A stretch of DNA of 64,000 bases from Halorussus salinus (GTDB lineage: Archaea > Halobacteriota > Halobacteria > Halobacteriales > Haladaptataceae). Below, piece by piece: positions 1 through 64,000 of this stretch. The translations under genes and the position numbers were made by a program. The notes beneath the pieces were generated by a model that saw only the letters and a list, made by a program, of their open reading frames with translations, did no database searches and was not told the DNA's origin. Position 1 is the stretch's first letter, and each line of letters begins with the position of its first letter. The stretch spans positions 203,259-267,258 of the forward strand of contig NZ_ML974127.1 in NCBI RefSeq assembly GCF_004765815.2, read 5' to 3'.

Positions 1-3
1 CTG

Positions 4-1719
4 TTGTCCTGCGCCTTTGGCGGCGTGGTGCTTTTTTGCGCGACCCCCCCCTTAAACTCGACCGCGGAGGAGCGCGGAGACGGAGGTGGCGGAGGCGGCG
101 GAGGCGGTGACGCCGCCCTCGGTCCCGACACCGACGCGGGCGGCGACTGGACCCCGGCGACCGACCCGCTCCGGTTCCTGCTGGACGCCCGCGAGTACGT
201 CGGCATCGACCCGACGACCGCGGCCCACCTCGTCCGGGAGTACCGCAACACGCTGGTCGCCGACGCCCACATCCGGGCGCGGAAGGCCGAGCGGAGCGAC
301 GACGAGTCGATTCTCGACCTGCCCTACGCCGCAGTCGAGGGCGAGATGGAGGGCCACCCGTGGTTCACCTACAACAAGGGCCGGGTCGGGTTCGGCTACG
401 ACGACTACCTGCGACACGCCCCCGAGTCCAAGGAGCGCCGGTCGCTGTCGTGGGTCGCCGCGCGCCGGGACCGCGCGACGTTCTCGGCAATCGAGGGGCT
501 GGACCGCGACGGACTCCTCGAATCGGAGTTGGGCGCGACGTTCGACGCCTTCCGGGCGACGCTGGCCGACGAGGGACTCGACCCCGCGAACTACCACTTC
601 CTGCCGGTCCACGACTGGCAGTGGAACGACAGCGTCGTCCAGTTGTTCGCGGGCGACATCGCCGAGGACGCCATCGTCCCGCTCGGCGAGGGACCCGACG
701 AGTACCTCCCACAGCAGTCGATTCGGACGTTCTCGAACGTCTCGGACCCGACGAAGCGCCACGTCAAGCTCCCGATTCGGGTGCTGAACACGAACGTCTA
801 TCGGGGCATCTTGGGCGAACAGGCCGAGGCCGCCCCGCGCGTGACCGAGTTCGTGAAGGGCGTGCGCGACGGCGACGCCTTCCTCCGGGACGACTGCGGC
901 CTGCTCCTGCCGGGCGAGGTCGCCAGCGTCAACTACGAGCATCGCCACTTCTCGCGGTTCGACGACGCGCCCTACCAGTTCCACGAACTGCTCGGATGCG
1001 TCTGGCGCGAGAGCGTCGCCTCGATGGTCGGCGACGACGAGCGCCCGCTGACGCTCGCGGCGCTCGTCCACGAGGACTACGACGGCACGCCGTTGGTCTC
1101 GAAACTGGTCGAACGCTCGGGGATGGAGCTAGAGGAGTGGCTGGACGAACTCCTCGGGACCCTGCTGGACCCCCTGCTTCACTACCTCTACAAGTACGGC
1201 ACGGTGTTCATGCCCCACGGGACGAACGTCGTGGTGATTCTCGACGGGGGCGTGCCGACCCGCGTCGCGGTCAAGGACTTCGTGGACGAGGTGGCTATCA
1301 CCGACCGCGAGTTGCCGGAACTGGACGCCGCGCTCGCCGACGACCTGCGCGACGACGAGCGATACGACCACCACATTCTCCACCAGTTGCCGCCGGAACC
1401 GCTCTGCCAGCACGTCTTCGGCACGCTGTTCGTCGGCGTCTTCCGGTACGTCGCCGACCTGCTGGTCCGCCACCACGGCTACCCCGAGGAGGCCTTCTGG
1501 CGGCGGGTCCGGGCCGCCGTCGAGGCGTACCAGTCGCGGTTCCCGGAGTTCGGCGACCGCTTCGAGACGTTCGACCTGTTCGCTCCTCGGTTCACGAAGC
1601 ACTGTCTCAATCGCAACCGCATCGTGGACTACGGCTACGAGGACTTCAGCACGCGGCCGAAGGTCCGCGGGCACGGCACGGTGGCCAACCCGCTGTACGA
1701 GGTGGCCAGCGACCGGTAG
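4..1719 (+). CDS. IucA/IucC-family siderophore synthetase (5' end unresolved)
   Basis: NRPS-independent siderophore synthetase, which joins citrate or another carboxylate to an amine or hydroxylamine in an ATP-dependent step in the cytoplasm. The family signature is visible around residues 118-138 (HPWFTYNKGRVGFGYDDY), followed by the C-terminal FhuF-like half with HGTNVV near residue 405. The frame stays open to the window edge. Residues 1-45 are low complexity with a Gly run from a GGAGGC repeat, and no ATG precedes the conserved part, so the start may be one of the GTGs at 28/31 or lie upstream. It sits directly ahead of the iron-siderophore uptake genes, which supports the role. Family call is firm; the product is unknown. 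Confidence 0.85.
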   Translation: MSCAFGGVVLFCATPPLNSTAEERGDGGGGGGGGGDAALGPDTDAGGDWTPATDPLRFLLDAREYVGIDPTTAAHLVREYRNTLVADAHIRARKAERSDDESILDLPYAAVEGEMEGHPWFTYNKGRVGFGYDDYLRHAPESKERRSLSWVAARRDRATFSAIEGLDRDGLLESELGATFDAFRATLADEGLDPANYHFLPVHDWQWNDSVVQLFAGDIAEDAIVPLGEGPDEYLPQQSIRTFSNVSDPTKRHVKLPIRVLNTNVYRGILGEQAEAAPRVTEFVKGVRDGDAFLRDDCGLLLPGEVASVNYEHRHFSRFDDAPYQFHELLGCVWRESVASMVGDDERPLTLAALVHEDYDGTPLVSKLVERSGMELEEWLDELLGTLLDPLLHYLYKYGTVFMPHGTNVVVILDGGVPTRVAVKDFVDEVAITDRELPELDAALADDLRDDERYDHHILHQLPPEPLCQHVFGTLFVGVFRYVADLLVRHHGYPEEAFWRRVRAAVEAYQSRFPEFGDRFETFDLFAPRFTKHCLNRNRIVDYGYEDFSTRPKVRGHGTVANPLYEVASDR

Positions 1720-1948
1720 GCTGTTGGCCGATTGTCGGCGGACTCCTCGCCTCGCCACCAGCCGACCGACTTCCCGCGGCGCGCGCTCGCTGGTGAGCGC
1801 GCGCCGCCGGGTCAATGAAGAAGAATATTTCTAAAACAACGATAGGGATTGCCCGACCGACTGCGCGTCGCCGCGAAGTTCGGCGAATTTATGCGTACGC
1901 GCCAACAAAATCGAGCCGAGAGGTTTTTCGGCCAACCTAAATCGAAGC

Positions 1949-1979
1949 GGTTAATTACTTTTAGGTCGGCCTAAATCAT
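1949..1979 (+). promoter_or_regulatory. Promoter with iron-box palindrome, binding protein 1
   Basis: TATA-like ttaatta (1951-1957), preceded by the BRE-like CGAAGC, is centred about 26 nt before the ATG at 1980, so the mRNA is probably leaderless. The palindrome TTTAGGTCGGCCTAAA (1960-1975) lies between TATA box and start and ends 4 nt before the ATG. A similar half-site CCTAAATCG lies at 1936-1944. The palindrome resembles DtxR/IdeR-type iron boxes; the regulator itself is not in this window. Confidence 0.75.
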
Positions 1980-3185
1980 ATGCTCGACGGCTCCAGTAAC
2001 GACGCGACGCGGCGGCGATTCCTGAAAGGCAGTACTGCGGTCGGCGTGACTGCGTTGGCGGGGTGTACCGGCGGCGAGTCCGGCGACGCCACGACGACCG
2101 AGGAGACGACGACCGAGGAGACCACCACGGAAGCGACGGAGACGACCACGACCGAAGCGACCGAGACCACCGAGGAGACGACCACCCAGTCGTCGTACTC
2201 GGTGACCATCGAACCGGTCGGCGAGGTCACCTTCGACGCGGTTCCCCGAGCGTGGGTCGCGGAGAACCCGAGTTGGGCCGACATGGGCGTCGCGCTCGGC
2301 TTGGAACCGCCGCTGGCGGTCGTCCTCACCAGCGAGTACCGCACCCACCACTACGACGACGTTCCGGGCCTGTCGGTCGATACCGACGAGATGACCTCGC
2401 TCTGGCAGGACGGCATCTCGAAGGAGTTGTTCTACAGCCTCGACGCCGACGTTCACTTCATCGACCCCAACTACATGACGAACCTCATCCCCAACTGGAA
2501 ACAGAAGGACGTGGACGAGATCGTCTCGAACGTCGGGCCGTTCTGCGGCAACACCAGTTTCTCGACGTACCCGTGGCACGAGGAGTACCAGTACTACGAC
2601 CTCTACGAGGCCTTCGAGAAGGTCGCGCAGGTGTTCCAGCGCACCGACCGCTACGAGGCGTTCTCGTCGCTCCACGACGAGTTCGTCGGCAACGTCACCG
2701 ACCGACTGCCCGACGAGCGTCCGGCCATCGCGCTCCTCTCGCCCGCCTCGACCGAGCCGGAGAAGTTCTATCCGTACCGACTCGGCGACCGGACGGCGTA
2801 CAAACACTGGCACGACCTCGGCGTGAACGACGCGCTCGACGGGTCGGACATCTCGACGTTCACCTCCGACCGCGGGACCATCGACTACGAACCGCTACTG
2901 GAGATAGACCCCGAGGTCATGCTGTTTTACACCGACCAGCACCGACCGCCCGAGGAGTTCCGCTCGACGTACCTCGACTTCCTGAAGAACCACGAGACCG
3001 CGAGTACGCTGACCGCGGTCCAGAACGGGGACGTGTACCCCGCGGGGAGCATGTATCAGGGTCCCATCATGAACCTCTCGAAGACCGAGCGCGCGGCCAA
3101 ACAGCTGTTCCCCGACGAGTTCGACCGCGACGAGAAGCTCTACGACCGCCAACGCGTCGCCGACATCCGGAACGGGAGTGTCTGA
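1980..3185 (+). CDS. Iron-siderophore ABC transporter substrate-binding lipoprotein 1
   Basis: Extracytoplasmic binding protein of the FepB/FhuD/BtuF type (helical-backbone family), expected to hand ferric siderophore to the FecCD permease. The N-terminus has a Tat motif RRRFLKG (about residues 10-16) and a lipobox ending in LAGC (Cys near 29). A Thr/Glu-rich linker of about 35 residues follows, then the binding domain. ADMGVALG near residue 103 is shared with the four paralogs in this island. ATG at 1980 is fixed by the 4-nt spacing to the iron box. The aldo/keto reductase gene starts 3 nt after its stop and is probably cotranscribed. 401 aa, a normal length. Confidence 0.88.
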   Translation: MLDGSSNDATRRRFLKGSTAVGVTALAGCTGGESGDATTTEETTTEETTTEATETTTTEATETTEETTTQSSYSVTIEPVGEVTFDAVPRAWVAENPSWADMGVALGLEPPLAVVLTSEYRTHHYDDVPGLSVDTDEMTSLWQDGISKELFYSLDADVHFIDPNYMTNLIPNWKQKDVDEIVSNVGPFCGNTSFSTYPWHEEYQYYDLYEAFEKVAQVFQRTDRYEAFSSLHDEFVGNVTDRLPDERPAIALLSPASTEPEKFYPYRLGDRTAYKHWHDLGVNDALDGSDISTFTSDRGTIDYEPLLEIDPEVMLFYTDQHRPPEEFRSTYLDFLKNHETASTLTAVQNGDVYPAGSMYQGPIMNLSKTERAAKQLFPDEFDRDEKLYDRQRVADIRNGSV

Positions 3186-3188
3186 GGT

Positions 3189-4154
3189 ATGGAGTACACG
3201 ACGCTGGGCGACACCGGACTCTCGGTCAGCCGCATCTGTCTGGGCTGTCTCGGATTCGGGAACGGCAAGGAGTGGATGCTCGACGCCGACGAGAGCCGCG
3301 AGATAATCGACCGCGCCATCGAGTTGGGCATCAACTTCTTCGACACCGCGAACGTCTACTCCGACGGCGGGAGCGAGGAGATACTCGGCGACGCCCTCGC
3401 CGACTACGACCGCGACCGGTTCGTCGTCGGGACGAAGGTGTTCGGCGACATGGACGAGTCGAACCCGAACGCCCGCGGACTCTCGCGAAAGGCCATCGAG
3501 CAGGAACTCGACAACTCGCTGGACCGCCTCGGGATGGACACCATCGACCTCTACCAGATTCACCGTTGGGACGACGAGGCTCCCATCGAGGAGACCCTTC
3601 GGACCCTCGACGACGCGGTGCGCCGGGGCGACGTTCGGTACGTCGGCGCGAGTACGACGCTGGCCTACCAACTCGCGGAGGCCCGACTCCTGAGCGAGTC
3701 GCGGGGCCTCCAGCCGTTCGTCTCGATGCAGAACCACTACAACCTCCTCTACCGCGAGGAGGAACGCGAGATGCTCCCCTACTGCCGGGAGAACGGCGTC
3801 GGCGTCCTGCCGTGGAGTCCGCTGGCGAAGGGGTACCTCGCGCGCCCCCACGCAGAACTCGACGCCACCGCGCGCGGCCGGACCAACGACTACACCGACC
3901 TCTACCCCTACCTCGACGGCGGCGGCCCCGAGATAAACGAGCGCGTCGAGGAACTCGCCGCAGAGAAGGGCGTCACGATGGCTCAGATAGCGTTAGCGTG
4001 GGTTCTCGACAAGGACGTGGTGGACGCGCCGGTCCTCGGGACGACCAGCATCGACCACCTCGAACAAGCCGTCGAAGCCCTCGAAATCGACCTGTCGGAC
4101 TCCGACGTGGAGTACCTCGAAGAGCCGTACGAAGCGGTCAGACACACGCTCTGA
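3189..4154 (+). CDS. Aldo/keto reductase, iron-island member
   Basis: NADPH-type oxidoreductase of the aldo/keto reductase TIM-barrel family, 321 aa, cytoplasmic. The catalytic tetrad is recognisable: Asp52 and Tyr57 in FFDTANVYSDG, Lys83 in VVGTKVF and His125 in YQIHRWD. It starts 3 nt after the stop of binding protein 1 and has no iron box of its own, so it should be iron-regulated through readthrough. The context suggests work on siderophore metabolism or iron release, but members of this family act on many carbonyls and the substrate cannot be read from the sequence. Confidence 0.85.
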   Translation: MEYTTLGDTGLSVSRICLGCLGFGNGKEWMLDADESREIIDRAIELGINFFDTANVYSDGGSEEILGDALADYDRDRFVVGTKVFGDMDESNPNARGLSRKAIEQELDNSLDRLGMDTIDLYQIHRWDDEAPIEETLRTLDDAVRRGDVRYVGASTTLAYQLAEARLLSESRGLQPFVSMQNHYNLLYREEEREMLPYCRENGVGVLPWSPLAKGYLARPHAELDATARGRTNDYTDLYPYLDGGGPEINERVEELAAEKGVTMAQIALAWVLDKDVVDAPVLGTTSIDHLEQAVEALEIDLSDSDVEYLEEPYEAVRHTL

Positions 4155-4277
4155 GAGTCGCGCGGCGGACGCGGGCAATCAACCCGAGGTCTTCGACTCT
4201 GTACGCTTTCTATCGGGAATAAGTGGACGATTCCCGATATTTATCGATATCTCAAAACTATCCCGCCACTTATCGGA

Positions 4278-4310
4278 ACACTTTTCAGTTTTTAGGTTAG
4301 CCTAAATCGT
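4278..4310 (+). promoter_or_regulatory. Promoter with iron-box palindrome, binding protein 2
   Basis: Palindrome TTTAGGTTAGCCTAAA (4291-4306) ends 4 nt before the ATG at 4311. The likely TATA element is the T-rich cttttca at 4281-4287, 25-30 nt upstream of the start. The spacer TTAG makes this copy the closest of the five to the classical DtxR box. Confidence 0.72.
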
Positions 4311-5540
4311 ATGTCCCGAGAGACGGACGGCGAACACGTATCGACGCGGAGACGGTACCTGACGTACGGTGCTATCGTCGGGAGCGGGATGCTCGCTGGC
4401 TGTAGCGGCGCGATGGATTCGGACGGCGAGTCCACGACGACCGAGGAGACCGAGACGACCGCGGCGACGACCGAAGCGGAGGCGCGGACGACCGACGAGA
4501 AGACGACGACCGCAGAGTCCGGTTACACCGTGTCGATGGAGCCGATGGGGTCGGTGACGTTCGAGTCGGTTCCCGAGACGTGGGTTCCCTACGGCGGTGA
4601 CTACGCCGACATGGGCGTTGCACTAGGGCAGGCAGACGGAATGACCGGCATCGGACAGTCCGGCGAGTATTACACCGACGTGTACGACGAGCTACCCGGT
4701 GTGAGCGTCGATAAAGAGCGGGTCGCGGCCAACGATTTGGTCGAGGCCGACATGTCCAAGGAACTGTTCTACGAGATGGACTGTGACGTTCACGTCATCG
4801 ACACCGGGATGCTGAGAAACTGGTTCGACTGGAGCGAGTCGGACATCGAAGAAATCCGCGAGAACGTCGCGCCGTTCCTCGGGAACATGATATTCCGGCG
4901 GTCCGACGGCTGGCACGACTACCGGTTCTACACGCTCTATCAGGCGTTCGAGAAGATGGCGGCGCTGTTCGGCGAGCGGGAACGCTACGAGGCGTTCGAG
5001 CGACTCCACGACGAGTTCGTCGGGAAGATTCAGTCGGAGATGCCCCCGGCCGACGAGCGCCCGAGCGTCTTTCTCACCTACGAGGGAACCGACGAACCCG
5101 AGACGTTCTCGCCCTACCGACTCACCGACAAGGGGACGAGCAAGAAGCAGTGGCGCGACCTCGGCGTCGCCGACGCGCTCTCGGGCACCGGAATCGAGAA
5201 TCTCAGCACGCAGAACCGGAGCGAACTCGACTACGAGAACTTGCTGGAAATCGACCCGGACGTGCTGTTGATTCGCGGGCACGAGGAGAAGTCCGCGGCG
5301 GAGTTCCGCGACACCGTCCTCGGGTACATGAAGGACCACCCCGTCGCCAGCGAGTTGACCGCGGTCCGGAACGGTCGGGTCTACCGCGGCGGATACCTCC
5401 GTCAGGGACCGATTCACAACCTCTTCCTGACCGAGCGCGCGGCCAAGCAACTGTACCCGGACGAGTTCGGCGAGGTGACGAGCGACGCCCGACTGTTCGA
5501 CCGCCAGCGCGTCGCCGACATCGTCAACGGCGACTTTTGA
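4311..5540 (+). CDS. Iron-siderophore ABC transporter substrate-binding lipoprotein 2
   Basis: Paralog of the neighbouring binding proteins, 409 aa. The N-terminus carries the twin-arginine stretch TRRRYL and a lipobox MLAGC (Cys about residue 30), then a Thr/Glu linker and the helical-backbone binding domain with YADMGVALG near residue 100. The C-terminal part reads IRGHEEKSAAEFRDTVLGYM, a segment well conserved in binding proteins 3 and 4. It is a single transcription unit with its own iron box. The residues lining the ligand pocket differ enough from the other copies that a different siderophore is plausible. Confidence 0.87.
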   Translation: MSRETDGEHVSTRRRYLTYGAIVGSGMLAGCSGAMDSDGESTTTEETETTAATTEAEARTTDEKTTTAESGYTVSMEPMGSVTFESVPETWVPYGGDYADMGVALGQADGMTGIGQSGEYYTDVYDELPGVSVDKERVAANDLVEADMSKELFYEMDCDVHVIDTGMLRNWFDWSESDIEEIRENVAPFLGNMIFRRSDGWHDYRFYTLYQAFEKMAALFGERERYEAFERLHDEFVGKIQSEMPPADERPSVFLTYEGTDEPETFSPYRLTDKGTSKKQWRDLGVADALSGTGIENLSTQNRSELDYENLLEIDPDVLLIRGHEEKSAAEFRDTVLGYMKDHPVASELTAVRNGRVYRGGYLRQGPIHNLFLTERAAKQLYPDEFGEVTSDARLFDRQRVADIVNGDF

Positions 5541-5622
5541 CCGAGGAGTCCAGCGTCGGTTTCGACCGGTCGGTACCTCGAACGGAACCCCCAACGCGAT
5601 TTTGGCTGGTCTGAACCGAAGC

Positions 5623-5653
5623 CGTTAACCGTTTTTAGGCTGGCCTAAAAAAT
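5623..5653 (+). promoter_or_regulatory. Promoter with iron-box palindrome, binding protein 3
   Basis: BRE/TATA block CGAAGC-CGTTAACC is centred about 27 nt upstream of the start. Palindrome TTTAGGCTGGCCTAAA (5634-5649) ends 4 nt before a GTG at 5654. The constant 4-nt spacing seen in all five copies selects this GTG over the overlapping out-of-frame ATG at 5652. Confidence 0.75.
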
Positions 5654-6871
5654 GTGCGAGAGAAATTCGACGACGAGAAGACGCGACGACGATTCCTCAA
5701 GGGCGGTACCGCGGTGGGTGCGACCCTCCTCGCGGGGTGTACCGGCGGCGAGTCGGGAGACGCGACCACCACGGCATCCGGGACGACGACCACGGAAGCG
5801 ACGGAGACGACCACGACCGACGAGACCGAGACCACCGAGGAGACCGACGAGACGACGACCCCATCCTCGTACTCGATGACTATGGCCCCCGTCGGCGAGG
5901 TCACGTTCGAGCGGACGCCCGAGACGTTCGTCACCTACGAACCCGGTTACGCCGACATGGGCGTCGCCTTGGGGCGGGCCGACGGACTCGCGGCGGTCGG
6001 TTTCAAATCACGCTACCATACCCGGTACTACGGCGAACTCGACGGCGTCTCCGTGAGCAAGGAGGACCTGACACAGCTCTACCAGAGCGGCGTCGACGAG
6101 GAGCTGTTCTACAGCCTCGACGCCGACGTTCACCTCATCGACCCCAACTGGCTGACCCAGAACAGCGCGTTCGGACTGGACCAGAGCGACGTGGAGCGGG
6201 TGTCGGAGAACGTCGCGCCGTTCGTCGGCAACACCGTCTTCCGGCGGACCGACGGCTGGCACGACTACCGCTACTACTCGATGTACGAGGCCTTCGAGAA
6301 GGTCGCGGAGGTGTTCCGAGAGACCGAACGCTACGAGGCGTTCGAGCAGTTCCACGACTCCGTCATCGCGGACGTGCAGTCGAAGCTCCCGGCCTCGAAG
6401 GAGCGGCCCAGCGCGGCGCTGGTCTGGGCGGGCAAGAACGAACCCGAGGAGTTCACCCCCTACTACCTCAGCGGCAAGGGCACCAACAAGAAGCAGTTCC
6501 GCGACCTCGGCGTCCACGACACGCTGGCCAACACCGACATCGCGGCGCACTCCTCGTCGGACACGGGCAAGATCGACTACGAGTCCCTGCTCGAAATCGA
6601 CCCCGAAGTCCTCCTGATTCGCGGCCACGAGAGCCAGTCGGCCGAGGAGTTCCGGAACACGGTCGTCCAGTACATGAAAGACCACGAAGTCGCGAGCGAA
6701 CTCGCCGCGGTGAAAAACGACGAGGTGTTCCGCGGCGGTCCCATCTACGAGGGACCCATCCAGAACCTGTTCCTGACCGAGCGGTTCGCCCACGACCTCT
6801 ACCCCGACATCTACTCGGGCGAACTGTTCGACCGCCGGGAGTTGGCGGCCATCGTCACCGGCGACTACTAG
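5654..6871 (+). CDS. Iron-siderophore ABC transporter substrate-binding lipoprotein 3
   Basis: Third paralog, 405 aa, starting with GTG. The product begins MREKFDDEKTRRRFLKGG and aligns at once with binding protein 4, so the GTG start is well supported. Tat motif RRRFLKGG, lipobox LLAGC, Thr/Glu-rich linker, then the binding domain with YADMGVALGRADG. From 5679 to 5772 the DNA is identical to 7033-7126 in binding protein 4, including synonymous positions, so the signal-peptide region was copied recently or is being homogenised. Single-gene unit under its own iron box. Confidence 0.87.
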   Translation: MREKFDDEKTRRRFLKGGTAVGATLLAGCTGGESGDATTTASGTTTTEATETTTTDETETTEETDETTTPSSYSMTMAPVGEVTFERTPETFVTYEPGYADMGVALGRADGLAAVGFKSRYHTRYYGELDGVSVSKEDLTQLYQSGVDEELFYSLDADVHLIDPNWLTQNSAFGLDQSDVERVSENVAPFVGNTVFRRTDGWHDYRYYSMYEAFEKVAEVFRETERYEAFEQFHDSVIADVQSKLPASKERPSAALVWAGKNEPEEFTPYYLSGKGTNKKQFRDLGVHDTLANTDIAAHSSSDTGKIDYESLLEIDPEVLLIRGHESQSAEEFRNTVVQYMKDHEVASELAAVKNDEVFRGGPIYEGPIQNLFLTERFAHDLYPDIYSGELFDRRELAAIVTGDY

Positions 6872-6977
6872 CGCGTCGAACGACCGGGCGGGTCGCCGAC
6901 GCCGAGCTTTCCGTGGATTTATGCCTCCCTCGCCGGAAGAAGCGGTAGTTGCATTTTGGAAGCCCTAAACCGAAGCG

Positions 6978-7007
6978 ATTAACTATTTTTAGGGCGGCCT
7001 AAATCAT
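6978..7007 (+). promoter_or_regulatory. Promoter with iron-box palindrome, binding protein 4 operon
   Basis: CGAAGC-GATTAACTA (6971-6985) gives BRE plus TATA, centred about 26 nt before the ATG at 7008. Palindrome TTTAGGGCGGCCTAAA (6988-7003) ends 4 nt before the ATG. This promoter should drive binding protein 4 together with the permease and ATPase. Confidence 0.76.
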
Positions 7008-8210
7008 ATGAGCGAGAAATTCGGCGACGACGAGACGCGACGACGATTCCTCAAGGGCGGTACCGCGGTGGGTGCGACCCTCCTCGCGGGGTGTACCGGC
7101 GGCGAGTCGGGAGACGCGACCACCACCACGACCGAGACGACGACCACGGAAGCGACCGAGACGACCGCGACGGAGACGGAGACGACGACCGAGGAGACCG
7201 ACGAGACGACCGCCCAGTCGTCGTACTCGGTGTCCATCGAACCGGTCGGCGAGGTCACGTTCGACGGCGTGCCCGAGACGTGGGTCGCCAACAACGGCAG
7301 TTGGGCCGACATGGGCATCGCGCTCGGTCTCGACGCGCCGGAGGGCGTCTGGCTCCCGAGTCGCTACCACACGCAGTACTACGACGAGATTCCCGGCGTG
7401 AGCGTGGACGGCAGTTCCGTCCGGAAGCTGTGGGGCGACAGCGGCGTCGGCAAAGAGCAGTTCTACGAACTCGACGCGGACGTTCACGTCGCGGACCCCA
7501 ACTTCCTGATGAACCGCGGCAAGTGGGAGGAGTCCGACGTAGAGGAAATTAGCACGCAGGTCGCGCCGTTCTTCGGCAACAGCATCTTCTCGCGGGGCTA
7601 CCCGTGGCACGAGGACTACCGGTACTACAGCCTCTACGAGGGCTTCGAGAAGCTCTCGAAGGTGTTCCAGCGCGAGGCGCGCTTCGAGGAGTTCTCGTCG
7701 CTCCACGACGAGTTCCAGTCGAAGCTCTCGTCGGTCGTCCCCGCCGAGGGCGAGCGCCCCGCGGCCGCGACCGTCTGGGCCAGCGGCGACGAACCCGAGA
7801 AGTTCTATCCCTACATCGTCGGCGAGGGGACGAGTTTCAAGCACCTCCGGGACCTGAAGGTGACGGACGCGCTCGCGAACACCGACGTGAAGAACTTCTA
7901 CGAGAGTCGGGGAGCTATCGACTTCGAGACCCTGCTGGAAGTGGACCCCGAGACGCTGATGATTCGCGGACAGGAGGGCAAGTCCGCCGAGGAGTTCCGG
8001 AACACGGTCGTCCAGTACATGGAAGACCACACCGTCGCCAGCGAACTGACCGCCGTGAAGAACGGCGACGTGTATCGCGCTGGCCCGCTGTATCAGGGTC
8101 CCATCACGAACCTCGTCGTCACCGACCGCCTCGCGCGGACGCTCTACGACGCCGACGAGCGCCTGTTCGACCCCCAGCGCGTCGCCGACATCGTGAACGG
8201 TGACTTCTGA
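7008..8210 (+). CDS. Iron-siderophore ABC transporter substrate-binding lipoprotein 4
   Basis: Fourth paralog, 400 aa, first gene of the only complete transporter operon here. Tat motif RRRFLKGG, lipobox LLAGC, Thr/Glu linker, binding domain with WADMGIALGLDAPEG. It is closest in the linker and N-domain to binding protein 1 (QSSYSV, EPVGEVTFDGVP) but shares its signal peptide with protein 3. A short frame, the permease and the ATPase follow with gaps of 2 nt or less, so this is likely the cognate receptor of the FecCD/FepC pair. Confidence 0.88.
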   Translation: MSEKFGDDETRRRFLKGGTAVGATLLAGCTGGESGDATTTTTETTTTEATETTATETETTTEETDETTAQSSYSVSIEPVGEVTFDGVPETWVANNGSWADMGIALGLDAPEGVWLPSRYHTQYYDEIPGVSVDGSSVRKLWGDSGVGKEQFYELDADVHVADPNFLMNRGKWEESDVEEISTQVAPFFGNSIFSRGYPWHEDYRYYSLYEGFEKLSKVFQREARFEEFSSLHDEFQSKLSSVVPAEGERPAAATVWASGDEPEKFYPYIVGEGTSFKHLRDLKVTDALANTDVKNFYESRGAIDFETLLEVDPETLMIRGQEGKSAEEFRNTVVQYMEDHTVASELTAVKNGDVYRAGPLYQGPITNLVVTDRLARTLYDADERLFDPQRVADIVNGDF

Positions 8211-8212
8211 CG

Positions 8213-8395
8213 ATGCCGGACAGTGGAACGGACGACCGGGTCGGTCCGCGAGACGACCGGACCGGTGAGACCGACGATTCGACCGGTGAGACTCCCGACT
8301 CGACCGGTGAACTGGTCACCCCGGCCGACGGCTCGACGGTCGAGGCCGACGACCGGACCGGCGGCACGACCGCCCCGACGGGGGAGAGTCGGTAA
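8213..8395 (+). CDS. Small disordered protein or coupling ORF inside transporter operon
   Basis: 60-codon frame placed exactly between binding protein 4 and the permease: its ATG lies 2 nt after one stop, and the next ATG lies 2 nt after its own stop. The peptide is hydrophilic and acidic with a TGE/D-rich repeat (DDRTGETDDSTGETPDSTGE), encoded by repeats of cgaccggtga. It has no membrane segment and no recognisable fold. It could be a real small protein or a frame that keeps ribosomes running across the gap. The position argues for translation; the repeat content argues for caution. Confidence 0.45.
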   Translation: MPDSGTDDRVGPRDDRTGETDDSTGETPDSTGELVTPADGSTVEADDRTGGTTAPTGESR

Positions 8396-8397
8396 CG

Positions 8398-9513
8398 ATG
8401 GCGGGCCGAGCAACGAACGAGTCGTCCGCGGGGTCCCAGCGCGAGCGACTGACCGGCTGGGTGGACTCGTCGCTGGTCGTGCTGTGCGTCGCGAGCGTCG
8501 CGGTGACGGTCCTCGCCGGTCTCGTACAGGTAAGCTTCGGCGCGTTCTCGATGAGTCTCGTCGAGGCGTGGCAGGCCGTGTTCAATCCGCAGGTCGTCCT
8601 GAACCCCCAGACGTGGGAGGCGTTCCTGCTGGGCGGCGAGGTGCCCGAGATGAACAAGCGGAGCCTCATCGTCTGGAACATCCGGATGCCGCGGGTGTTC
8701 GTCGCCGTCGCGGCGGGGATGTGTCTCGCGGTGTCGGGTGCCATCTTCCAAGCGGTGACGCGCAACGAACTCGCCAGCCCGTTCGTCCTCGGCGTGAGTT
8801 CGGGTGCCGGGTTCACCGTCCTGCTGACGCTGGTCGTGTTCAGCAGTCTCACACCGTTCCTCCCGCTACTGGCGGCGCTCGGCGGCACCTTCGCGTTCCT
8901 GTTGGTGTACTTCATCGCGTGGAAGGACGGGACGAGTCCGGTCCGGCTGGTGCTGGCTGGCGTCATCGTCAACATGGTGTTCAGCTCGCTCCAGCGCGCG
9001 CTGTTCTTCTTCGCCGACGACTTGGGCACCGTCCAGTCGGCGATGGCGTGGATTACCGGCTCGCTGACGGGCGTCGGCTGGGAGCAGTTCCGCATCGCGG
9101 CGCTCCCGACGCTGTTCGCCGTCCTCTTCGCGCTGGCCGGGGCGCGACAGCTGAACCTCCTGTTGCTCGGCGAGCAGACCGCGAGCGCGCTCGGGATGCG
9201 CGTCGAGCGCGTCCGATTCCTGCTCTCGGGCGTCGCCATCTTGGCGGCCAGCGCCGCCATCTCGGTCGCGGGCATCATCGGGTTCTTCGGGCTCGTCGTC
9301 CCGCACATCGTCCGGCTGACGGTCGGGAGCGACTACCGGCGGTTGCTCGTCGGCTGTGTGTTCCTCGGTCCGGCGCTGATGGTCCTCGCGGATGTCGGCG
9401 CGCGCCTCGCGCTGAACCCCGTCCAGATACCCGTCGGCGTCGTCACCGGCGTCATCGGCGGGCCGTACTTCCTCTACCTGATGCGCAGGCAGGAACAGAT
9501 GGGTGAGATATAA
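8398..9513 (+). CDS. FecCD-family iron-siderophore ABC permease
   Basis: Integral membrane subunit of a BtuC/FecCD/FhuB-type importer, 371 aa with about nine to ten predicted hydrophobic segments from residue 20 onward. Typical FecCD sequences are present: WNIRMPRVFVAVAAGMCLAVSG and GASAISVAGIIGFFGLVVPH-like text near the C-terminus. It most likely works as a homodimer with the ATPase encoded next. The TAA stop overlaps the ATPase ATG by one base (TAATG), so the two are translationally coupled. It is the only permease of its type in the island and may serve all five binding proteins. Confidence 0.92.
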   Translation: MAGRATNESSAGSQRERLTGWVDSSLVVLCVASVAVTVLAGLVQVSFGAFSMSLVEAWQAVFNPQVVLNPQTWEAFLLGGEVPEMNKRSLIVWNIRMPRVFVAVAAGMCLAVSGAIFQAVTRNELASPFVLGVSSGAGFTVLLTLVVFSSLTPFLPLLAALGGTFAFLLVYFIAWKDGTSPVRLVLAGVIVNMVFSSLQRALFFFADDLGTVQSAMAWITGSLTGVGWEQFRIAALPTLFAVLFALAGARQLNLLLLGEQTASALGMRVERVRFLLSGVAILAASAAISVAGIIGFFGLVVPHIVRLTVGSDYRRLLVGCVFLGPALMVLADVGARLALNPVQIPVGVVTGVIGGPYFLYLMRRQEQMGEI

Positions 9514-10355
9514 TGAGCGAACAACGCCACCGAGGAGACGACGCGGCGACCGCCGATTCGAGCGCGAGCGAACTCGTCGGCGAGGAGCTAGCCATCGGCT
9601 ACCCGACCACCGAGGAACCGGTCGTGGAGTGTCAGAACGTCGTCGTCCCGGCCGGAGAGGTGACGGCGCTCGTCGGCCCGAACGGGAGCGGCAAGAGTAC
9701 GCTCCTGAAGTCGATGGCCGACCAACTCGCGCCCGAGCGGGGGCAGGTCCTACTGGACGGCGAGGAGGTCCAGTCGTTCGACGCGAAGGAACTCGCCACC
9801 CGGTTGGGCCTGCTCTCCCAAGAGAACGAGTCGCCGGGGTCGATTACGGTCGAGGACTTGGTGTACCACGGCCGGTACCCCCATCGAGGGTTCTTCGATT
9901 CGGTCACCGACGAGGACCGCGCCGCGGTCGAGCGAGCCATCGAGTTGGCTGGCGTCGAACACCTCCGGGACGACGAGGTGGGCAACCTCAGCGGCGGCCA
10001 GAAGCAACTGGCGTGGATAGCGATGGTCCTCGCGCAGGACACCGACGTACTCCTGCTGGACGAACCGACGACGTACCTCGACCTGCACCACCAACTCCGG
10101 GTCATGGAGGTCGTCCAGACGCTCAACCGCGAGGAGAACGTCACCGTCGGCGTCGTCCTGCACGACATCGGGCAGGCCGCGCGCTTCGCGGACAACCTCA
10201 TCGCGATGAAGGACGGCGAACCGTACGACTGGGGGCCGCCCAAGGAGGTCGTGACCGAGGAACTCCTCGCGGACGTGTTCCGCGTCGATGCCGACGTGGA
10301 CGGCGAGAGCGACACCGGCCCGCACATCTCGCCCCACCGCGCGCTCGACGAGTGA
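9513..10355 (+). CDS. Iron-siderophore ABC transporter ATP-binding protein
   Basis: Cytoplasmic ATPase of the FepC/BtuD class, 280 aa. Walker A GPNGSGKST at 55-63, signature LSGGQ at 159-163, Walker B LLLDEPTTYLD with Asp183-Glu184, and the switch His in VVLHDIGQA. It overlaps the permease stop by one base. The first 25 residues are hydrophilic and variable. Expected to drive import of ferric siderophores with the FecCD subunit and the Tat lipoprotein receptors. Confidence 0.93.
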   Translation: MSEQRHRGDDAATADSSASELVGEELAIGYPTTEEPVVECQNVVVPAGEVTALVGPNGSGKSTLLKSMADQLAPERGQVLLDGEEVQSFDAKELATRLGLLSQENESPGSITVEDLVYHGRYPHRGFFDSVTDEDRAAVERAIELAGVEHLRDDEVGNLSGGQKQLAWIAMVLAQDTDVLLLDEPTTYLDLHHQLRVMEVVQTLNREENVTVGVVLHDIGQAARFADNLIAMKDGEPYDWGPPKEVVTEELLADVFRVDADVDGESDTGPHISPHRALDE

Positions 10356-10517
10356 GGAGCCTCGTCCGAACGAGTCGGCGACTCCGCCGCGACGACCGGG
10401 CTTCGACGCCGCCGGGCGAGTCGTCCGTCGGCGCGACTCCGGGCAGGATGACTGTCTTCTGAAAAAATGGGTCTTGCGGTGACATTCAGGCGCTCTAACC
10501 CTATTTGAGGATAGAAT

Positions 10518-10555
10518 TCGAAGCAACTATGTGTTTTTAGGTCGGCCTAAAACGT
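10518..10555 (+). promoter_or_regulatory. Promoter with iron-box palindrome, binding protein 5
   Basis: CGAAGC followed by aactatg is centred about 28 nt upstream of the ATG at 10556. Palindrome TTTAGGTCGGCCTAAA (10536-10551), identical to the copy in front of binding protein 1, ends 4 nt before the start. Confidence 0.75.
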
Positions 10556-11836
10556 ATGTCGGAAGACACTGACGACGGTACCGGACCGACGAGACGGAAC
10601 TACCTGCGGTCCGGGAGCGCCGCCCTCGTCGGCGGACTCCTCGCGGGCTGTACCGGTCGGAGCGGACCCGAAGCGACGACGGGGACCGAGACTGAAGCGG
10701 CAACCCAGACGGAAACGGCAACCGAGACGGAAGCGGCAACCGAAACCGCGACGGCGACCGACGCCGCGCGCGAGGCGTGTCTGTTCCCGGTCGGCTGTCG
10801 GGAGTTCGAGACCGCCCCCGAGTCGGTCACGACGTACAACATGGGTTGGGCCGACATGGTCGTCGCCCTCGGGCAGGCCGAGAAGCTTCAGACGAACCGC
10901 TACAGCGCACCGTCGCTGTTCTACGACCGCTTCGACATCGAATACGACGCCGACCGGCCGCCGCTGTGGCAGGACGGCGGGTGGTCGAAAGAGGTGATGT
11001 ACGAACTCGACCCGGACCTGTTCCTCATCGACCCGAACCTGCTGGGCGCGTGGGACAGCAACTGGTCCGACGAGGACACCCGAGAGGTAACCGAGAACGT
11101 CGCGCCCTTTTTCGGCTGTTACAACCGCCGAATCCGAGGAGAGTGGCAACAGAAACTCGACTACCCGAACGAAGCGCCCTCGATGCTGGAGGCGTTCGAC
11201 GCGGTGGCAACTGCCCTCGGCGAACGCGAGCGGGCCGACGCGTGGCTCGAACTCCACGACGAGATGCAGTCGGAACTCCGGTCGCGGACCCCGTCCGCCG
11301 ACCCGCCCTCCATCGCGCTCATCAACGGCGGCTCGGCCCCCGGAAAAGGGGAGTTCTACGTCCTGTACTTGGAGGACGACGGCTACGAGATGAAGCCCTA
11401 CCGGGACCTGAATCTGGTCGAGGCCGACGCCTTCGCTGGCGTCGAGACCGGCCAGTACGGACTGACCGACTACGAGACGCTACTGGAGGTGGACCCCGAT
11501 GTCATCCTCGTCCACTGGGGAATTACGACCGGGTCGGTGACGTTCGGCGGCGACGGCGCGTTCGACGCCGAGCAGTTCCGCGCGGACTTCGTCGAACCGA
11601 TGGAGAACCACGATGTCGGGAGCAAACTCGCGGCCGTCCGCGAGGGGCGCGTCTACCCCGGACCCACGGCCGAGCAGGGACCGCTCGTCAACTTGTTCCA
11701 GACGGAGTTGACCGCGCGTCTGTTCTACCCTGACGAGTTCGGCGCGTTCGACCCGGCCGCGCCCTTCGAGGTGTCCGAAGCGAAACAGCTGTTCGACCGC
11801 CAGCGAGTTCGGGACATTCTCGCCGGAAACCTGTAG
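10556..11836 (+). CDS. Iron-siderophore ABC transporter substrate-binding lipoprotein 5
   Basis: Most divergent of the five paralogs, 426 aa. The N-terminus has RRNYLRSG as Tat-like motif and LLAGC as lipobox (Cys about 32), then a linker with a Thr/Glu/Ala repeat. The core keeps WADMVVALG near residue 100. Unlike the others it has several Cys residues (CLFPVGC near 78-84, FFGCYN). It is a separate unit after the ATPase gene with its own iron box. Function by family: extracytoplasmic receptor for an iron chelate. Confidence 0.85.
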   Translation: MSEDTDDGTGPTRRNYLRSGSAALVGGLLAGCTGRSGPEATTGTETEAATQTETATETEAATETATATDAAREACLFPVGCREFETAPESVTTYNMGWADMVVALGQAEKLQTNRYSAPSLFYDRFDIEYDADRPPLWQDGGWSKEVMYELDPDLFLIDPNLLGAWDSNWSDEDTREVTENVAPFFGCYNRRIRGEWQQKLDYPNEAPSMLEAFDAVATALGERERADAWLELHDEMQSELRSRTPSADPPSIALINGGSAPGKGEFYVLYLEDDGYEMKPYRDLNLVEADAFAGVETGQYGLTDYETLLEVDPDVILVHWGITTGSVTFGGDGAFDAEQFRADFVEPMENHDVGSKLAAVREGRVYPGPTAEQGPLVNLFQTELTARLFYPDEFGAFDPAAPFEVSEAKQLFDRQRVRDILAGNL

Positions 11837-11993
11837 ACGACGCGACTCCTCGCCAGCGACACCGACCGACTCGGGCGCTCCCCGCGTCCGGACATGTCGG
11901 TTCTCTACTAGCAATTTTAGGAGTATCGAGACCTCCATAGATATTATTCCAGTACTGAGTAAACCTCATGTAGGTGGGCGTCGTCTCCAACCC

Positions 11994-12329
11994 ATGCTCG
12001 AACGGGTGGAGAACGAAATCGCCATACTGGAGCGTCACTGCCGCGTATTGGAGGCCGTCGCCGAACGCGAACCGGTCGGTCCCGTCACGCTGACGAATCG
12101 GCTGTCGTATCCACGCCACGAGATTCGGCGCTCGCTCCGCGTCCTCGAATCGCAAGCCCTCGCCGACTCGACCGCGAGCGGGTACGCCACGACCGACCGC
12201 GTGCCGGAGTTCCGCGACCGTCTCGACTGGCGACTCGACGAGTTCGCGCGCCGACTGGACTGTCACCACGTCGATGCGGGACTCCTCTCGGCGACGGCCG
12301 CCGACTCCGACTCCGTGGTCGCCGACTGA
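11994..12329 (+). CDS. Small winged-helix-like DNA-binding protein
   Basis: 111 aa, cytoplasmic, no membrane segment. Residues 5-75 read as helix-turn-helix plus wing: ILERHCRVLEAVAEREPVGPVTLTNRL, YPRHEIRRSLRVLESQALADS, then ASGYATTDR as wing. This is the layout of haloarchaeal winged-helix regulators that read the phase 'one domain changes, the other recognises'. It lies just downstream of the iron island but has no iron box in front. Target unknown. Confidence 0.6.
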   Translation: MLERVENEIAILERHCRVLEAVAEREPVGPVTLTNRLSYPRHEIRRSLRVLESQALADSTASGYATTDRVPEFRDRLDWRLDEFARRLDCHHVDAGLLSATAADSDSVVAD

Positions 12330-12487
12330 CCGGACGCTCTTCCGTCGTCGCCCGGCGAGTCCAATCGGCGACTCGGCGTTTTTGTCTCCGGTTCGCCTTC
12401 CGACTTCTCGCTCGGTCGCGCTCGGAGACACCGCAGGAATCTACCCGTTCTCGGGATTATACGGTCGCTCCGCACCCACGATACCGT

Positions 12488-12937
12488 ATGGCGTACGACA
12501 CGTCACCCACCGAGACGCGCACAGACACGACGGTCGCTCCGCGCTACCGCCGATACCTCGCCGGGTATCTCGCGCTGACGGTCGTCGGCACCGGCGTCCT
12601 CCTCGTCCTCGCGAAACACTCCTCGAACCTGCTGGCGGCCGTCGAACTCGTCGGCGGCGGCAGTCTGCTGGTCGTCGCCAGCGTCGCGACGATACCCGCC
12701 TTCTACAAGGACGCGACCGGTCTCGACGCCGACCCGAGGAGTCCCGACTGGAAGCCCTACGTCGCGTTCGTCGTCGGGTCGCCGCTGGTCGTCTACCTCG
12801 CGGTCGCCTACGTCACGATGGCGAACGTCGCGGTCGTCGTCGCGGGCGTCGCGGTCGTCGTCGCCGCGTTCGAGGCCACCGCGGTCTACCTCTTCCGCCG
12901 CCGCAAGTACGTCGGGAGTGCGGCCGCGGAGTCGTAA
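12488..12937 (+). CDS. Four-segment membrane protein, haloarchaeal hypothetical
   Basis: 149 aa with hydrophilic N-terminus to residue 20, then four hydrophobic segments (about 24-44, 49-70, 95-112, 113-135) and a basic C-terminus RRRKYVGS. A TATA-like ttatacg at 12456-12462 lies about 28 nt before the ATG, consistent with a leaderless mRNA. No charged residues in the membrane part suggest transport. I do not recognise the family. Confidence 0.65.
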   Translation: MAYDTSPTETRTDTTVAPRYRRYLAGYLALTVVGTGVLLVLAKHSSNLLAAVELVGGGSLLVVASVATIPAFYKDATGLDADPRSPDWKPYVAFVVGSPLVVYLAVAYVTMANVAVVVAGVAVVVAAFEATAVYLFRRRKYVGSAAAES

Positions 12938-13093
12938 CGCGACAGCACAGCCCAGAAAAACCGAATTCGGAAGTCGAATCCAGAAATCGAACTCGGAAGT
13001 CAACCGAAACCCGAATCGGGACGCGAGTCTCGAAAACCGAGTCACGAAATCGGGTCGCGTGTATCGAAATCCCAACGTCGTCTAAAAGGCGGC

Positions 13094-14221
13094 TTACCGC
13101 TCCACGACGACGCCGCTCTCGCCGACCGCGACGGCGGCGTCGCCGACCGCGACGCCCCACAGGTCCTCCTCGACCGGCGTCGGCACGTCCCGCCACCCGG
13201 TCGTCGGCGTCCGGCGGTGGATTCGACCGCTCTCGCCGACCGCGACGACTTCGCCGCCCTCCTCGGCCAGCGCGTGGAGCGCCGACTCGCCGACCCGCGT
13301 CGGCGTCCAGTTCCCGCAGGCCCGGTCGTAGCGGTAGACCAGCCCGTCGTCGCCGGCGACCCGGACGGTCTCGTCGGTCGCGGTCACGTCGAAGAAATCG
13401 ACCGCGGCGTTCCGCGCGCTGATGTCGATTCGGGCCGCCTCGGGACTGGAGGTCGTTTCGTCGGTTTCGGCCGTCTCGGGGCGACTGGCTGGCTCGTCGC
13501 CTTCGAGTGTTTCGGAACGACCGGCTATCCCGTCAGTCTCGGCTAACTGGGTTCGCCCGTCCTCCTCGAAGGTGCCGCCGTCGGTGTCCACGACGTAGAA
13601 CCGGTCGCCGTCGGCGGCCAGCGCGGCGATCGACGACCCGCTCCCCGGTTCGCGGGGGTCGTCCCACGCCGGACAGCCGCGGTCGTCGGTCTCGACGCGG
13701 ACGACCTCGCCGGAGCCGTTCGCCACGCGCACGCGCTCGTCGCCGCGGTCGCCAGCGACCGCGATGGCCTCCCACGTACTCGTCTTCTCCATCGGTGCGG
13801 AGTAGTCGTACTTCGTGTCCGTCTTTACGTCGTACGCCCCGAGCGCGCCCGAGGAGCCCGCGAACCAGACGCGCTCGCCGTCGGCGGTCACCCCCGCGTC
13901 GTTGAGGGCGTTGTGGTGTGCGCCCGGCCCGTCGGCCACGATGACTCGCCACTCGGTGTCGTCGGTCTCGGCGCGGGCGTCGTTTTCATCGCCGTCGTCG
14001 TTCTCGGCGTCGCCGTCCCCCCGACCGTCTCGCGCGAGAACGATACCGTCCTCGCCGACGGCGTACGGTCCGGCGACCGTCCCGACGACGGCGTACAGCG
14101 CCGCGTCGGTCGGCGTCTCCGCGACCGACCACGCCGGTTCGTCGGCGGGGTCGGCGAGGTCGGCGGTGGAACGGTCGCTGGAAGGGGGTCGGTCGTTCGC
14201 GGATTCGTCCGTACCGGTCAT
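13094..14221 (-). CDS. Beta-propeller protein, paralog A
   Basis: 375 aa, no signal peptide, cytoplasmic or peripheral. Repeating blade-like units: ALYAVVGTVAGPYAVGEDG near 40, RVWFAGSSGALGAYDV near 115, TSTWEAIAVAGDRGDERV near 145, and a C-terminal VAVGESGVVVER. The same four signatures occur in three other proteins of this window (24777-25790, 30494-31591, 31710-32705). The spacing suggests a six- or seven-bladed propeller of the BNR/HCF136-like type. An acidic Thr/Glu-rich insert sits at about 215-255. It overlaps no neighbour; a three-segment membrane protein gene lies upstream on the same strand. Confidence 0.65.
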   Translation of the reverse strand: MTGTDESANDRPPSSDRSTADLADPADEPAWSVAETPTDAALYAVVGTVAGPYAVGEDGIVLARDGRGDGDAENDDGDENDARAETDDTEWRVIVADGPGAHHNALNDAGVTADGERVWFAGSSGALGAYDVKTDTKYDYSAPMEKTSTWEAIAVAGDRGDERVRVANGSGEVVRVETDDRGCPAWDDPREPGSGSSIAALAADGDRFYVVDTDGGTFEEDGRTQLAETDGIAGRSETLEGDEPASRPETAETDETTSSPEAARIDISARNAAVDFFDVTATDETVRVAGDDGLVYRYDRACGNWTPTRVGESALHALAEEGGEVVAVGESGRIHRRTPTTGWRDVPTPVEEDLWGVAVGDAAVAVGESGVVVER

Positions 14222-14231
14222 CGGTGGTCGG

Positions 14232-14552
14232 TCACGGGCCGAACTCCTCTTTGTGTTCCTTGTAGAGGATGCCGGTGAAGACGGCGAACGGGACGAGACC
14301 CGCCACGGTCGCGGCGAGCGCGACGTTCACGAGCGTCGGCACCGCGAAGTGGGTGTAGAAGTAGCCGAGGACCGCGATGCCCGAGCAGATGAAAAACACC
14401 ACGCTCGAAATCGCCAGTCCGAAGCTCAACCGGCGGTACTGCCACCCCAAGTTCTCCGAGCGACGGAGCATCTTGATGAGAACTGCCACGGGTGGAATTG
14501 CCAATGCGACCAACTGCAACACTGCCAGTGCGATGTCTTGTGCGATTGCCAT
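14232..14552 (-). CDS. Small membrane protein, three to four segments
   Basis: 106 aa, almost wholly hydrophobic: segments at about 5-26, 46-66 and 72-95, with a basic loop KMLRRSENLGWQYRR between the first two and a charged C-terminus YKEHKEEFGP. Lies 10 nt upstream of the propeller paralog A on the same strand, so the two are probably cotranscribed and the propeller may be its soluble partner. Family not recognised. Confidence 0.7.
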   Translation of the reverse strand: MAIAQDIALAVLQLVALAIPPVAVLIKMLRRSENLGWQYRRLSFGLAISSVVFFICSGIAVLGYFYTHFAVPTLVNVALAATVAGLVPFAVFTGILYKEHKEEFGP

Positions 14553-14639
14553 GTTCGGAGTAATCGTGTTCGGCTCGAGTCGGGTCGAAAGCGATGCTTT
14601 CGGGCGATTCGACTGAAACGGGACGACGCCTCGGGTCGG

Positions 14640-15971
14640 TTACGACAGCGCCTCGTGAGCGCCAGCGACCCGCGAGACCGCGACCGCGTAGGCGGCCTCG
14701 CGCCAGCGACTCCCCGCGGGAGACCGGTGGTCTGCCGTAGAGTCCCCGAGGTCGCGCTCGGCCACGTGGTCGCGGACCTCGTGCCACGCCGAGACGACCC
14801 GCGAGTCGAGGCGCTCGGCGAGTTGCTCGGCCGACCAGCGTCGGGTGGTCACGTCGCTCAGCCACTCGAAGTAGGAGGCGACGACGCCGCCCGAGTTGGC
14901 CAGCAGGTCGGGCACGACCGGAATCCCGCGCTCGGCCAGACGGGCGTCGGCCGCGGGCGTCGTCGGGCCGTTCGCGCCCTCGACCACCAGCGAGGCGTCC
15001 ACCGCGTCGGCGTTGGCTTCGGTCAGGACCTCCTCGACCGCCGCGGGGACCAACAGGTCCACGTCCATCGCCAGCAGTTCCGCGTTCGAGACGAACGTCG
15101 CGTCGTGGTCTGTCACCGCGCCGGGGCGCTCGAACGCCGCGGGGACCGCGTGGGTGTCGAGTCCGTCGGGGTCGTAGACGCCGCCGTGGGCGTCGCTGAC
15201 CGCGACGACGCTCGCGCCCCAGTCGTCCAGCAGGCGGGCCGCGTTCGCGCCGACGCTCCCGTAGCCCTGCACCGCGACCGTGGCGTCCTCGACAGAAGCG
15301 CCGTAGTGGCGCAGGGTCTCGCGGGCGACCAGCGCGACGCTCCTGCCCGGTGCCGCGCGGCGCTCTGCCAACCCGCCGACAGCGGTCGGTTTGCCCGTCA
15401 CGACGCCGCGCTCGGCGCTCCGGTCGGCGTACTCGTCGGCGAACCACGCCATCTCTCGGGGACCGGTGCCGAGGTCGGGCGCGGGCACGTCCCTGCGCGG
15501 GCCGACGAACTCCCCGAGCGCGTCGGCGTAGTTGCGCGTCAGTCGCTCGCGCTCGTCGCGGCTCAGTTCTCGGGGGTCGACTCGCAGGCCGCCCTTCCCA
15601 CCGCCGTAGGGCAAATCGACGAGCGCGCACTTCCACGTCATCGCGGCCGCGAGGGACGCGCACTCCTCGCGCGAGACCGACGAGCGGTAGCGCAGGCCGC
15701 CCTTGTACGGGCCGCGAACGCCGTCGTGCTGGACCCGAAAGCCGGTCACGGTCTCGACGGTGCCGTCGTCGCGCTCGAAGGGGACCGCGACGCGGTGGGT
15801 CCGGTCGGGGTGGGCCAGACGCTCGCGTATCGCCGGGTCGAGGCCGAGGCGGTCGGCGGTGCGCTCGAACTGCCGGTGGGTCGTTGCGAGCGCCGCGGCG
15901 TCGTCGTCGGCATCGCGTTCAGCGCCGTCGCCGTCCGCACCGCGTCCGGCGTCGCCGTCGCTACTCGTCAT
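14640..15971 (-). CDS. Glu/Leu/Phe/Val dehydrogenase (glutamate dehydrogenase type)
   Basis: 443 aa NAD(P)-dependent amino acid dehydrogenase, cytoplasmic; interconverts 2-oxoglutarate plus ammonia and glutamate if it is a true GDH. The substrate domain shows GPYKGGLRY and the lysine motif PYGGGKGGLRV, with DVPAPDLGTG after it. The Rossmann part has VAVQGYGSVG near 225. The first 25 residues are an Asp/Ala-rich extension. Its start overlaps the end of the PadR-like gene by 11 nt, so the two form an operon and may be co-controlled. Confidence 0.88.
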   Translation of the reverse strand: MTSSDGDAGRGADGDGAERDADDDAAALATTHRQFERTADRLGLDPAIRERLAHPDRTHRVAVPFERDDGTVETVTGFRVQHDGVRGPYKGGLRYRSSVSREECASLAAAMTWKCALVDLPYGGGKGGLRVDPRELSRDERERLTRNYADALGEFVGPRRDVPAPDLGTGPREMAWFADEYADRSAERGVVTGKPTAVGGLAERRAAPGRSVALVARETLRHYGASVEDATVAVQGYGSVGANAARLLDDWGASVVAVSDAHGGVYDPDGLDTHAVPAAFERPGAVTDHDATFVSNAELLAMDVDLLVPAAVEEVLTEANADAVDASLVVEGANGPTTPAADARLAERGIPVVPDLLANSGGVVASYFEWLSDVTTRRWSAEQLAERLDSRVVSAWHEVRDHVAERDLGDSTADHRSPAGSRWREAAYAVAVSRVAGAHEALS

Positions 15972-16413
15972 CGGCCAGACACTCCCGCTGCCAGTCGAGG
16001 TGCGCGGCTAGCTCCTCGCGGGTCCGGTCGGTGAGGCGGTAGACCTTGGTCCGACCGTCGAGCGGGAGCGTGTGAACGCGGTCGGCGTCCACCAGACCCC
16101 GGAGGTTCTGGTAGAGTCGCCCCTGATTTATCTCTTCGCCGTAGTGGGCCTCTAGCTCCTCGCGGACGGCGACGCCGTGGGGGTTCGACCCCTCCAGTCT
16201 GGCGACGGTGAACAGGAGGTCCCGCTCGAACCCGATGAGGCCCGCGAGCGGTTCGGGGTCGGGTCGGCTCCGGTCCTCCTCGATTCGGCTTCCGTCTCCA
16301 CTTCGATTCCGACTGTCCGCGGCCTGCTCGTCGTCGCCGTGTCGATTCCGGTCGTCTTCGGCTCGATTCTCGTCGTGCCGTGCGCTGTCGCTCGGCTTGT
16401 TCTTCGTTGCCAT
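15961..16413 (-). CDS. PadR-family-like winged-helix transcription regulator
   Basis: 150 aa. Residues 1-55 are a hydrophilic Asp/Arg-rich tail; the fold occupies 56-145. FERDLLFTVARLEGSNPHGVAVREEL is the recognition region, and INQGRLYQNLRGLVDADRV plus the wing KVYRLTDRTREEL match the PadR layout. Translationally coupled to the glutamate dehydrogenase gene (11-nt overlap). It may regulate that gene. The true start could be internal, since the N-terminal tail is not conserved in the family. Confidence 0.75.
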   Translation of the reverse strand: MATKNKPSDSARHDENRAEDDRNRHGDDEQAADSRNRSGDGSRIEEDRSRPDPEPLAGLIGFERDLLFTVARLEGSNPHGVAVREELEAHYGEEINQGRLYQNLRGLVDADRVHTLPLDGRTKVYRLTDRTREELAAHLDWQRECLADDE

Positions 16414-16523
16414 AGATTCTCACGGCGGCCAATGGCCGCCACGCCGCACGCGGGTCTCGAACCCGCCGTCAGCCTGTCTGAGTGCGGTGATTCGATTCGC
16501 AAAATCCGGACAGGGTGGCCGGG

Positions 16524-17069
16524 TTACCGTCGCTTCGAACAGCAACAGCAGTGGCCCGACCGGGGGCCGGTGCCGCCGCCCCTCCTCGCCTCGGCCCACG
16601 TCCGGTAGGCCGGTTGGCCGAACGTCCAGACGGCCGACCCGCCCGAGACGGTGAGATACGCCAGTCGCATCTCGACGGGGACCGCCGCGAGGTCCAACAG
16701 TCCCATCCCGGCCCCGACGAAGACGCCGACGAACGAGGAGACCAGCAGGAACGCCAGCACGTCGTTTGTCAGCCAGAAGCGCGCCTCCGCGGAGTTGGTG
16801 TCGCCGTCACTCCCCTCGACGGGGTCGTCGGCTTCCCTCGGCGCGTCGCCTGCGCGCTGGCCCCTGCTCGCGTCGCGGGCGTCTCCTCGCGCGCCGCGGG
16901 TGGTTCGGTCGTCGGTCCGTGGTTCGTCGCTCGATGCGTTGCCGGTCGGTCGGTCGTCATTCGATGCGTCGTCGGTCGGTCGGTCGTCGTTCGATGCGTC
17001 GTCGGTCGGTCGGTCCCCGCTCGATGCGTCGCCGCTCGCCGTCGCTCGCTGTGTGGTGTCGTCGGTCAT
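16524..17069 (-). CDS. Membrane protein with repeat N-terminus and Cys4 tail
   Basis: 181 aa. Residues 5-45 consist of three to four copies of a ten-residue unit SNDDRPTDDA encoded by 30-bp DNA repeats. A disordered linker follows, then two hydrophobic segments (about 103-123 and 130-152). The C-terminus ends GHCCCCSKRR, a run of four cysteines that could bind a metal or be lipidated. Starts 21 nt after... the antiporter gene ends on the same strand upstream (17091), so it may be the last gene of that unit. Family not recognised. Confidence 0.6.
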   Translation of the reverse strand: MTDDTTQRATASGDASSGDRPTDDASNDDRPTDDASNDDRPTGNASSDEPRTDDRTTRGARGDARDASRGQRAGDAPREADDPVEGSDGDTNSAEARFWLTNDVLAFLLVSSFVGVFVGAGMGLLDLAAVPVEMRLAYLTVSGGSAVWTFGQPAYRTWAEARRGGGTGPRSGHCCCCSKRR

Positions 17070-17090
17070 GAAGCGTCCTCCTGAAGTCGG

Positions 17091-18407
17091 TTATCTGCGC
17101 TTCTCGCTCGCCGGTCCGGCGGTCACGACCCGGCGAACGAACGCCGCGAAGTCGGCCAGTCGCCCTTCGTGGCGGACCAGTAGGGTCCCGAGGAGACTCG
17201 TCGCCAGTACGTAACCGACGCCGAACTCGGGAACGAGTTCGGCGGGTCCGCCCGCGAGGAGGCCGCCCGCGAGCGCGGCCAGCACCAAGGAGAACTCTCC
17301 TCGGGCGACCATGCCGACCCCGACCCGGAGCGACCGGCGCTCGTCGAGGCCGTAGAGTCGGCCGCCGACGAGGCCGCTGGCGAGTTTGCTCGCGGTCGTG
17401 GCGACGACCGCCACGGCCAGCAGACCCGCGAGGTCGAACAGCGCGAGAAGGTCCGTCGAGAGTCCGATGGCGAAGAAGAAGATGGCCGAGAAGAGGTCCC
17501 GGACCGGCGCGAGGACGCGCTCGACGCGGGCCTCCGCGTTGGTCCGGCCGACCGCCGCGCCGACGACGAAGGCGGTGACGCCGACGCTCAGACTCGTCGC
17601 GGTCGCGGCGCTGGCGACCAGCGTCGTCACCCCGAGGACCCGGAGCGCGAACAGTTCGTCCGAATCGACGCGCAGGAGTCGTTCGAGGAGGGCGGTGCCG
17701 TACCACCCCGCGAGCGCGACGACGCCGAGGAGGCCGAGGCTGGTGGCGACCCGGACCGCGGCGTCGGCGACGCCGCCGCCCGGCCCGAGCGCCGAGACGA
17801 CCGCGAGGTACGCCGCGATGGCGAGGTCCTCGAAGACGAGGACGCCAAGAATCGGCTCGCTCTCGGCCCCGGCTATCCACCCGCGCTCGACCAGCGCCTT
17901 CGTCACGATGGCCGACGACGAGATGTAGACGATGCCCGCGACCAGCAGGGTCGCCACCGGGCCGAACCCGAACGCGAGACCGAGCGCGACGCCGACCGCG
18001 AAGTTGAGCGCGAAGTCCGCCAGTCCGGCCCCGACGAGTCGCCGGTAGTTGGCGACCAGTCGCTCGAAGCTGACGTGGACCCCGAGGAAGAAGAGGAGCG
18101 CCACGAGACCGAGGTCGGCGAAGACGTGGACGAACTCCGGGTCGCCGACCAGCGCCACCGGGACGCCCCAGAGGGCGGTCGGCGCGCTCGGCCCGACGAC
18201 GATTCCCGCGAGGATGTACGCCGGGATGACCGACTGGCCGAAGCGAGCGGCCAGCGTGCCCGCGACCGCCAGCGCGGTCAGCAGGACGCCGAGTTTCGCA
18301 ATCGCCGGGAGTGCGTTCGCGGGGAGTGTGTTCGCTGGGAGGGCGGTCGCGGGGAGAGCGGTCGCCGGAAGACCGGTCGTCGCGTCCGCGAGCGCAGACG
18401 AGAGCAT
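17091..18407 (-). CDS. CPA2-type cation/H+ antiporter (KefB/KhtU-like)
   Basis: 438 aa, about 12 hydrophobic segments. Family hallmarks: FADLGLVALLFFLGVHVSFERL, IVYISSSAIVTKAL and FEDLAIAAYLAV (acidic residues typical of the ion path), then FFFAIGLSTDLL. The start ATG at 18407 lies 8 nt after the stop of the TrkA-C protein gene. Residues 12-34 contain a five-residue repeat (LPATA/LPANA) encoded by a 15-bp tandem repeat. With the upstream TrkA-C protein it resembles KhtTU, which expels K+ in exchange for protons. Confidence 0.85.
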   Translation of the reverse strand: MLSSALADATTGLPATALPATALPANTLPANALPAIAKLGVLLTALAVAGTLAARFGQSVIPAYILAGIVVGPSAPTALWGVPVALVGDPEFVHVFADLGLVALLFFLGVHVSFERLVANYRRLVGAGLADFALNFAVGVALGLAFGFGPVATLLVAGIVYISSSAIVTKALVERGWIAGAESEPILGVLVFEDLAIAAYLAVVSALGPGGGVADAAVRVATSLGLLGVVALAGWYGTALLERLLRVDSDELFALRVLGVTTLVASAATATSLSVGVTAFVVGAAVGRTNAEARVERVLAPVRDLFSAIFFFAIGLSTDLLALFDLAGLLAVAVVATTASKLASGLVGGRLYGLDERRSLRVGVGMVARGEFSLVLAALAGGLLAGGPAELVPEFGVGYVLATSLLGTLLVRHEGRLADFAAFVRRVVTAGPASEKRR

Positions 18408-18415
18408 CGCCCCAG

Positions 18416-18937
18416 TCACTCGCCCGTCACGAGTTCCTTCAACTCTTTCTGCTCGTCGCGGGCACCGAGCGCGACCACCCAGTCGCCCGCCAGCAACTCG
18501 AAGTCGGGGTCGGGACTCGGGTGGGTCTCGCCGTCGCGGCGAACCGCCAGCAGGGTCGCGCCCGTGGCTTCGCGGACGTTCGCGTCGCCGAGTCGCCCGC
18601 CCGCGAGCGGCGCGTCCGCCGGGAGTCGGTACCACTCGATGAGGGCGTCGCCGACCGGGACCTCGACCGAATCGAGCGCGACCGGTTGGAAGTAGGCCCC
18701 TTCGAGGACGGCCCCGAGTTTCCGGGCCTGCTCGTCGCGCAGACAGAACAGGTGAGTCGTCTCGCCCGCGGTCGAGGAGCGCCCGCCCGAGTTCGGGGGT
18801 CGCTCGCCCGCGTCGGGGGCGCGTCGATACACGTCGCGGTCGCCGTCGTGGTGGACCACGACGACGAGTCGGTCGTCGTCCAGTTCGAGTTCGTACTTCC
18901 GGCCGACACCGGGAAGTTCGGTTTCGTACACGGTCAT
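18416..18937 (-). CDS. TrkA-C domain regulatory subunit (KhtT-like)
   Basis: 173 aa soluble protein. The N-terminal part MTVYETELPGVGRKYELEL opens a domain typical of KhtT-type gating subunits; the C-terminal part (about 95-165) is a TrkA-C domain: EVPVGDALIEWYRLPADAPLAGGRL, GATLLAVRRDG, and FELLAGDWVVALGARDEQKEL. An in-frame ATG 33 codons upstream exists, but the family starts at MTVYE. Placed 8 nt before the antiporter, it probably gates that antiporter in response to a nucleotide ligand. Confidence 0.82.
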   Translation of the reverse strand: MTVYETELPGVGRKYELELDDDRLVVVVHHDGDRDVYRRAPDAGERPPNSGGRSSTAGETTHLFCLRDEQARKLGAVLEGAYFQPVALDSVEVPVGDALIEWYRLPADAPLAGGRLGDANVREATGATLLAVRRDGETHPSPDPDFELLAGDWVVALGARDEQKELKELVTGE

Positions 18938-19124
18938 GGGTCGAGTTGGTGAATTTAGTCTCGGAAAGCCGGGAATCGCGGTCGTCTCGCCGCGAGGTAC
19001 GACATCGCGTCGCTCCTCGCGGGGGCGGTTCGGCATACCCTGCGTCCGTCGCGGGGTTCGGCACGCTTCGCTTCCGTCGGTTCGAGGTGGTTCGGTACTC
19101 GGTCCCGCCGGTTCGCGGGACGGG

Positions 19125-19550
19125 TCAGGCGAGGGACGGCGACAGGTGGACGACGAGACGCCGACCGACCGCCAGCGCGGCGTCCCACGCCCAGTCTATC
19201 GGGGTCCAGACGCCGAAGGCGTGGGAAATCGCGTCGTCGAGGGCGACGAGTCCGTACCACGCGACCAGCAGTCGCCAGCGGTCGCCGTAGCGAGTCGTCA
19301 CCGCGCCCCCGACGACGACGCCGAGCGCACCGGCCAGACAGACGAGCGCGCCCGCGACGGGGTGGTAGCGCCAGACGTGAATCCAGCCGAACAGGCCCGC
19401 GAACGCGCTCCCGGTGACGACGACCGGTTCCTTCCGCGGGTAGATGTCCCACTTGCGCGCGCTGGTGAACAGCACGAGGTACAGCGCGTACAGGAAGTGG
19501 TGGGGAGCGTACAGTGCGCCGTCGGGAATCGACTGTGCGGGGAAGGTCAT
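19125..19550 (-). CDS. Small membrane protein linked to cytochrome oxidase subunit I
   Basis: 141 aa with four hydrophobic segments (about 16-28, 45-60, 65-90, 95-110). Aromatic and His-rich at the start (YAPHHFLYALYLVLF) and in GWIHVWRYHPVAG. It begins 23 nt after the cox1-like gene on the same strand, so it is probably cotranscribed. In haloarchaeal oxidase loci such small proteins are often accessory subunits; that is inference here, as no family name can be given. Confidence 0.65.
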   Translation of the reverse strand: MTFPAQSIPDGALYAPHHFLYALYLVLFTSARKWDIYPRKEPVVVTGSAFAGLFGWIHVWRYHPVAGALVCLAGALGVVVGGAVTTRYGDRWRLLVAWYGLVALDDAISHAFGVWTPIDWAWDAALAVGRRLVVHLSPSLA

Positions 19551-19573
19551 GGGTAATGTCTCTCGTCGGTCGG

Positions 19574-21190
19574 TCACGAATCGCAGTTCGGGTCGGTCGG
19601 GGCTTCGTCGGCAGGAGGGTCGGCGGCGGGGTCCGGGGCCTCGGACGCGCCCGTCGCGCCGGGCGGGTCGAACTGTCGCCACTCCGGGGTGAGCAGGCGC
19701 TCGTCCACGTTCCAGACGTTGGCCTCCTCGACCGGCGGTCGCCGCCGGAGCGACCGGACGACGTTCCAGAGCCAGACGACCTGCGCGAGGCCGAGGAGGT
19801 ACGCACAGACCGTCGCGAACTGCTGGAGCGGGGCGAGCGCGGTCGGGTAGGTCGCCATCCGGCGCGGCAGGCCGTGGAACCCCAACAGGACCAGCGCGCC
19901 GAAGGTGCCCGCGGTCCCGACCGCGGTCAGCCAGAAATGGAGTTTGGCGAGCGAAGGGTCGTAGGTCCGCCCGGTGACGAGCGGGAACCAGTAGTAGACG
20001 CCCGCGAACAGCGCGAAGGCGCTGGTGCCGACCAGCATGAAGTGGAAGTGGCCGACGACGTAGTAGGTGTCGTGGAACAGCCGGTCCACCGGAATCGACG
20101 CGAGGAACACGCCCGTCACGCCGCCGACGACGAAGTTGGCGACCGCGCCGAGGCAGAACAGCATCGGCGCGGCCAGCCTGAGCGACCCGTTCCACAGCGT
20201 CGCTATCCAGTTGAACGCCTTGACCGCGCTCGGGAGCGCGATGGCCAGCGTCACCCCCATGAAACTCGCCTGAATCCGCGGGTCGAGTCCGGTGGTGAAC
20301 ATGTGGTGCGCCCAGACGCCGTACGCGAGGACGCCGATGGCCAGCGTCGAGTAGACGACGAACCGCTCGCCGAACAGCTTCCGCCCCGCGAATCTCGGCA
20401 GAATGAGACTCACGAGCCCCATCGGCGGCAACACGAGGATGTAGACTTCGGGGTGGCCGAAGAACCAGAACAGGTGTTGCCACAGCATCGGGCCGCCGCC
20501 CTCGACGGCGTAGAACGTCGTGCCGAAGTTCCGGTCCAGCAGGAGCATCAGGAGTGCGCTCCCCAGCAGGGGAAACGAGAACAACACCAGTCCGCCGGTC
20601 GTCAGCATCGTCCACGAGAAGATGTCGAGGTCGGCCCACGACACCTCTCGCTCGGCGAAGACGGTCACGATGAAGTTGATGCCGCCCATGATGGTGCTGA
20701 CTCCCGACAGGTGGAGTCCGAGCAACAGCAGGTCCACCGACCGGTTGGTCACCTCGACGGACATCGGCGCGTAGAGGGTCCACCCGACCGCGGGCGGTGA
20801 GACGCCGGGGACGCCAGCGAGGTCCGCCAGCAGGCCCGACCGCAGCAGCACCGCGGCGGGCACCAACAGCCAGAACGCGACCGCGTTGACGCGGGGGAAC
20901 GCCATCTCCTCGGCCCCGACCAGCGCCGGGAGGAGGTAGTTGCCCAGTCCGAACACGACCGGCGCGGCGAACAGGAACAGCATCGTCAGCCCGTGGGTGG
21001 TGAACAGCGCGTCGTAGGTCCCCGGTCCCCAGACCTCGGCGTTGGGCGTCAACAGGTCGGTCCGGAGCATCAGCGCGTCGCCCGCGCCGACGACGCCGCA
21101 CGCGAACCCGAAGACGAGATAGAGGAGTCCCACGTCCTCGTTGTCCACGGTGGTCAGCCACCGTCGGAGACCGTCTGGTTTCGTGGGCAT
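19574..21190 (-). CDS. Heme-copper (cytochrome) oxidase subunit I
   Basis: 538 aa, about 12 hydrophobic segments. Ligand residues are all visible: low-spin heme His66 in TTHGLTMLFLF; CuB His246 and cross-linked Tyr250 in GHPEVYILVLP; His295-His296 in WAHHMFTTG; His381 and His383 in VVGHFHFMLVG. The HPEVY glutamate marks an A-type enzyme. The start MPTKPDG at 21190 is chosen because upstream in-frame sequence is repeat-derived. No subunit II or III gene is found within the window, which is unusual. C-terminal 45 residues are disordered and Pro/Asp-rich. Confidence 0.92.
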   Translation of the reverse strand: MPTKPDGLRRWLTTVDNEDVGLLYLVFGFACGVVGAGDALMLRTDLLTPNAEVWGPGTYDALFTTHGLTMLFLFAAPVVFGLGNYLLPALVGAEEMAFPRVNAVAFWLLVPAAVLLRSGLLADLAGVPGVSPPAVGWTLYAPMSVEVTNRSVDLLLLGLHLSGVSTIMGGINFIVTVFAEREVSWADLDIFSWTMLTTGGLVLFSFPLLGSALLMLLLDRNFGTTFYAVEGGGPMLWQHLFWFFGHPEVYILVLPPMGLVSLILPRFAGRKLFGERFVVYSTLAIGVLAYGVWAHHMFTTGLDPRIQASFMGVTLAIALPSAVKAFNWIATLWNGSLRLAAPMLFCLGAVANFVVGGVTGVFLASIPVDRLFHDTYYVVGHFHFMLVGTSAFALFAGVYYWFPLVTGRTYDPSLAKLHFWLTAVGTAGTFGALVLLGFHGLPRRMATYPTALAPLQQFATVCAYLLGLAQVVWLWNVVRSLRRRPPVEEANVWNVDERLLTPEWRQFDPPGATGASEAPDPAADPPADEAPTDPNCDS

Positions 21191-21697
21191 GGACTGGGTT
21201 CGGTGTCGTTCGGCTGGTCGATTACTGCTGTGAGAAATATTTTGACTGCTCTCGAAATTCTCTACAATTTCTATCCGTGTGTAGAGATTGCTTTCCGTCG
21301 GCGCGGGTTCGTTCTCGCCAACGAGCGTCGAGACTGCACTGCGACCGCCGATAGCACCGCAGGTCGCGCCGCGACCGCCGACAGCACAGCGAACCACTTC
21401 GATGCCGACGCACATCGAGACCGCACCGCGACCGCCGACGGCACAGCGAACCGCTCTATCGCCGATGCAGATCAAGACCGCACCGCGACCGCAAGCTGCA
21501 CCGCGACCGCCGACGGCACAGCGAACCGCTCTATCGCCGATGCAGATCAAGACCGCACCGCGACCGCAAGCTGCACCGCGACCGCCGACGGCACAGCGAA
21601 CCGCTCTATCGCCGATGCAAATCAAGACCGCACCGCGACCGCCGACGGCACCGCGACCGCCGACAGCCCCGCGACTGCACCGCGACGACTTGCGATT
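21191..21697. repeat. 507-bp intergenic region with 75-bp tandem repeats upstream of cox1
   Basis: No gene is seen here. From about 21340 to 21690 the DNA is built from variants of accgcgaccgcc and gacggcacagcgaacc. The core is a 75-bp direct repeat: ccgctctatc starts at 21451, 21526 and 21601, and gcaagctgca at 21491 and 21566, both with period 75. The AT-rich stretch 21231-21285 nearest cox1 probably holds its promoter. Confidence 0.8.
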
Positions 21698-23224
21698 TCA
21701 TCGCGCGTAGCGCAGGAGTTCCCGACACCCGAGGAGACCGACCGACGTGGCCAACCCGAACGCCAGCGTGGGACTGACGGCGTAGAGGACGCCCCCGACG
21801 AGCGCACTCGGCACGGTCACGCCTCGGACGACGAGGCGGAGCGAGTCGCGGGAGTCGCCCCGTCGGGCGAGTGTCACGAGCCACTGCTCGCGGGTCGGGC
21901 GCGCGGCGAGACCGACGCCGAACCCCGCGAACAGCGCGGCCGCGACGAGCGCGTTCGGCGGCGTCGCGGCCAGCGCGAGCGGGAACAGCGAGACGACCAG
22001 CGCACCCGCGCCAGCGACGACCTCCTCGCCCACGCGGTCGGTCAGTCGGGCCGCGGGGAGCGTCGCGAGGAGGGCGGCGAGCGTCTCGGCGGCCAGCAGG
22101 CCCGCGAAGACCGCGGCCGGTTCGACCGTCCCGCCGAACAGCGTCGCGGTCACGCCGAAGTCCGCGACCGCGAGGACGAGGAACGGGTACGAGAGGCCCC
22201 TCGCGGCCCGGACCAGCGACTCGCCGACGACGAACGCCCGCTCGTCGCCCGCGAGGTCCCGCAGGGCGGCCACCGCCTCGTCGAGCGACGGCGGGGTCCG
22301 ATTCCGGACCGCGGCGTCGGGCGGGTCGAGGACGAGTCGGCCGACCGTGGCCGCGACGGCGAGACTGGCCGCTCCGGCGCTGGCCACCTGAAACGCGGGC
22401 GAGACGCCGCCGACGGCGACGAGGAGACCCGCGAGGACCGGCAGGCCCACGAGGAGACCGACCCGCCGGAACGTCAGCGCCGCGGCGGTTCGCTCGGCGA
22501 ACTCCTCGGTCGGCAGGCGTCGCTCGACCACGCCGACGGTGACGCCGGGACCGTGGGAGTACCACGTCGCCAGACAGACCGCGCCCGCGAGCGTCCAGCG
22601 CCACGGGCCGAGTGCCCACCACAGCGCCCCGACCGAGCCGAGTTGCGGCGCGGCGACCCACAGCAGGTAGCCCGCCGCCGCGACGAGACCGAACGCGCCG
22701 ACCAGAACGCGCGAGGACCGGCCGGGCGAGTCGGTCGCCGCGCCGTCGTCGGGCTCGCTTCCGGCGGAGTCGGCAGGGGTATCTCCGGCGAAATCGCCGG
22801 AACCGTCCGCGACGTACTCCTCGCGGAGCGCGGCGATTCGGCCGTCGAACGGGTGGTCGTTCGGGTCGAGGCGCTCCCAGTAGTCCCGGAGCGCGCCGCC
22901 GACGAGCGGCGTCCCGAGTCGCGCCAGCGACCACCCGGCCCAGACGACGCCGATGGCGGCCGGGCCGGTGCCGAGCGCGCGCAGGTACGCCGGGAGAACT
23001 CGGACCAGCACCCGCGTCGCGAGGCCGACGCCCAGCGTCAGCACCGCGACGGCGAACAGACCCGGTTCGCGCTCGTGGAGGTCGCGGAACGCCGCGAGGC
23101 CCCGCGGTCTCCCGGCGGTCGCGGCGCGGTCGCGCTCGGTCGGTTGCTCTTGCGATTCGCGCTCGGTCGGTTGCTCTCGTGACTCGCGCTCGGCCGGTCG
23201 CTCCCGCGATTCGCGCCCGGTCAT
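21698..23224 (-). CDS. Major facilitator superfamily transporter
   Basis: 508 aa with about 12 hydrophobic segments in two halves. The loop after segment 2 contains WAGWSLARLGTPLVGGALRDYWERL in place of the classical MFS motif A, and a long acidic loop (about 125-165) follows. Residues 4-30 are three copies of a nine-residue unit RESREQPTE encoded by 27-bp repeats (23131-23211). It starts 1 nt after the permease gene ends, so the two are coupled. Substrate unknown; the neighbour suggests a metal or drug. Confidence 0.8.
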   Translation of the reverse strand: MTGRESRERPAERESREQPTERESQEQPTERDRAATAGRPRGLAAFRDLHEREPGLFAVAVLTLGVGLATRVLVRVLPAYLRALGTGPAAIGVVWAGWSLARLGTPLVGGALRDYWERLDPNDHPFDGRIAALREEYVADGSGDFAGDTPADSAGSEPDDGAATDSPGRSSRVLVGAFGLVAAAGYLLWVAAPQLGSVGALWWALGPWRWTLAGAVCLATWYSHGPGVTVGVVERRLPTEEFAERTAAALTFRRVGLLVGLPVLAGLLVAVGGVSPAFQVASAGAASLAVAATVGRLVLDPPDAAVRNRTPPSLDEAVAALRDLAGDERAFVVGESLVRAARGLSYPFLVLAVADFGVTATLFGGTVEPAAVFAGLLAAETLAALLATLPAARLTDRVGEEVVAGAGALVVSLFPLALAATPPNALVAAALFAGFGVGLAARPTREQWLVTLARRGDSRDSLRLVVRGVTVPSALVGGVLYAVSPTLAFGLATSVGLLGCRELLRYAR

Positions 23225-24697
23225 TCACTCGCTCCGGAGGCGTCGGTACGCCTCCACGAATCGGTCGAACGCTTTCGCGGCCGCCGCGCCGACGACCCGG
23301 ACTGCGCGCCCGAGCGCCCGGAGAAGGTCGGCGGCCCGCCGGGCGGCGGTCGCCATCGCTCGCCCGAACCGCTTCGCGCCGGTCGCCAGCGCCGACAGGC
23401 CCGCCTTCGTCGGTCCGGCCGCTCGCTCGGCGCGGTAGAGGTACGGCCCGACGATACCGGGGAGCGCGACGAGGAGGTTCCCGATGCGCTCGTGGCCGTA
23501 GGCCGCGCCGACCTGCGCGAGGAACAGCGGCGTGAACAGCAGATTGAGCGCGAGGGTGTAGCCCGCACCCGGTCCGGTCGCGCCGCCGGTCGCGCCCTGC
23601 GCGGGAATCAGCCCCGAGAAGTCGAACAGGTAGTGGACCGCGACGCCCGCGACGACCGCCGCGAGCGCCGTCGCGCCGAACATGACCGCCGCCATCCGCG
23701 AGCCGTAGTAGCGCCGGTAGGTTCTGACGAGTTGCGGAATCGCGAGGTCGGCGAAGACGAACGCCAGCACCGCGCCGAACGCGACGCCGTTGTTCCACAG
23801 CACGAGGGCGAACGGGACGTTCCCGACCGAGCAGAGGAACGTGAGGACGCCGATGGTGACCCCCAGCACGACGTGGACCGTCACCCACGTCAGCGACCCC
23901 TCGCCGCCGACGCCGAACAGCGAGGTCCACCACGCGTCGGGGACGAACGCCGCGATGAGACCCGCCAGCAGGAAGCCGAGCGCGATGTCCTCCCAGAGCA
24001 TGTCCCACTCCCGAATCGCGTTGGTCGCGGCCGTCTTCCAGCCCGCGAGCGACCGGAGGTCGGCGGTCTCGGCCTCCACCACGTCGGCGTCGTTGCGGGC
24101 GCGGTACGCCCGGAGACAGCCGCCACAGCAGAAGTACTCGGTCGCGCCGTCCACGGTCGCCGCCACGGTGTCGTCGTCGCTCGGGTCGGCGGTCATCCCG
24201 CAGGCGGGGCAGGTCACCTCGTCGAGTTCAAGCGCGTGCTGGCGGGCCACTTCGAACCACTCGCTGGGCACCACGTCGCGGTAGAGGTACGCGAGGACCC
24301 CGACCGCTATCAGGCCGCCGACGAACTCCGCGGCGACGAACTGCCAACCCAACAGAATCCACATCACGAGACCCAACTCCGCGACTAAATCGGTCGCCGC
24401 GAACTGGAACGCCGCCAGCGACGAGACCCCCGACGCGCCCTTCTTGAACAGCGTCTTGGCGGTCGCCACCGCCGAGAACGAGCAACTGGACGACAGCGAC
24501 CCGAACAGCGTCCCGTAGCCGACCTCGCGCAGGCCGTCGTCGCCGAGGTACTCGGCCATCCGGTCGTCGCCGACGAACTCCTCGACCGCGCCGGTGATGG
24601 TGAACCCCAACACGAGCGCCCACCACGTCTCCCACGCCATGCCGAGCGCGAGTCCGATACCCTCGAAGAACGACCAGACGAGTCCTAAAATCGACAT
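23225..24697 (-). CDS. DUF318/ArsP-like permease with internal TRASH-type metal site
   Basis: 490 aa. The N-terminal half has the family's pattern FGSLSSSCSFSAVATAKTLFKKGAS (split here by 20-residue limit: SSSCSFSAVATAKTLF is the core near 70-85) and is repeated in the second half as LCSVGNVPFALVLWNNG. Between the membrane halves, about residues 158-195, lies a cysteine cluster CPACGMTAD...YFCCGGCLRAY of the TRASH/YHS type, which binds metals. The C-terminal 60 residues are basic and amphipathic. Permeases of this type export metals or metalloids; the internal metal site may sense the cargo. Coupled to the MFS gene downstream. Confidence 0.8.
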   Translation of the reverse strand: MSILGLVWSFFEGIGLALGMAWETWWALVLGFTITGAVEEFVGDDRMAEYLGDDGLREVGYGTLFGSLSSSCSFSAVATAKTLFKKGASGVSSLAAFQFAATDLVAELGLVMWILLGWQFVAAEFVGGLIAVGVLAYLYRDVVPSEWFEVARQHALELDEVTCPACGMTADPSDDDTVAATVDGATEYFCCGGCLRAYRARNDADVVEAETADLRSLAGWKTAATNAIREWDMLWEDIALGFLLAGLIAAFVPDAWWTSLFGVGGEGSLTWVTVHVVLGVTIGVLTFLCSVGNVPFALVLWNNGVAFGAVLAFVFADLAIPQLVRTYRRYYGSRMAAVMFGATALAAVVAGVAVHYLFDFSGLIPAQGATGGATGPGAGYTLALNLLFTPLFLAQVGAAYGHERIGNLLVALPGIVGPYLYRAERAAGPTKAGLSALATGAKRFGRAMATAARRAADLLRALGRAVRVVGAAAAKAFDRFVEAYRRLRSE

Positions 24698-24776
24698 TCT
24701 TCCTCCGTCGTTCGGCCGGTCGTTCTGTCGGTCGGTTTCGGAGCTATCCGTCCGTCAGCCTCGCGTTCGCTCGCCG

Positions 24777-25790
24777 TCATCGCGGCCGCTCCAACACGAC
24801 GCCGCCGTCGCCGACGGCCACGTCCGGTTGCTCGACGGTTCCCAGCACCACGTCGTGGAGCGGCGTCTCGGTCGGCACCTCGCGGGGTCGCCACCCCTCG
24901 CGCGTGAACTCGAAGACGGCCCCGTCGGCGTCCACCGCGAGACCGACGTGGCGGTCGCGCGCGACGGCCCGAACGTCTGCCTCGCCGACTGACACCGGGT
25001 TCCACGAGAAGCCGTTGTACCGGAAGACGGTGCCGCCGCCAGCGGCGACCGCCACGTCGTCCGGGCCGCGAGGAGCTACGTCGTGGAAGTTCACGCCAGC
25101 GCCGTCGATGCCGATGCGCCGCCACTCGCGGCCCGCGTTCACGGTCTGGAAGACGTTGCCCGACGTGTCGCAGACGTAGCCGGTGCCCCGGTCGGCGAAC
25201 GAGACGCCGAGCGCGCTCGACCCGCCGCCGGGTTCCACCACCTCGCCCCACGACACGCCGTCGCCGTCGTGGCGGCCCTGTAGGAGTTCGCCCGAGCCGT
25301 TCACGAGGTAGACCCACTCCTGTCCGGCCAACCCCGCGACGGCGACGTTCTCCCACGTGCTGGTCTTCTCCTCGGGCGCGGAGAAGTCGGTGACTCGTCC
25401 GGCGTCGAAGTCGTAGCGACCGACGACGCCGCTGTCGCCACAGAACCAGACGCGCCGCCCGTTCGCCGTGGAATCGACGCCGCTGAGTCCGTTCTGTGCG
25501 CCCTCGGGTCCGGCGTCGAGTTCGACCCGCCAGTCGCCGTCCGCGCGGACCACGAGTCGGCCCTCCTCGCCGACCGCGCAGGGGCCGGTCCGAGTGACGG
25601 CGGCGCTGTAGAGCGCGCCCTCTGTGGGCGACCGGACCGCGGTCCAGTCGCCGTCGTACTGGTCCCGGTCCCGGTCGTCGCTCGTGGCACACCCCGCGAG
25701 CGCGGCGGTCGCGCCCCCGGCGAGACCGAGAAATCCCCGGCGGGTCGTCCGCGGGGTTCGGGCTTCGTGTCCACCTGATGCTGTGGTCAC
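24777..25790 (-). CDS. Tat-exported beta-propeller lipoprotein, paralog B
   Basis: 337 aa. The N-terminus has TTRRGFLGL (Tat) and LAGC (lipobox, Cys about 34), so unlike its three paralogs it is extracytoplasmic. The propeller repeats share the family signatures: ALYSAAVTRTGPCAVGEEG, RVWFCGDSGVVGRYDF, TSTWENVAVAG and a final VAVGDGGVVLERPR. It lies between the metal-site permease and the DUF2182 gene on the same strand, 6 nt from the latter, so a role in metal handling outside the membrane is a fair guess. Confidence 0.75.
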   Translation of the reverse strand: MTTASGGHEARTPRTTRRGFLGLAGGATAALAGCATSDDRDRDQYDGDWTAVRSPTEGALYSAAVTRTGPCAVGEEGRLVVRADGDWRVELDAGPEGAQNGLSGVDSTANGRRVWFCGDSGVVGRYDFDAGRVTDFSAPEEKTSTWENVAVAGLAGQEWVYLVNGSGELLQGRHDGDGVSWGEVVEPGGGSSALGVSFADRGTGYVCDTSGNVFQTVNAGREWRRIGIDGAGVNFHDVAPRGPDDVAVAAGGGTVFRYNGFSWNPVSVGEADVRAVARDRHVGLAVDADGAVFEFTREGWRPREVPTETPLHDVVLGTVEQPDVAVGDGGVVLERPR

Positions 25791-25796
25791 GGACGG

Positions 25797-26594
25797 TCAC
25801 ACTCCGGCGACTCCGGCGGTGACGAGCGCCGCCCCGCCGAGGACGGCGACGGCACCGACCGTCGCGGCCACCTCGTCCCGGCGCGGCGCGAACCGTTCGA
25901 GCGTCACGACGGCGGTGACCGCCAGTAGCCAGACCGGGTTCAGCGACCCGGCGGCGACGAGGAGGGCGAACAGCGGCCACGTACAGCGAACGGAACTGCG
26001 AGCGCGCTCGACTCCCCGGCGCGCCGCCTCGGAGACCGACGGGTCGCGTCGCAACACCGCCCAACTGCACGGTTCGAGCGCCGCGCGCTTGGCGGGCGTG
26101 AGCTGGTAGAGTCCGGCGAGAATCGCGGTCGTGCCGACGACGAACGCGCCGTGCCGGTCGGCGAGCGCGCCGAGGTCCACCGTCGCGTCCACCGCGAGCG
26201 GGACGACTCCGGTCGCGGTCCAGACCAGACTGTACGCGCCGAGCAACGCGGCGGCGACTCGCCACTTCTGGACCGCCGGTCCCCGAACCGTTCCGAGGTA
26301 GCGCCCGAGGAACGGGACCAGCGCGGGGTATGTCGCCGTCGAGGTCACGAGGCCCCACACGAGGAGGTACCCGAGGAGGCCCGCGAGACCGCCGTGGGTC
26401 CCCATCGCTTCGAGGCCACCGGGGTCGCTCGCGGCCTCGACCGCAGGGGCGACTCCTCGGTAGAGGAGGGTCCACAGCAGGACGGCGACGGTCGCCACGG
26501 CGACCGGTACGTCCGGCGGGTCCGAGAGTCCGCGGAGGTGGCCGGAGAACTGTGCGCGCGCTTCGGTGACTGTCGTCGGGATGTCTCGTTTCAT
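25797..26594 (-). CDS. DUF2182 metal-binding-type membrane protein
   Basis: 265 aa with six to seven hydrophobic segments. The signature YQLTPAKRAALEPC near residue 165 is characteristic of DUF2182, described as predicted metal-binding integral membrane proteins. MGTHGGLAGLLGYLLVWG precedes it. It is 6 nt upstream of the propeller lipoprotein on the same strand. Neighbours (metal-site permease, CopZ further on, cytochrome oxidase) make copper handling attractive, but no substrate is proven by the sequence. Confidence 0.78.
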   Translation of the reverse strand: MKRDIPTTVTEARAQFSGHLRGLSDPPDVPVAVATVAVLLWTLLYRGVAPAVEAASDPGGLEAMGTHGGLAGLLGYLLVWGLVTSTATYPALVPFLGRYLGTVRGPAVQKWRVAAALLGAYSLVWTATGVVPLAVDATVDLGALADRHGAFVVGTTAILAGLYQLTPAKRAALEPCSWAVLRRDPSVSEAARRGVERARSSVRCTWPLFALLVAAGSLNPVWLLAVTAVVTLERFAPRRDEVAATVGAVAVLGGAALVTAGVAGV

Positions 26595-26709
26595 GTGTCG
26601 AGAAGTGAACTGTCGTCGGCCGTCTACGGTCGTCGGCCGACGGAGGTGGCCGTCGGCAGTGGCCGATTGGAATCGGTCGTCGGGTCGATGCTCCGGGGTC
26701 GCGCGTTCG

Positions 26710-27960
26710 TCAGCGAGCGTGGGACGGTCGCTCTCCCTTCGGCGTGAACGCGCCCGGCGCGGACGTTCGCTTGACGACCGTGGCGACGCGCACGACGAAC
26801 GCGAACAGGATGGCTAGCGGACTGAACGCGACCGCGAGCGAGACCGTCACGAGCAACAGCAGGGCGGTCTCGCTGATGGCTGGCGGGTAGCCGCTCGCGT
26901 ATATCATGACCACCAGCGTCGAGGTGAGGAACGCCGCGGTGCCGCTGTAGGCGAGCAACCGCGAGAGGTGGGCCAACTCCTGCTGGAGGTAGATTATCTT
27001 GAAGTACTGGCGGGTCACGTCCAGCGAGACCAGCGCCGACTGAAGCTCCTCCAGCAGGTCGTCGGCCGCGTCGGGGAGCGTCCCGTCGAACCGCGCGCGG
27101 AGCCGCCGAATCCGGTTGAACTGCCCGGAGTAGTCGTCGTTCATCACCGGCGACAGCACGGCGAAGACGGGCAGGTCCGGCGTCCGGACCTCCTCGGCGA
27201 TGCGGTCCGATTGGGCGGCGACTCGCTCGGCGAAGGCGTCGAGTTCCGCGCTCGTCCGGTCGTCGCCCGCCTCGTCGGCGACCGACTGGAGCGCTACCGC
27301 CCGGTCGCCCATCTCGTTGGCGACGAGTCGCAAGAAAGCGGCCGGGTCGGTCGGACCTACTCTCACGTCGGTCGCTAGCTCCTCGACGCGAAGGCGGAAC
27401 TCGTGGACGCTGTCGATGCGGTCCCGGAGGGACTCGGGCGTCCCGAACAGCCGCGAGACGGTGAGTTGGTTCACCGCGATGACCAGCGGGATGAACGAGA
27501 ACAGGCCCGCGATGATGGTGCTGAACATCGTCGTGACGAAACTGCTCTCGCGGACGCCGATGACGTTCGTCAGTCCGAGGGTGAGCGACCCGACGAAGAT
27601 GCCGAGGACCATCACCGCGACGATGGTCCAGCGGTCGCCGTCGAGGAGCAACCATCGACGCGCCCGACGCTGATTGCCGTCGTCGCGGGCGTAGGCGACC
27701 CCGATGCGGAGTCCGGCGAGCGCGACGCTCCCCGCGATGGCGAGAAAGCGCGCGAGGACTCGGAGCGCGGTCGCCAGCACGCCGACGAGCGTGTCGAAGT
27801 TCGTGTTCTCGGCGTCCGACTCCGGTGGCCTCTCGTCCGCGCCCGACTCCGGCGGTCTCTCGTCCGCGCCTGACTCCGGCGGTCGGTCGTCGGGGGTGAT
27901 GTCGTCGGGGGTGTCGTTGTCGGGAGGAGATTCGTCGGGAGCGTCGTCGTCGCGGGTCAT
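26710..27960 (-). CDS. Membrane protein with cytosolic helical domain, partner of DUF389
   Basis: 416 aa. Residues 1-50 are acidic and contain three copies of the nine-residue unit RPPESGADE (27-bp DNA repeats at 27818-27890). Hydrophobic segments lie at about 60-85, 107-127, 140-160 near the N-terminus and at 340-360, 365-395 near the C-terminus. The intervening 170 residues are helical and charged. The ATG at 27960 overlaps the DUF389 stop by 4 nt (ATGA), so the pair is coupled and probably forms one complex. Family not recognised. Confidence 0.68.
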   Translation of the reverse strand: MTRDDDAPDESPPDNDTPDDITPDDRPPESGADERPPESGADERPPESDAENTNFDTLVGVLATALRVLARFLAIAGSVALAGLRIGVAYARDDGNQRRARRWLLLDGDRWTIVAVMVLGIFVGSLTLGLTNVIGVRESSFVTTMFSTIIAGLFSFIPLVIAVNQLTVSRLFGTPESLRDRIDSVHEFRLRVEELATDVRVGPTDPAAFLRLVANEMGDRAVALQSVADEAGDDRTSAELDAFAERVAAQSDRIAEEVRTPDLPVFAVLSPVMNDDYSGQFNRIRRLRARFDGTLPDAADDLLEELQSALVSLDVTRQYFKIIYLQQELAHLSRLLAYSGTAAFLTSTLVVMIYASGYPPAISETALLLLVTVSLAVAFSPLAILFAFVVRVATVVKRTSAPGAFTPKGERPSHAR

Positions 27961-29012
27961 CGAATCACTCCCGTCAACAGCGGCAGGGTGGTACCGTCCA
28001 ACTCGGTGAGGAACGTCGCCAGTCCGACCGTCAGCGCGACCAGCAACAGCACGCGCTTGAGCATCCGGCTCCGGGTCTCGCGGAGCGCCCGCCAGTCGGT
28101 CGGGTGGTAGCCCAAGTACCACAGGCAGACGATGGCCGCGGCGTTTATCGAGAAGATGTTGACCAGCACGACCGCGCTCGACCCGAGGACGACCGTCGGG
28201 TGCGCCCACGCGATGGCGACGCCGACGACGCCGATTGGCGGCATGATGGCCGCGGCTATCATCACCCCGACCAGCGACGTGAGGCCGCTAGTCGAGAGAC
28301 TGACCGCGCCCGCCATGCCCGCACAGAGCGCGACCGCGACCAGCAGGAACGTCGGCGACGTGTGGTTGCTGGTCGCCAGACTCGACTGGATGTTCACCGC
28401 GGAACTCGGGACCGCGAACGCCTTGACGACCAGCGCGAACGCGACCGAACTGGCGAGCGCGACGACGAGACCGGTCATCTGGTACTTCGTACTCTCGACG
28501 AAGAGGCCCTCGTCGTAGATGACCGTCGCGGCGCTGGTCGCCATCGACGGCCCGAGGAGGGGCGCGATGACCATCGCGCCGACCATTACCGGCAGGGAGT
28601 CCAGCAGGACGCCCGCGGTGGCGACGGTGGCGCTGATGGCGGTCATCAGGACGTATATCAGGAACTGCGGGAGGAGGTCGGCGGCCTTCGAGTGGAGTTC
28701 GTCGCGCGCGACGCGCTGGCGACTCACGGACTCGATTTCCGCGTCAGAAATCCACGCCTCCTCGAAGCCGCCGGAGACTATCGTCTTGGTGTTGACGACG
28801 ACGGTGTAGCGGTCGTCGCTCAGGTCGAGGTCGGCCAACCGGCGCTGGACCGTCTCGACCGCGCGAACCGGCAACAGGAGTTTGATGATGGCCGACGACT
28901 CGGTGTCGCTGGCGTCGTCGGTGACCACGTAGTCGAGGTCGCGCTCCTCGAACAGGCCGACGATTCGTTCGCGGGCGTCCGCGGACAGTGCGAGTATCTC
29001 GACGAGTCGCAT
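27957..29012 (-). CDS. DUF389 / TIGR00341-like membrane protein
   Basis: 351 aa. The N-terminal 110 residues form a soluble alpha/beta domain (MRLVEILALSADARERIVGLFEE), then GAMVIAPLLGPSMATS near 175 and MIAAAIMPPIGVVGVAIAW near 275 mark the DUF389 membrane core with about six to seven segments. The start MRLVEI at 29012 fits the family; an in-frame ATG five codons upstream also exists. First of a two-gene operon. Function unknown; the fold suggests transport. Confidence 0.82.
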   Translation of the reverse strand: MRLVEILALSADARERIVGLFEERDLDYVVTDDASDTESSAIIKLLLPVRAVETVQRRLADLDLSDDRYTVVVNTKTIVSGGFEEAWISDAEIESVSRQRVARDELHSKAADLLPQFLIYVLMTAISATVATAGVLLDSLPVMVGAMVIAPLLGPSMATSAATVIYDEGLFVESTKYQMTGLVVALASSVAFALVVKAFAVPSSAVNIQSSLATSNHTSPTFLLVAVALCAGMAGAVSLSTSGLTSLVGVMIAAAIMPPIGVVGVAIAWAHPTVVLGSSAVVLVNIFSINAAAIVCLWYLGYHPTDWRALRETRSRMLKRVLLLVALTVGLATFLTELDGTTLPLLTGVIR

Positions 29013-29104
29013 ATCTTTCCTGACCATGCTACGGTTCGCGCCTCGGAGTCGGCGGTGGAAGCGAACGCCCGAAGTCGCCGCGACGGCCCGCTCCGCGGCC
29101 GCGG

Positions 29105-29674
29105 TCACAGGAGTCGCAACTCATCGGATTCGATTCGGTCGGCGTCCTCGAACGCGCGTCGGTACAGTTCGGCGACTCGGTGTCGTATCTCCTCCAGTCG
29201 GTCGGCGTTCGTCTCGGTGCAGCCGACGGCGCAGTACGCCGCCACGCCATCGCCGACTTCCGACTCGTATCGCAGGTCGCCAGCGCAGTCGGGACACCGC
29301 GGTTCGACGTGGCTGTTCATCCACTCCACGTCGTATCCGACGCGAGCGAGGCGTTCGCCGACCGCGTACCAGAGGTAGAGGTCCCAGCCGGTCCGACTGC
29401 TCGCGGTCCGTTTGAGCCGGACGAAACTGAGCGCGACTTTCGAGTACAACTCCTCGTCGGCGTCGTGATGCCGCCGGTGACAGTTACGGAAGTGGTTGAA
29501 CAGCGCGACGCGCGACGAGCGCATCGCGCCGGTGGTCAGTTCGCCGTCGGGCCGGGTCGCTCCTTCGTGGCGGTCACGCGTCGGATGGTGCGTGACCCGA
29601 CCGTATTCGTCGTAGTGCCGTTCGTCTGAGAGCGGTGCGCCACTCTTCGGACAGAATGCGTACGTTCCTTTCAT
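29105..29674 (-). CDS. Zinc-ribbon-like haloarchaeal hypothetical protein
   Basis: 189 aa, soluble. The N-terminus FCPKSGAP and a later CPDCAGDLRY...AYCAVGC (about 130-155) give possible zinc ligands. A His-rich middle, FNHFRNCHRRHHDADEELY, separates them. The motif TTATCTACACAAATCACG begins 3 nt upstream of its ATG (29677) and recurs inverted at 29783-29802. Family not recognised; the cysteine pattern suggests a structural zinc site. Confidence 0.65.
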   Translation of the reverse strand: MKGTYAFCPKSGAPLSDERHYDEYGRVTHHPTRDRHEGATRPDGELTTGAMRSSRVALFNHFRNCHRRHHDADEELYSKVALSFVRLKRTASSRTGWDLYLWYAVGERLARVGYDVEWMNSHVEPRCPDCAGDLRYESEVGDGVAAYCAVGCTETNADRLEEIRHRVAELYRRAFEDADRIESDELRLL

Positions 29675-30045
29675 AATTATCTACACAAATCACGCTGTTC
29701 GGTCGGGGGTCATCTCCGTTCGCGCCGAACGGTCGCCCGGACCGAGCGTCCGGCGAATGATACCGGCCGAAATCCTAAAAAACGTGATTATTGTGCAGAT
29801 AAAATCTTTATTTCAGTTGTAAATTCTATATATTAAATTTATAGTTTACAATGGTTAACGTTCAAGTGGTTACTCCAACGACTTTTGAATAGCGCGCCGA
29901 CTACGGTTTCGGACCGGGACCGTTCGACCGGTCGAACGGACTCGACTGTCGAAGCTCTCGGCGCGATGGAATTTTAACTTCTATACGCTAAAATTACGCA
30001 CGCTCTCCCGTTATTAACTCGGTCCGAGTTTATCTTCGAGATGCG
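29675..30045. promoter_or_regulatory. AT-rich 371-bp divergent regulatory region
   Basis: Lies between two divergent genes (29674 and 30046) and is markedly AT-rich, above all 29800-29860 (ttaaatttatagtttac). It holds an inverted pair of the motif TTATCTRCACAA: + strand at 29677-29694 and - strand at 29783-29802. Near the copZ start is a perfect 15-bp palindrome AACTCGGTCCGAGTT (30016-30030) that overlaps the presumed TATA element ttattaac (30011-30018). No coding signal seen. Confidence 0.6.
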
Positions 30046-30249
30046 ATGCAAAGCCACGAACTCAGCGTCACCGGTATGTCGTGCAAGAGCTGTGAACGAA
30101 TCGTCGAGCAGGAACTGACCGCGCTTTCGGGCGTCGCGTCCGTCTCCGCCGACAGTAGCTCCGGAACCGTCACCGTCGAAGGTGACGAGGAGTCCCTCGA
30201 CGCGGCGACGGAAGCCGTCGCCGACATCGGCTACAGCGTCGAACAGTAG
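30046..30249 (+). CDS. copZ: Heavy-metal-associated domain protein, CopZ-like copper chaperone
   Basis: 67 aa, a single HMA domain. The metal site GMSCKSC carries Cys13 and Cys16 in the MxCxxC-type loop; DIGYSV near the C-terminus completes the ferredoxin-like fold. It should bind Cu(I) in the cytoplasm and hand it to a P-type ATPase or a regulator, neither of which is in this window. The 15-bp palindrome just upstream is a likely operator. A T6 run at 30265-30270 follows the stop. Confidence 0.88.
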   Translation: MQSHELSVTGMSCKSCERIVEQELTALSGVASVSADSSSGTVTVEGDEESLDAATEAVADIGYSVEQ

Positions 30250-30264
30250 ACCGACCGGCGTCTC

Positions 30265-30270
30265 TTTTTT
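30265..30270 (+). terminator. T-run terminator after copZ
   Basis: Run of six T 16 nt after the copZ stop, in otherwise GC-rich DNA. Archaeal RNA polymerase terminates at such runs. Confidence 0.4.
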
Positions 30271-30493
30271 CCGCGACGCGTCCCGGTCGCTCGTCGGGAG
30301 TCGGACGCTCGCCGGTCGCGACGCGACTCGCTGTCGAGCGGTCGAGCGAGACCCACCGCCGGGCGACGAGACAGTACAAAAAGGAGGAGCGGCCGCAGTC
30401 ACGTCAGCGGGACTGCAACGACGGACGACGGTGGGTTACGAAGGATCGCAGGCGTCGGGACGCCGGTCGGCGACCGGCGATTCGGCGGGCGAC

Positions 30494-31591
30494 CTACGTC
30501 GTCGTCTCACCGCCCGTCGAGGAGTCGCCGGTCGTCGCGCCGTCGGTCGTCCCGTCCCCGTCGGTCCCGTCGCCGGTCTCGCCGGGGTCGTTGTCGTCGC
30601 CGTCCCAGTACTCGCCGCGGGCGTCGAACTGGTCTGCGTCGGGGCTGAGTCCCTCGTGTTCGGTCCGGCCGCGGGGTCGCTGGAGGATGGTGCCGGACTT
30701 GCCCACCGCCACGTCGGGTTCGCCCAGCGTCAGGTCCAACAGGTCGTTGCTCGTGCCCGAGTGGACCTCCTGCCAGCGCTCCTCGTCGTCGCGCTGGTAG
30801 ATGCTCCCGTCGTTGCCGAGGACGACCATCTGGTCGCCGTGGATGTCGAACGCGCGGAGCGCGCCGCCGTCGGTCACGCCGATGGGGGTCCAGTCGTGGT
30901 ACGAGTCGTCGTAGCGGTAGATGCGGCCGTCGCCCGCGGCGACGTAGACGCGGTTGTCGGGACCGGCGAAGATGTCGTAGAACTTCACCTGCGCGTTGAC
31001 GATACCGATTTTCTCCCAGCCGTCGTCTCTGGTCGTCTTGAAGGCGTTGCCGCTCGTGTCCACCGCGTAGCCGTAGCCGTCGGGACCGGCCGCGAGCGCG
31101 GCGACCTTCGAGCCTTTCTTCGCGGGCTTGTGGACGACGCCCCAGTTCTCGTCGAAGCCGTCGATGGTGAAGGGCAGAATCTCGCCCGAGCCGTTGGCCA
31201 CGAGGACCTTCTCGGAGCCGCGCTTCCCGGCGACCGCGAGACCTTCCCACGTACTCGTCATCTCCTTCGGGCTGGAGTAGTCGAACTTCCGGCGCTCGAC
31301 CACGTCGTAACACCCCAGCGCGCCCGACGACCCGGCGAACCAGATGCGCTTGCCGTCGTCGGTCACGTCGAGGCCGCGCAGTTGGTTGTCGCGGGTCTTC
31401 GGGCCGTCGTCCAGAATCACCTCCCAGTCGGGTTCCTGCGTACCGTCGTGTCGGTTGGCGACCAGCGTGCCGCCGGAGCCGATGGCGTACGGCCCTTCGG
31501 CCGTACTCACGACCTCGTAGAGGGTCTTCTCGAAGGGACTTTCGACACTGTGCCACTCGGGTTCGTCTGCATCGGGGCCAAGTTCCCACAT
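30494..31591 (-). CDS. Beta-propeller protein, paralog C
   Basis: 365 aa from MWELGPDADEPEW; an in-frame ATG 13 codons upstream is less likely because the divergent paralog starts MWRFDPEM at the same alignment point. Blades: TLYEVVSTAEGPYAIGSGG, RIWFAGSSGALGCYDV, TSTWEGLAVAGKRGSEKV, VAVGKSGTILQRPRG. The C-terminal 65 residues are Asp/Gly/Thr-rich and disordered. A TATA-like tatttatc (reverse of 31611-31620) lies about 26 nt upstream of the start, so the mRNA is probably leaderless. Cytoplasmic. Confidence 0.68.
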   Translation of the reverse strand: MWELGPDADEPEWHSVESPFEKTLYEVVSTAEGPYAIGSGGTLVANRHDGTQEPDWEVILDDGPKTRDNQLRGLDVTDDGKRIWFAGSSGALGCYDVVERRKFDYSSPKEMTSTWEGLAVAGKRGSEKVLVANGSGEILPFTIDGFDENWGVVHKPAKKGSKVAALAAGPDGYGYAVDTSGNAFKTTRDDGWEKIGIVNAQVKFYDIFAGPDNRVYVAAGDGRIYRYDDSYHDWTPIGVTDGGALRAFDIHGDQMVVLGNDGSIYQRDDEERWQEVHSGTSNDLLDLTLGEPDVAVGKSGTILQRPRGRTEHEGLSPDADQFDARGEYWDGDDNDPGETGDGTDGDGTTDGATTGDSSTGGETTT

Positions 31592-31709
31592 TGCGTACCA
31601 CCGTACCAGCGATAAATACAAGAAACGCACACAGCGTGTAGAATCCGGGACTGTGTGTACTTCTACGCGAAATTCCGGTTTTATTCGGTCGGGCCGCGAT
31701 TACCGTCGC

Positions 31710-32705
31710 ATGTGGAGGTTCGACCCCGAGATGAAACCCGGCACGTGGAAGGCGGTCGGTTCGCCCGCGTCCGCGACCCTGTACGACGTGGTTCGGACGG
31801 CTTACGGCCCGTGCGCGGTCGGCAAGCGCGGTCGCGTCCTCGGTCGCTCGTCGGACGGCGAGTGGGGCGTCGTCGTGGAGGACGGACCGAGCGCGCGAGG
31901 AGCGACCCTCTACTGCGCCGCCGCCACCGACGACGGCGAGCGCGTCTGGTTCGGCGGCGCGAACGGCGCGCTCGGCTACTACGACCTCGAAACGCGGACT
32001 CGTGCCGACTTTTCGGAACCCGTGGGCGTCGGCAACGCGTTCCACGCCATCGCGGTCGCGGGCGAGCGCGGCACCGAGAAACTGCTTCTCGCCGACGGGA
32101 GCGGCCACTCGCTCCCCGGCGAAATCGAGTCCGGGACGCCCGACTGGGACGACCGGCGCAAGCCCGCGGGCGGCACGGCGCTCACCGGGGTCGGCTCCGA
32201 CAGCGAGGGCATCGGCTACGCCGTGGACAGCAACGCGAACGTCTGGCGGACGACTGCGGAGGGCTGGCAACGGACCGGCGTCGCGGGCGCACAGAACAGC
32301 CTCTACGCCGTCAGCACCTCGACCGACCGCGTGGTCGTCGGCGGCGGCAACGGTCGCGTCTACGAACGTCGCCGGTCGGGAGAGTCGAAGCGCGACCGAC
32401 GAGACCCGCGCCCGTGGACGCCCTACACGCTCGGAAGTTTCACGGTCGAGGCGCTGGCCCAGCGCGACGGGCGTCTCCTCGCGGCGGGGTCGAACGGGAG
32501 CATCTACGTCCGGCGGGTCGGCCGCGACTGGACGCCCGTCGGGTGGTCGGGGTCCAAGACGCTCCTCGGGGTCGCTCTCGGCGGTTCCGGCGACGCCGAT
32601 TCCAATGTTGGCAGTTCTGGCGTCGGCAGTTCCGGCGTCGCTGGTCCCAGCGTGGCCGTCGGCAAGAACGGGACCATCGTGGAGCGCGTCTCGGACGCCG
32701 AGTAA
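31710..32705 (+). CDS. Beta-propeller protein, paralog D
   Basis: 331 aa, divergent from paralog C across a 118-bp spacer, with TATA-like ttttattc (31679-31686) about 27 nt before its ATG. Signatures: TLYDVVRTAYGPCAVGKRG, RVWFGGANGALGYYDL, FHAIAVAGERGTEKLL, VAVGKNGTIVERV. Compared with A-C it lacks the TSTWE motif, replaced by VGNAFHA. A Gly/Ser/Val-rich insert precedes the last blade. Cytoplasmic; role unknown. Confidence 0.68.
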   Translation: MWRFDPEMKPGTWKAVGSPASATLYDVVRTAYGPCAVGKRGRVLGRSSDGEWGVVVEDGPSARGATLYCAAATDDGERVWFGGANGALGYYDLETRTRADFSEPVGVGNAFHAIAVAGERGTEKLLLADGSGHSLPGEIESGTPDWDDRRKPAGGTALTGVGSDSEGIGYAVDSNANVWRTTAEGWQRTGVAGAQNSLYAVSTSTDRVVVGGGNGRVYERRRSGESKRDRRDPRPWTPYTLGSFTVEALAQRDGRLLAAGSNGSIYVRRVGRDWTPVGWSGSKTLLGVALGGSGDADSNVGSSGVGSSGVAGPSVAVGKNGTIVERVSDAE

Positions 32706-32763
32706 TCCGGGACTGTCGGAGCAGTAGGATTATCACGATTCCGGACTTCGGGAGTCTCACGCC

Positions 32764-32997
32764 ATGAACGAGAGCGACCTCGACGAGCTGATTTCGTCAC
32801 TGACCCCGTACGAATCGGCAGACAGCGTGAAGACCTACCGCAACACCGTCAGCATCTCGTGCCCGGCTTGCGAGGAGCCCTTCGACGATTTGGTGGTCTG
32901 TTCGGGTGAGTACGACAGCCTCGAACTGAGCAAGGTCCTCGACCTCTGCGTGACGACCGTGGACGACGACGTACTCCTCTTTACGCATCAGCACTGA
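32764..32997 (+). CDS. Small zinc-finger-like haloarchaeal protein
   Basis: 77 aa, acidic. CPACEEPFDDLVVC gives a CxxC plus a distant Cys, and the C-terminus ends FTHQH. The order (short helix, CPAC, beta-rich part) suggests a single zinc ribbon. Follows the propeller paralog D after 58 nt on the same strand. Family not recognised with certainty. Confidence 0.7.
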   Translation: MNESDLDELISSLTPYESADSVKTYRNTVSISCPACEEPFDDLVVCSGEYDSLELSKVLDLCVTTVDDDVLLFTHQH

Positions 32998-33902
32998 CTC
33001 GGTGGACTCCGAGGACGCGGGCCGAAGTTCGGTGGTCCCGACCACGGAGAGAGGAGGTTTCGTCTGTTCTCGTCGGCGGCCGGACTCCGGGAGTCGGCGG
33101 TCCAGAACGGTGAGAGAGGAGGTTTCGTCTGTTCTGGCCGAGAAGTCACTGGGTCGGTTCGCGTATCGGAGAGAGTACGTTTCGTCTGTTCTTGGGACTC
33201 GTTAGCGTAGTCGTGGCGCGCGTTCCCGCGGTCCCGACGCATGTTCCCGCGGTCCCGACGCATGTTCCCGCGGTCCCGACGCATGTTCCCGCGGTCGGGG
33301 CGAGGAGGGAGAGTAGCTTTCGCCTGTTCCCGCGAGCGAGTCGGTCCCCGAATGGCGTCGATATCGAAACGGCGTTGGTCTCGGAATGGCGTTGGTCCCG
33401 AAACGGCGTCGGTGCCAAAACGGCGTCGGTGAGGAGATTTCGTCTGTTTTATCTGGCGGCTAGCGAATGCCCGAGTGTCGATGCACGCGTCGGCGTGGCC
33501 GAACGAGTCGTGGGAGTCGTCGGTGGGAGAGTCGTGGGAGTCGTCGGTGGGAGAATCGCGGACACCGTCGGTGTCGGCAGCGAGAGAGTCGCCTGCGCCG
33601 ACGGGTCTGCCGGAGTCGTCAACATCGTCGTCCGGAAAACCGAACTGCTTCTTCGGGACACACGGAGAGTACGTTTCGTCTGTTTTCCCGCGAGAAGGTC
33701 GCCTCCTCGGTTCAAATCCGAAATACCTGAGTATTTTATATCTTGGCGTAGCGGCAAATCACTTCTCGGACTCCCTACCTCCACTTCTGAAACGTATTTC
33801 TCACGAAATCTACTCTCTCACTACTACTTAAAGAACTGAAAACACGCGAAACACGAGAACAGTGGTTTTATATATTGTTCCTTCGAGGTTCGACCGAGAA
33901 CA
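32998..33902. repeat. 905-bp gene-free repeat region upstream of orc1 (candidate origin)
   Basis: Six same-orientation copies of a 24-nt element, consensus GAGAGAGKASGTTTCGTCTGTTYT, start at 33047, 33112, 33169, 33307, 33427 and 33663. Between them lie a 21-bp tandem repeat (catgttcccgcggtcccgacg, 33220-33296, nearly four copies) and a 24-bp duplication (33507-33554). The last 180 bp before the orc1 gene are AT-rich (cctgagtattttatatc, gttttatatattg). This is the composition expected of a haloarchaeal orc-linked origin: initiator-binding repeats plus an unwinding region. Short frames here show no coding signal. Confidence 0.6.
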
Positions 33903-35102
33903 ATGGGCGGGCTGTTCAGCGACGTGACGGACACCATCTTCCTCGACAAGGAAGTCCTCGAAGAGGAGTACCAGCCGGACGAAATCCTCGAACGCGAAGA
34001 GGAGATAGACGAGTACAAATCCGCGTTCAAAGACGTGCTGTTCGGTCGCAACCCCTCGAACGTGATGCTCTACGGGAAGGCGGGCGTGGGCAAGACCGCG
34101 GTGACGCGCTACGTCTTGGACGAGTTACAGACCGAGACCGACCAGCGCGAGGCGGCCGACGACCTCTACGTCCACCGCCACAACTGCAACGGCGACACGA
34201 TGTTCAGCGCGGTCCGGACCTTGGTGAACGGACTCCTCCCCGACGAGAGCGCGTCGTTCCCGAAGAAGGGCCTCTCGACGGCCGACGCCTTGGAGGAGTT
34301 CTACAGCCAACTCGACCGCCTCGGCGGCACTCACCTCGTGGTGTTGGACGAAATCGACCACCTCCAAGACGCCAACGAACTGCTGTACGAACTCCCCCGC
34401 GCTCGCGCGAACGACCACATCGCCGAGGCTCGCATCGGCGTCATCGGCATCAGCAACAACTACACCTTCCGCCAGCGCCTCTCGGCGAAGGTCCAAGACG
34501 CGCTCAAGGAGGAGGAAATCTCGTTTTCGACCTACGACGCCAACGAACTCAGAGCAATTCTCCACGACCGCGCCGAGAAAGCCCTCTCGGACGACAGCTA
34601 CTCGAACAGCGCCATCGCCAAGGCCGCCGCGGTCGCGGGCCGCGACACCGGGAGCGCCCGACAGGCCATCGACCTCCTCCGGAAGGGCGCGGAAATCGCG
34701 GAGGGCAACGACGAACCGATGGTCGAGGACGACCACATCGGCCTCGCCCGCGAGGCGGTCAAGCGCGGCCGCCTACAGGACAAAATCGAGGACCAGTCGC
34801 TGCACGCCCGCCTCGTCCTCGAAGCGGTCGCCCAACTCGACCACGTCGGCGAGACGCCCGCCCGCTCGAAGGAGATCATGCAGATGTACCGGCGCGTCGC
34901 CGCCAAGCGCGCCGAGGAGCCACTGACCACGCTCAAGAGCATCCAGAACCACCTCAGCGACCTCTACATGCTCGGGTTCCTCCTCCGGCGCGAGGAGAAC
35001 GAGGGCCGGAAGGGCGGGTCGTACCACGAGTACGACCTCGACATGGACCCCGACGTAGTGTTCGAGGTCTGCGACGAACTGGACGAAGAAGAGGCGGTGT
35101 AG
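33903..35102 (+). CDS. orc1: Orc1/Cdc6-type replication initiator
   Basis: 399 aa initiator ATPase that binds origin repeats and loads the MCM helicase. Walker A GKAGVGKT at 58-65, Walker B LVVLDEID with Asp149-Glu150, sensor-1 IGISNNYTF, and sensor-2 region DTGSARQAIDLLRKG. The C-terminal winged helix (about 300-390) includes TLKSIQNHLSDLYMLGFL. ATTTTATATATTG about 30 nt upstream is its promoter. It is one of several orc paralogs usual in haloarchaea; whether it serves the repeats next to it is inference. Confidence 0.92.
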   Translation: MGGLFSDVTDTIFLDKEVLEEEYQPDEILEREEEIDEYKSAFKDVLFGRNPSNVMLYGKAGVGKTAVTRYVLDELQTETDQREAADDLYVHRHNCNGDTMFSAVRTLVNGLLPDESASFPKKGLSTADALEEFYSQLDRLGGTHLVVLDEIDHLQDANELLYELPRARANDHIAEARIGVIGISNNYTFRQRLSAKVQDALKEEEISFSTYDANELRAILHDRAEKALSDDSYSNSAIAKAAAVAGRDTGSARQAIDLLRKGAEIAEGNDEPMVEDDHIGLAREAVKRGRLQDKIEDQSLHARLVLEAVAQLDHVGETPARSKEIMQMYRRVAAKRAEEPLTTLKSIQNHLSDLYMLGFLLRREENEGRKGGSYHEYDLDMDPDVVFEVCDELDEEEAV

Positions 35103-35230
35103 CGGCTCTGTTTTCGGGACGGCGAGCGGAACGTCCGGCGAATCGGGAACGCCGGAACTCGGAAATTCGGGGGACGCGGGAGATGGCCGAAGCGGGTCAG
35201 AGCCGCAGAGCCGACGCAGGTCGGGGAGTC

Positions 35231-35302
35231 GGAGGGCCGAAGCAGGAGGGGGCTGGAGGGCCGAAGCAGGAGGGGGCTGGAGGGCCGAAGCAGGAGGGGG
35301 CT
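35231..35302. repeat. 24-bp G-rich tandem repeat downstream of orc1
   Basis: Three perfect copies of ggagggccgaagcaggaggg plus ggct (24 bp each: 35231-35254, 35255-35278, 35279-35302), with a partial copy at 35338. Strongly purine-biased on the + strand. No coding signal. Confidence 0.85.
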
Positions 35303-35369
35303 AAAGAGTCGAAGACCGTCAGCGGGTTGGAGGGCCGAAGCCTGTCAACGCGCCCCACGAACTACGTCG

Positions 35370-36191
35370 TCAGTCGATGTCGGCGCGGGCGAACGACAGG
35401 TAGCCGAGTGCAGGCGGGACGACCATCCACGCGAGAAGTACGGCGACCACGGTGACGCCACTGACCGACCCGCTCGTCTCGAACGCGCTGCCGGGGAGGA
35501 GTTGGAGCGACCGGAAGTACGACTCCGTGGGACTCAGCGCGGTGAAGACCCGCCAGAGTCCGCCCGAGAACTGGACGCCGAGTAGTAAGTCCGCCCCACC
35601 GGCGATAACCTGCGGGACGGTGACGGGCGAGATGCGCGACCAGAGGAGGGTGAACACGAAGTACATCGCGACCGTGTTCGTCATCGCTCGGCTTCGACTG
35701 TCGCTCACGGCGGAGACGGCGACGCCGACGCCCACGTACGACCCCGCGAACAGGAGCGTCAGCCCACCGAAGGTCGCGACCGTGTCGAGTCGCGGCCGGT
35801 CGAACAACTGCATCGACGCGGCCCCGGCGACGAGGAAGGCGAGACCCACCGCCACTGCGACGAGACCGAATCGGGAGACGTACTTACCGAGTAGCACGTC
35901 GCTCCGTTCAAGCGGGTAACCCAGCAGGAACCGAATCGTCCCGGAGTCGCGTTCGCCCGCGATGGCGAGGTAGCTCGCGAGCAGCGACACCAGCGGCACG
36001 AACAGGAACCCGACGACCACCGTCAGTTGAATCGCTGTGTGGACCGTCTGGCCCTCGGTGAGCGCGACGCCGACGAAGATGACGCCGACGAAGAGGACGT
36101 AGAGTCCGAGGACCGCTTGCATCAGTCGCGCTCGCCGAACGTCCAGCAGGTCCTGTCTGACGACGCCGACCACCGACCCGAGGTCGGTCAC
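35370..36191 (-). CDS. ABC-2-type transporter permease
   Basis: 273 aa with six hydrophobic segments. Starts with GTG at 36191 (product VTDLGSVVGVVRQDLLDVRRAR), overlapping the ATPase stop by 4 nt (GTGA). The segment ASYLAIAGERDSGTIRFLLGYPLERSDVLLGKY is the cytoplasmic loop typical of NosY/ABC-2 export permeases (core GERDSGTIRFLLGYP near 78-92). Works with the ATPase of 36188-37147. Substrate unknown. Confidence 0.85.
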   Translation of the reverse strand: MTDLGSVVGVVRQDLLDVRRARLMQAVLGLYVLFVGVIFVGVALTEGQTVHTAIQLTVVVGFLFVPLVSLLASYLAIAGERDSGTIRFLLGYPLERSDVLLGKYVSRFGLVAVAVGLAFLVAGAASMQLFDRPRLDTVATFGGLTLLFAGSYVGVGVAVSAVSDSRSRAMTNTVAMYFVFTLLWSRISPVTVPQVIAGGADLLLGVQFSGGLWRVFTALSPTESYFRSLQLLPGSAFETSGSVSGVTVVAVLLAWMVVPPALGYLSFARADID

Positions 36192-37147
36192 GCCGACACC
36201 TCCGGGTCGTCGCTTCGCGTCGCCGCGGCCCCCTCGCCCGCGTCCGCACCGCCCGTGAGCGCCGTGAACGTGTCTTCGAGGCTTCCCTCCTCGACCTCGA
36301 AGTCGGCGACGCCGCCGGTCCGTTCGAGCGCCGCGACCGTCCGTCCCTTCGCCCGAGGAGTCCGGCAGGAGACGGTCACCCGGTCGCCATCGACCTGCAC
36401 CTCCTCGACGCCATCGAGGTCCGTCACCGTTTCGGGGCGAATCGGTGGATCGGCGACCGTCGCTCGGACGACCGTCTCGTCCGTCCACTGCCTTCGGAGG
36501 GTGTCGATATCGTCCACTGCTGCCATCTCTCCGGCCCGCATCACCCCCACGCGGTCGCTGACGGCCTCGACTTCCGGGAGGATGTGCGACGAGAAGAAGA
36601 CGGTCGTCCCGTCGGCGGCCTCCTCGAGAACGATGTCCCGAATCTCCTGCATCCCGTTGGGGTCGAGACCGGACTGGGGTTCGTCCAAGACGAGGAGGTC
36701 CGGGTCACCGGCGAGGGCGGTCGCCAGCGCCGTCCGTTGGGCCATCCCGGTCGAGTAGCCGCCCGCCCGACGGTCCCACGCCTCGGGGTCGAGACCGACC
36801 CGCGAGAGGAGTCGTTCGGGGTCGTCGGCGGCGTCCTTGATGCGAATCGCGGACGCGACGTGTTCTCGCCCCGTCAGTCGGTCGTAGACCTCGACGTTCT
36901 CCGGGAGAACGCCGGTCCGTGCCCGAAGGGCGCGCGATTCGGTCTCCGCGTCGTGACCGAGGATAGTGGCGCTCCCGGCGGTGGGCGACATGTACCCGAG
37001 CAGGACGTTGATGGCGGTCGATTTCCCCGCGCCGTTCGGACCGAGGAAGCCGAACACCTCGCCCTCCTCGACCTCGAAGGTCAGTCCATCGACGGCAGTT
37101 ACGTCGCCGAAGCGTTTCGTCAGGTCGCTCGTCTCTATTACCGACAT
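36188..37147 (-). CDS. ABC-2-type transporter ATPase
   Basis: 319 aa. Walker A GPNGAGKST near 38-46, signature YSTGMAQR (a relaxed form of LSGGQ) near 137, Walker B LLVLDEPQSGLD, switch His in SSHILPE. The start MSVIETSDLTKRFGD at 37147 is the family's. The C-terminal 90 residues form the usual accessory domain of CcmA/NosF-type exporters. First gene of a two-gene operon. Confidence 0.9.
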   Translation of the reverse strand: MSVIETSDLTKRFGDVTAVDGLTFEVEEGEVFGFLGPNGAGKSTAINVLLGYMSPTAGSATILGHDAETESRALRARTGVLPENVEVYDRLTGREHVASAIRIKDAADDPERLLSRVGLDPEAWDRRAGGYSTGMAQRTALATALAGDPDLLVLDEPQSGLDPNGMQEIRDIVLEEAADGTTVFFSSHILPEVEAVSDRVGVMRAGEMAAVDDIDTLRRQWTDETVVRATVADPPIRPETVTDLDGVEEVQVDGDRVTVSCRTPRAKGRTVAALERTGGVADFEVEEGSLEDTFTALTGGADAGEGAAATRSDDPEVSA

Positions 37148-37374
37148 GCGATTCGTGGTCGCCGAGTGACGACGATAAAGGGGTAACTTCGTTTTTGCGG
37201 CTGTATCCGACGAAGAGGTCCATACACCCGATATTTCGGCGTTCGAGTTCCTCTCCCGTCCGGGGTCGCTCTCCGACCGATACACCCCGTAGCGACGAGA
37301 TATTCGCGTACAACGATTTCTCAATACCCGCGTTTTCGGTGGATATAACAACCTAACGAGATGATATGGGGGTA

Positions 37375-38052
37375 ATGAGTCGGAAATCGGCGTCGCTCCT
37401 CACCAAGACCCAACGGCGACGCCTCAGGAACGACTTCGAGGAGTTGAACGAGAACAAGAAACGGCGCGACCAACAGCGCATCCGCGACCGATTGCAGGCC
37501 GGGACGTTCGACTTTCGACTCCTCGCCGACCTTTCGGACAGACAGCTCGAACTGGCGTTCGACGACGCCTCGGACGAGGAGCTTCGGGCGGCGCTCTCCG
37601 ACGCGTATCTCACCGTCGAGCGCATCCGCGAACTCCGGGAGTACGACCGCGACGACCTGATAGAAACCGCCCGCGTTCGCCGCGACGAGTACGCGGCCGA
37701 CGGCGACGACGCGGGTTCGCTCGCTACCCTCGAACTCCGGACCGAGGCCGAGGTGCGAGACGCCACCGAAACCGAGACCGAAGCGCGGTTGACGGGGAGT
37801 CGCTGGACGAAGTACGCGAACGCCGTCATGGCCCTCGGTGCCGCGGGATTCGCACTCAGTGCCGTCCTGTGGTCGCTTGACCAACTGTTCGGGACGAGCC
37901 TCTGGGCGGGAAACAACGCTCTCGTCGTGACTGTCTTCGTTCTCATCTTCTTGGGTCTGTCGGGGTGGACGCTCATCATGGGCGCGAACGTCCTGAAACA
38001 CGACGTTAGCCCCTACGTCAGACGGCTGTTGGACGAGCAACTGTCTTCGTAA
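37375..38052 (+). CDS. Coiled-coil membrane protein, haloarchaeal hypothetical
   Basis: 225 aa from the second of two in-frame ATGs (37366, 37375); the second is about 28 nt from the TATA-like ggatataac. Residues 5-60 are basic and helical (KTQRRRLRNDFEELNENKKRRDQQRIRDRL is the core region 10-40), followed by an acidic helical part and two hydrophobic segments (about 145-167 and 177-197). The C-terminus VLKHDVSPYVRRLLDEQ faces the cytoplasm. Divergent from the ABC exporter operon. Family not recognised. Confidence 0.7.
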   Translation: MSRKSASLLTKTQRRRLRNDFEELNENKKRRDQQRIRDRLQAGTFDFRLLADLSDRQLELAFDDASDEELRAALSDAYLTVERIRELREYDRDDLIETARVRRDEYAADGDDAGSLATLELRTEAEVRDATETETEARLTGSRWTKYANAVMALGAAGFALSAVLWSLDQLFGTSLWAGNNALVVTVFVLIFLGLSGWTLIMGANVLKHDVSPYVRRLLDEQLSS

Positions 38053-38129
38053 CCGACTGCGAGAAACTGCTCCGTAACCGACCGCGAGAAACTGCTCGCG
38101 TAGCCGATTGCGAATCAGTTGGCGGCGGG

Positions 38130-39248
38130 CTACAGCCAGCGTAACCCCGAATTTCGCGTCGCCAGATACTCCTCGCCCAGTCGAGCGCCCTCGGGCACCG
38201 ACACCACCTCACCCTGCCGCTCGACGACGGTCTCCCGGAGGAACGGGTGGCCGGGGTCGAACGACGGACTGGCCCGAATCCGGCGCTCCGCATCGAGCGT
38301 GAACAGGTCGGCGTCGAAGGCTCGGTGATGGAGCGGATTCAACACGAGCGCGTTCTCCGGGTCCTCGGCCGACTCCGGACACTCGCTCCGGGGTACGACG
38401 TGCGCGAGGTCGAGCAGGGGTGGCTCGTCGATTCCCGTCACGACGCACTCGTTCCCGTACCTGTCCAGTACCGCGCGCCGGAACCGGTCGCTGACCGCGA
38501 CCTCCTCGCGCTCGTACCGCCCGACGGTCCCTCCTCGTCGGCGAGTTCCGTCCCGTTCCCGACTCTCGTCCCGCGGTCGAGTCCAACCCCGCCGGTGTGT
38601 CCCGCTCGCGTCGCTCACGACTTCGCCGGTCGGCCACTGCTTCGCCTCGCCGGTTCGGACCCACTCGCGCCAGACCTCGGGCGCTCGCTCGTCGCTGTTC
38701 GACCGGACGCGGTCGTGGAGCCACGTCGGCGAGACGGTGGCGGTGTTCAGGACCGTGAAGTGAAACCGGTAGTTCGGAATCCGGTTCTCCTCGTCGTCCG
38801 TGTACCGTTTCACCTCGAAGTAGTCCGGGACACAGAGTCCACAGAACGCCACGACTCCCGGCTCGGGCTTGCGGAACACGAGGACGGGCGGGACCTCCTC
38901 GCGGTTCCCCTTCGCGGCGGCGTCGAACGCGCGCTTGACCTTCCGGTTCTGGGCCGACTCGTCGTAGGGGGTCCCGCGCTTGGCGTCGCCCCAGTAGTCG
39001 ATGCGACCGAGCGAAGTCGCGAGGAGGTCCTGCCACGGGTCGGCGTGTTGGGACACGCCGTCGTCGTTCGAGACGAGGACGAGCGCCGCGGGGTGGTCGG
39101 CCACGTTCGAACTCAACTCCCGAATCCCGCCCGTGTTCTTGATTCCGGCGTCCAGCGACCCGCGAATCGGGCGCAGGAACTCGTCGGCGGGGACGTTCGG
39201 ACTCCCCTTGTCCCGGTACCGGTCGCCGATTCGGAACACGTCGTTCAT
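38130..39248 (-). CDS. SRA-like plus HNH endonuclease, candidate type IV restriction enzyme
   Basis: 372 aa. The N-terminal about 150 residues (FRIGDRYRDKGSPNVPADEFLRPIRG, then VAFCGLCVPDYFEVKRY) resemble the modified-base-binding domain of ScoMcrA-type proteins. The C-terminal part (265-345) is an HNH_2 nuclease: RFRRAVLDRYGNECVVTGID, LDLAHVVPRSE (catalytic His), NALVLNPLHHRAFD. The linker 215-260 is disordered and Arg-rich. Such proteins cut DNA carrying modified bases. No partner methylase lies nearby, as expected for type IV. Alone on its strand. Confidence 0.72.
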   Translation of the reverse strand: MNDVFRIGDRYRDKGSPNVPADEFLRPIRGSLDAGIKNTGGIRELSSNVADHPAALVLVSNDDGVSQHADPWQDLLATSLGRIDYWGDAKRGTPYDESAQNRKVKRAFDAAAKGNREEVPPVLVFRKPEPGVVAFCGLCVPDYFEVKRYTDDEENRIPNYRFHFTVLNTATVSPTWLHDRVRSNSDERAPEVWREWVRTGEAKQWPTGEVVSDASGTHRRGWTRPRDESRERDGTRRRGGTVGRYEREEVAVSDRFRRAVLDRYGNECVVTGIDEPPLLDLAHVVPRSECPESAEDPENALVLNPLHHRAFDADLFTLDAERRIRASPSFDPGHPFLRETVVERQGEVVSVPEGARLGEEYLATRNSGLRWL

Positions 39249-39427
39249 GTCATCGCGGACTTATTCGAGAGATATAGTCTCCTCGAGTCGGTCCGGAGGG
39301 AAGTCGTCGTGACCAACGTACTCGATTCTGGCCACCTTGCTCGACTCGTCTGATTCGCTCGAAATACTCGACTCACTCGAACTATCCAACTTGCTCCAAC
39401 TGCCCAACTCACTCGAAACGACCGGTC

Positions 39428-39532
39428 TCAAATCGCGTCCGCGTTCGACGCCCACTCCACGAGTGCGAACAGTTCCACGACAACGAACAGTGCAACGGCG
39501 ACCTTTGCTACCGACGACAGTTTTCCACTCAT
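39428..39532 (-). CDS. 34-residue single-span membrane microprotein
   Basis: Short frame with start at 39532: MSGKLSSVAKVAVALFVVVE then LFALVEWASNADAI. One hydrophobic segment, residues 9-26, flanked by Lys at the N-terminus and acidic residues at the C-terminus, as for a small membrane protein. A TATA-like taactac on the same strand lies about 28 nt upstream. It is too short for composition to prove coding, but start, hydrophobic helix and promoter agree. The rest of 39249-39700 shows a Ser-rich frame without a start (39261-39427) that I do not call. Confidence 0.45.
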   Translation of the reverse strand: MSGKLSSVAKVAVALFVVVELFALVEWASNADAI

Positions 39533-39653
39533 CGCGCAAGACTACGGTCGAGACGTAGTTACCCTTGTCGGAGTCGGTCGGTTCGACCAGTCTGCGAGCC
39601 GTCGAAGCCGTGAGCCATCAAACCTATACTATCATACCCGTAAGCCCACGGCG

Positions 39654-39704
39654 ATGGACTGGCACGTCAGCCCTCGGGTGGGTCTCTACGAGGTGGTTCG
39701 GTGA
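39654..39704 (+). CDS. 16-residue leader ORF overlapping the next gene's start
   Basis: ATG at 39654 opens MDWHVSPRVGLYEVVR and its TGA (39702-39704) overlaps the GTG start of the next gene (39701) by GTGA. A TATA-like ctatact (39625-39631) is about 27 nt upstream of the ATG, so transcription probably begins at this ATG. This suggests that translation of the main gene is coupled to the leader peptide. Confidence 0.4.
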   Translation: MDWHVSPRVGLYEVVR

Positions 39705-40264
39705 GTCGGCGAGCGGTGGTCGCGGTCGTCGTGCTGGTCGGCGTCCTCGGCGCTGGCGTCCTGTTCGCTGGCGGGGCGGACCTCGGCGGCGACACCGACG
39801 CTGGCGCGGGCGACTCGACGGCGACCTCGTCGCCGACGACCGCGCGACCTGCGACCGATACTGCGACACCTGCGACCGACGCCGGGGACGAATCGAGCGA
39901 CAGGCACGACGCGACAGCGACGACGAGTATGAGTTCGGAGTACGCATTCACCATCGAGACCATCGAGGAGTGTGGAAGCACCTGCCGAGACGTGACGGCG
40001 CGACTGACCAACTCCGGCGACGAGACCCGCGAGGAGGTCCGGGTCGCCACGGCGATGCTCGCCGACGGCGAGGTGCTGTGGTCGGGCAACGAGTCGGTCG
40101 GCACACTGGACCCCGGCGAGTCGCACGTCTCCACGAGGCGCGTGGACGTAGGCTTCACCGGCGGGATGCAGATCAGCGCCAACGACGGCTACGTGACCAT
40201 CGTCACCGTGGTCCACTCCGAGAGCGGCAAGACGCGCTTCGCCGAGCGCCGGAAGGTCGCCTAG
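39701..40264 (+). CDS. Secreted or membrane-anchored protein with CARDB-like domain
   Basis: 187 aa, GTG start. Residues 4-24 form a signal or anchor helix (AVVAVVVLVGVLGAGVLFAG), then a Thr/Ala/Asp-rich linker of about 55 residues, then a beta-rich domain: SSEYAFTIETIEECGSTCRD, TARLTNSGDETREEVRVATA, LDPGESHVSTRRVDVG. NSGDET and LDPGES are typical of CARDB/adhesion-like Ig folds. A CGSTC pair may form a disulfide. Its stop overlaps the microprotein gene on the opposite strand. Confidence 0.7.
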   Translation: MSRRAVVAVVVLVGVLGAGVLFAGGADLGGDTDAGAGDSTATSSPTTARPATDTATPATDAGDESSDRHDATATTSMSSEYAFTIETIEECGSTCRDVTARLTNSGDETREEVRVATAMLADGEVLWSGNESVGTLDPGESHVSTRRVDVGFTGGMQISANDGYVTIVTVVHSESGKTRFAERRKVA

Positions 40265-40368
40265 GTCTCTTCGATTTCGGTTCCGCAGTCGGGGCACTCC
40301 TCGTCGGCGATAGTCACCTGCGCGTCGCACTCGGGGCAGAAGTCGAGGTAGCAGGCCGGGTCTCCCAT
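40261..40368 (-). CDS. 35-residue double CPxC zinc-ribbon microprotein
   Basis: Frame from ATG at 40368 to TAG at 40261: starts MGDPACYLDFCPECDAQVTI and ends ADEECPDCGTEIEET. Two CPxC(G) knuckles (residues 11-14 and 25-28) make one four-cysteine zinc ribbon. Many haloarchaeal microproteins have this design. It overlaps by 4 nt, antisense, the end of the gene at 39701. Codon use is typical of the genome (GC-rich third positions). Confidence 0.65.
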   Translation of the reverse strand: MGDPACYLDFCPECDAQVTIADEECPDCGTEIEET

Positions 40369-40465
40369 GTCTGTATGCTTCGATAGTGAGGAACTAAGCG
40401 TTTGTCCCGCCGCTGTCGTGGTGTTTCGAAACGCTTTTCTTTTTCATGCGCCTCGTACCGAATGC

Positions 40466-40539
40466 GCCGCCTTAGCTCAGACTGGGAGAGCACTCGACTG
40501 AAGATCGAGCTGTCCCCGGTTCAAATCCGGGAGGCGGCA
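40466..40539 (+). tRNA. tRNA-Phe (GAA)
   Basis: 74 nt, CCA not encoded. Acceptor GCCGCCT/AGGCGGC with discriminator A, D-stem GCTC/GAGC, anticodon stem CTCGA/TCGAG with loop CTGAAGA (anticodon GAA), T-stem CCCGG/CCGGG with loop TTCAAAT. All stems pair fully. T-rich promoter sequence (cttttctttttcatgcg) precedes it. Confidence 0.97.
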
Positions 40540-40604
40540 CTTCTTGGATTTCGACACCACCAGCGAGGCGTTTTATCGCCGAGCGGAGTGCGTCGAAATC
40601 CGGA

Positions 40605-40710
40605 ATGCACCCCGACAGGATTTGAACCCTGCAAGTCACAGCCCGGAAGCGCAACGAAGTGAGCATCCCGGACTGTCTTGCTCCGGTTCAAATCCGGGAA
40701 ACAGCATTCT
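40605..40710. repeat. tRNA T-arm duplications, probable integration scar
   Basis: CCGGTTCAAATCCGGGA of tRNA-Phe (40516-40532) recurs exactly at 40683-40699 on the same strand. A third T-arm-like copy lies on the opposite strand, CAGGGTTCAAATCCTG (about 40616-40631). Neither copy has the rest of a tRNA. Elements that integrate at tRNA 3' ends leave such copies; the lower-GC orphan gene follows directly. Confidence 0.6.
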
Positions 40711-40810
40711 CTCGCACTTCGTTCTGCATCCCGTACAGCGGCAGAGTCCGGAAATACAGGTCCGACCGACGACACAGCATTAATGCCATGTGAATATCTA
40801 TCAGTCTCGC

Positions 40811-41164
40811 ATGTGTTCTCAAAACGAAGCAATCCCCGACGACCTTCCACCCCATCCGTGCCGAGAGGAGCAGATTGGCGACAGCATCACGATTGAACAA
40901 CTGGTTGAGGGCGACGAAATCGACCTCTCGGTAGTGATGCGGTGGAGTGAGTACGTGAACGAGTACGCGAGCGAAATAACGCCTCCTCCGGAACTTCCGA
41001 CTCGATTCGAAGAATCAACCGTCGAACAGGTCGAACACACGCGCCTTTCGGACTGTTCGACCGACGAGATTGTTGCCTTACTCGGCTGGCACTTTTGGCA
41101 CGAATCCGGTGAGAAGAAGCTGTTTCACGACGACGAACCAGAGAAAAAAGGAGGGAGGAACTAA
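40811..41164 (+). CDS. Orphan acidic protein next to tRNA-Phe
   Basis: 117 aa from MCSQNEAIPDDLPPHP; ATG at 40811 is about 28 nt behind cattaatg (40778-40785). An in-frame ATG seven codons upstream is less likely. Contains several Trp and His residues (LLGWHFWHESGEKKLFH) and ends in a basic EKKGGRN. GC content is clearly lower than in the neighbours and codon use is less biased, which together with the tRNA scar suggests acquired DNA. No family recognised. Confidence 0.6.
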   Translation: MCSQNEAIPDDLPPHPCREEQIGDSITIEQLVEGDEIDLSVVMRWSEYVNEYASEITPPPELPTRFEESTVEQVEHTRLSDCSTDEIVALLGWHFWHESGEKKLFHDDEPEKKGGRN

Positions 41165-41337
41165 TCTGCTTTCCCGGACGGCGGTCAGTGCTTCGACTAA
41201 CTCCCGGAACCGCGCGAAGCGTCAGACGTTCTGACTATCCCAGTGACGCTCAGATTCGCGAGGAGACACGTCTTCTATCGACGCCCGTCCGACCACTTAG
41301 CCAAGGTTTATACTTGGGATTTCGCTAGCTCAACGTG

Positions 41338-42060
41338 ATGGAGTCCCCGTTCGACGTGTTACTCGTCGATGAAGACGCCGACGACGAGGAGGTAGAGCAG
41401 GCGTACAGGCGGCGGGTGAAAGAAGCCCATCCGGACCAAGGCGGGTCGGTCGAGGAGTTCCAAGCGGTCCGGCGGGCCTACGAGCGGATTCAGGCGGGCT
41501 ACGAGCCAAACGGGACTGAGGCCGAGACGACTGCGAGCGCGGGCGAGACCGACACCGGGGAGACAAATTTCGGGACGGGCGGCGAGCGCACCGCGTCCCA
41601 ACCGGAACCAGAGCCGGAACCGAAACCGGGACAGGTCTCCTCGGATGTCGAGTATCTCAACTACGAGGTGCTGAGCGACTTCGGGTGGGAGACGGACGAC
41701 GACGACCTCTTCGGGAAGGCGGCCGCGGCGGGCTTGGACGACGAGGACTACGGCGCGTTCGAGGTCCACCCCGGCGAGTCGCTACTGGAGGCCGCTGAGG
41801 ACCGCGGATTCGCGTGGCCCTTCGCCTGCCGCGGCGGGGCGTGTGCGAACTGTGCCATCTTACTCCTCGACGGCGAGTTGTCGATGCCAGCCAGCCACGT
41901 CCTCCCCGACGAGTTGATGGATGAGGGTTTTCGGCTCTCGTGCAACGGGATGCCGATTACGGACGAACTGAAGGTCGTCTACAACGTCAAGCACATGCCC
42001 GAACTCGACGACCTGCTGTTGCCGCCCCAGCCGTTCGAGAACGCGTATCCGAATCGGTGA
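41338..42060 (+). CDS. 2Fe-2S ferredoxin with N-terminal J-like domain
   Basis: 240 aa. Residues 3-60 form a DnaJ-like helix pair with the HPD motif at 31-33 (EAHPDQGG). A Glu/Pro/Thr linker follows, then a plant-type ferredoxin: Cys164, Cys169 and Cys172 in CRGGACANC and Cys202 in LSCNG. The acidic insertion before the cluster is typical of haloarchaeal ferredoxins. ATG 41338 is preferred over the GTG one codon upstream, since tttatactt (41307-41315) is about 27 nt away. It carries electrons; the J-like domain may recruit a chaperone during cluster assembly. Confidence 0.9.
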   Translation: MESPFDVLLVDEDADDEEVEQAYRRRVKEAHPDQGGSVEEFQAVRRAYERIQAGYEPNGTEAETTASAGETDTGETNFGTGGERTASQPEPEPEPKPGQVSSDVEYLNYEVLSDFGWETDDDDLFGKAAAAGLDDEDYGAFEVHPGESLLEAAEDRGFAWPFACRGGACANCAILLLDGELSMPASHVLPDELMDEGFRLSCNGMPITDELKVVYNVKHMPELDDLLLPPQPFENAYPNR

Positions 42061-42166
42061 GCGCGGTCCGGGTGGGCAAACGTCCGCTCGTCACTCCGTC
42101 TTTCGCGTCCGTGACACTATCTCTCTCGGAAGCCTTATACGTCGGACGGGTCTCTCTACGGTTGCA

Positions 42167-42361
42167 ATGGCGAAAGGTACGGTTGATTTCTTCAACGACA
42201 CGGGCGGTTACGGCTTTATCGACACTGAGGACGAGGACGAGGACGTTTTCTTCCACATGGAAGACGTTGGCGGCCCGGACCTCGAAGAGGGACAGGAAAT
42301 CGAGTTCGACATCGAGCAGGCAGACAAGGGTCCGCGCGCGACCAACGTCCAGCGACTGTAA
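42167..42361 (+). CDS. cspA: Cold-shock domain protein
   Basis: 64 aa, one OB-fold. RNP1-type GGYGFIDTE and RNP2-type VFFHMEDV are clear. Binds single-stranded nucleic acid. TATA-like ccttatacg is about 29 nt before the ATG (leaderless). The acidic patch EDEDEDV replaces the usual loop, a haloadaptation. T5 at about 42390 may end the transcript. Confidence 0.93.
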   Translation: MAKGTVDFFNDTGGYGFIDTEDEDEDVFFHMEDVGGPDLEEGQEIEFDIEQADKGPRATNVQRL

Positions 42362-42457
42362 TTCGGTCGGACTTTCAGATACAACTACTTCATTTTTCGA
42401 GCGCCGAGCGACCGAGTAGCGGTCGCAGTGCAGAATCGTGACGGGGTTCCGGAGACG

Positions 42458-43306
42458 TTACTCGTCGAGTCGCGCCATCTCGTCGTCCGACAGTTCGAGC
42501 GCGGAGGCCGCGACGTTCTGCTCCAAGTGGTCCACGCTGGAGGTCCCCGGAATCGGAATCGTCACCGGCGAGTGCTGGAGGAGCCACGCCAGCGCGACCT
42601 GCCGGGGCGTCGCGTCGCGGTCGTCGGCCACATCTTCCAGTACGGACTCCTTGTCGCCCAACTCGCCGCCGCCGATGGGGAAGTAGGAGACGAAGCCGAT
42701 ACCGGCCTCCTCGCAGGCTTCCAGTACGTCCTCGTGGTCGCGGTTGCCGACGTTGTACTCGTTCTGGACCGTCGCGATTTCGACCATCTCGCGGGCCTCG
42801 TCCAACTGCTCGACCGAGACGTTGCTCAGGCCGACGTGGTCCACGAGTCCGTCGTCTTTCAACTCGGCGAAGGTGTTGACCGCGTCCTCGAACGAGCAGT
42901 CCACGTCCGGGGTGTGCAAATGGTAGAGGTCGATGCTCTCGACGCCGAGGCGGTCGCGGCTACAGAGGACCTGATTCCGGAAGTAGTCGGGGTCGCCGTG
43001 GGGAATCCAGTCGCCAGACCGATTGCGCAGGAGTCCGGCCTTGGTCCCGACGACGACCTCCTCGGGGTCGATGGCTTCCCGGACGATTCGCTCGCTGACT
43101 CCCGGTCCGTAGGAGTCGGCGGTGTCCACGAAATCGACGTTCATCTCGACCGCGCGCTGGAGGACCTCGCGGGCTTGCTCCTCGTCGTCCGGCGGGCCGA
43201 TTATCTCCTCGCCCGTGAGTCGCATCGCGCCGTACGCGAGGCGATGGACCGTCAACTCGCCGCCGATGTCGAACGTGTCGCTCCGGTTCTCGCTGACTTC
43301 GACCAT
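42458..43306 (-). CDS. Aldo/keto reductase
   Basis: 282 aa, cytoplasmic NAD(P)H oxidoreductase. Catalytic tetrad Asp61 and Tyr66 in FVDTADSYGPG, Lys89 in VVVGTKAG, His131 in YHLHTPD. IPIPGTSS near 245 is the family's cofactor-phosphate loop. Start MVEVSEN at 43306. Not closely similar to the reductase in the iron island beyond family motifs. Substrate unknown. Confidence 0.88.
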   Translation of the reverse strand: MVEVSENRSDTFDIGGELTVHRLAYGAMRLTGEEIIGPPDDEEQAREVLQRAVEMNVDFVDTADSYGPGVSERIVREAIDPEEVVVGTKAGLLRNRSGDWIPHGDPDYFRNQVLCSRDRLGVESIDLYHLHTPDVDCSFEDAVNTFAELKDDGLVDHVGLSNVSVEQLDEAREMVEIATVQNEYNVGNRDHEDVLEACEEAGIGFVSYFPIGGGELGDKESVLEDVADDRDATPRQVALAWLLQHSPVTIPIPGTSSVDHLEQNVAASALELSDDEMARLDE

Positions 43307-43510
43307 ACCGATTCGTCTCGCCGACGGCCAATAGGGGTTCTGGCGGCGGTCTCCTCGGCGGCGTCGGCTTCGGTGCGGTTCGGTGTGGTTCGGTGGGCTC
43401 GTGGCGGTCCTGCGGTCTCCTGTCGAACTCGGAACTCGACCATCGAATCGAAATCCACGCCTGAGTTTCGGGCCAGATACTTTTGAGGGTCCCCGTCGAA
43501 GGAGTAGGAC

Positions 43511-44365
43511 ATGTCCGACGCGCGCGTCGCCACGGACCCACCCACCACCTTCGGCTACCCGCGGTCGGCGGTCGCGGCCGACCTCGGGGCCATCGCGGTT
43601 GTCGCACTCGTCCTCGTCGGGGTCGAGGTCCTGCTCCCCGCGGCCGTCCACGCGAACCTCGCGTTCGACCACGCCGCGCTCGCGCCCCACACCCTCCTCA
43701 CCGCGGCGTACGTCCACGCCGATTCGACCCACCTGCTGAGCAACCTCGGCGGGTACGTCTCGCTGGCGGTCGTGACCTACCTCGTCTGCCTGCACGCCGA
43801 CCGCCGGGCGTGGTTCCGCCGGACGCTCCCCGTGTTCCTGCTCGTCCTTCCGGTCGCGGTCAACCTCACGAGCTACGCCATCCTCGAAACGCGGTTCCCC
43901 GGCGCATCGCCCGTCTCGCGGGGCTTCTCGGGCGTCGTCGCTGGCTTCGGCGGATTCCTGCTAGCGGCGGTCGGGGTCAACCTCCGGCGGACCTACTCGC
44001 GCGAGACGGTCTTCTTCGTGGGCCAGTTCGCGCTCCTGCTTCTGCTCGGGGAACTGCTCTGGATCTACGCCGGACGGGTGGGTCTCCTCGAAGGCGCGGC
44101 GGTCGGAACCGGACTCGCGCTGGCGGTCTCGGGCATCGTCTCGCGGACGCGCGGCCGGACCTACGGCGACGACCACTACCAGCAGGTCGGCTTCGACCTG
44201 CTGTACGTCGGGTTGGTGTTCGCGCTGTTGGTCTGGCTCGTCTACGGACTCTTTCCGGCCGACCCGACCGCGAACGGGACGTTCACCAACATCTTCGCGC
44301 ACGGCGCGGGGTTCGTCGAAGGCGGACTGCTGGCGGCGCTGACGCTCGTCTCGGTCCGACCGTGA
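43511..44365 (+). CDS. Rhomboid-family intramembrane serine protease
   Basis: 284 aa, about seven hydrophobic segments. HLLSNLGGY near 75 carries the conserved His and Asn, RGFSGVVAG holds nucleophile Ser140, and FAHGAGFVEG holds His264, so the Ser-His dyad is complete. Cleaves membrane anchors within the bilayer. Single gene on this strand between two convergent and codirectional neighbours. Confidence 0.85.
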   Translation: MSDARVATDPPTTFGYPRSAVAADLGAIAVVALVLVGVEVLLPAAVHANLAFDHAALAPHTLLTAAYVHADSTHLLSNLGGYVSLAVVTYLVCLHADRRAWFRRTLPVFLLVLPVAVNLTSYAILETRFPGASPVSRGFSGVVAGFGGFLLAAVGVNLRRTYSRETVFFVGQFALLLLLGELLWIYAGRVGLLEGAAVGTGLALAVSGIVSRTRGRTYGDDHYQQVGFDLLYVGLVFALLVWLVYGLFPADPTANGTFTNIFAHGAGFVEGGLLAALTLVSVRP

Positions 44366-44458
44366 GGAATCCCGCCGTGAGAAGTCCCGAGACCTAACGA
44401 ATATCGTCCTTTTGCGAGCAACAGATTTGAATACGCGTGCCACCTACCTCGCGGTACG

Positions 44459-45049
44459 ATGATGGCGACTACCCACGCCCTGTTCGGGATGGCGCTCGGA
44501 GCGGTCGCGCTGTTCGTCGCGCCCGAGTACGCCACCGTGGCCATCGCGGCGGGGGGCGTCGGCGGACTGTTCCCCGACCTCGACCTCGCGGGCGACCACC
44601 GGAAGGACCTCCACTTCCCGGTGTACTACTCGCTCGCGGCGGTTCCGGCGCTTGCGCTCGCCGCGCTCGCGCCGTCCGCGGTCACGATTGCGGTCGGGGC
44701 CTTCCTCTCCTCGGCGGCGCTTCACTCCGCCAGCGACGCGTTCGGCGGCGGTCTCGAACTCCGGCCGTGGGAGGCGACCTCCGACGAAGCGGTGTACGAC
44801 CACTTCAACGGGCGATGGATTCGACCCCGACGTTGGATTCGCTACGACGGCGCGCCAGAGGACCTACTCGCGGCGGCGGTGTTCGCGGTGCCGGGCGTGC
44901 TGTACACCGACCAGTTGCAGGCGGTCGTCCTCGCGCTGTTGGGCGTCTCGGCAGGCTACACGCTCGTTCGGAAGCGTCTCGTGGACCTCGGTGAGAACGT
45001 TGCGGACCGACTGCCTTCGGCCGTCGCCGCGCAACTGCTGGAGGACTGA
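44459..45049 (+). CDS. Membrane-bound metal-dependent hydrolase-like protein (YdjM/DUF457 type)
   Basis: 196 aa, about five hydrophobic segments. THALFGMALG at the start and GGLFPDLDLAGDHRKDLHFPVYY supply His and Asp residues in the family's order, with SAALHSASDAFGGGLELRPW as the second conserved block. Known members are called LexA-binding or YdjM-like, but the activity is not proven in general. A second ATG lies at 44462. Alone on its strand, 94 nt after the rhomboid gene. Confidence 0.8.
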   Translation: MMATTHALFGMALGAVALFVAPEYATVAIAAGGVGGLFPDLDLAGDHRKDLHFPVYYSLAAVPALALAALAPSAVTIAVGAFLSSAALHSASDAFGGGLELRPWEATSDEAVYDHFNGRWIRPRRWIRYDGAPEDLLAAAVFAVPGVLYTDQLQAVVLALLGVSAGYTLVRKRLVDLGENVADRLPSAVAAQLLED

Positions 45050-45157
45050 TTTTCGGACCGACGGGAACCCACGAGAAGGCTTCGCACGCCCTCTAACCGC
45101 ACTACTACGCATCGAAGGGTTTATCCGCCGCGTGACCCTCAGACTCCAGTAATAACC

Positions 45158-45688
45158 ATGTCGGACAAACCCGCCTCGATGTACCGGGAAATTAGCAAGC
45201 CGCCGTACACCCGACGCGAGTACATCACCGGCATCCCCGGTTCGAAGATTGCACAGCACCAGATGGGCGACCTCGAAGCCGACCAAGACGACTACTCCGT
45301 CCAGATCAGCCTTCTCACCGAGGAGGAGTGCCAAATTCGCCACGGCGCGCTCGAAGCCTCGCGCCTGTCGGCTAACCGCCACCTCATCAAGGAACTCGGC
45401 GAGAAGAACTACAAGATGATGCTCCGCAAGTTCCCCCACCACGTCATCCGGGAGAACAAGCAGGCGACCGGCGCGGGTGCGGACCGCGTCTCCGACGGGA
45501 TGCGACAGGCGTTCGGGAAGGTCGTCGGCACCGCCGCCCGCATCCAGCGCAACGACCGCATCTTCACCGCGTGGTGTACCCCCGAGCAGGCACCCGTCGT
45601 GAAGGACGCGCTCCGCCGCGCGTACAACAAGATTTCGCCGCCGTGCCGCGTCAAGGTCGAGAAGGGCGAAGAACTGCTCGTTTCGTAG
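45158..45688 (+). CDS. rpl10e: Ribosomal protein uL16 (archaeal L10e)
   Basis: 176 aa. Family text throughout: [65 protein letters not shown]. It binds 23S rRNA near the A-site. TATA-like gtttatcc (45118-45125) gives a short leader. A T5 run at 45704-45708 follows the stop. Confidence 0.97.
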
Positions 45689-45703
45689 ACCTCGCCCGCC
45701 CGC

Positions 45704-45708
45704 TTTTT
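45704..45708 (+). terminator. T-run terminator after rpl10e
   Basis: T5 run 16 nt after the rpl10e stop; the convergent gene on the other strand ends at 45752. Confidence 0.35.
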
Positions 45709-45751
45709 GCGTCTTCGTTACGACCGCCGATAGCCGATTCTCCGGCGAGCG

Positions 45752-46387
45752 TCACTCGCGGAACCGCTGGTCGAACGCTCGCGGTATCCAGCGGAACACC
45801 GCGCCGTAGTCGTCCCACAGGCCCCGTTCCCGGAGGACGTACTCGGCGAACGGCGGGTTCCTGACGAGTTCGAGTTCGGCGACGTGCTGGCGGAGCGGCC
45901 GCGGGACCTCCTCGAACGACGCGTTTCCCCGGCCCGTCCGGGTGGTGTCCGGCGTCGGCTCGAACGCCACCTCGTCGCTCTCGGTCGGCTCGACGGTCCC
46001 GAGCTGGTACCGGTGCCACGCCACGTACGACCCGAACGGCGTCGTCTCCGTCGGCGGTCCGGGTCGGCGGAGTTGGAACTTGAACCGCCGCCCGTCGGAT
46101 GCCCCGTCGTCCGCCGCCCAGAGGTACCCCCGCGCGAGGAGCTTTATCCGACGGTCGCTCTGGACGACCCCGTTGATGGTGACCTGCGCCGAGGTGTACC
46201 GGACGCCGTCCAGTTCGGTGTCCGGGAGCGTTCCCCGGTACCGGGCGGTCTCCGAGTACTGGAACGGGAGCGTCGTCGCGGTGGCACGGGCCACGGTCCC
46301 CGCCATCGGTTTCGGCTTCTCCGAGGAGGATTTCCGGCCGCCCCACACGGTAGCCGCGCCTTCTTTCGGGTCTATCCACGCGCTCAT
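45752..46387 (-). CDS. Uncharacterised soluble protein
   Basis: 211 aa, no membrane segment or signal, mostly predicted beta in the middle (QYSETARYRGTLPDTELDGV, RYTSAQVTINGVVQSDRRIK) and helical at the end (LRQHVAELELVRNPPFAEYV). Trp- and Tyr-rich. Convergent with rpl10e. The strand is supported by strong third-position GC. No family recognised. Confidence 0.62.
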   Translation of the reverse strand: MSAWIDPKEGAATVWGGRKSSSEKPKPMAGTVARATATTLPFQYSETARYRGTLPDTELDGVRYTSAQVTINGVVQSDRRIKLLARGYLWAADDGASDGRRFKFQLRRPGPPTETTPFGSYVAWHRYQLGTVEPTESDEVAFEPTPDTTRTGRGNASFEEVPRPLRQHVAELELVRNPPFAEYVLRERGLWDDYGAVFRWIPRAFDQRFRE

Positions 46388-46547
46388 AAGTACACGTTAC
46401 CAATTAACATACATATGCGTTTGCATCGTTCTCCTCTCCCGACGCGGACGCTTACGGTCCGGGGCGTCCCGCGAGTCCGCCCTCGCCGCGGTCGAAAGCG
46501 ACCCGTCCTCCGAAACTGTTTTCCCGAACTGTGATATGTACGCCCGT

Positions 46548-46886
46548 ATGGAACTGCGCGAGGTCGCCATCTTCACCGACGACGTGCGGACGACTGCGAA
46601 GTTCTACGAGCGCGTCGTCGGCGAACCCGAAGTCGCCGAGGAGTCGATGGCGCTCTTCGACGTGGAGGGCGTGGACGTTCTCGTCCACGAGACCTACGAC
46701 CCCGCGCCGGGCGACCTCCCGTGCGAGGACCACTACACGTTCGCCGTCGCCGACGTGGACGAGAAGTTCGCCCGCCTCTCGGAGACGAATCTCGCGGTCC
46801 ACCGCGAACCGGCCGACTACGACTGGGGTCGGTCGGCGTACCTGCGCCACCCCGACGGGCGCATCGTGGAGATTACCTCGGCGTAG
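46548..46886 (+). CDS. VOC/glyoxalase-fold metal-binding protein
   Basis: 112 aa from MELREVAIFTDDVRTTAKFY; an ATG four codons upstream (46536) is an alternative. Two beta-alpha-beta-beta-beta units of the vicinal oxygen chelate fold, ending LRHPDGRIVEITSA, the usual C-terminal strand with the metal Glu. One module per chain, so it should act as a dimer. Substrate not readable. Confidence 0.82.
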   Translation: MELREVAIFTDDVRTTAKFYERVVGEPEVAEESMALFDVEGVDVLVHETYDPAPGDLPCEDHYTFAVADVDEKFARLSETNLAVHREPADYDWGRSAYLRHPDGRIVEITSA

Positions 46887-47140
46887 TCGCGCTCCGCGAA
46901 AGCGACTCTGACTCCCGAGACGACGCTGACTGCCCGGAACGAGACTCCTCGTCTTCACTAAGATTCCTCGCCCTCAATCTTACTTGGAGGAGTCTTTCTA
47001 CGGCTTAGTTAAATTCGGGACGGTGAAATTTTCTTACTGCGCATAGATTCGAGTCTCCGTTACACTCGCGAGTCGCTATGAAGCGTTTCGCGGAAATCCA
47101 CAGACGCACCTTTTTAGCCTCTCGCTCCTACCACCCGCGT

Positions 47141-48016
47141 ATGCTGGACCTCGCGGTCGCCTACCGAGAGGAGACGTTCGAGCGCATGCGCGACCCCCTC
47201 GCCGAGCGGGGTATCGCCGTCCACCACGTCCCGTCGGACAGTCGGACCATCGCGCTGTCGGACCCGCCGTGGGACCCCGACGAGTTCGACGCCGGGTTCG
47301 TCTACCCCTCGCGGGCGATGGAGGGCGGCGTCGTGGACGCCCTGCTGGACGTGCCGTGGGTCAACGGCCGCGAGGAGGTCCTCACGTCGCGCAACAAGGC
47401 TGGCGTGATTGCGCAACTGGAACGCGCTGGCGTGCCCGTCCCCGAGAGCGTCCTCGTCTCGAACCCCGCCGACGAGTCCGACCTGCTCGACGCCTTCGAG
47501 CGGTTCGACCCGCCGGTGGTCGTCAAGCCAAACTCCACGACGCGGGGCGTCGGCGTGGCGAAGGTCGGCGACGCCGACTCCTATCTCGGCGTGACCGACT
47601 ACCTCGATTTGGTTCACGACTACCGGGCGACCGGCGACAAGTCGTTTCTCGTGCAGGAGTACCTGCCCGACGCGACCGACTACCGCGCGATGGTCGTGGA
47701 CGGCGAGTGCGTCGGCGGCGTCGAGCGCCGGATTCCGGACGACGCCGACAGCGACCGCTGGAAGCACAACGTCCACCGCGGCGCGGTCGCGACCGGCGTG
47801 GACCTGCCCCGCGACCTCCGGGCGCTCGCCGAGGAGACCGCCGCCGCGCTCGGCATCGACTACCTCGGCGTGGACCTCCTCGTGACCGACGAGCGGGCGG
47901 TGGTCAACGAGACCAACGCCCGGCCGACCATCGACGCCGCGACGAAGTACGACGACGGGTTCTACGACCTCCTCGGCGACCTGATTCGACGGACGGCCGA
48001 GCGAAGAAAAGACTGA
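47141..48016 (+). CDS. RimK-like ATP-grasp ligase
   Basis: 291 aa from MLDLAVAYREE; ctttttagcc about 27 nt upstream supports this start over an in-frame ATG at 47078. ATP-grasp features: RNKAGVIAQLERAGVPVPES, VVVKPNSTTRGVGVAKV (ATP loop Lys), FLVQEYLPDATDYRAMVV, and VNETNARPT (Mg ligands). Members add amino acids such as glutamate to proteins or cofactors (RimK, MptN, LysX). Convergent with the gene at 48344. Substrate not determined. Confidence 0.85.
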   Translation: MLDLAVAYREETFERMRDPLAERGIAVHHVPSDSRTIALSDPPWDPDEFDAGFVYPSRAMEGGVVDALLDVPWVNGREEVLTSRNKAGVIAQLERAGVPVPESVLVSNPADESDLLDAFERFDPPVVVKPNSTTRGVGVAKVGDADSYLGVTDYLDLVHDYRATGDKSFLVQEYLPDATDYRAMVVDGECVGGVERRIPDDADSDRWKHNVHRGAVATGVDLPRDLRALAEETAAALGIDYLGVDLLVTDERAVVNETNARPTIDAATKYDDGFYDLLGDLIRRTAERRKD

Positions 48017-48028
48017 CTCCTCGTCATC

Positions 48029-48184
48029 TTAGAAACGTATAGATTTCTAAAAGAAGCATAAAAATTGTCAAAGCACTCATTCCGAATGCTCCACCCCGGC
48101 GCGTTCGGGCGCGGCCTCCGGGCCGCGCCCAGCGCGCGAGGGACGGCGGCCGCGGATGCGGCCGCCGAGGTTGGGGAGGAGTGA
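48029..48184 (+). ncRNA. Candidate structured RNA and/or 32-residue leaderless ORF
   Basis: Promoter-like cataaaaattg (48057-48067) follows a 7-bp palindrome TTAGAAA/TTTCTAA (48029-48050). From about 48086 the RNA can fold into an outer stem CTCCACCCC (48089-48097) with GGGGAGGAG (48173-48181), one A-A mismatch. Inside are two 10-bp perfect hairpins: GGGCGCGGCC-TCCG-GGCCGCGCCC (48107-48130) and CGGCGGCCGC-GGAT-GCGGCCGCCG (48144-48167). ATG at 48086 also opens a 32-codon frame ending at 48184. It lies between convergent genes; 48185-48343 shows no gene. Confidence 0.5.
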
Positions 48185-48343
48185 GGCCTGCGGTCGCGGT
48201 GCGGGGCGGTTGCGGGGCGGCAGACTCCTTGGAGTCGGCAGTAGCCAGCTTCTTCTCGGCAAATTTCGTGTCGTGTCGCTCCGACTCACTTTTCGCTCTA
48301 CCGCGTCTCGCCGCCACGCCACCACCGACCGGCACGTCCTCGT

Positions 48344-48682
48344 CTACTCCTCGAACTCGAAATACAGGTCGTAGTGGTCCCCACAGCCCGGATTGAACGC
48401 CGCGCCGCAGTCCGGACACCGATGCTCGCCGTCCACGAATTCGCGGGGCGTCAACCCCGAACCGCAGACGCCGCACAGCACCGCCGCCTCTCCACTCTCG
48501 ACCGACAGGCGCTCGGCCTCGTGGTCCGCCACGGCGTCGTGACACCGGAAACAGGGGAAATACGCCTCACAGCAGGCGAATCGCAGGGCGACCACGTCAC
48601 GCTCCGAATCGTAGTGAGCGCATCGCGTCTCCGGGCCGACCTCGACGCCGCGGATCGACTGCCCGTGAATGTTCCGTTCCAT
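48344..48682 (-). CDS. CHY-type zinc finger protein
   Basis: 112 aa. CAHYDSERDVVALRFACCEAYFPCFRCHDAVADH is the CHY pattern (CxHY...CC...CxxCH; core CAHYDSERD at 22-30 and CFRCHD at 44-49). VLCGVCGSGLTPREF and CPDCGAAFNPGCGDHY add further zinc pairs. Binds about three zinc ions and is probably a structural or redox protein. Convergent with the ATP-grasp gene. Confidence 0.88.
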   Translation of the reverse strand: MERNIHGQSIRGVEVGPETRCAHYDSERDVVALRFACCEAYFPCFRCHDAVADHEAERLSVESGEAAVLCGVCGSGLTPREFVDGEHRCPDCGAAFNPGCGDHYDLYFEFEE

Positions 48683-48700
48683 CGGTTCTGAAACCGCGAC

Positions 48701-49645
48701 TCAGGGCTGTGGTAGGTTGATTTCTTCCCCGTCCGCGTAGACGGTCGGCTCGCGCAGGATGCCGTCGAAGTGAATCGGGGCCTCGGTGTCGCCGCCGATG
48801 CCCGCGTCGTCGCCGATGGCAATGTGGACCGTCCCGCCCGCCTTCTCGTCCAGCAGGACCGAGCCGACCAGTTCCGTCACCGCGACGTTGGTCCCGATGC
48901 CGAGTTCTGCCAAGTTGTACGCCGCGTCGCCGACTTCTTCCGCGGCCTCCTCGACCTGCGCGCGAATCTCGTCGTCGGAGATGCGCGTGACCTGTCCGTC
49001 CTCCACGTCGAATTCGAGGGTCTGGTCCGACTCCAGCAGGCCGTGGGGCATCATCGTCCCGTCCACGACGTAGGTGCCGTTGGCGTCCTCCGGACTCACG
49101 AACACCTCGCCCGCGGGGAGATTCGAGAACTCGCCCGCGTCGTGAACGATGCCGGTGTCGTCGTGCCACTCGCGGCTCCCCGGCTCGAAGGTGATGTCGG
49201 TGCCCTGCGGTGACGTGACCCGAATCTCGTCGGCCTCCTCTACCTGCGCCAGCACGTCGTCGCAGTGCTGGGCGATGGTCTCGTAGTCGGCCTGTAGCCC
49301 CGTGGTGAAGACTTCTTCCGTGATGCCGGGGAGCGTGGCACCGCGTGCGCCCGCTTCGTTGGCGTCGCCCCGAGCGCGCGTGTGGCTCAGGCTCTTGGTA
49401 GTCGGCGCGAGGAACACGTCGCTTCCGGCCATCGCGGCCGAGACGGGTTCGGGCGGCTCCGCGCCGTGGGAGGCCCCCGGCGGGAACCGGACGATGGTCG
49501 CGTCGTCGGTGACCTCGCTGGCCACGTCGTAGAGCGCCTCGCCGATGGGTTCGCGCTTGTCGTCGGTGACGATGCAACAGGACTCGGTCGCTTCGAGAGC
49601 GAGACACTGCGTGATGGCGGTCTCGGCCGCGTCTCGGAGGCTCAT
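48701..49645 (-). CDS. M29-like aminopeptidase / NicX-fold protein
   Basis: 314 aa, cytoplasmic. Metal-ligand motifs of this group: [15 protein letters not shown] near 180, [18 protein letters not shown] near 248, [15 protein letters not shown] near 274 and PIHFDGI near 291. Related proteins are thermophilic-type leucyl aminopeptidases and 2,5-dihydroxypyridine dioxygenase. The N-terminal half shows [13 protein letters not shown]. Peptidase is the likelier role in this setting. Confidence 0.78.
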
Positions 49646-49843
49646 GCTCGCCAGATAGGGCGGCTGGTGGTGTTAGGTCTTGTCTTCGTGAGCGAAGCGA
49701 ACGAAGGCTCCAACGATTTCCGGACGACGGACGGACTCCCGAACGACCGAAACCCTCCGAGAGACACTTACTCGGCCTGTAGTTGTATTCTGTCCGCTCC
49801 GCCTCGAAACCATTATGCGCGTCGGCGTTGGAACTGCGAGTAC

Positions 49844-50857
49844 ATGCTACGGGTCGGAGTCAACGGATACGGGACCATCGGCAAGCGAGTCGCGGACGCA
49901 GTCCGCGCACAACCGGACATGGAAGTCGTCGGCGTCGCCAAGACGCGCCCCAACTTCGAGGCCGAGCGGGCCGTCGAGGAGGGCTTTCCCCTCTACGCCG
50001 CCGTCGAGGAGCGCGTCGAACTGTTCGACGAGGCCGACATCGAACTCGCCGGGATGGTCGAGGAGTTAGTCGAAGACAGCGACGTAATCGTGGACGCCTG
50101 TCCCTCCGGCATCGGCGAACAGAATTCGGAACTCTACGCCGAGTACGACACGCCCGCGCTGTATCAGGGCGGCGAGTCCGCCGACTTCGTGGACACCAGT
50201 TTCAACGCCCGGTCGAACTTCTCGGACGCCACCGGTGCCGACCACGTTCGCGTCGTCTCGTGTAACACGACGGGCCTCTCCCGACTCGTCGCGCCGCTCC
50301 GCGAGGAGTACGGCGTCGAGAAGGTCCGCACCACGCTGGTCCGGCGCGGCGGCGACCCCGCCCAGACCGACCGCGGTCCCATCAACGACATCACGCCGAA
50401 CCCGGTCACGCTCCCCTCCCACCACGGCCCGGACGTGAACACCATCTTCCCGGACCTCGACATCGACACCCTCGGCCTGAAGGTGCCCGCGACGCTGATG
50501 CACATGCACAGCGTCAACGTCACGCTCGAATCCGAACCCGACGCCGAGGAGGTCCGCGACCTGCTGGAGGGCGAATCGCGCCTGTTCGTCATCCCGGACC
50601 ACTTCGACATCGACGGCGCGGGCAAGTTGAAGGAGTATGCCCAAGACGTGGGTCGCCCGCGCGGCGACATCTGGGAGAACTGCGTCTGGGGCGAATCGGT
50701 CACGATGGAAGGCGACGACCTCTACCTCTTCCAAGCCATCCACCAAGAGAGCGACGTGGTGCCCGAGAACGTGGACGCCATCCGCGCGGTCACCGGTTCG
50801 GCCGACGCCGACGAGAGCATCCGGAAGACCAACGAGTCACTCGGGATGGGTATCTGA
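49844..50857 (+). CDS. gap: Type II glyceraldehyde-3-phosphate dehydrogenase
   Basis: 337 aa archaeal NAD(P)-GAPDH. Cofactor loop [17 protein letters not shown] at the start, catalytic Cys140 in [11 protein letters not shown], and HSVNVTLE near 223. cattatgcg (49811-49819) is about 28 nt before the ATG, so the mRNA is probably leaderless. In haloarchaea this enzyme usually serves gluconeogenesis. Single gene. Confidence 0.95.
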
Positions 50858-51092
50858 GGCCACGCCGCGACTGGCCGCGCTCCGGGCTCGTCGGCGTCTA
50901 AAAACGGAGAGGAGTAGTTAGCGGGGACGATACGACGGCCGAATCGTTCACTGCGTGATCGGCATCGTGTTGCCTCCAGCCAATCGTTTCTACGGTCTAA
51001 CATATATGCTTTCTCCACGCCTCGGCGAACGAAAGCCAGCGAGGAGCCCCGAGTGCCAAAGGCTTTTGCTTGCATGCGCCCTACTCCCGAAC

Positions 51093-51497
51093 ATGCGAAG
51101 AGACGACCGTGACGACCCCTTCGACGACCTTTTCCGCGAAATAGAGCGCATGATGAACGAGATGATGGGCGAGGACTTCGACATGCACGTCGAACGCGAG
51201 GGTACTCCCGGCGGCGAGACCGGCTTCGGCACCGAGACCCACGTCGATGTCCACGAGACCGACGAGACCGTGCGCGTCATCGCCGACCTGCCCGGCGTCG
51301 AGAAAGACGACATCGACCTCAAGTGCGACGGCGAGGTCCTGACCATCAGCGCCGGGAGCGACCACCGCGAGTACGACGAGCGGGTCCGCCTGCCCACGCA
51401 GGTAGACGAACACTCCGCGACTGCGACCTACAACAACGGCGTCCTCGAAGTCCAACTCGACAAGGGCGAGGACTCCGCCGACATCGACGTGCAGTAA
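51093..51497 (+). CDS. Hsp20 / alpha-crystallin family small heat-shock protein
   Basis: 134 aa. N-terminus Met-rich and helical (FREIERMMNEMMGEDFDM), then the alpha-crystallin domain: ETHVDVHETDETVRVIADLP, GVEKDDIDLKCDGEVLTISA, and the C-terminal ATYNNGVLEVQL. It lacks an I-x-I tail motif apart from ADIDVQ. T-rich ggcttttgct is about 28 nt before the ATG. Prevents aggregation as an oligomer. Confidence 0.92.
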   Translation: MRRDDRDDPFDDLFREIERMMNEMMGEDFDMHVEREGTPGGETGFGTETHVDVHETDETVRVIADLPGVEKDDIDLKCDGEVLTISAGSDHREYDERVRLPTQVDEHSATATYNNGVLEVQLDKGEDSADIDVQ

Positions 51498-51542
51498 GGC
51501 GTCGTCGCCGGGTCGCTTTCGAATCTACGCTCGCCGTCTCTA

Positions 51543-51548
51543 TTTTTT
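51543..51548 (+). terminator. T-run terminator after hsp20
   Basis: T6 run 46 nt after the hsp20 stop in GC-rich DNA. Confidence 0.4.
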
Positions 51549-51645
51549 GTTCTCTCGTCGGTTCCGTCGCTGCCTCGTCGCCGCCGACCCAACGGCCGCG
51601 AAACTCCACGCGCTTTTACGCGCGGACGACGTAGCCCACGATAGT

Positions 51646-52299
51646 ATGAGCGAAACTGCGGAGCGCGTCGCGGTGACGTGCCCCTCCTGTTCGCCCGACG
51701 TGGAGACGGTCCACGAGGTCCTGAAACAGGGGAGCGGCCGAGTCACCGTGCGCTGTACGGAGTGCAGTCACGTCCACAAGACGACGGTAGACGAAGACGA
51801 GGAGGTCGAGCGAGACGTGGTGGTCTCCCAAGACGGCGAGTCGTTCACGGCGACCGTGGACGCCCCGCCGAGCGAGACCGTCGCGGTCGGCGAGGAGTTC
51901 GTCCTCGAAACGCCCGAGGCCATCATGGTCGTGCGCATCACCGACCTCCAGTTGGGCGACGAGGTGCGCCGCGACGAGGCCACCGTCGAGGAGGTCGAGA
52001 CCTTCTGGACCCGCGCGGTGGACAACGTTCGGGTCAACGTCACCGTCAACCCCAACGACGGCCGCCGAGACGACTCCCGGAGCCTGAAAATCGACGTGCC
52101 GGGCGACCACGAGTTCACCGTCGGCGAGGTCGAGGAGTTCGGCGACGAGGAGTTCGAGGTCAAGTCCATCGCGGTCCGCGACGACGCGTCGGGCTACGAC
52201 TTCAACCCGCTCGGCGAGGAGGGCGACACCGCGGTCGCGAAGGACATCAAGCGCGTCTACGGCGACGACCGGACCTCGTCGGCGTGGTCGGCGTGGTGA
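51646..52299 (+). CDS. HVO_0476-family zinc finger protein
   Basis: 217 aa. The N-terminus has two CxxC knuckles, CPSC and CTEC, forming one zinc ribbon (residues 11-44), followed by acidic beta-rich sequence repeated twice (SETVAVGEEFVLETPEAIMV and GDHEFTVGEVEEFGDEEFEV). This arrangement matches a family seen widely in haloarchaea. gcttttacg (51612-51620) is about 29 nt upstream. The next gene starts 29 nt after its stop. Function not known. Confidence 0.8.
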   Translation: MSETAERVAVTCPSCSPDVETVHEVLKQGSGRVTVRCTECSHVHKTTVDEDEEVERDVVVSQDGESFTATVDAPPSETVAVGEEFVLETPEAIMVVRITDLQLGDEVRRDEATVEEVETFWTRAVDNVRVNVTVNPNDGRRDDSRSLKIDVPGDHEFTVGEVEEFGDEEFEVKSIAVRDDASGYDFNPLGEEGDTAVAKDIKRVYGDDRTSSAWSAW

Positions 52300-52328
52300 C
52301 GCCGTAACCCAATACACCGACCGAAACT

Positions 52329-53087
52329 ATGTTCGGGGGGAACGACGGTAGCGACACGGAGGAGGATTTCGGGGGCGACGGCGAGGGAACGAGCGACAGC
52401 GCCGACTACGCACAGGCCCGCGAGCGCATGGTCGAGCGACTCGCCGCCCGCGAGGGGTTCGCCGACGCGACGCTCGACGCGATGGGTTCGGTCCCGCGCC
52501 ACGAGTTCGTGCCGAGTTCCAACCGGGACCGCGCCTACGAGGACCGACCGCTCCCCATCGGGAGCGACCAGACCATCAGCGCGCCCCACATGGTCGCGGC
52601 GATGGCCGACCTCCTCGATTTGGACTCGGGCGAGTCGGTCCTCGAAATCGGCACCGGCTGTGGTTACCACGCCGCGGTCACGGCCGAACTAGTCGGTCCG
52701 GCGAACGTCTACAGCGTCGAGTACCACGAGTCGCTGGCCGAGCGGACCCGCCAACGACTCGACCGCCTCGGCTACGGCGAGATTTCGGTCCGGGTCGGCG
52801 ACGGTCACGACGGCTGGCCCGAGTTCGCACCCTACGACGCGGCGTACCTGACCTGTGCTGCGCCCGAGTTCCCGACCGCCGTGGTCGAGCAGGTCCGACC
52901 GGAGGGACGGCTCCTCGGGCCGCTGGAGTCCGGGACCGGGAGAATCGCGGATGGTCAGGCGGGCAGTGGGCGGTCCCCGCGGCGCGCTGGCGGCCAACGT
53001 CTCGTCTTCGCGCGCCGACGCGCCGACGGGAGTCTCGACTACGAGACCCACGGCGGAGTGCGATTCGTCCCGATGCAGGACAACTAA
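52329..53087 (+). CDS. pcm: Protein-L-isoaspartate O-methyltransferase
   Basis: 252 aa SAM-dependent repair enzyme that methylates isoaspartyl residues. Pre-core AMGSVPRHEFVP, active-site loop PIGSDQTISAPHMVAAM, SAM motif I VLEIGTGCGYHAAVTAEL, then DAAYLTCAAPEFP. The residue order fits PCMT. First of three methyltransferase genes in a row on this strand. Confidence 0.9.
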   Translation: MFGGNDGSDTEEDFGGDGEGTSDSADYAQARERMVERLAAREGFADATLDAMGSVPRHEFVPSSNRDRAYEDRPLPIGSDQTISAPHMVAAMADLLDLDSGESVLEIGTGCGYHAAVTAELVGPANVYSVEYHESLAERTRQRLDRLGYGEISVRVGDGHDGWPEFAPYDAAYLTCAAPEFPTAVVEQVRPEGRLLGPLESGTGRIADGQAGSGRSPRRAGGQRLVFARRRADGSLDYETHGGVRFVPMQDN

Positions 53088-53112
53088 GCCGACGCCCGCC
53101 ACAGCCTTCTGC

Positions 53113-54102
53113 ATGGACTACCGCGAAGCCCTGCTTCTGTGGGCCGCCCGCGAGACGGGCGTCCTCCGAACGATTACGACCAGTTGCGAGACGCCCGCCG
53201 AGGTCGCGGCCGAGACCGGCGTCACCGAGCGCGCCGCCCGCATCGTCGTCGAGGCAATGGCCGAGTTGGGCTATCTGGAGGCCGTCGGCGTCGCCGATGA
53301 CCGGGAAGCCGACGACGGCTCGGACCCGACCGACGACCGCCTCCACACGCGATACGAAATCACGAATCGTGCGCTCGGCTTCGTCGCCAAGGCCGACGTG
53401 CGCTCTATCGGCTCGGTTCCCCACCTCCTCGACTGCGTGGACCGCTGGATTCGGCTCCCCGAGACGATGGAGTCCGGCGAGCCACCCGCCTCGGAGACGG
53501 CCTCCGACGAGTGGACCGCGAACTTCGTCGGCGCGATGGCGAACGTGGACGACGCCGCAGTCCGGGCGAGCGTCACCGCCGCGGTCCACCGCAACCCCGA
53601 CGCCGAGCGCGTGCTGGACGCCGGAGGAGGGCCGGGCGTGTTCGCCAAGGAGTTCGTCCGCCGGGGGTTCGACGTGACGCTGGTGGACAGGCCCGAGGTC
53701 GTGGAAATCGACCGGCGGTTTCTCGAACACGAACCCATCGAGTTGGTCGAAGGCGACATTACCGAGGAGCTTCCGGGTGGCGACGACGACGGGTTCGACC
53801 TCGTGTTCTGCTCGCGGGTCGCCCACGGTCTCTCGCCCGACGAGAACCGGCGGTTTCTGGCCAACGCGTTCGACGCGCTCTCGCCCGGCGGCGCGGTCGT
53901 GCTGACCGACCGCGTTCGCGGGCGGTCCGACGACGCGGCTCTCTTCGGCGCGCACATGCTCGCCCAGACCGAGGAGGGCGACACCTACACCGAAGCCCAG
54001 TTCTCGTCGTGGCTCCGCGAGGCCGGATTCGAGGCGGTAGAAGTCCGGGACGTGCCGGGGTTCGACCGGCAGGTCGTCGCCGGACTGCGGCCGCGCGATT
54101 GA
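53113..54102 (+). CDS. Winged-helix/SAM methyltransferase
   Basis: 329 aa from MDYREALLLWAARETGVLRT. Residues 1-60 form a winged helix (TPAEVAAETGVTERAARIVVEAMAEL; core 28-48), then a helical dimerisation part, then the Rossmann domain with VLDAGGGPGVFAKEF (SAM motif I) near 168 and DLVFCSRVAHGLSPDE. This is the layout of plant-type O-methyltransferases. Starts 25 nt after pcm. Substrate unknown; a small molecule is typical. Confidence 0.83.
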   Translation: MDYREALLLWAARETGVLRTITTSCETPAEVAAETGVTERAARIVVEAMAELGYLEAVGVADDREADDGSDPTDDRLHTRYEITNRALGFVAKADVRSIGSVPHLLDCVDRWIRLPETMESGEPPASETASDEWTANFVGAMANVDDAAVRASVTAAVHRNPDAERVLDAGGGPGVFAKEFVRRGFDVTLVDRPEVVEIDRRFLEHEPIELVEGDITEELPGGDDDGFDLVFCSRVAHGLSPDENRRFLANAFDALSPGGAVVLTDRVRGRSDDAALFGAHMLAQTEEGDTYTEAQFSSWLREAGFEAVEVRDVPGFDRQVVAGLRPRD

Positions 54103-54127
54103 AGTTCTCTCGCCTCCGAGGTGGCGT

Positions 54128-54940
54128 ATGGAACTCGCGGTACTGCGCGACGACATGGTTGACAGCCTCGAACACGACTCGAAGGGAGTCGTCTCCAGCG
54201 AGCGCCTCAGCGCCGCCATGCGCGCGGTCCCGCGCCACGAGTTCGTCGAGGACGACCGACTCGCCTACGCCGACCGGTCGTTCGAGCATCGGGGGACCCG
54301 CGTCCTCGCGCCGAGTACCGCGGCCCGCCTGTTGGAGGCGCTCGACGCCGACGAGGGCGATTCGGTTCTCGTCGTCGGCGCTGGCGTGGGCTACACCGCG
54401 GCGGTCCTCGCGGAAATCGTCGGCGAGCGCAACGTCCACGCCGTGGACATCACCCGCAACGTGGTGTGGGAGGCCCGGAGCAACCTCGCGTCGGCGGGCT
54501 ACGAGGGCGTCTTCGTGGACTGCCGGAACGGCGGCGACGGCCTGCCGGAGTACGCGCCCTTCGACCGCATCCTCGTGGAGGCCGCCGCGGCCGAACCGCC
54601 CCGCCCGCTGGTCGAACAGCTCGCACCCGACGGCCGACTCGTCCTCCCGGTCGGCATCGGCCAGCAGTCGCTGACGATAGTTCGTAGCGCGGAACGGAGT
54701 TCCGCGGACAGTCGAGCGGTGGAACCGCGGGACGACGAGGACCCCGCCGACCCCGAGACCCAACCGCTCGGCACCGTGGCCTTCCAACCGCTCCTCGTGG
54801 AAGGCGAGCAGGCCGGGTCCATCGAGCGCAACCGGACCGTCCGCGAGGACCGCGAGCGCGCCGAGCGGTCGCGCGAACGCCGGACCGGGTGGGAACAGGA
54901 CTGGATAGACTGGGACGGCGACGGGGGTCGCCCGGAGTGA
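54128..54940 (+). CDS. Protein-L-isoaspartate O-methyltransferase homolog with altered active-site loop
   Basis: 270 aa. SAM motif I VLVVGAGVGYTAAVLAEI and RAVPRHEFVEDD match the neighbouring pcm, but the catalytic-loop equivalent reads RGTRVLAPSTAARLLEA and lacks the GSDQTIS sequence, so activity on isoaspartate is doubtful. Residues 200-225 are an acidic insert and the C-terminus is highly charged (REDRERAERSRERRTGWEQD). Its stop lies in the first unit of a short DNA repeat. Confidence 0.78.
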   Translation: MELAVLRDDMVDSLEHDSKGVVSSERLSAAMRAVPRHEFVEDDRLAYADRSFEHRGTRVLAPSTAARLLEALDADEGDSVLVVGAGVGYTAAVLAEIVGERNVHAVDITRNVVWEARSNLASAGYEGVFVDCRNGGDGLPEYAPFDRILVEAAAAEPPRPLVEQLAPDGRLVLPVGIGQQSLTIVRSAERSSADSRAVEPRDDEDPADPETQPLGTVAFQPLLVEGEQAGSIERNRTVREDRERAERSRERRTGWEQDWIDWDGDGGRPE

Positions 54941-55023
54941 CGACGACGGGGAGTAGTCGCCCGGAGTGACGACGACGGGGGTCGCCCGGAGTGACGACGA
55001 CGAGGAGTAGTCGCCCGGAGTGA
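54927..55023. repeat. 25/29-bp repeat at the end of the second pcm-like gene
   Basis: Four copies of gtcgcccggagtgacgacga start at 54927, 54956, 54981 and 55010 (the last truncated). Copy 1 contains the end and stop codon of the upstream gene. Spacing alternates 29 and 25 bp because gagta is present or absent. Confidence 0.85.
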
Positions 55024-55056
55024 GGCTTTTTCCCGCCCCGCGATGATTGGTATCGT

Positions 55057-55269
55057 ATGGCAACCGACCGACGGGAGACCGCGGACCCGCCCGAGCGCGA
55101 CGGGAGTCGTCGAGGGAGCTACCTCCTCGCGGGGTTGCTCGCGGCCGTCTTCCTGTTGGGTCTCCTGCGAGTCGTCTCGCCGACCGCCGCGGCGCTCGCG
55201 GTCGGGTCGCTGTTGGCGCTGTTCGGAGTGGCGGTCGGTCTCCTCGCGGTCCGCGAGGAGTTCGGGTAG
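55057..55269 (+). CDS. Two-span small membrane protein
   Basis: 70 aa. Charged N-terminus to residue 20, hydrophobic segments at about 22-40 and 44-64, ending VREEFG. T-rich ggcttttt about 28 nt before the ATG. Convergent with the Ig-like gene, whose stop begins at the next base. Family not recognised. Confidence 0.65.
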   Translation: MATDRRETADPPERDGSRRGSYLLAGLLAAVFLLGLLRVVSPTAAALAVGSLLALFGVAVGLLAVREEFG

Positions 55270-55767
55270 TCAGCCGTCGGCCAGCACCAGTATCGCGGTG
55301 TTCTCGCGCTCGTCGGCGTAGTCGCTCCCGGCGGGCGGTTTGATTCGCACGGTGAGCGTCCCCTCCCGCTGGTTCGGCGCAAGTTCGGGGTTCACCGAGA
55401 CGGTCGCGTTCCCGTTCGCTCCGGTGGTCGCGGTCGCGACGCTGTCGAGCGTCGCCGTGCCGCCCGACACGACGACCGTCGCGTCGCTGACCGGGTTGCC
55501 TTCGGGGTCCACGACGGTCACGGTGAGTTTCTCCTCGCCGGGGCCAATTACGTCCGGCGCGGGCGCGGCGTCGAGTTCCGTGACGGTCAGGCCGCCGAGA
55601 CCCGAGAGCATGTTCATCATCACGCCGAGGCTGGCGACCCCGACCACCAAGGCGATGACGAGGCGGACCGGCAGGCCCTCGATGGCCCGGTCGTCGTCGG
55701 CAAAGCGGTCGAGACGGTCGGAGGCGGTCTCCTCGAAGTAGCCGTAGTAGCCCAGTAGCGTCGGCAT
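55270..55767 (-). CDS. Membrane-anchored Ig-like domain protein
   Basis: 165 aa from MPTLLGYYGYFEETASDRLD. One hydrophobic anchor (about 33-55: LVIALVVGVASLGVMMNM), then an outside beta domain: KLTVTVVDPEGNPVSDATVV, GNATVSVNPELAPNQREGTL. DPEGNPVSDATV is typical of bacterial Ig/carboxypeptidase-regulatory-like folds. The short cytosolic N-terminus is acidic and Tyr-rich. Confidence 0.72.
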   Translation of the reverse strand: MPTLLGYYGYFEETASDRLDRFADDDRAIEGLPVRLVIALVVGVASLGVMMNMLSGLGGLTVTELDAAPAPDVIGPGEEKLTVTVVDPEGNPVSDATVVVSGGTATLDSVATATTGANGNATVSVNPELAPNQREGTLTVRIKPPAGSDYADERENTAILVLADG

Positions 55768-55865
55768 GGGCCGGGTTCGTCCCGTCCCCGGATTTAAACT
55801 CTCGGGTGAGAGACGACCCGCGTCGTCCCGAACGTTCAAGTACGAGACCGCGACCAAGCAGTCCC

Positions 55866-56942
55866 GTGACTCACGTCCTCGGTCGCAGCGATTCCGGCGT
55901 CACCGGAATCGCGGACTCCGACGCCGACGAATCATCCGACTCCTCCGCCTCCGGCCGTCTCGGGGCCTACCGCGCCCGCGACGGGAGTCGCGGCGCGACG
56001 GTCCGAATCGACCTCGACGGCCCCCACGCCGGACTCGTCGTCGGCAAGCGCGGCTACGGCAAGTCCTACACGCTCGGCGTTCTCGCCGAAGAACTCGCCC
56101 GCGCGCCCGGCGTCGTCCCGGTCGTCGCGGACCCAATGGGCATCTTCGGGTCGCTGGCGGACCTCGGCACCGAAGTCGTCGCCGACCCTCGCGTCGCGGC
56201 CGACGCGCTCGCGCCGCGAGCGTGGTGCGACTTGCTCGGTCTCGACGCGGCCTCGTCGGCGGGCGCGCTGGTCTGGCAGGCCGCGGCGGCCCGGTCGTCG
56301 CTCGCCGGGATGCGCGCGTTCGTCGCCGACGCCGACACGAAGGCCGACCGCCCGACCCGCCGGGCCGCGGACAACCACCTCGCGCTCGCCGAGTCGTGGG
56401 GCGTCTTCGCGCCCGAGGGCGTGACCGCGGGCGACCTCCTCGACCCGCCGGAGGGCACCGTGCTGGACCTCTCGGGTCTCGACGGCGCGCCCGCGAACGC
56501 GGTTCTGCGCGCGGTCGCGAGCGGTCTCTACGACTACTGCGTCGGCGAGCGCCCGGCCCGCCTGCCGTGGTTGCTGGTGGACGAGGCCCACGCCTTCTTC
56601 GACGGACTGGCGGACGCCGGGCTCCGGACCGTCCTGACGAGGGGTCGCCAGCCCGGTCTCAGCTTCGTCGGCGCGACACAGCGACCGAGCGCGCTCCCGG
56701 CGGTCGCGGTCTCGCAGGCCGACCTCCTGTTGGCCCACCGGCTTACTTCGCGCGCCGACCTCGACGCGCTGACCGCGGCGCGTCCGAACTACCTCGACTC
56801 CTTCGAGGAGCGCCTGCCCGAAGCCCCCGGCGAGGTCCTGCTGGTGGACGACGCGACCGAGAGCGTCCACGCCGTCCGAATCCGGGAGCGCGAGACGACC
56901 CACGGCGGCGGGAGTCCGAGCGCGAGTCGCCGGACGGAGTGA
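55866..56942 (+). CDS. HerA/VirB4-like ATPase
   Basis: 358 aa, GTG start (product VTHVLGRSDSGVTGI). Walker A VVGKRGYGKSYT (G60-S67), Walker B LPWLLVDEAHAFF, then an arginine-finger-like TVLTRGRQPGLSFVGATQRP, all in HerA order. HerA normally pumps DNA with nuclease NurA for end resection; no nurA gene is in the window. The domain is short and lacks the usual N-terminal HAS barrel, so it may be a HerA relative with a different job. Confidence 0.78.
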   Translation: MTHVLGRSDSGVTGIADSDADESSDSSASGRLGAYRARDGSRGATVRIDLDGPHAGLVVGKRGYGKSYTLGVLAEELARAPGVVPVVADPMGIFGSLADLGTEVVADPRVAADALAPRAWCDLLGLDAASSAGALVWQAAAARSSLAGMRAFVADADTKADRPTRRAADNHLALAESWGVFAPEGVTAGDLLDPPEGTVLDLSGLDGAPANAVLRAVASGLYDYCVGERPARLPWLLVDEAHAFFDGLADAGLRTVLTRGRQPGLSFVGATQRPSALPAVAVSQADLLLAHRLTSRADLDALTAARPNYLDSFEERLPEAPGEVLLVDDATESVHAVRIRERETTHGGGSPSASRRTE

Positions 56943-57002
56943 CCGCGAGCGCGCTCCGAAAACAGTATCCCGGTCGGCGCGCTCGTCTCCGACGAGTATC
57001 GA

Positions 57003-57407
57003 ATGTCGGAGGCCGAGGCAACCCCGCTCGAACGACTGAAACCGCTCGTGCTGGTCGCGGTCGGCGGCTTCACGGGCGCAATCGCACGTTACGCGGTCGC
57101 GGCGGCGCTCCCCGGCGGCTTCCCGTGGGGCACGCTCGCGGTCAACGTCGCGGGGAGTTTCGCGTTGGGCGTCCTCCTGTTCGAGGCGACGCTGACGGGG
57201 CGTCTCAGCTCCGAGACGCGGCTCGTCCTCGGCACCGGATTCCTCTCGTCGTTCACGACCTACAGCACCTTCGCGGTCCAGACCGCGGCGCTGTCGCCGC
57301 GGTGGGCGGTCGCCAACGTCGCCGCGAACTACACGCTGGGCTTTCTCGCGGTGGTCGCCGGTCGGAGCGCGGTCCGGTCGCTCGCCGCGCCGGAGGTGGC
57401 TGGATGA
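57003..57407 (+). CDS. crcB1: Fluoride channel subunit FluC/CrcB, copy 1
   Basis: 134 aa, four hydrophobic segments. WGTLAVNVAGSFALGVL carries the conserved Asn, and GTGFLSSFTTYSTFAVQ the Phe and Thr pore residues. A 20-residue N-terminal extension precedes GGFTGAIARY. Exports fluoride. Forms a pair with the next gene, so the channel may be a heterodimer. Confidence 0.9.
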   Translation: MSEAEATPLERLKPLVLVAVGGFTGAIARYAVAAALPGGFPWGTLAVNVAGSFALGVLLFEATLTGRLSSETRLVLGTGFLSSFTTYSTFAVQTAALSPRWAVANVAANYTLGFLAVVAGRSAVRSLAAPEVAG

Positions 57408-57439
57408 GCCGGGAACGGACTCCGAGGAGGAACCGATGA
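57404..57439 (+). other. 11-residue bridging ORF between two crcB genes
   Basis: ATG (57404) overlaps the crcB1 stop as ATGA; the frame reads MSRERTPRRNR and its TGA (57437-57439) overlaps the crcB2 ATG (57436) again as ATGA. A purine-rich gaggagg (57424-57430) lies 5 nt before the crcB2 start. It could pass ribosomes from the first gene to the second. Confidence 0.4.
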
Positions 57440-57783
57440 ACGCCGTCCTGCTGGTCGGGGTGGGCGGCCTCCTCGGCGCACTCTCGCGGTTCGCGGTCGG
57501 GTCCGTTGTCGCCGACGGTCGGCGGGCCACGCTCGCGGTGAACCTGCTGGGAAGTCTCGCCCTCGGCGCGCTGACCGCCCGGCTCGCCGCCGACGCGACG
57601 TTGGTGGCGCTCCTCGGCACCGGCTTCTGCGGCGCGTTCACCACGTTTTCGAGCTTCGCGGTCGAGACCGTCGAGTCGTACGAGAGCGGCGCGCGACGCG
57701 CGGCGCTCGGGAACGCCGCCGCGAATCTGGTCGGCGCGCTCGTCGCGGTCGGTCTCGGCGGCTGGCTGGCGACGGCGCTCTGA
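57436..57783 (+). CDS. crcB2: Fluoride channel subunit FluC/CrcB, copy 2
   Basis: 115 aa, four hydrophobic segments. GGLLGALSRFAV, LAVNLLGSLALGAL (conserved Asn) and GTGFCGAFTTFSSFAVE match copy 1 at the pore positions. No N-terminal extension. Shares the transcript with copy 1, with opposite membrane orientation expected if the two make one dual-topology-like dimer. Confidence 0.9.
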   Translation: MNAVLLVGVGGLLGALSRFAVGSVVADGRRATLAVNLLGSLALGALTARLAADATLVALLGTGFCGAFTTFSSFAVETVESYESGARRAALGNAAANLVGALVAVGLGGWLATAL

Positions 57784-57788
57784 CCGCG

Positions 57789-57965
57789 CTACGCGAGCAG
57801 GTCCCGGAGCCACATCCCCGCGCCGACCGCCACCATGACGAGGCCCACCGAGGAGGTCAGCGGGTCGGGAAAGAGGACGAGCAACACCCCGAGGACGATG
57901 AGCGTCGGAACTAGCTCCTCGTGGAGGAAACTGTCGCTGTCGTCGGGTCGCCGGTCGGTTCGCAC
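57789..57965 (-). CDS. Two-span small membrane protein
   Basis: 58 aa, GTG start at 57965 (VRTDRRPDDSDSFLHEELVPT), chosen because the frame upstream is Arg-rich and antisense-like. Two hydrophobic segments (about 20-36 and 38-54): TLIVLGVLLVLFPDPLTSSV then LVMVAVGAGMWLRDLLA. Convergent with crcB2, 5 nt between stops. Family not recognised. Confidence 0.6.
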   Translation of the reverse strand: MRTDRRPDDSDSFLHEELVPTLIVLGVLLVLFPDPLTSSVGLVMVAVGAGMWLRDLLA

Positions 57966-58085
57966 CGTCCGACCGACGACGCGCTCGCAGTTACGGTTTT
58001 GGGCGGGCCATCGACCGACGGTCTCCGTCGCGAGCCGCCAGCGCGACGCGACTCGCTGTGGAAGCGTACGGACACGTCGCAAACT

Positions 58086-58115
58086 TTAGTATGTAGGAAT
58101 GAGGTGAGAAAACCG
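58086..58115 (+). promoter_or_regulatory. Promoter of the AAA+ operon
   Basis: ttagtatg (58086-58093) is centred about 27 nt before the ATG at 58116, consistent with a leaderless transcript. Preceded by cgcaaact as possible BRE. Confidence 0.5.
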
Positions 58116-59231
58116 ATGCCACTGCGACCCACCGACACCGATCTTCTCGCTGACATCTGCATGTCGGTCGCACTACAGAACTACGGGTTTCTGTACACCG
58201 ACCGCGTCAACGACGAGATACGGTCGCGCTACGAGAGCGGAGAGAAGAGCCGACTCAAGGCGAGTTCGCTGTCTCAGACCGAGATAAAGAAGGCGATGGA
58301 TGAAGTCGTCTCCGACGAGTACTCGGAACTTCAGCGCCTCCGGACGGGCGTCTACTACTACGACCCCTTCGGGGCGGGCGACGACCAAGGAATCGCCGAC
58401 GAGTTGACCGCGCTGTTCCGCCAGCAACTCGTCGTCACCAGCGAGGAGTTGCGCTCGCGGTTCGACCTCGCCATCGACGACATCGACTTCTTCGCCGAGG
58501 AGTTGACCGACCGGAATCTCGTCCGGCGAATCGCCACCGGCGAGCGCGACTACTACACCATCGGGTCGCGACTCAAGGAGCAGGCCGGGGAGGCGGGCGT
58601 GGACGCTCGACTCCGCGAGAAAGCCACGTACGGCAAGCTCTCCCACGACCAGTTGGAGAAGGTCATCAACGTCTCGGCGACCGCCGACGTGATTCGGTAC
58701 CTCGAAGCCGAGGAGTTCGTCATCGACTTGGACGGCGAGTATCTGGTCGAGAGCGCCATCTCCCGGTACGGTCAGTATCTCGCCGACGAGATCGGCGACG
58801 ACGTGGCCGCCGAGTTCGAGAACTCGGGGTACGTCCTGCCGGAGACGGAGTTCTCGCAGGTCGTGGAGAACGAGGTCTCCGAGCGGTCGGACGTGCTGGC
58901 GCAGGCGCGGGGCGTCCGCGGCAACATCCTCAAGGCGACCGAGGAGACCCTGACGGAGGACCTCGGTCTCGACGCGGACTCGCCGGTCGTCCGCCAGACC
59001 GACGAGTTCGAGTCCTACATCGACCGACGCGCCGAGGAGATAAAACGCGAAGTCCCGAGTAGCGGCGAGCGCCTCGCCACGGAGTCGGACTTCCGCGATG
59101 TCGGTCACCCGATGATAGACGAGATTCACGTCAGCACCGCCGAGCAGGCCAACGAGTACGCTCGCGACGCGATACGCAACCGGTTCGACGAGATGGTTCG
59201 GGAGGACTTCTCGGTCGATACCGAGACCTGA
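58116..59231 (+). CDS. Tandem winged-helix-like protein, first gene of AAA+ operon
   Basis: 371 aa, soluble and acidic, no signal. Reads as consecutive helical/winged units: residues 10-90 (ALQNYGFLYTDRVNDEIRSR, LSQTEIKKAMDEVV, GVYYYD), 95-150 (ADELTALFRQQLVVTSEELR, IDFFAEELTDRNLVRRI, DYYTIG), 160-225 (YGKLSHDQLEKVINVSATAD, VIRYLEAEEFVIDLDGEYLV). The last third is helical. This arrangement recalls tandem winged-helix scaffolds such as ESCRT-II subunits or UFL1, but that is by pattern only. 55 nt separate it from the next gene. No known family recognised. Confidence 0.7.
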   Translation: MPLRPTDTDLLADICMSVALQNYGFLYTDRVNDEIRSRYESGEKSRLKASSLSQTEIKKAMDEVVSDEYSELQRLRTGVYYYDPFGAGDDQGIADELTALFRQQLVVTSEELRSRFDLAIDDIDFFAEELTDRNLVRRIATGERDYYTIGSRLKEQAGEAGVDARLREKATYGKLSHDQLEKVINVSATADVIRYLEAEEFVIDLDGEYLVESAISRYGQYLADEIGDDVAAEFENSGYVLPETEFSQVVENEVSERSDVLAQARGVRGNILKATEETLTEDLGLDADSPVVRQTDEFESYIDRRAEEIKREVPSSGERLATESDFRDVGHPMIDEIHVSTAEQANEYARDAIRNRFDEMVREDFSVDTET

Positions 59232-59286
59232 CCCGACAGACGAAGACAGAGACGACTTACCGACCTAATCGACCACGTACGCTACT

Positions 59287-60330
59287 ATGCCACGAAAATA
59301 CCAGAATTTCCCGAAGACCGAGATGGCCGACGGAACCTACCGCATCGCAGAGCCAGTCAACCAGACCGACGACGCCGTCCGCATCGAGGCCGGATGGTTC
59401 GACACCGAAGACGACATCGAGGGCGAGTGGGAGGAGCCAATCGGTGCTATCATCCGCAACGACCTGACCGGCGGGATGGAGTTGACCGAGGGAACCGGCA
59501 CGCTCCCGCGACAGCAGGCCGTCGAGAACCTCTCGAACGCGACGACGGACGGCGAACCGGTCGTCGCCGGAGAGGCAGAGGCCGAGGCGCTCATCGACTA
59601 CTTCGCGAAGAAGGACGTGCTGGAACTCGACGACAAGAGCAACGACGTGGTGTTGCTCAAAGACCCCAACGAGGTGTCGGGGAAGATGGTCCTCAACTGG
59701 GCGGCCGCGATGGCCGCCTGCGTCGACAAGATAGACGAGACGATGGACCGCTTCGAGCGGGCCAAAGAGAAGCTCCAGAAGCACATGGAGAACGTCGACG
59801 CCAACCCCCAGCGCACCGAGGAGCTGATGAAAGAGAAGGCCCAAGAGCTGATGGCGCTGGGCGAGGGGTCGGGCTTCCCCGACCGGAGCGACCTCTCCGA
59901 GCAGGCCCAACAGAAGTACGACATCCTGCGCGAGGACTTCATCTACTACAAGAAGCTCAACGAGGCCGGACAGGAGAACGTCTCGACCGCCCAGCAGGGC
60001 GTCGACCAGATAGCCAACATCATCCAGAAGCTGGAGGGTGCCCGCGAGATTCTCGACCAGAAGCAGGGACAGGTTCGGACGCGGGCGCTCAAGGAGCGCG
60101 TCTTCCCCGAGAGCGAGGTCAACATCGCGATGAACATGGGCGAACTCGTCACCAGCCTCGCTGGCGTCGGAAGCATCGAAGAGGAGGCCGAGAGCATGTC
60201 CGAGGACGACGTGGAGGCCGCCGTGACCGACGTTCTCGGCGACGCCCAGAACATCGAGGGCGCGCTCGAAGACACGCTCGGCGACGACGCCGAGGCCCAA
60301 GAGGGGCAGGCCAACGAGTTCACCAGATAG
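59287..60330 (+). CDS. Coiled-coil protein with acidic tail, AAA+ operon
   Basis: 347 aa, soluble. Residues 1-120 are beta-rich (DAVRIEAGWFDTEDDIEGEW, PIGAIIRNDLTGGMELTEGT); 135-290 are helical with heptad-like sequence (IDETMDRFERAKEKLQKHME, EELMKEKAQELMALGEG, QQGVDQIANIIQKLEGAREI); 300-347 are acidic and probably flexible (IEEEAESMSEDDVEAAVTDV). A helical core with an acidic C-terminal tail is also seen in filament proteins remodelled by AAA+ ATPases. The next gene starts 1 nt after its stop. No family recognised. Confidence 0.75.
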   Translation: MPRKYQNFPKTEMADGTYRIAEPVNQTDDAVRIEAGWFDTEDDIEGEWEEPIGAIIRNDLTGGMELTEGTGTLPRQQAVENLSNATTDGEPVVAGEAEAEALIDYFAKKDVLELDDKSNDVVLLKDPNEVSGKMVLNWAAAMAACVDKIDETMDRFERAKEKLQKHMENVDANPQRTEELMKEKAQELMALGEGSGFPDRSDLSEQAQQKYDILREDFIYYKKLNEAGQENVSTAQQGVDQIANIIQKLEGAREILDQKQGQVRTRALKERVFPESEVNIAMNMGELVTSLAGVGSIEEEAESMSEDDVEAAVTDVLGDAQNIEGALEDTLGDDAEAQEGQANEFTR

Positions 60331-60331
60331 C

Positions 60332-60973
60332 ATGCAGGCCCAGTCGCTCCTCGGTAGCGCCCGCCTCGTCGACCGCCGACTCGACGACCTGCTGTCGGCG
60401 ACACTCCTCGCGGACGACCCCACGGCGTGGAACCACGCCGCCGTCGTCCGCGCGACGCTGACCGACGTGGCCGAACAACTGCGCGCGGGTGCGCCGTTCC
60501 CGACGGGCGACCCCGCCGCGGCCGACGAGTCGCTGTTCGACGTGTTGGGCGTGGTCGCCGAGTGCGAGCGGGCGACGCCCGAACGCGTCGCGGCGGCCAT
60601 CGACGGCGGCGAGACCGCCCTCGACAGACTCCGTGCGGCCGACCGCGTCGAGGTCGCGGGGTCGCGGCTGGTCGTCCCGCTCGACCGGGATTCGGCGGGG
60701 AGCAACTGGTTGGTCGTGCTGGAGTACCTTCACGAGTCGGTCGCCGACCTCGCCGCGAAGGCGAGTCGGGTCCACAGCCGAGTGGTCGTGGACGGGGCCG
60801 ACCCCGCGCTGGTGGACGCGTGGGACTCCGTGACCGAGCGACTCGACGCGCTCGAAACGGTCCTAGACGAGACGACAGCTAACGGTCGGTACGCCGAGCG
60901 GAGCGTCGCCGCGGGCGAGACGCCCGAGACGTTCGTCGCGTGGACGGCCGACCAGTTCCGGAGCCAACAATGA
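60332..60973 (+). CDS. Small helical protein, AAA+ operon
   Basis: 213 aa, almost all helical. LLGSARLVDRRLDDLLSATL at the start, a winged-helix-like middle (VVAECERATPERVAAAIDGG, LDRLRAADRVEVAGSRLVVP) and VLEYLHESVADLAAKASRVH near 135. Stop overlaps the AAA+ ATG (ATGA). Its tight placement suggests a stable partner or adaptor of the ATPase. No family recognised. Confidence 0.75.
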   Translation: MQAQSLLGSARLVDRRLDDLLSATLLADDPTAWNHAAVVRATLTDVAEQLRAGAPFPTGDPAAADESLFDVLGVVAECERATPERVAAAIDGGETALDRLRAADRVEVAGSRLVVPLDRDSAGSNWLVVLEYLHESVADLAAKASRVHSRVVVDGADPALVDAWDSVTERLDALETVLDETTANGRYAERSVAAGETPETFVAWTADQFRSQQ

Positions 60974-62682
60974 ACAAGACGAACCTACAACCGATAACCA
61001 ACGAGAGCCAACCGACCTCGCACGTCAAAGTCGGCGAGAGCCGAGTCAAATCGTCGGAGATCGTCCGACTCGAACACCGCGGCATCGACGCGTTCTTCTA
61101 CGCCAAACCGGTCGAGGACTTCGTCGGCGGCATCGGCAACAAGGTCAAGTTCCACGGGAACGTCGCCAAACTCTTCGGCGGCATCGACTTCTCGTCGCCG
61201 TTCTACGTGGACGCGAAGGTGAGCAAGCGCGACGTGGAGGCCGCTCGCCGCGTCGAACTCCGCGTCCGGGGCGCGCCCGAGGAGCAGATAGCCCAGTTCA
61301 TGCGCGACAGCGAGTATCTGGTCCACAACATGGAGGAGGTCGTCAGCAACGGCGACGACCTCGTGCCGGTGCAGGTGTACTCGATGGAGCCGTCGGGCTA
61401 CCGGACCCTGCGCGTGACCGACGAGACCGAAATCGAGTTCGTCTCCCGGTCGGACGTACAGGACCGGAGTCCCGACGCGCCCGGCGGGTCCGGCGGTGGC
61501 GGCGGGTCCGGCGGCGGTCCCGGCGGCGCGGGCGACGACAGCGAGAACGACGTGGACATCGACGTGACGCCAAAGAAGCCGACCAAGAGCTTCGAGGAGG
61601 ACGTGGCCGGACTCGACACGGTCAAGCAGACCGCCCGGACGATGCTGGCGATGTTCGACCCCCAGAAACAGGAGCAGGTCGAACGCCTCTACGGCGAGGG
61701 GTTCGCCTCGCGGGGCGGGAGCATGCTCCTGTACGGGCCGCCGGGGTGTGGGAAGACGCTCGTCTCGGAGGCCATCGCCCACGAGGCGAAAAACGAGACC
61801 GACATCGAAGACGAGTACGGCGACGTGAAGTTCCTCGAAGTGAAGGGCGGGGACGTGCTGTCGCGGTATCCCGGCGAGTCCGAGCGCCGCATCGAGGCCG
61901 TCTTCGACCAAGCCCATCAGGTCGCCCAAGACGGCTTCGCGGTCCTCTTCTTCGACGAGGTGGAGACGCTGATTCCCGACCGGAGCGACGACAGCCTCCA
62001 GCGCCACGAGCGGTCGCTGACCAACGCCTTCTTGCAGGAGATGAACGACATCGAGGACAATCTGCTGGTCATCGGCGCGACCAACATGCCCTTCACCATC
62101 GACCCGGCCGCGACGCGGCGCTTCCCCATCCAGCAGTTCATCCCGCAACCCGACGCCGCGGTCATGTCGCAGGTCTGGGAGGTCAACCTCCGGGACCTGC
62201 CCAACGCCGACGAGATAGACTTCCAGCGACTCGGCGAGGAGTCCGTCGGCTACACCCCCGCGGAAATCGCCGACCGGGTGCTGGGTAGCGACCTCCAGCG
62301 GGAGTTCGTCGAGAGCGTGGTCCACGACGACCGCGAGGCCATCACGCCCGACACCGACTACCTCCTGTCGTGGCTGGACGACACCGAACCGAAGACCGTC
62401 CGCCAGTACGTCTCCAGCGTCCGCGAGCAGTTGGACGACTTGGAGGGGTACCCCGAGATGCAACGCTACGTCGAGGAGCAGGCCGAGGAACACGGCATCT
62501 CGCTCGGGAACGGCGGCGGCGGACTCGGCGACCTCCTCGCGTCGGCGGCGGGCGGCGGAAGCGACAGCGACGCCGAGAGCGAGGGAGACGCCAGCGAGGG
62601 CGGTGGCGATACCGGTAATGCCGGTGGCGACGACGCTCCCGGCGCGCTCCCCGAGGGTCGCGCCGGAGGAGGCGACTCGTGA
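60970..62682 (+). CDS. AAA+ ATPase with CDC48-like N-domain and Vps4-like core
   Basis: 570 aa, one AAA+ domain. Residues 15-170 resemble a CDC48 N-domain: the part VPVQVYSMEPSGYRTLRVTD plus ETEIEF matches the second subdomain. A Gly/Ser linker (about 178-197) follows. Core: Walker A GPPGCGKT 256-263, pore loop DVLSRYPGESERR, Walker B FFDEVE with Asp329-Glu330, sensor VIGATNMPFTIDPAATRRF, small-domain GYTPAEIADRVLG. The RRF arginines and aromatic pore loop are like those of Vps4/katanin. C-terminus is acidic and disordered. Probably unfolds or disassembles the product of a neighbouring gene. Confidence 0.88.
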   Translation: MNKTNLQPITNESQPTSHVKVGESRVKSSEIVRLEHRGIDAFFYAKPVEDFVGGIGNKVKFHGNVAKLFGGIDFSSPFYVDAKVSKRDVEAARRVELRVRGAPEEQIAQFMRDSEYLVHNMEEVVSNGDDLVPVQVYSMEPSGYRTLRVTDETEIEFVSRSDVQDRSPDAPGGSGGGGGSGGGPGGAGDDSENDVDIDVTPKKPTKSFEEDVAGLDTVKQTARTMLAMFDPQKQEQVERLYGEGFASRGGSMLLYGPPGCGKTLVSEAIAHEAKNETDIEDEYGDVKFLEVKGGDVLSRYPGESERRIEAVFDQAHQVAQDGFAVLFFDEVETLIPDRSDDSLQRHERSLTNAFLQEMNDIEDNLLVIGATNMPFTIDPAATRRFPIQQFIPQPDAAVMSQVWEVNLRDLPNADEIDFQRLGEESVGYTPAEIADRVLGSDLQREFVESVVHDDREAITPDTDYLLSWLDDTEPKTVRQYVSSVREQLDDLEGYPEMQRYVEEQAEEHGISLGNGGGGLGDLLASAAGGGSDSDAESEGDASEGGGDTGNAGGDDAPGALPEGRAGGGDS

Positions 62683-64000
62683 GCGACCCCGGTCCGACGG
62701 GCGGGTACGCCCCGACCGAATCGTTCGAGTCGGGCCGGGTCACCGCGGTCTCGGCCGACGCCGACCGGGTGGTGTTGGGGACCGACGCCGGGACCGTCGA
62801 AATCGTCGCGGCCGACGGCCGGACCACCGTGGACTTCGAGGCACCGATAGCCGACCTCGCGGTCGGCAACCGGGTGTACGCGCTGGCCGACGGGAGCGTC
62901 GCCGCGCTCTCGACCGGCGGAACGCGCGTCTGGTCGGTCGAACTCCCGGAAGCGAGCGAACTCGCCGCGCTCCCGGAGGCCGACGTGCTGGGCGTCGTGA
63001 CCGACGACGACCGACTCGTCGGGTTCGACGGCGAGACCGGCGGACAGGAGTTCGACGTGGACCGGCCCCACGCCGACGTAACCGGCGACCCCGGCTTCTT
63101 CGGGACCGACGGCGCGTTCGTCCTCGTGGCGTGGTCGTTCCTCGCGGTCCGGAACTTGGACGGGAGCGAGCGGTTCGACGAGAACTTGGACGGTGCCATC
63201 GAGTCGGCGGGCATCGTGGACGACACCATCGTCGTCTCGCTCAAGGACGAGCGCGTCGTCGGCGTGGACCTGACGACCGGCGAGAAGCAGTGGGAGCGGG
63301 AACTCGCGGTCGCCGACCTCCCCGACCGAGGAGACGACGCCCTGCTGTTCACCGCCGAGGAACAACTCGTCTCGCTGGAAGCAGACGGCACGTACGCCCC
63401 GGTCGCGGACCTCCCGAGCGGCGACGTGTACCCGACCAGCGACGGCGACCTGTTCTGCGTGGTCGCGGACGGCACCATCGCGGTGTACTCCTCGACCGCC
63501 GGTCCGGACGCCCTCGGCTTCGCGGTCGAGGAGGACCGACTCGTTCGGGGCGAGACCGACGCCGTGACCCTCCGAGTACGGAACCGAGGCGACCGGCCGG
63601 TCGCGGCCCCGCTCCGCGTCGTCGGCGACGGCGCGGCCCTCGACCGGGCGTCGTGGACCGCAGACCTCGCGCCCGGCGAGTCGGCGACGCGCTCGCTCGC
63701 GGTCGAATCCATGGGAACCGACGACACCGCCGCGCTGGCCGTCGAGTCGGAGGGCGACCTCCTCGGGTCGCTGTCGCTCCCCGTGGAATCGCCGCCCGGC
63801 GCGTCGCTCGCCGCGGATGTCTCGCTCGACGCCGTGACCGACGGCGCGGCCGCGCTCACGGTTACGGTCGAAAACGAGGGCGACGCGCCAGCGACCCACG
63901 TCTCGGTGTCGCCCGGCGACGTGAAGTTGGGACGACTCGCGCCCGGCGAGTCGGCCGCCGCGGACCTCGAACTCCCCTTCGAGGAGGGCACCGCCGTCCC
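62679..64000 (+). CDS. PQQ-like beta-propeller with CARDB-like domains, 3' cut by window
   Basis: At least 440 aa, still open at the window edge. GTG start at 62679 overlaps the AAA+ stop (GTGA). No signal peptide, so cytoplasmic. Residues 15-280 are repeated propeller strands: VTAVSADADRVVLGTDAGTV, LVGFDGETGGQEFDV, ERVVGVDLTTGEKQWEREL (the PQQ/outer-membrane-assembly type repeat). From about 285, Ig-like repeats follow: DAVTLRVRNRGDRPVAAPL, LAPGESATRSLAVES, AALTVTVENEGDAPATHVSV. Likely a scaffold for the other products of the operon. Confidence 0.8.
   Translation, partial: MSDPGPTGGYAPTESFESGRVTAVSADADRVVLGTDAGTVEIVAADGRTTVDFEAPIADLAVGNRVYALADGSVAALSTGGTRVWSVELPEASELAALPEADVLGVVTDDDRLVGFDGETGGQEFDVDRPHADVTGDPGFFGTDGAFVLVAWSFLAVRNLDGSERFDENLDGAIESAGIVDDTIVVSLKDERVVGVDLTTGEKQWERELAVADLPDRGDDALLFTAEEQLVSLEADGTYAPVADLPSGDVYPTSDGDLFCVVADGTIAVYSSTAGPDALGFAVEEDRLVRGETDAVTLRVRNRGDRPVAAPLRVVGDGAALDRASWTADLAPGESATRSLAVESMGTDDTAALAVESEGDLLGSLSLPVESPPGASLAADVSLDAVTDGAAALTVTVENEGDAPATHVSVSPGDVKLGRLAPGESAAADLELPFEEGTAV

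Follow-up and report, generated by a model that had tools for sequence, protein, structure and literature searches.

What is the strongly folding sequence found in Halorussus salinus where a RimK-like ATP-grasp gene and a CHY zinc finger gene converge? A preliminary description of this intergenic region, which is part of the window (the whole 64,000-nt stretch of DNA analysed here), had proposed a promoter followed by a closed, three-way-junction RNA, a microprotein gene or both. All the sequence features that it named are present in the window: a TATA-like CATAAAAATTG at 48057-48067, a 32-codon frame running from the ATG at 48086 to the TGA at 48184, a putative operator made of TTAGAAA (48029-48035) and TTTCTAA (48044-48050), and two hairpins in an outer stem. 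The small TTAGAAA...TTTCTAA palindrome (48029-48050) sits directly after the stop codon of the ATP-grasp gene. The + strand of positions 48060-48190 has a minimum free energy of -87.3 kcal/mol (z = -6.4, with none of 200 dinucleotide shuffles as good); by this measure, the two hairpins are real. The - strand of the same segment also folds beyond chance (z = -5.3 against dinucleotide shuffles).

A BLAST search of the organism's own genome with positions 48015-48260 returned about 40 other places, with 70-96% identity, that cover 48089-48258. The sequence from 48093 to 48192, together with a tail that extends to about 48257, is a single member of a family of dispersed intergenic repeats, and both hairpins are part of the repeat. 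The repeat is roughly 170-200 bp long overall, with a core of about 100 bp plus the tail. The window copy and its surroundings comprise the following features.

47078-48016, + strand: RimK-like ATP-grasp gene (Pfam), upstream flank, outside the repeat.
48086-48184, + strand: 32-codon open frame, judged a chance frame since it is absent as a conserved frame in other copies.
48093-48192, + strand: conserved core, matched by covariance model R1 with 72 bits (E 2.7e-11), the window copy itself being among the 34 copies used to build that model.
48100-48138, + strand: hairpin 1, from the fold and from covariation in own-genome and class-wide copies.
48100-48105 with 48133-48138, + strand: lower stem of hairpin 1 (fold).
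48107-48116 with 48121-48130, + strand: upper stem of hairpin 1, with the loop TCCG at 48117-48120 (fold).
48139-48143, + strand: conserved AGGGA linker, GCGAGGGA block (alignment A1).
48144-48167, + strand: hairpin 2, of the plain GC type in the window copy (fold; types and covariation).
48169-48188, + strand: invariant single-stranded block GGTTGGGGAGG, then nGTGAGGC (near-invariant columns in alignment A1).
48189-48222, + strand: GCGGT-rich spacer of variable length (comparison of 3' tails).
48223-48257, + strand: 3' end motif, consisting of the palindrome GACTCCTTGGAGTC (48223-48236) followed by GGCAGTAGCCAGCTTCTTCTC; 33 of 37 own-genome copies have one of two 3' end motifs, and the 3' boundary is approximate.
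48344-48682, - strand: CHY zinc finger gene (Pfam), convergent, downstream flank, outside the repeat.

The upper part of hairpin 1 (48107-48130) reads GGGCGCGGCC-TCCG-GGCCGCGCCC, with a UNCG-type loop, and hairpin 2 of the window copy (48144-48167) reads CGGCGGCCGC-GGAT-GCGGCCGCCG. The aligned copies have a common architecture, namely GGCGCG, hairpin 1, GCGAGGGA, hairpin 2, GGTTGGGGAGGnGTGAGGC, a GCGGT-rich stretch and one of the two end motifs. Rfam searches yielded only tRNA over the window and no match at E <= 0.1 over seven element loci, and we found no matching repeat described in the open-access literature on haloarchaeal repeats and REP sequences.

Comparison of the copies indicated that the TATA-like box, the 32-codon frame, the outer stem and the TTAGAAA palindrome are local features of the window copy. 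The dedicated promoter that had been proposed is not shared, as a TTTAWA sequence is found upstream of only 3 of 218 copies, and no other promoter motif common to the copies emerged. The supposed 9-pair outer stem gave 3.2 expected pairs with the native flanks and 2.9-3.7 with swapped upstream flanks. Since swapping leaves the predicted stem the same on average, it is no feature of the family. Relatives showed no counterpart of the putative operator TTAGAAA/TTTCTAA in their orthologous intergenic regions.

In contrast with the outer stem, hairpin 1 is strongly conserved by compensatory change. In 34 own-genome copies, 95% of the cells of the alignment pair, and double-changed cells number 43, versus 17 in shuffles. 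In 85 copies from across the class, the numbers are 203 versus 60, in an alignment that was fitted to the structure and with kinship among copies inflating the double-change counts. The class-wide covariation score is 0.467 (0.198 in shuffles), not one of 500 shuffles reaches it, and slid registers all fall far below the true register. Thus, the conserved fold stands, but an RNA limited to one locus and closed by a stem of 9 bp is not supported; of the two kinds of conservation to be looked for in relatives, the hairpin pairs covary whereas the codons of the frame are not kept. The ratios of G.T wobbles to A.C mispairs are 41:3 in the own-genome copies and 181:7 class-wide. This excess indicates that it is the + strand that folds, as RNA or as single-stranded DNA.

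Hairpin 2 is a swappable module of several types, one of which is the plain GC hairpin found in the window. A second type consists of a pair of GAGNANCGCA boxes with a small loop between them, closed by GAY/RTC. In this antiparallel GAGxAyCGCA...GAGy'Ax'CGCA module, the x and x' positions are Watson-Crick partners in 74 of 75 distinct sequences (20 in shuffles), and y and y' in all 75 (23 in shuffles), so that + strand pairing is conserved in this form of hairpin 2 as it is in hairpin 1. The bases between the x and y pairs are near-constant, with A.A and G.A/A.G apposed, which indicates a helix with purine mismatches, probably with tandem G.A pairs to judge from the sequence pattern. A third type, GAGCGA...GAGCGA, is similar in character. 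In the loci studied, 72 of 76 occurrences of the GAGxAyCGCA module lie within elements, a proportion that gives no genome-wide rate because the loci were chosen for the element. In other halobacterial families, GGGACTGAAAGGGGC is often present about 20-80 nt after the core (L129-L138, L144 and L147), and several of these loci have a long GC-rich inverted repeat ending with GGGGCTTTC after the core, apparently a further structured domain.

We determined copy numbers with the covariance model, scoring up to 150 candidates per genome, so that the counts are lower bounds. Of 18 Halorussus species, 17 carry the element, with at least 123 copies in the genome of origin and from 7 to at least 148 in each of the 16 others; the remaining species has none. 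Among the congeners, counts as different as 0, 7, 28 and at least 148 occur. Copies are also carried by plasmids of three other Halorussus species, with no annotated gene beneath them. In the sister genus, matches were found in 8 of 9 genomes (1-35 copies each), and a class-wide sample gave matches in 83 of 242 genomes and 35 of 73 halobacterial genera. The hosts include, by name, Halosimplex, Haladaptatus, Haloarcula, Haloarchaeobius, Halococcus, Natronomonas, Halolamina and Haloterrigena. With regard to viral carriage, none of six IMG/VR pattern matches was confirmed by the covariance model, and there were none in phages.

Each of the 40 own-genome loci that we examined lies between genes, with the element oriented at random relative to its neighbours. 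Two tandem copies are found at L012 (G000:C1:430412-430646); the run of up to 17 G where they meet may have arisen in assembly. In one sister-genus genome (G019), at least 15 pairs of copies are arranged head to head (- then +), 30-33 nt apart, as in L103 (1501-1774), L108 (1501-1777) and L104 (1345-1624), an arrangement not seen in Halorussus.

The presence of the element at a given site is polymorphic between species. At the window site, two congeners (G010 and G002) have the whole element, G007 has a remnant of its 3' tail, and G004, G011 and G016 lack it. For eight more sites, we located both flanking genes in up to five congeners each and searched the gap with the covariance model. The nine sites gave 35 comparisons: the element is full in 11, with one weak match of 31.9 bits among them, partial in 3 and absent in 21. 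All 14 orthologous copies present have the same orientation as the own-genome copy, which under independent random insertion has a chance of about 2 to the -14; shared copies are thus most simply explained by common descent. Between orthologs, 25 pairs of hairpin 1 have changed and 19 of them still pair. One own copy (L017) and its ortholog in G004 (L285) have an unusual hairpin 1 in common, while their hairpin 2 types differ, a pattern that suggests exchange among copies. In Haloferax volcanii, gene conversion proceeds efficiently (PMC11276520).

The absence of the element at an orthologous site may represent loss rather than an empty site. In an empty-site comparison at L023, the flanks are heavily diverged, and neither exact ends nor a target duplication could be defined. 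Among the own-genome copies examined, which are those that most resemble the covariance model or the window copy, the highest identity for any pair is 92% over 98 nt. Neither result captures an insertion event or demonstrates current movement. In L023, a block, GGCCCTTCGTTTCCRGTGGA, lies on the reverse strand just upstream of the element; it is kept in the intergenic region of four species (L023, L294, L295 and L297), while its surroundings are not.

Dispersed intergenic copies, numbering from 0 to at least 148 per member of the genus, in both orientations, without a gene and with hairpins on one strand, fit a transposase-free mobile repeat. We therefore consider it probable that the element, a Halobacteria-wide, non-coding dispersed repeat, is of the REP/PATE-like, transposase-free mobile kind, and that it spread in trans and was then inherited. 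By analogy with those systems, we infer that it is, or was, mobile without an enzyme of its own. A putative enzyme supplied in trans would recognise the folded + strand, as single-stranded DNA or a transcript, by its hairpins and the G-rich GGTTGGGGAGG block, and copies would be inserted into intergenic DNA. They would then persist by descent, swap parts through recombination or gene conversion, and be removed by deletion.

As to the enzyme, a RAYT/IS200 (Y1) mobiliser was rejected, as no Y1_Tnp match was found in four copy-rich genomes (G001, G003, G005 and G008), which hold 98 to at least 148 copies. We likewise rejected the idea that the element represents TnpB ends or an omega-RNA: in 32 TnpB/Y1 loci (102 kb), there were 3 strong model matches, at about the genome-wide density and in no fixed position, and hence no enrichment. 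In two Halorussus species, an element lies a short distance downstream of what seem to be orthologous, TnpB-like chromosomal genes (loci L310 and L331).

The closest described kind in haloarchaea is that of the palindrome-associated transposable elements (PATEs) of Haloquadratum walsbyi (PMC3119063), whose palindromes resemble the ends of IS605-type transposons. Like PATEs, the element is haloarchaeal, devoid of a transposase, too short to code for one (a core of about 100 bp and a tail, without a conserved frame) and present in more than 100 copies per genome. PATEs have palindromes close to their ends and show no terminal inverted repeats, and some of their families are heterogeneous. Our element may resemble them in this, with hairpin 1 towards its 5' boundary and GACTCCTTGGAGTC towards its 3' boundary, both boundaries being approximate. 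A further PATE trait is the lack of a target duplication, for which the flanks of our element at L023 are too diverged to compare. In contrast with the IS605-type ends of PATEs, it occurs at only background density by TnpB, and Y1 is absent from copy-rich genomes. The same account describes the small mobile repeats SMR-A of Haloquadratum, also numerous, about 110 bp long, transposase-free and without a known mobiliser, but these differ in that their terminal inverted repeats are prominent and other mobile elements are their targets, neither of which is seen here. REP/REPIN sequences and their RAYT (TnpA-REP) enzymes are comparable as dispersed intergenic palindromic repeats, and the head-to-head pairs of G019 recall REPIN doublets (PMC3116915, PMC8266576). 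However, the unit described here is archaeal and far larger, containing two hairpins as well as an invariant G-rich block, and its high copy number needs no Y1 transposase. The element may by analogy work like a PATE or a REP, yet we file it as neither. Bacterial repeats of the ERIC/BOX type are also intergenic, in either orientation, with a conserved fold and no known mobiliser. These traits are shared, but the sequences are unrelated, and the element is archaeal, with a swappable second hairpin that holds a covarying non-canonical module.

The main alternative is a large family of functional structured RNAs, transcribed and folded to bind a protein or partner RNA, with the copy number maintained by the host. 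We keep it in consideration because the compensatory change is exceptionally strong and confined to one strand, and pairing is kept in orthologous copies. Nevertheless, we regard it as rather unlikely, as the copies have no common promoter, vary in position and orientation as well as in number (0 to at least 148 between members of the genus) and are often absent at orthologous sites. A more speculative proposal, and a doubtful one, is that of a class-wide archaeal RNA family that would spread or act via a folded transcript, as a SINE-like retroposed RNA or a multicopy regulatory RNA, with GAGxAyCGCA/GAGy'Ax'CGCA as a new helix motif (conserved A.A and G.A positions) and GGTTGGGGAGG as a binding site. 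To our knowledge, a SINE-like retroposed RNA would be the first in archaea. It is improbable that the element is instead a DNA-level structural or protein-binding site of the BIME/REP kind, kept for a role with nucleoid proteins or topology; its intergenic, orientation-independent placement would suit such a site, and hairpins can form from single-stranded DNA too, but the strand asymmetry of the wobbles would be unexpected for a double-stranded site, and copy numbers are very uneven between congeners.

A transcription terminator or 3'-UTR stability element might be envisaged from the window copy, which lies between convergent genes and 3' of the ATP-grasp gene. According to gene calls made with a simple home-made codon-model gene finder, however, the neighbours at the 40 loci are found in all arrangements (12 divergent, 11 ++, 10 -- and 7 convergent), which makes this very unlikely as a general role. 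Finally, a 32-codon microprotein gene with its own promoter can practically be dismissed: the frame and the TATA-like box exist in the window, but an open frame with an in-phase ATG is found in only 4 of 218 copies, core lengths are spread over the three phases rather than kept modulo 3, and the box is not conserved.

The probable mobile repeat described here represents an abundant class of intergenic sequences in Halorussus that extends to roughly half of the halobacterial genera sampled, and, within a dispersed repeat, it displays almost perfect compensatory change in a helix that includes non-canonical pairs. For haloarchaeal GC-rich intergenic hairpins in general, copy number should be checked before they are called sRNAs or microproteins. 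The element also makes two questions testable: by what means enzyme-less repeats move in genomes that lack Y1 transposases, and whether the intergenic repeats of archaea are maintained as RNA.
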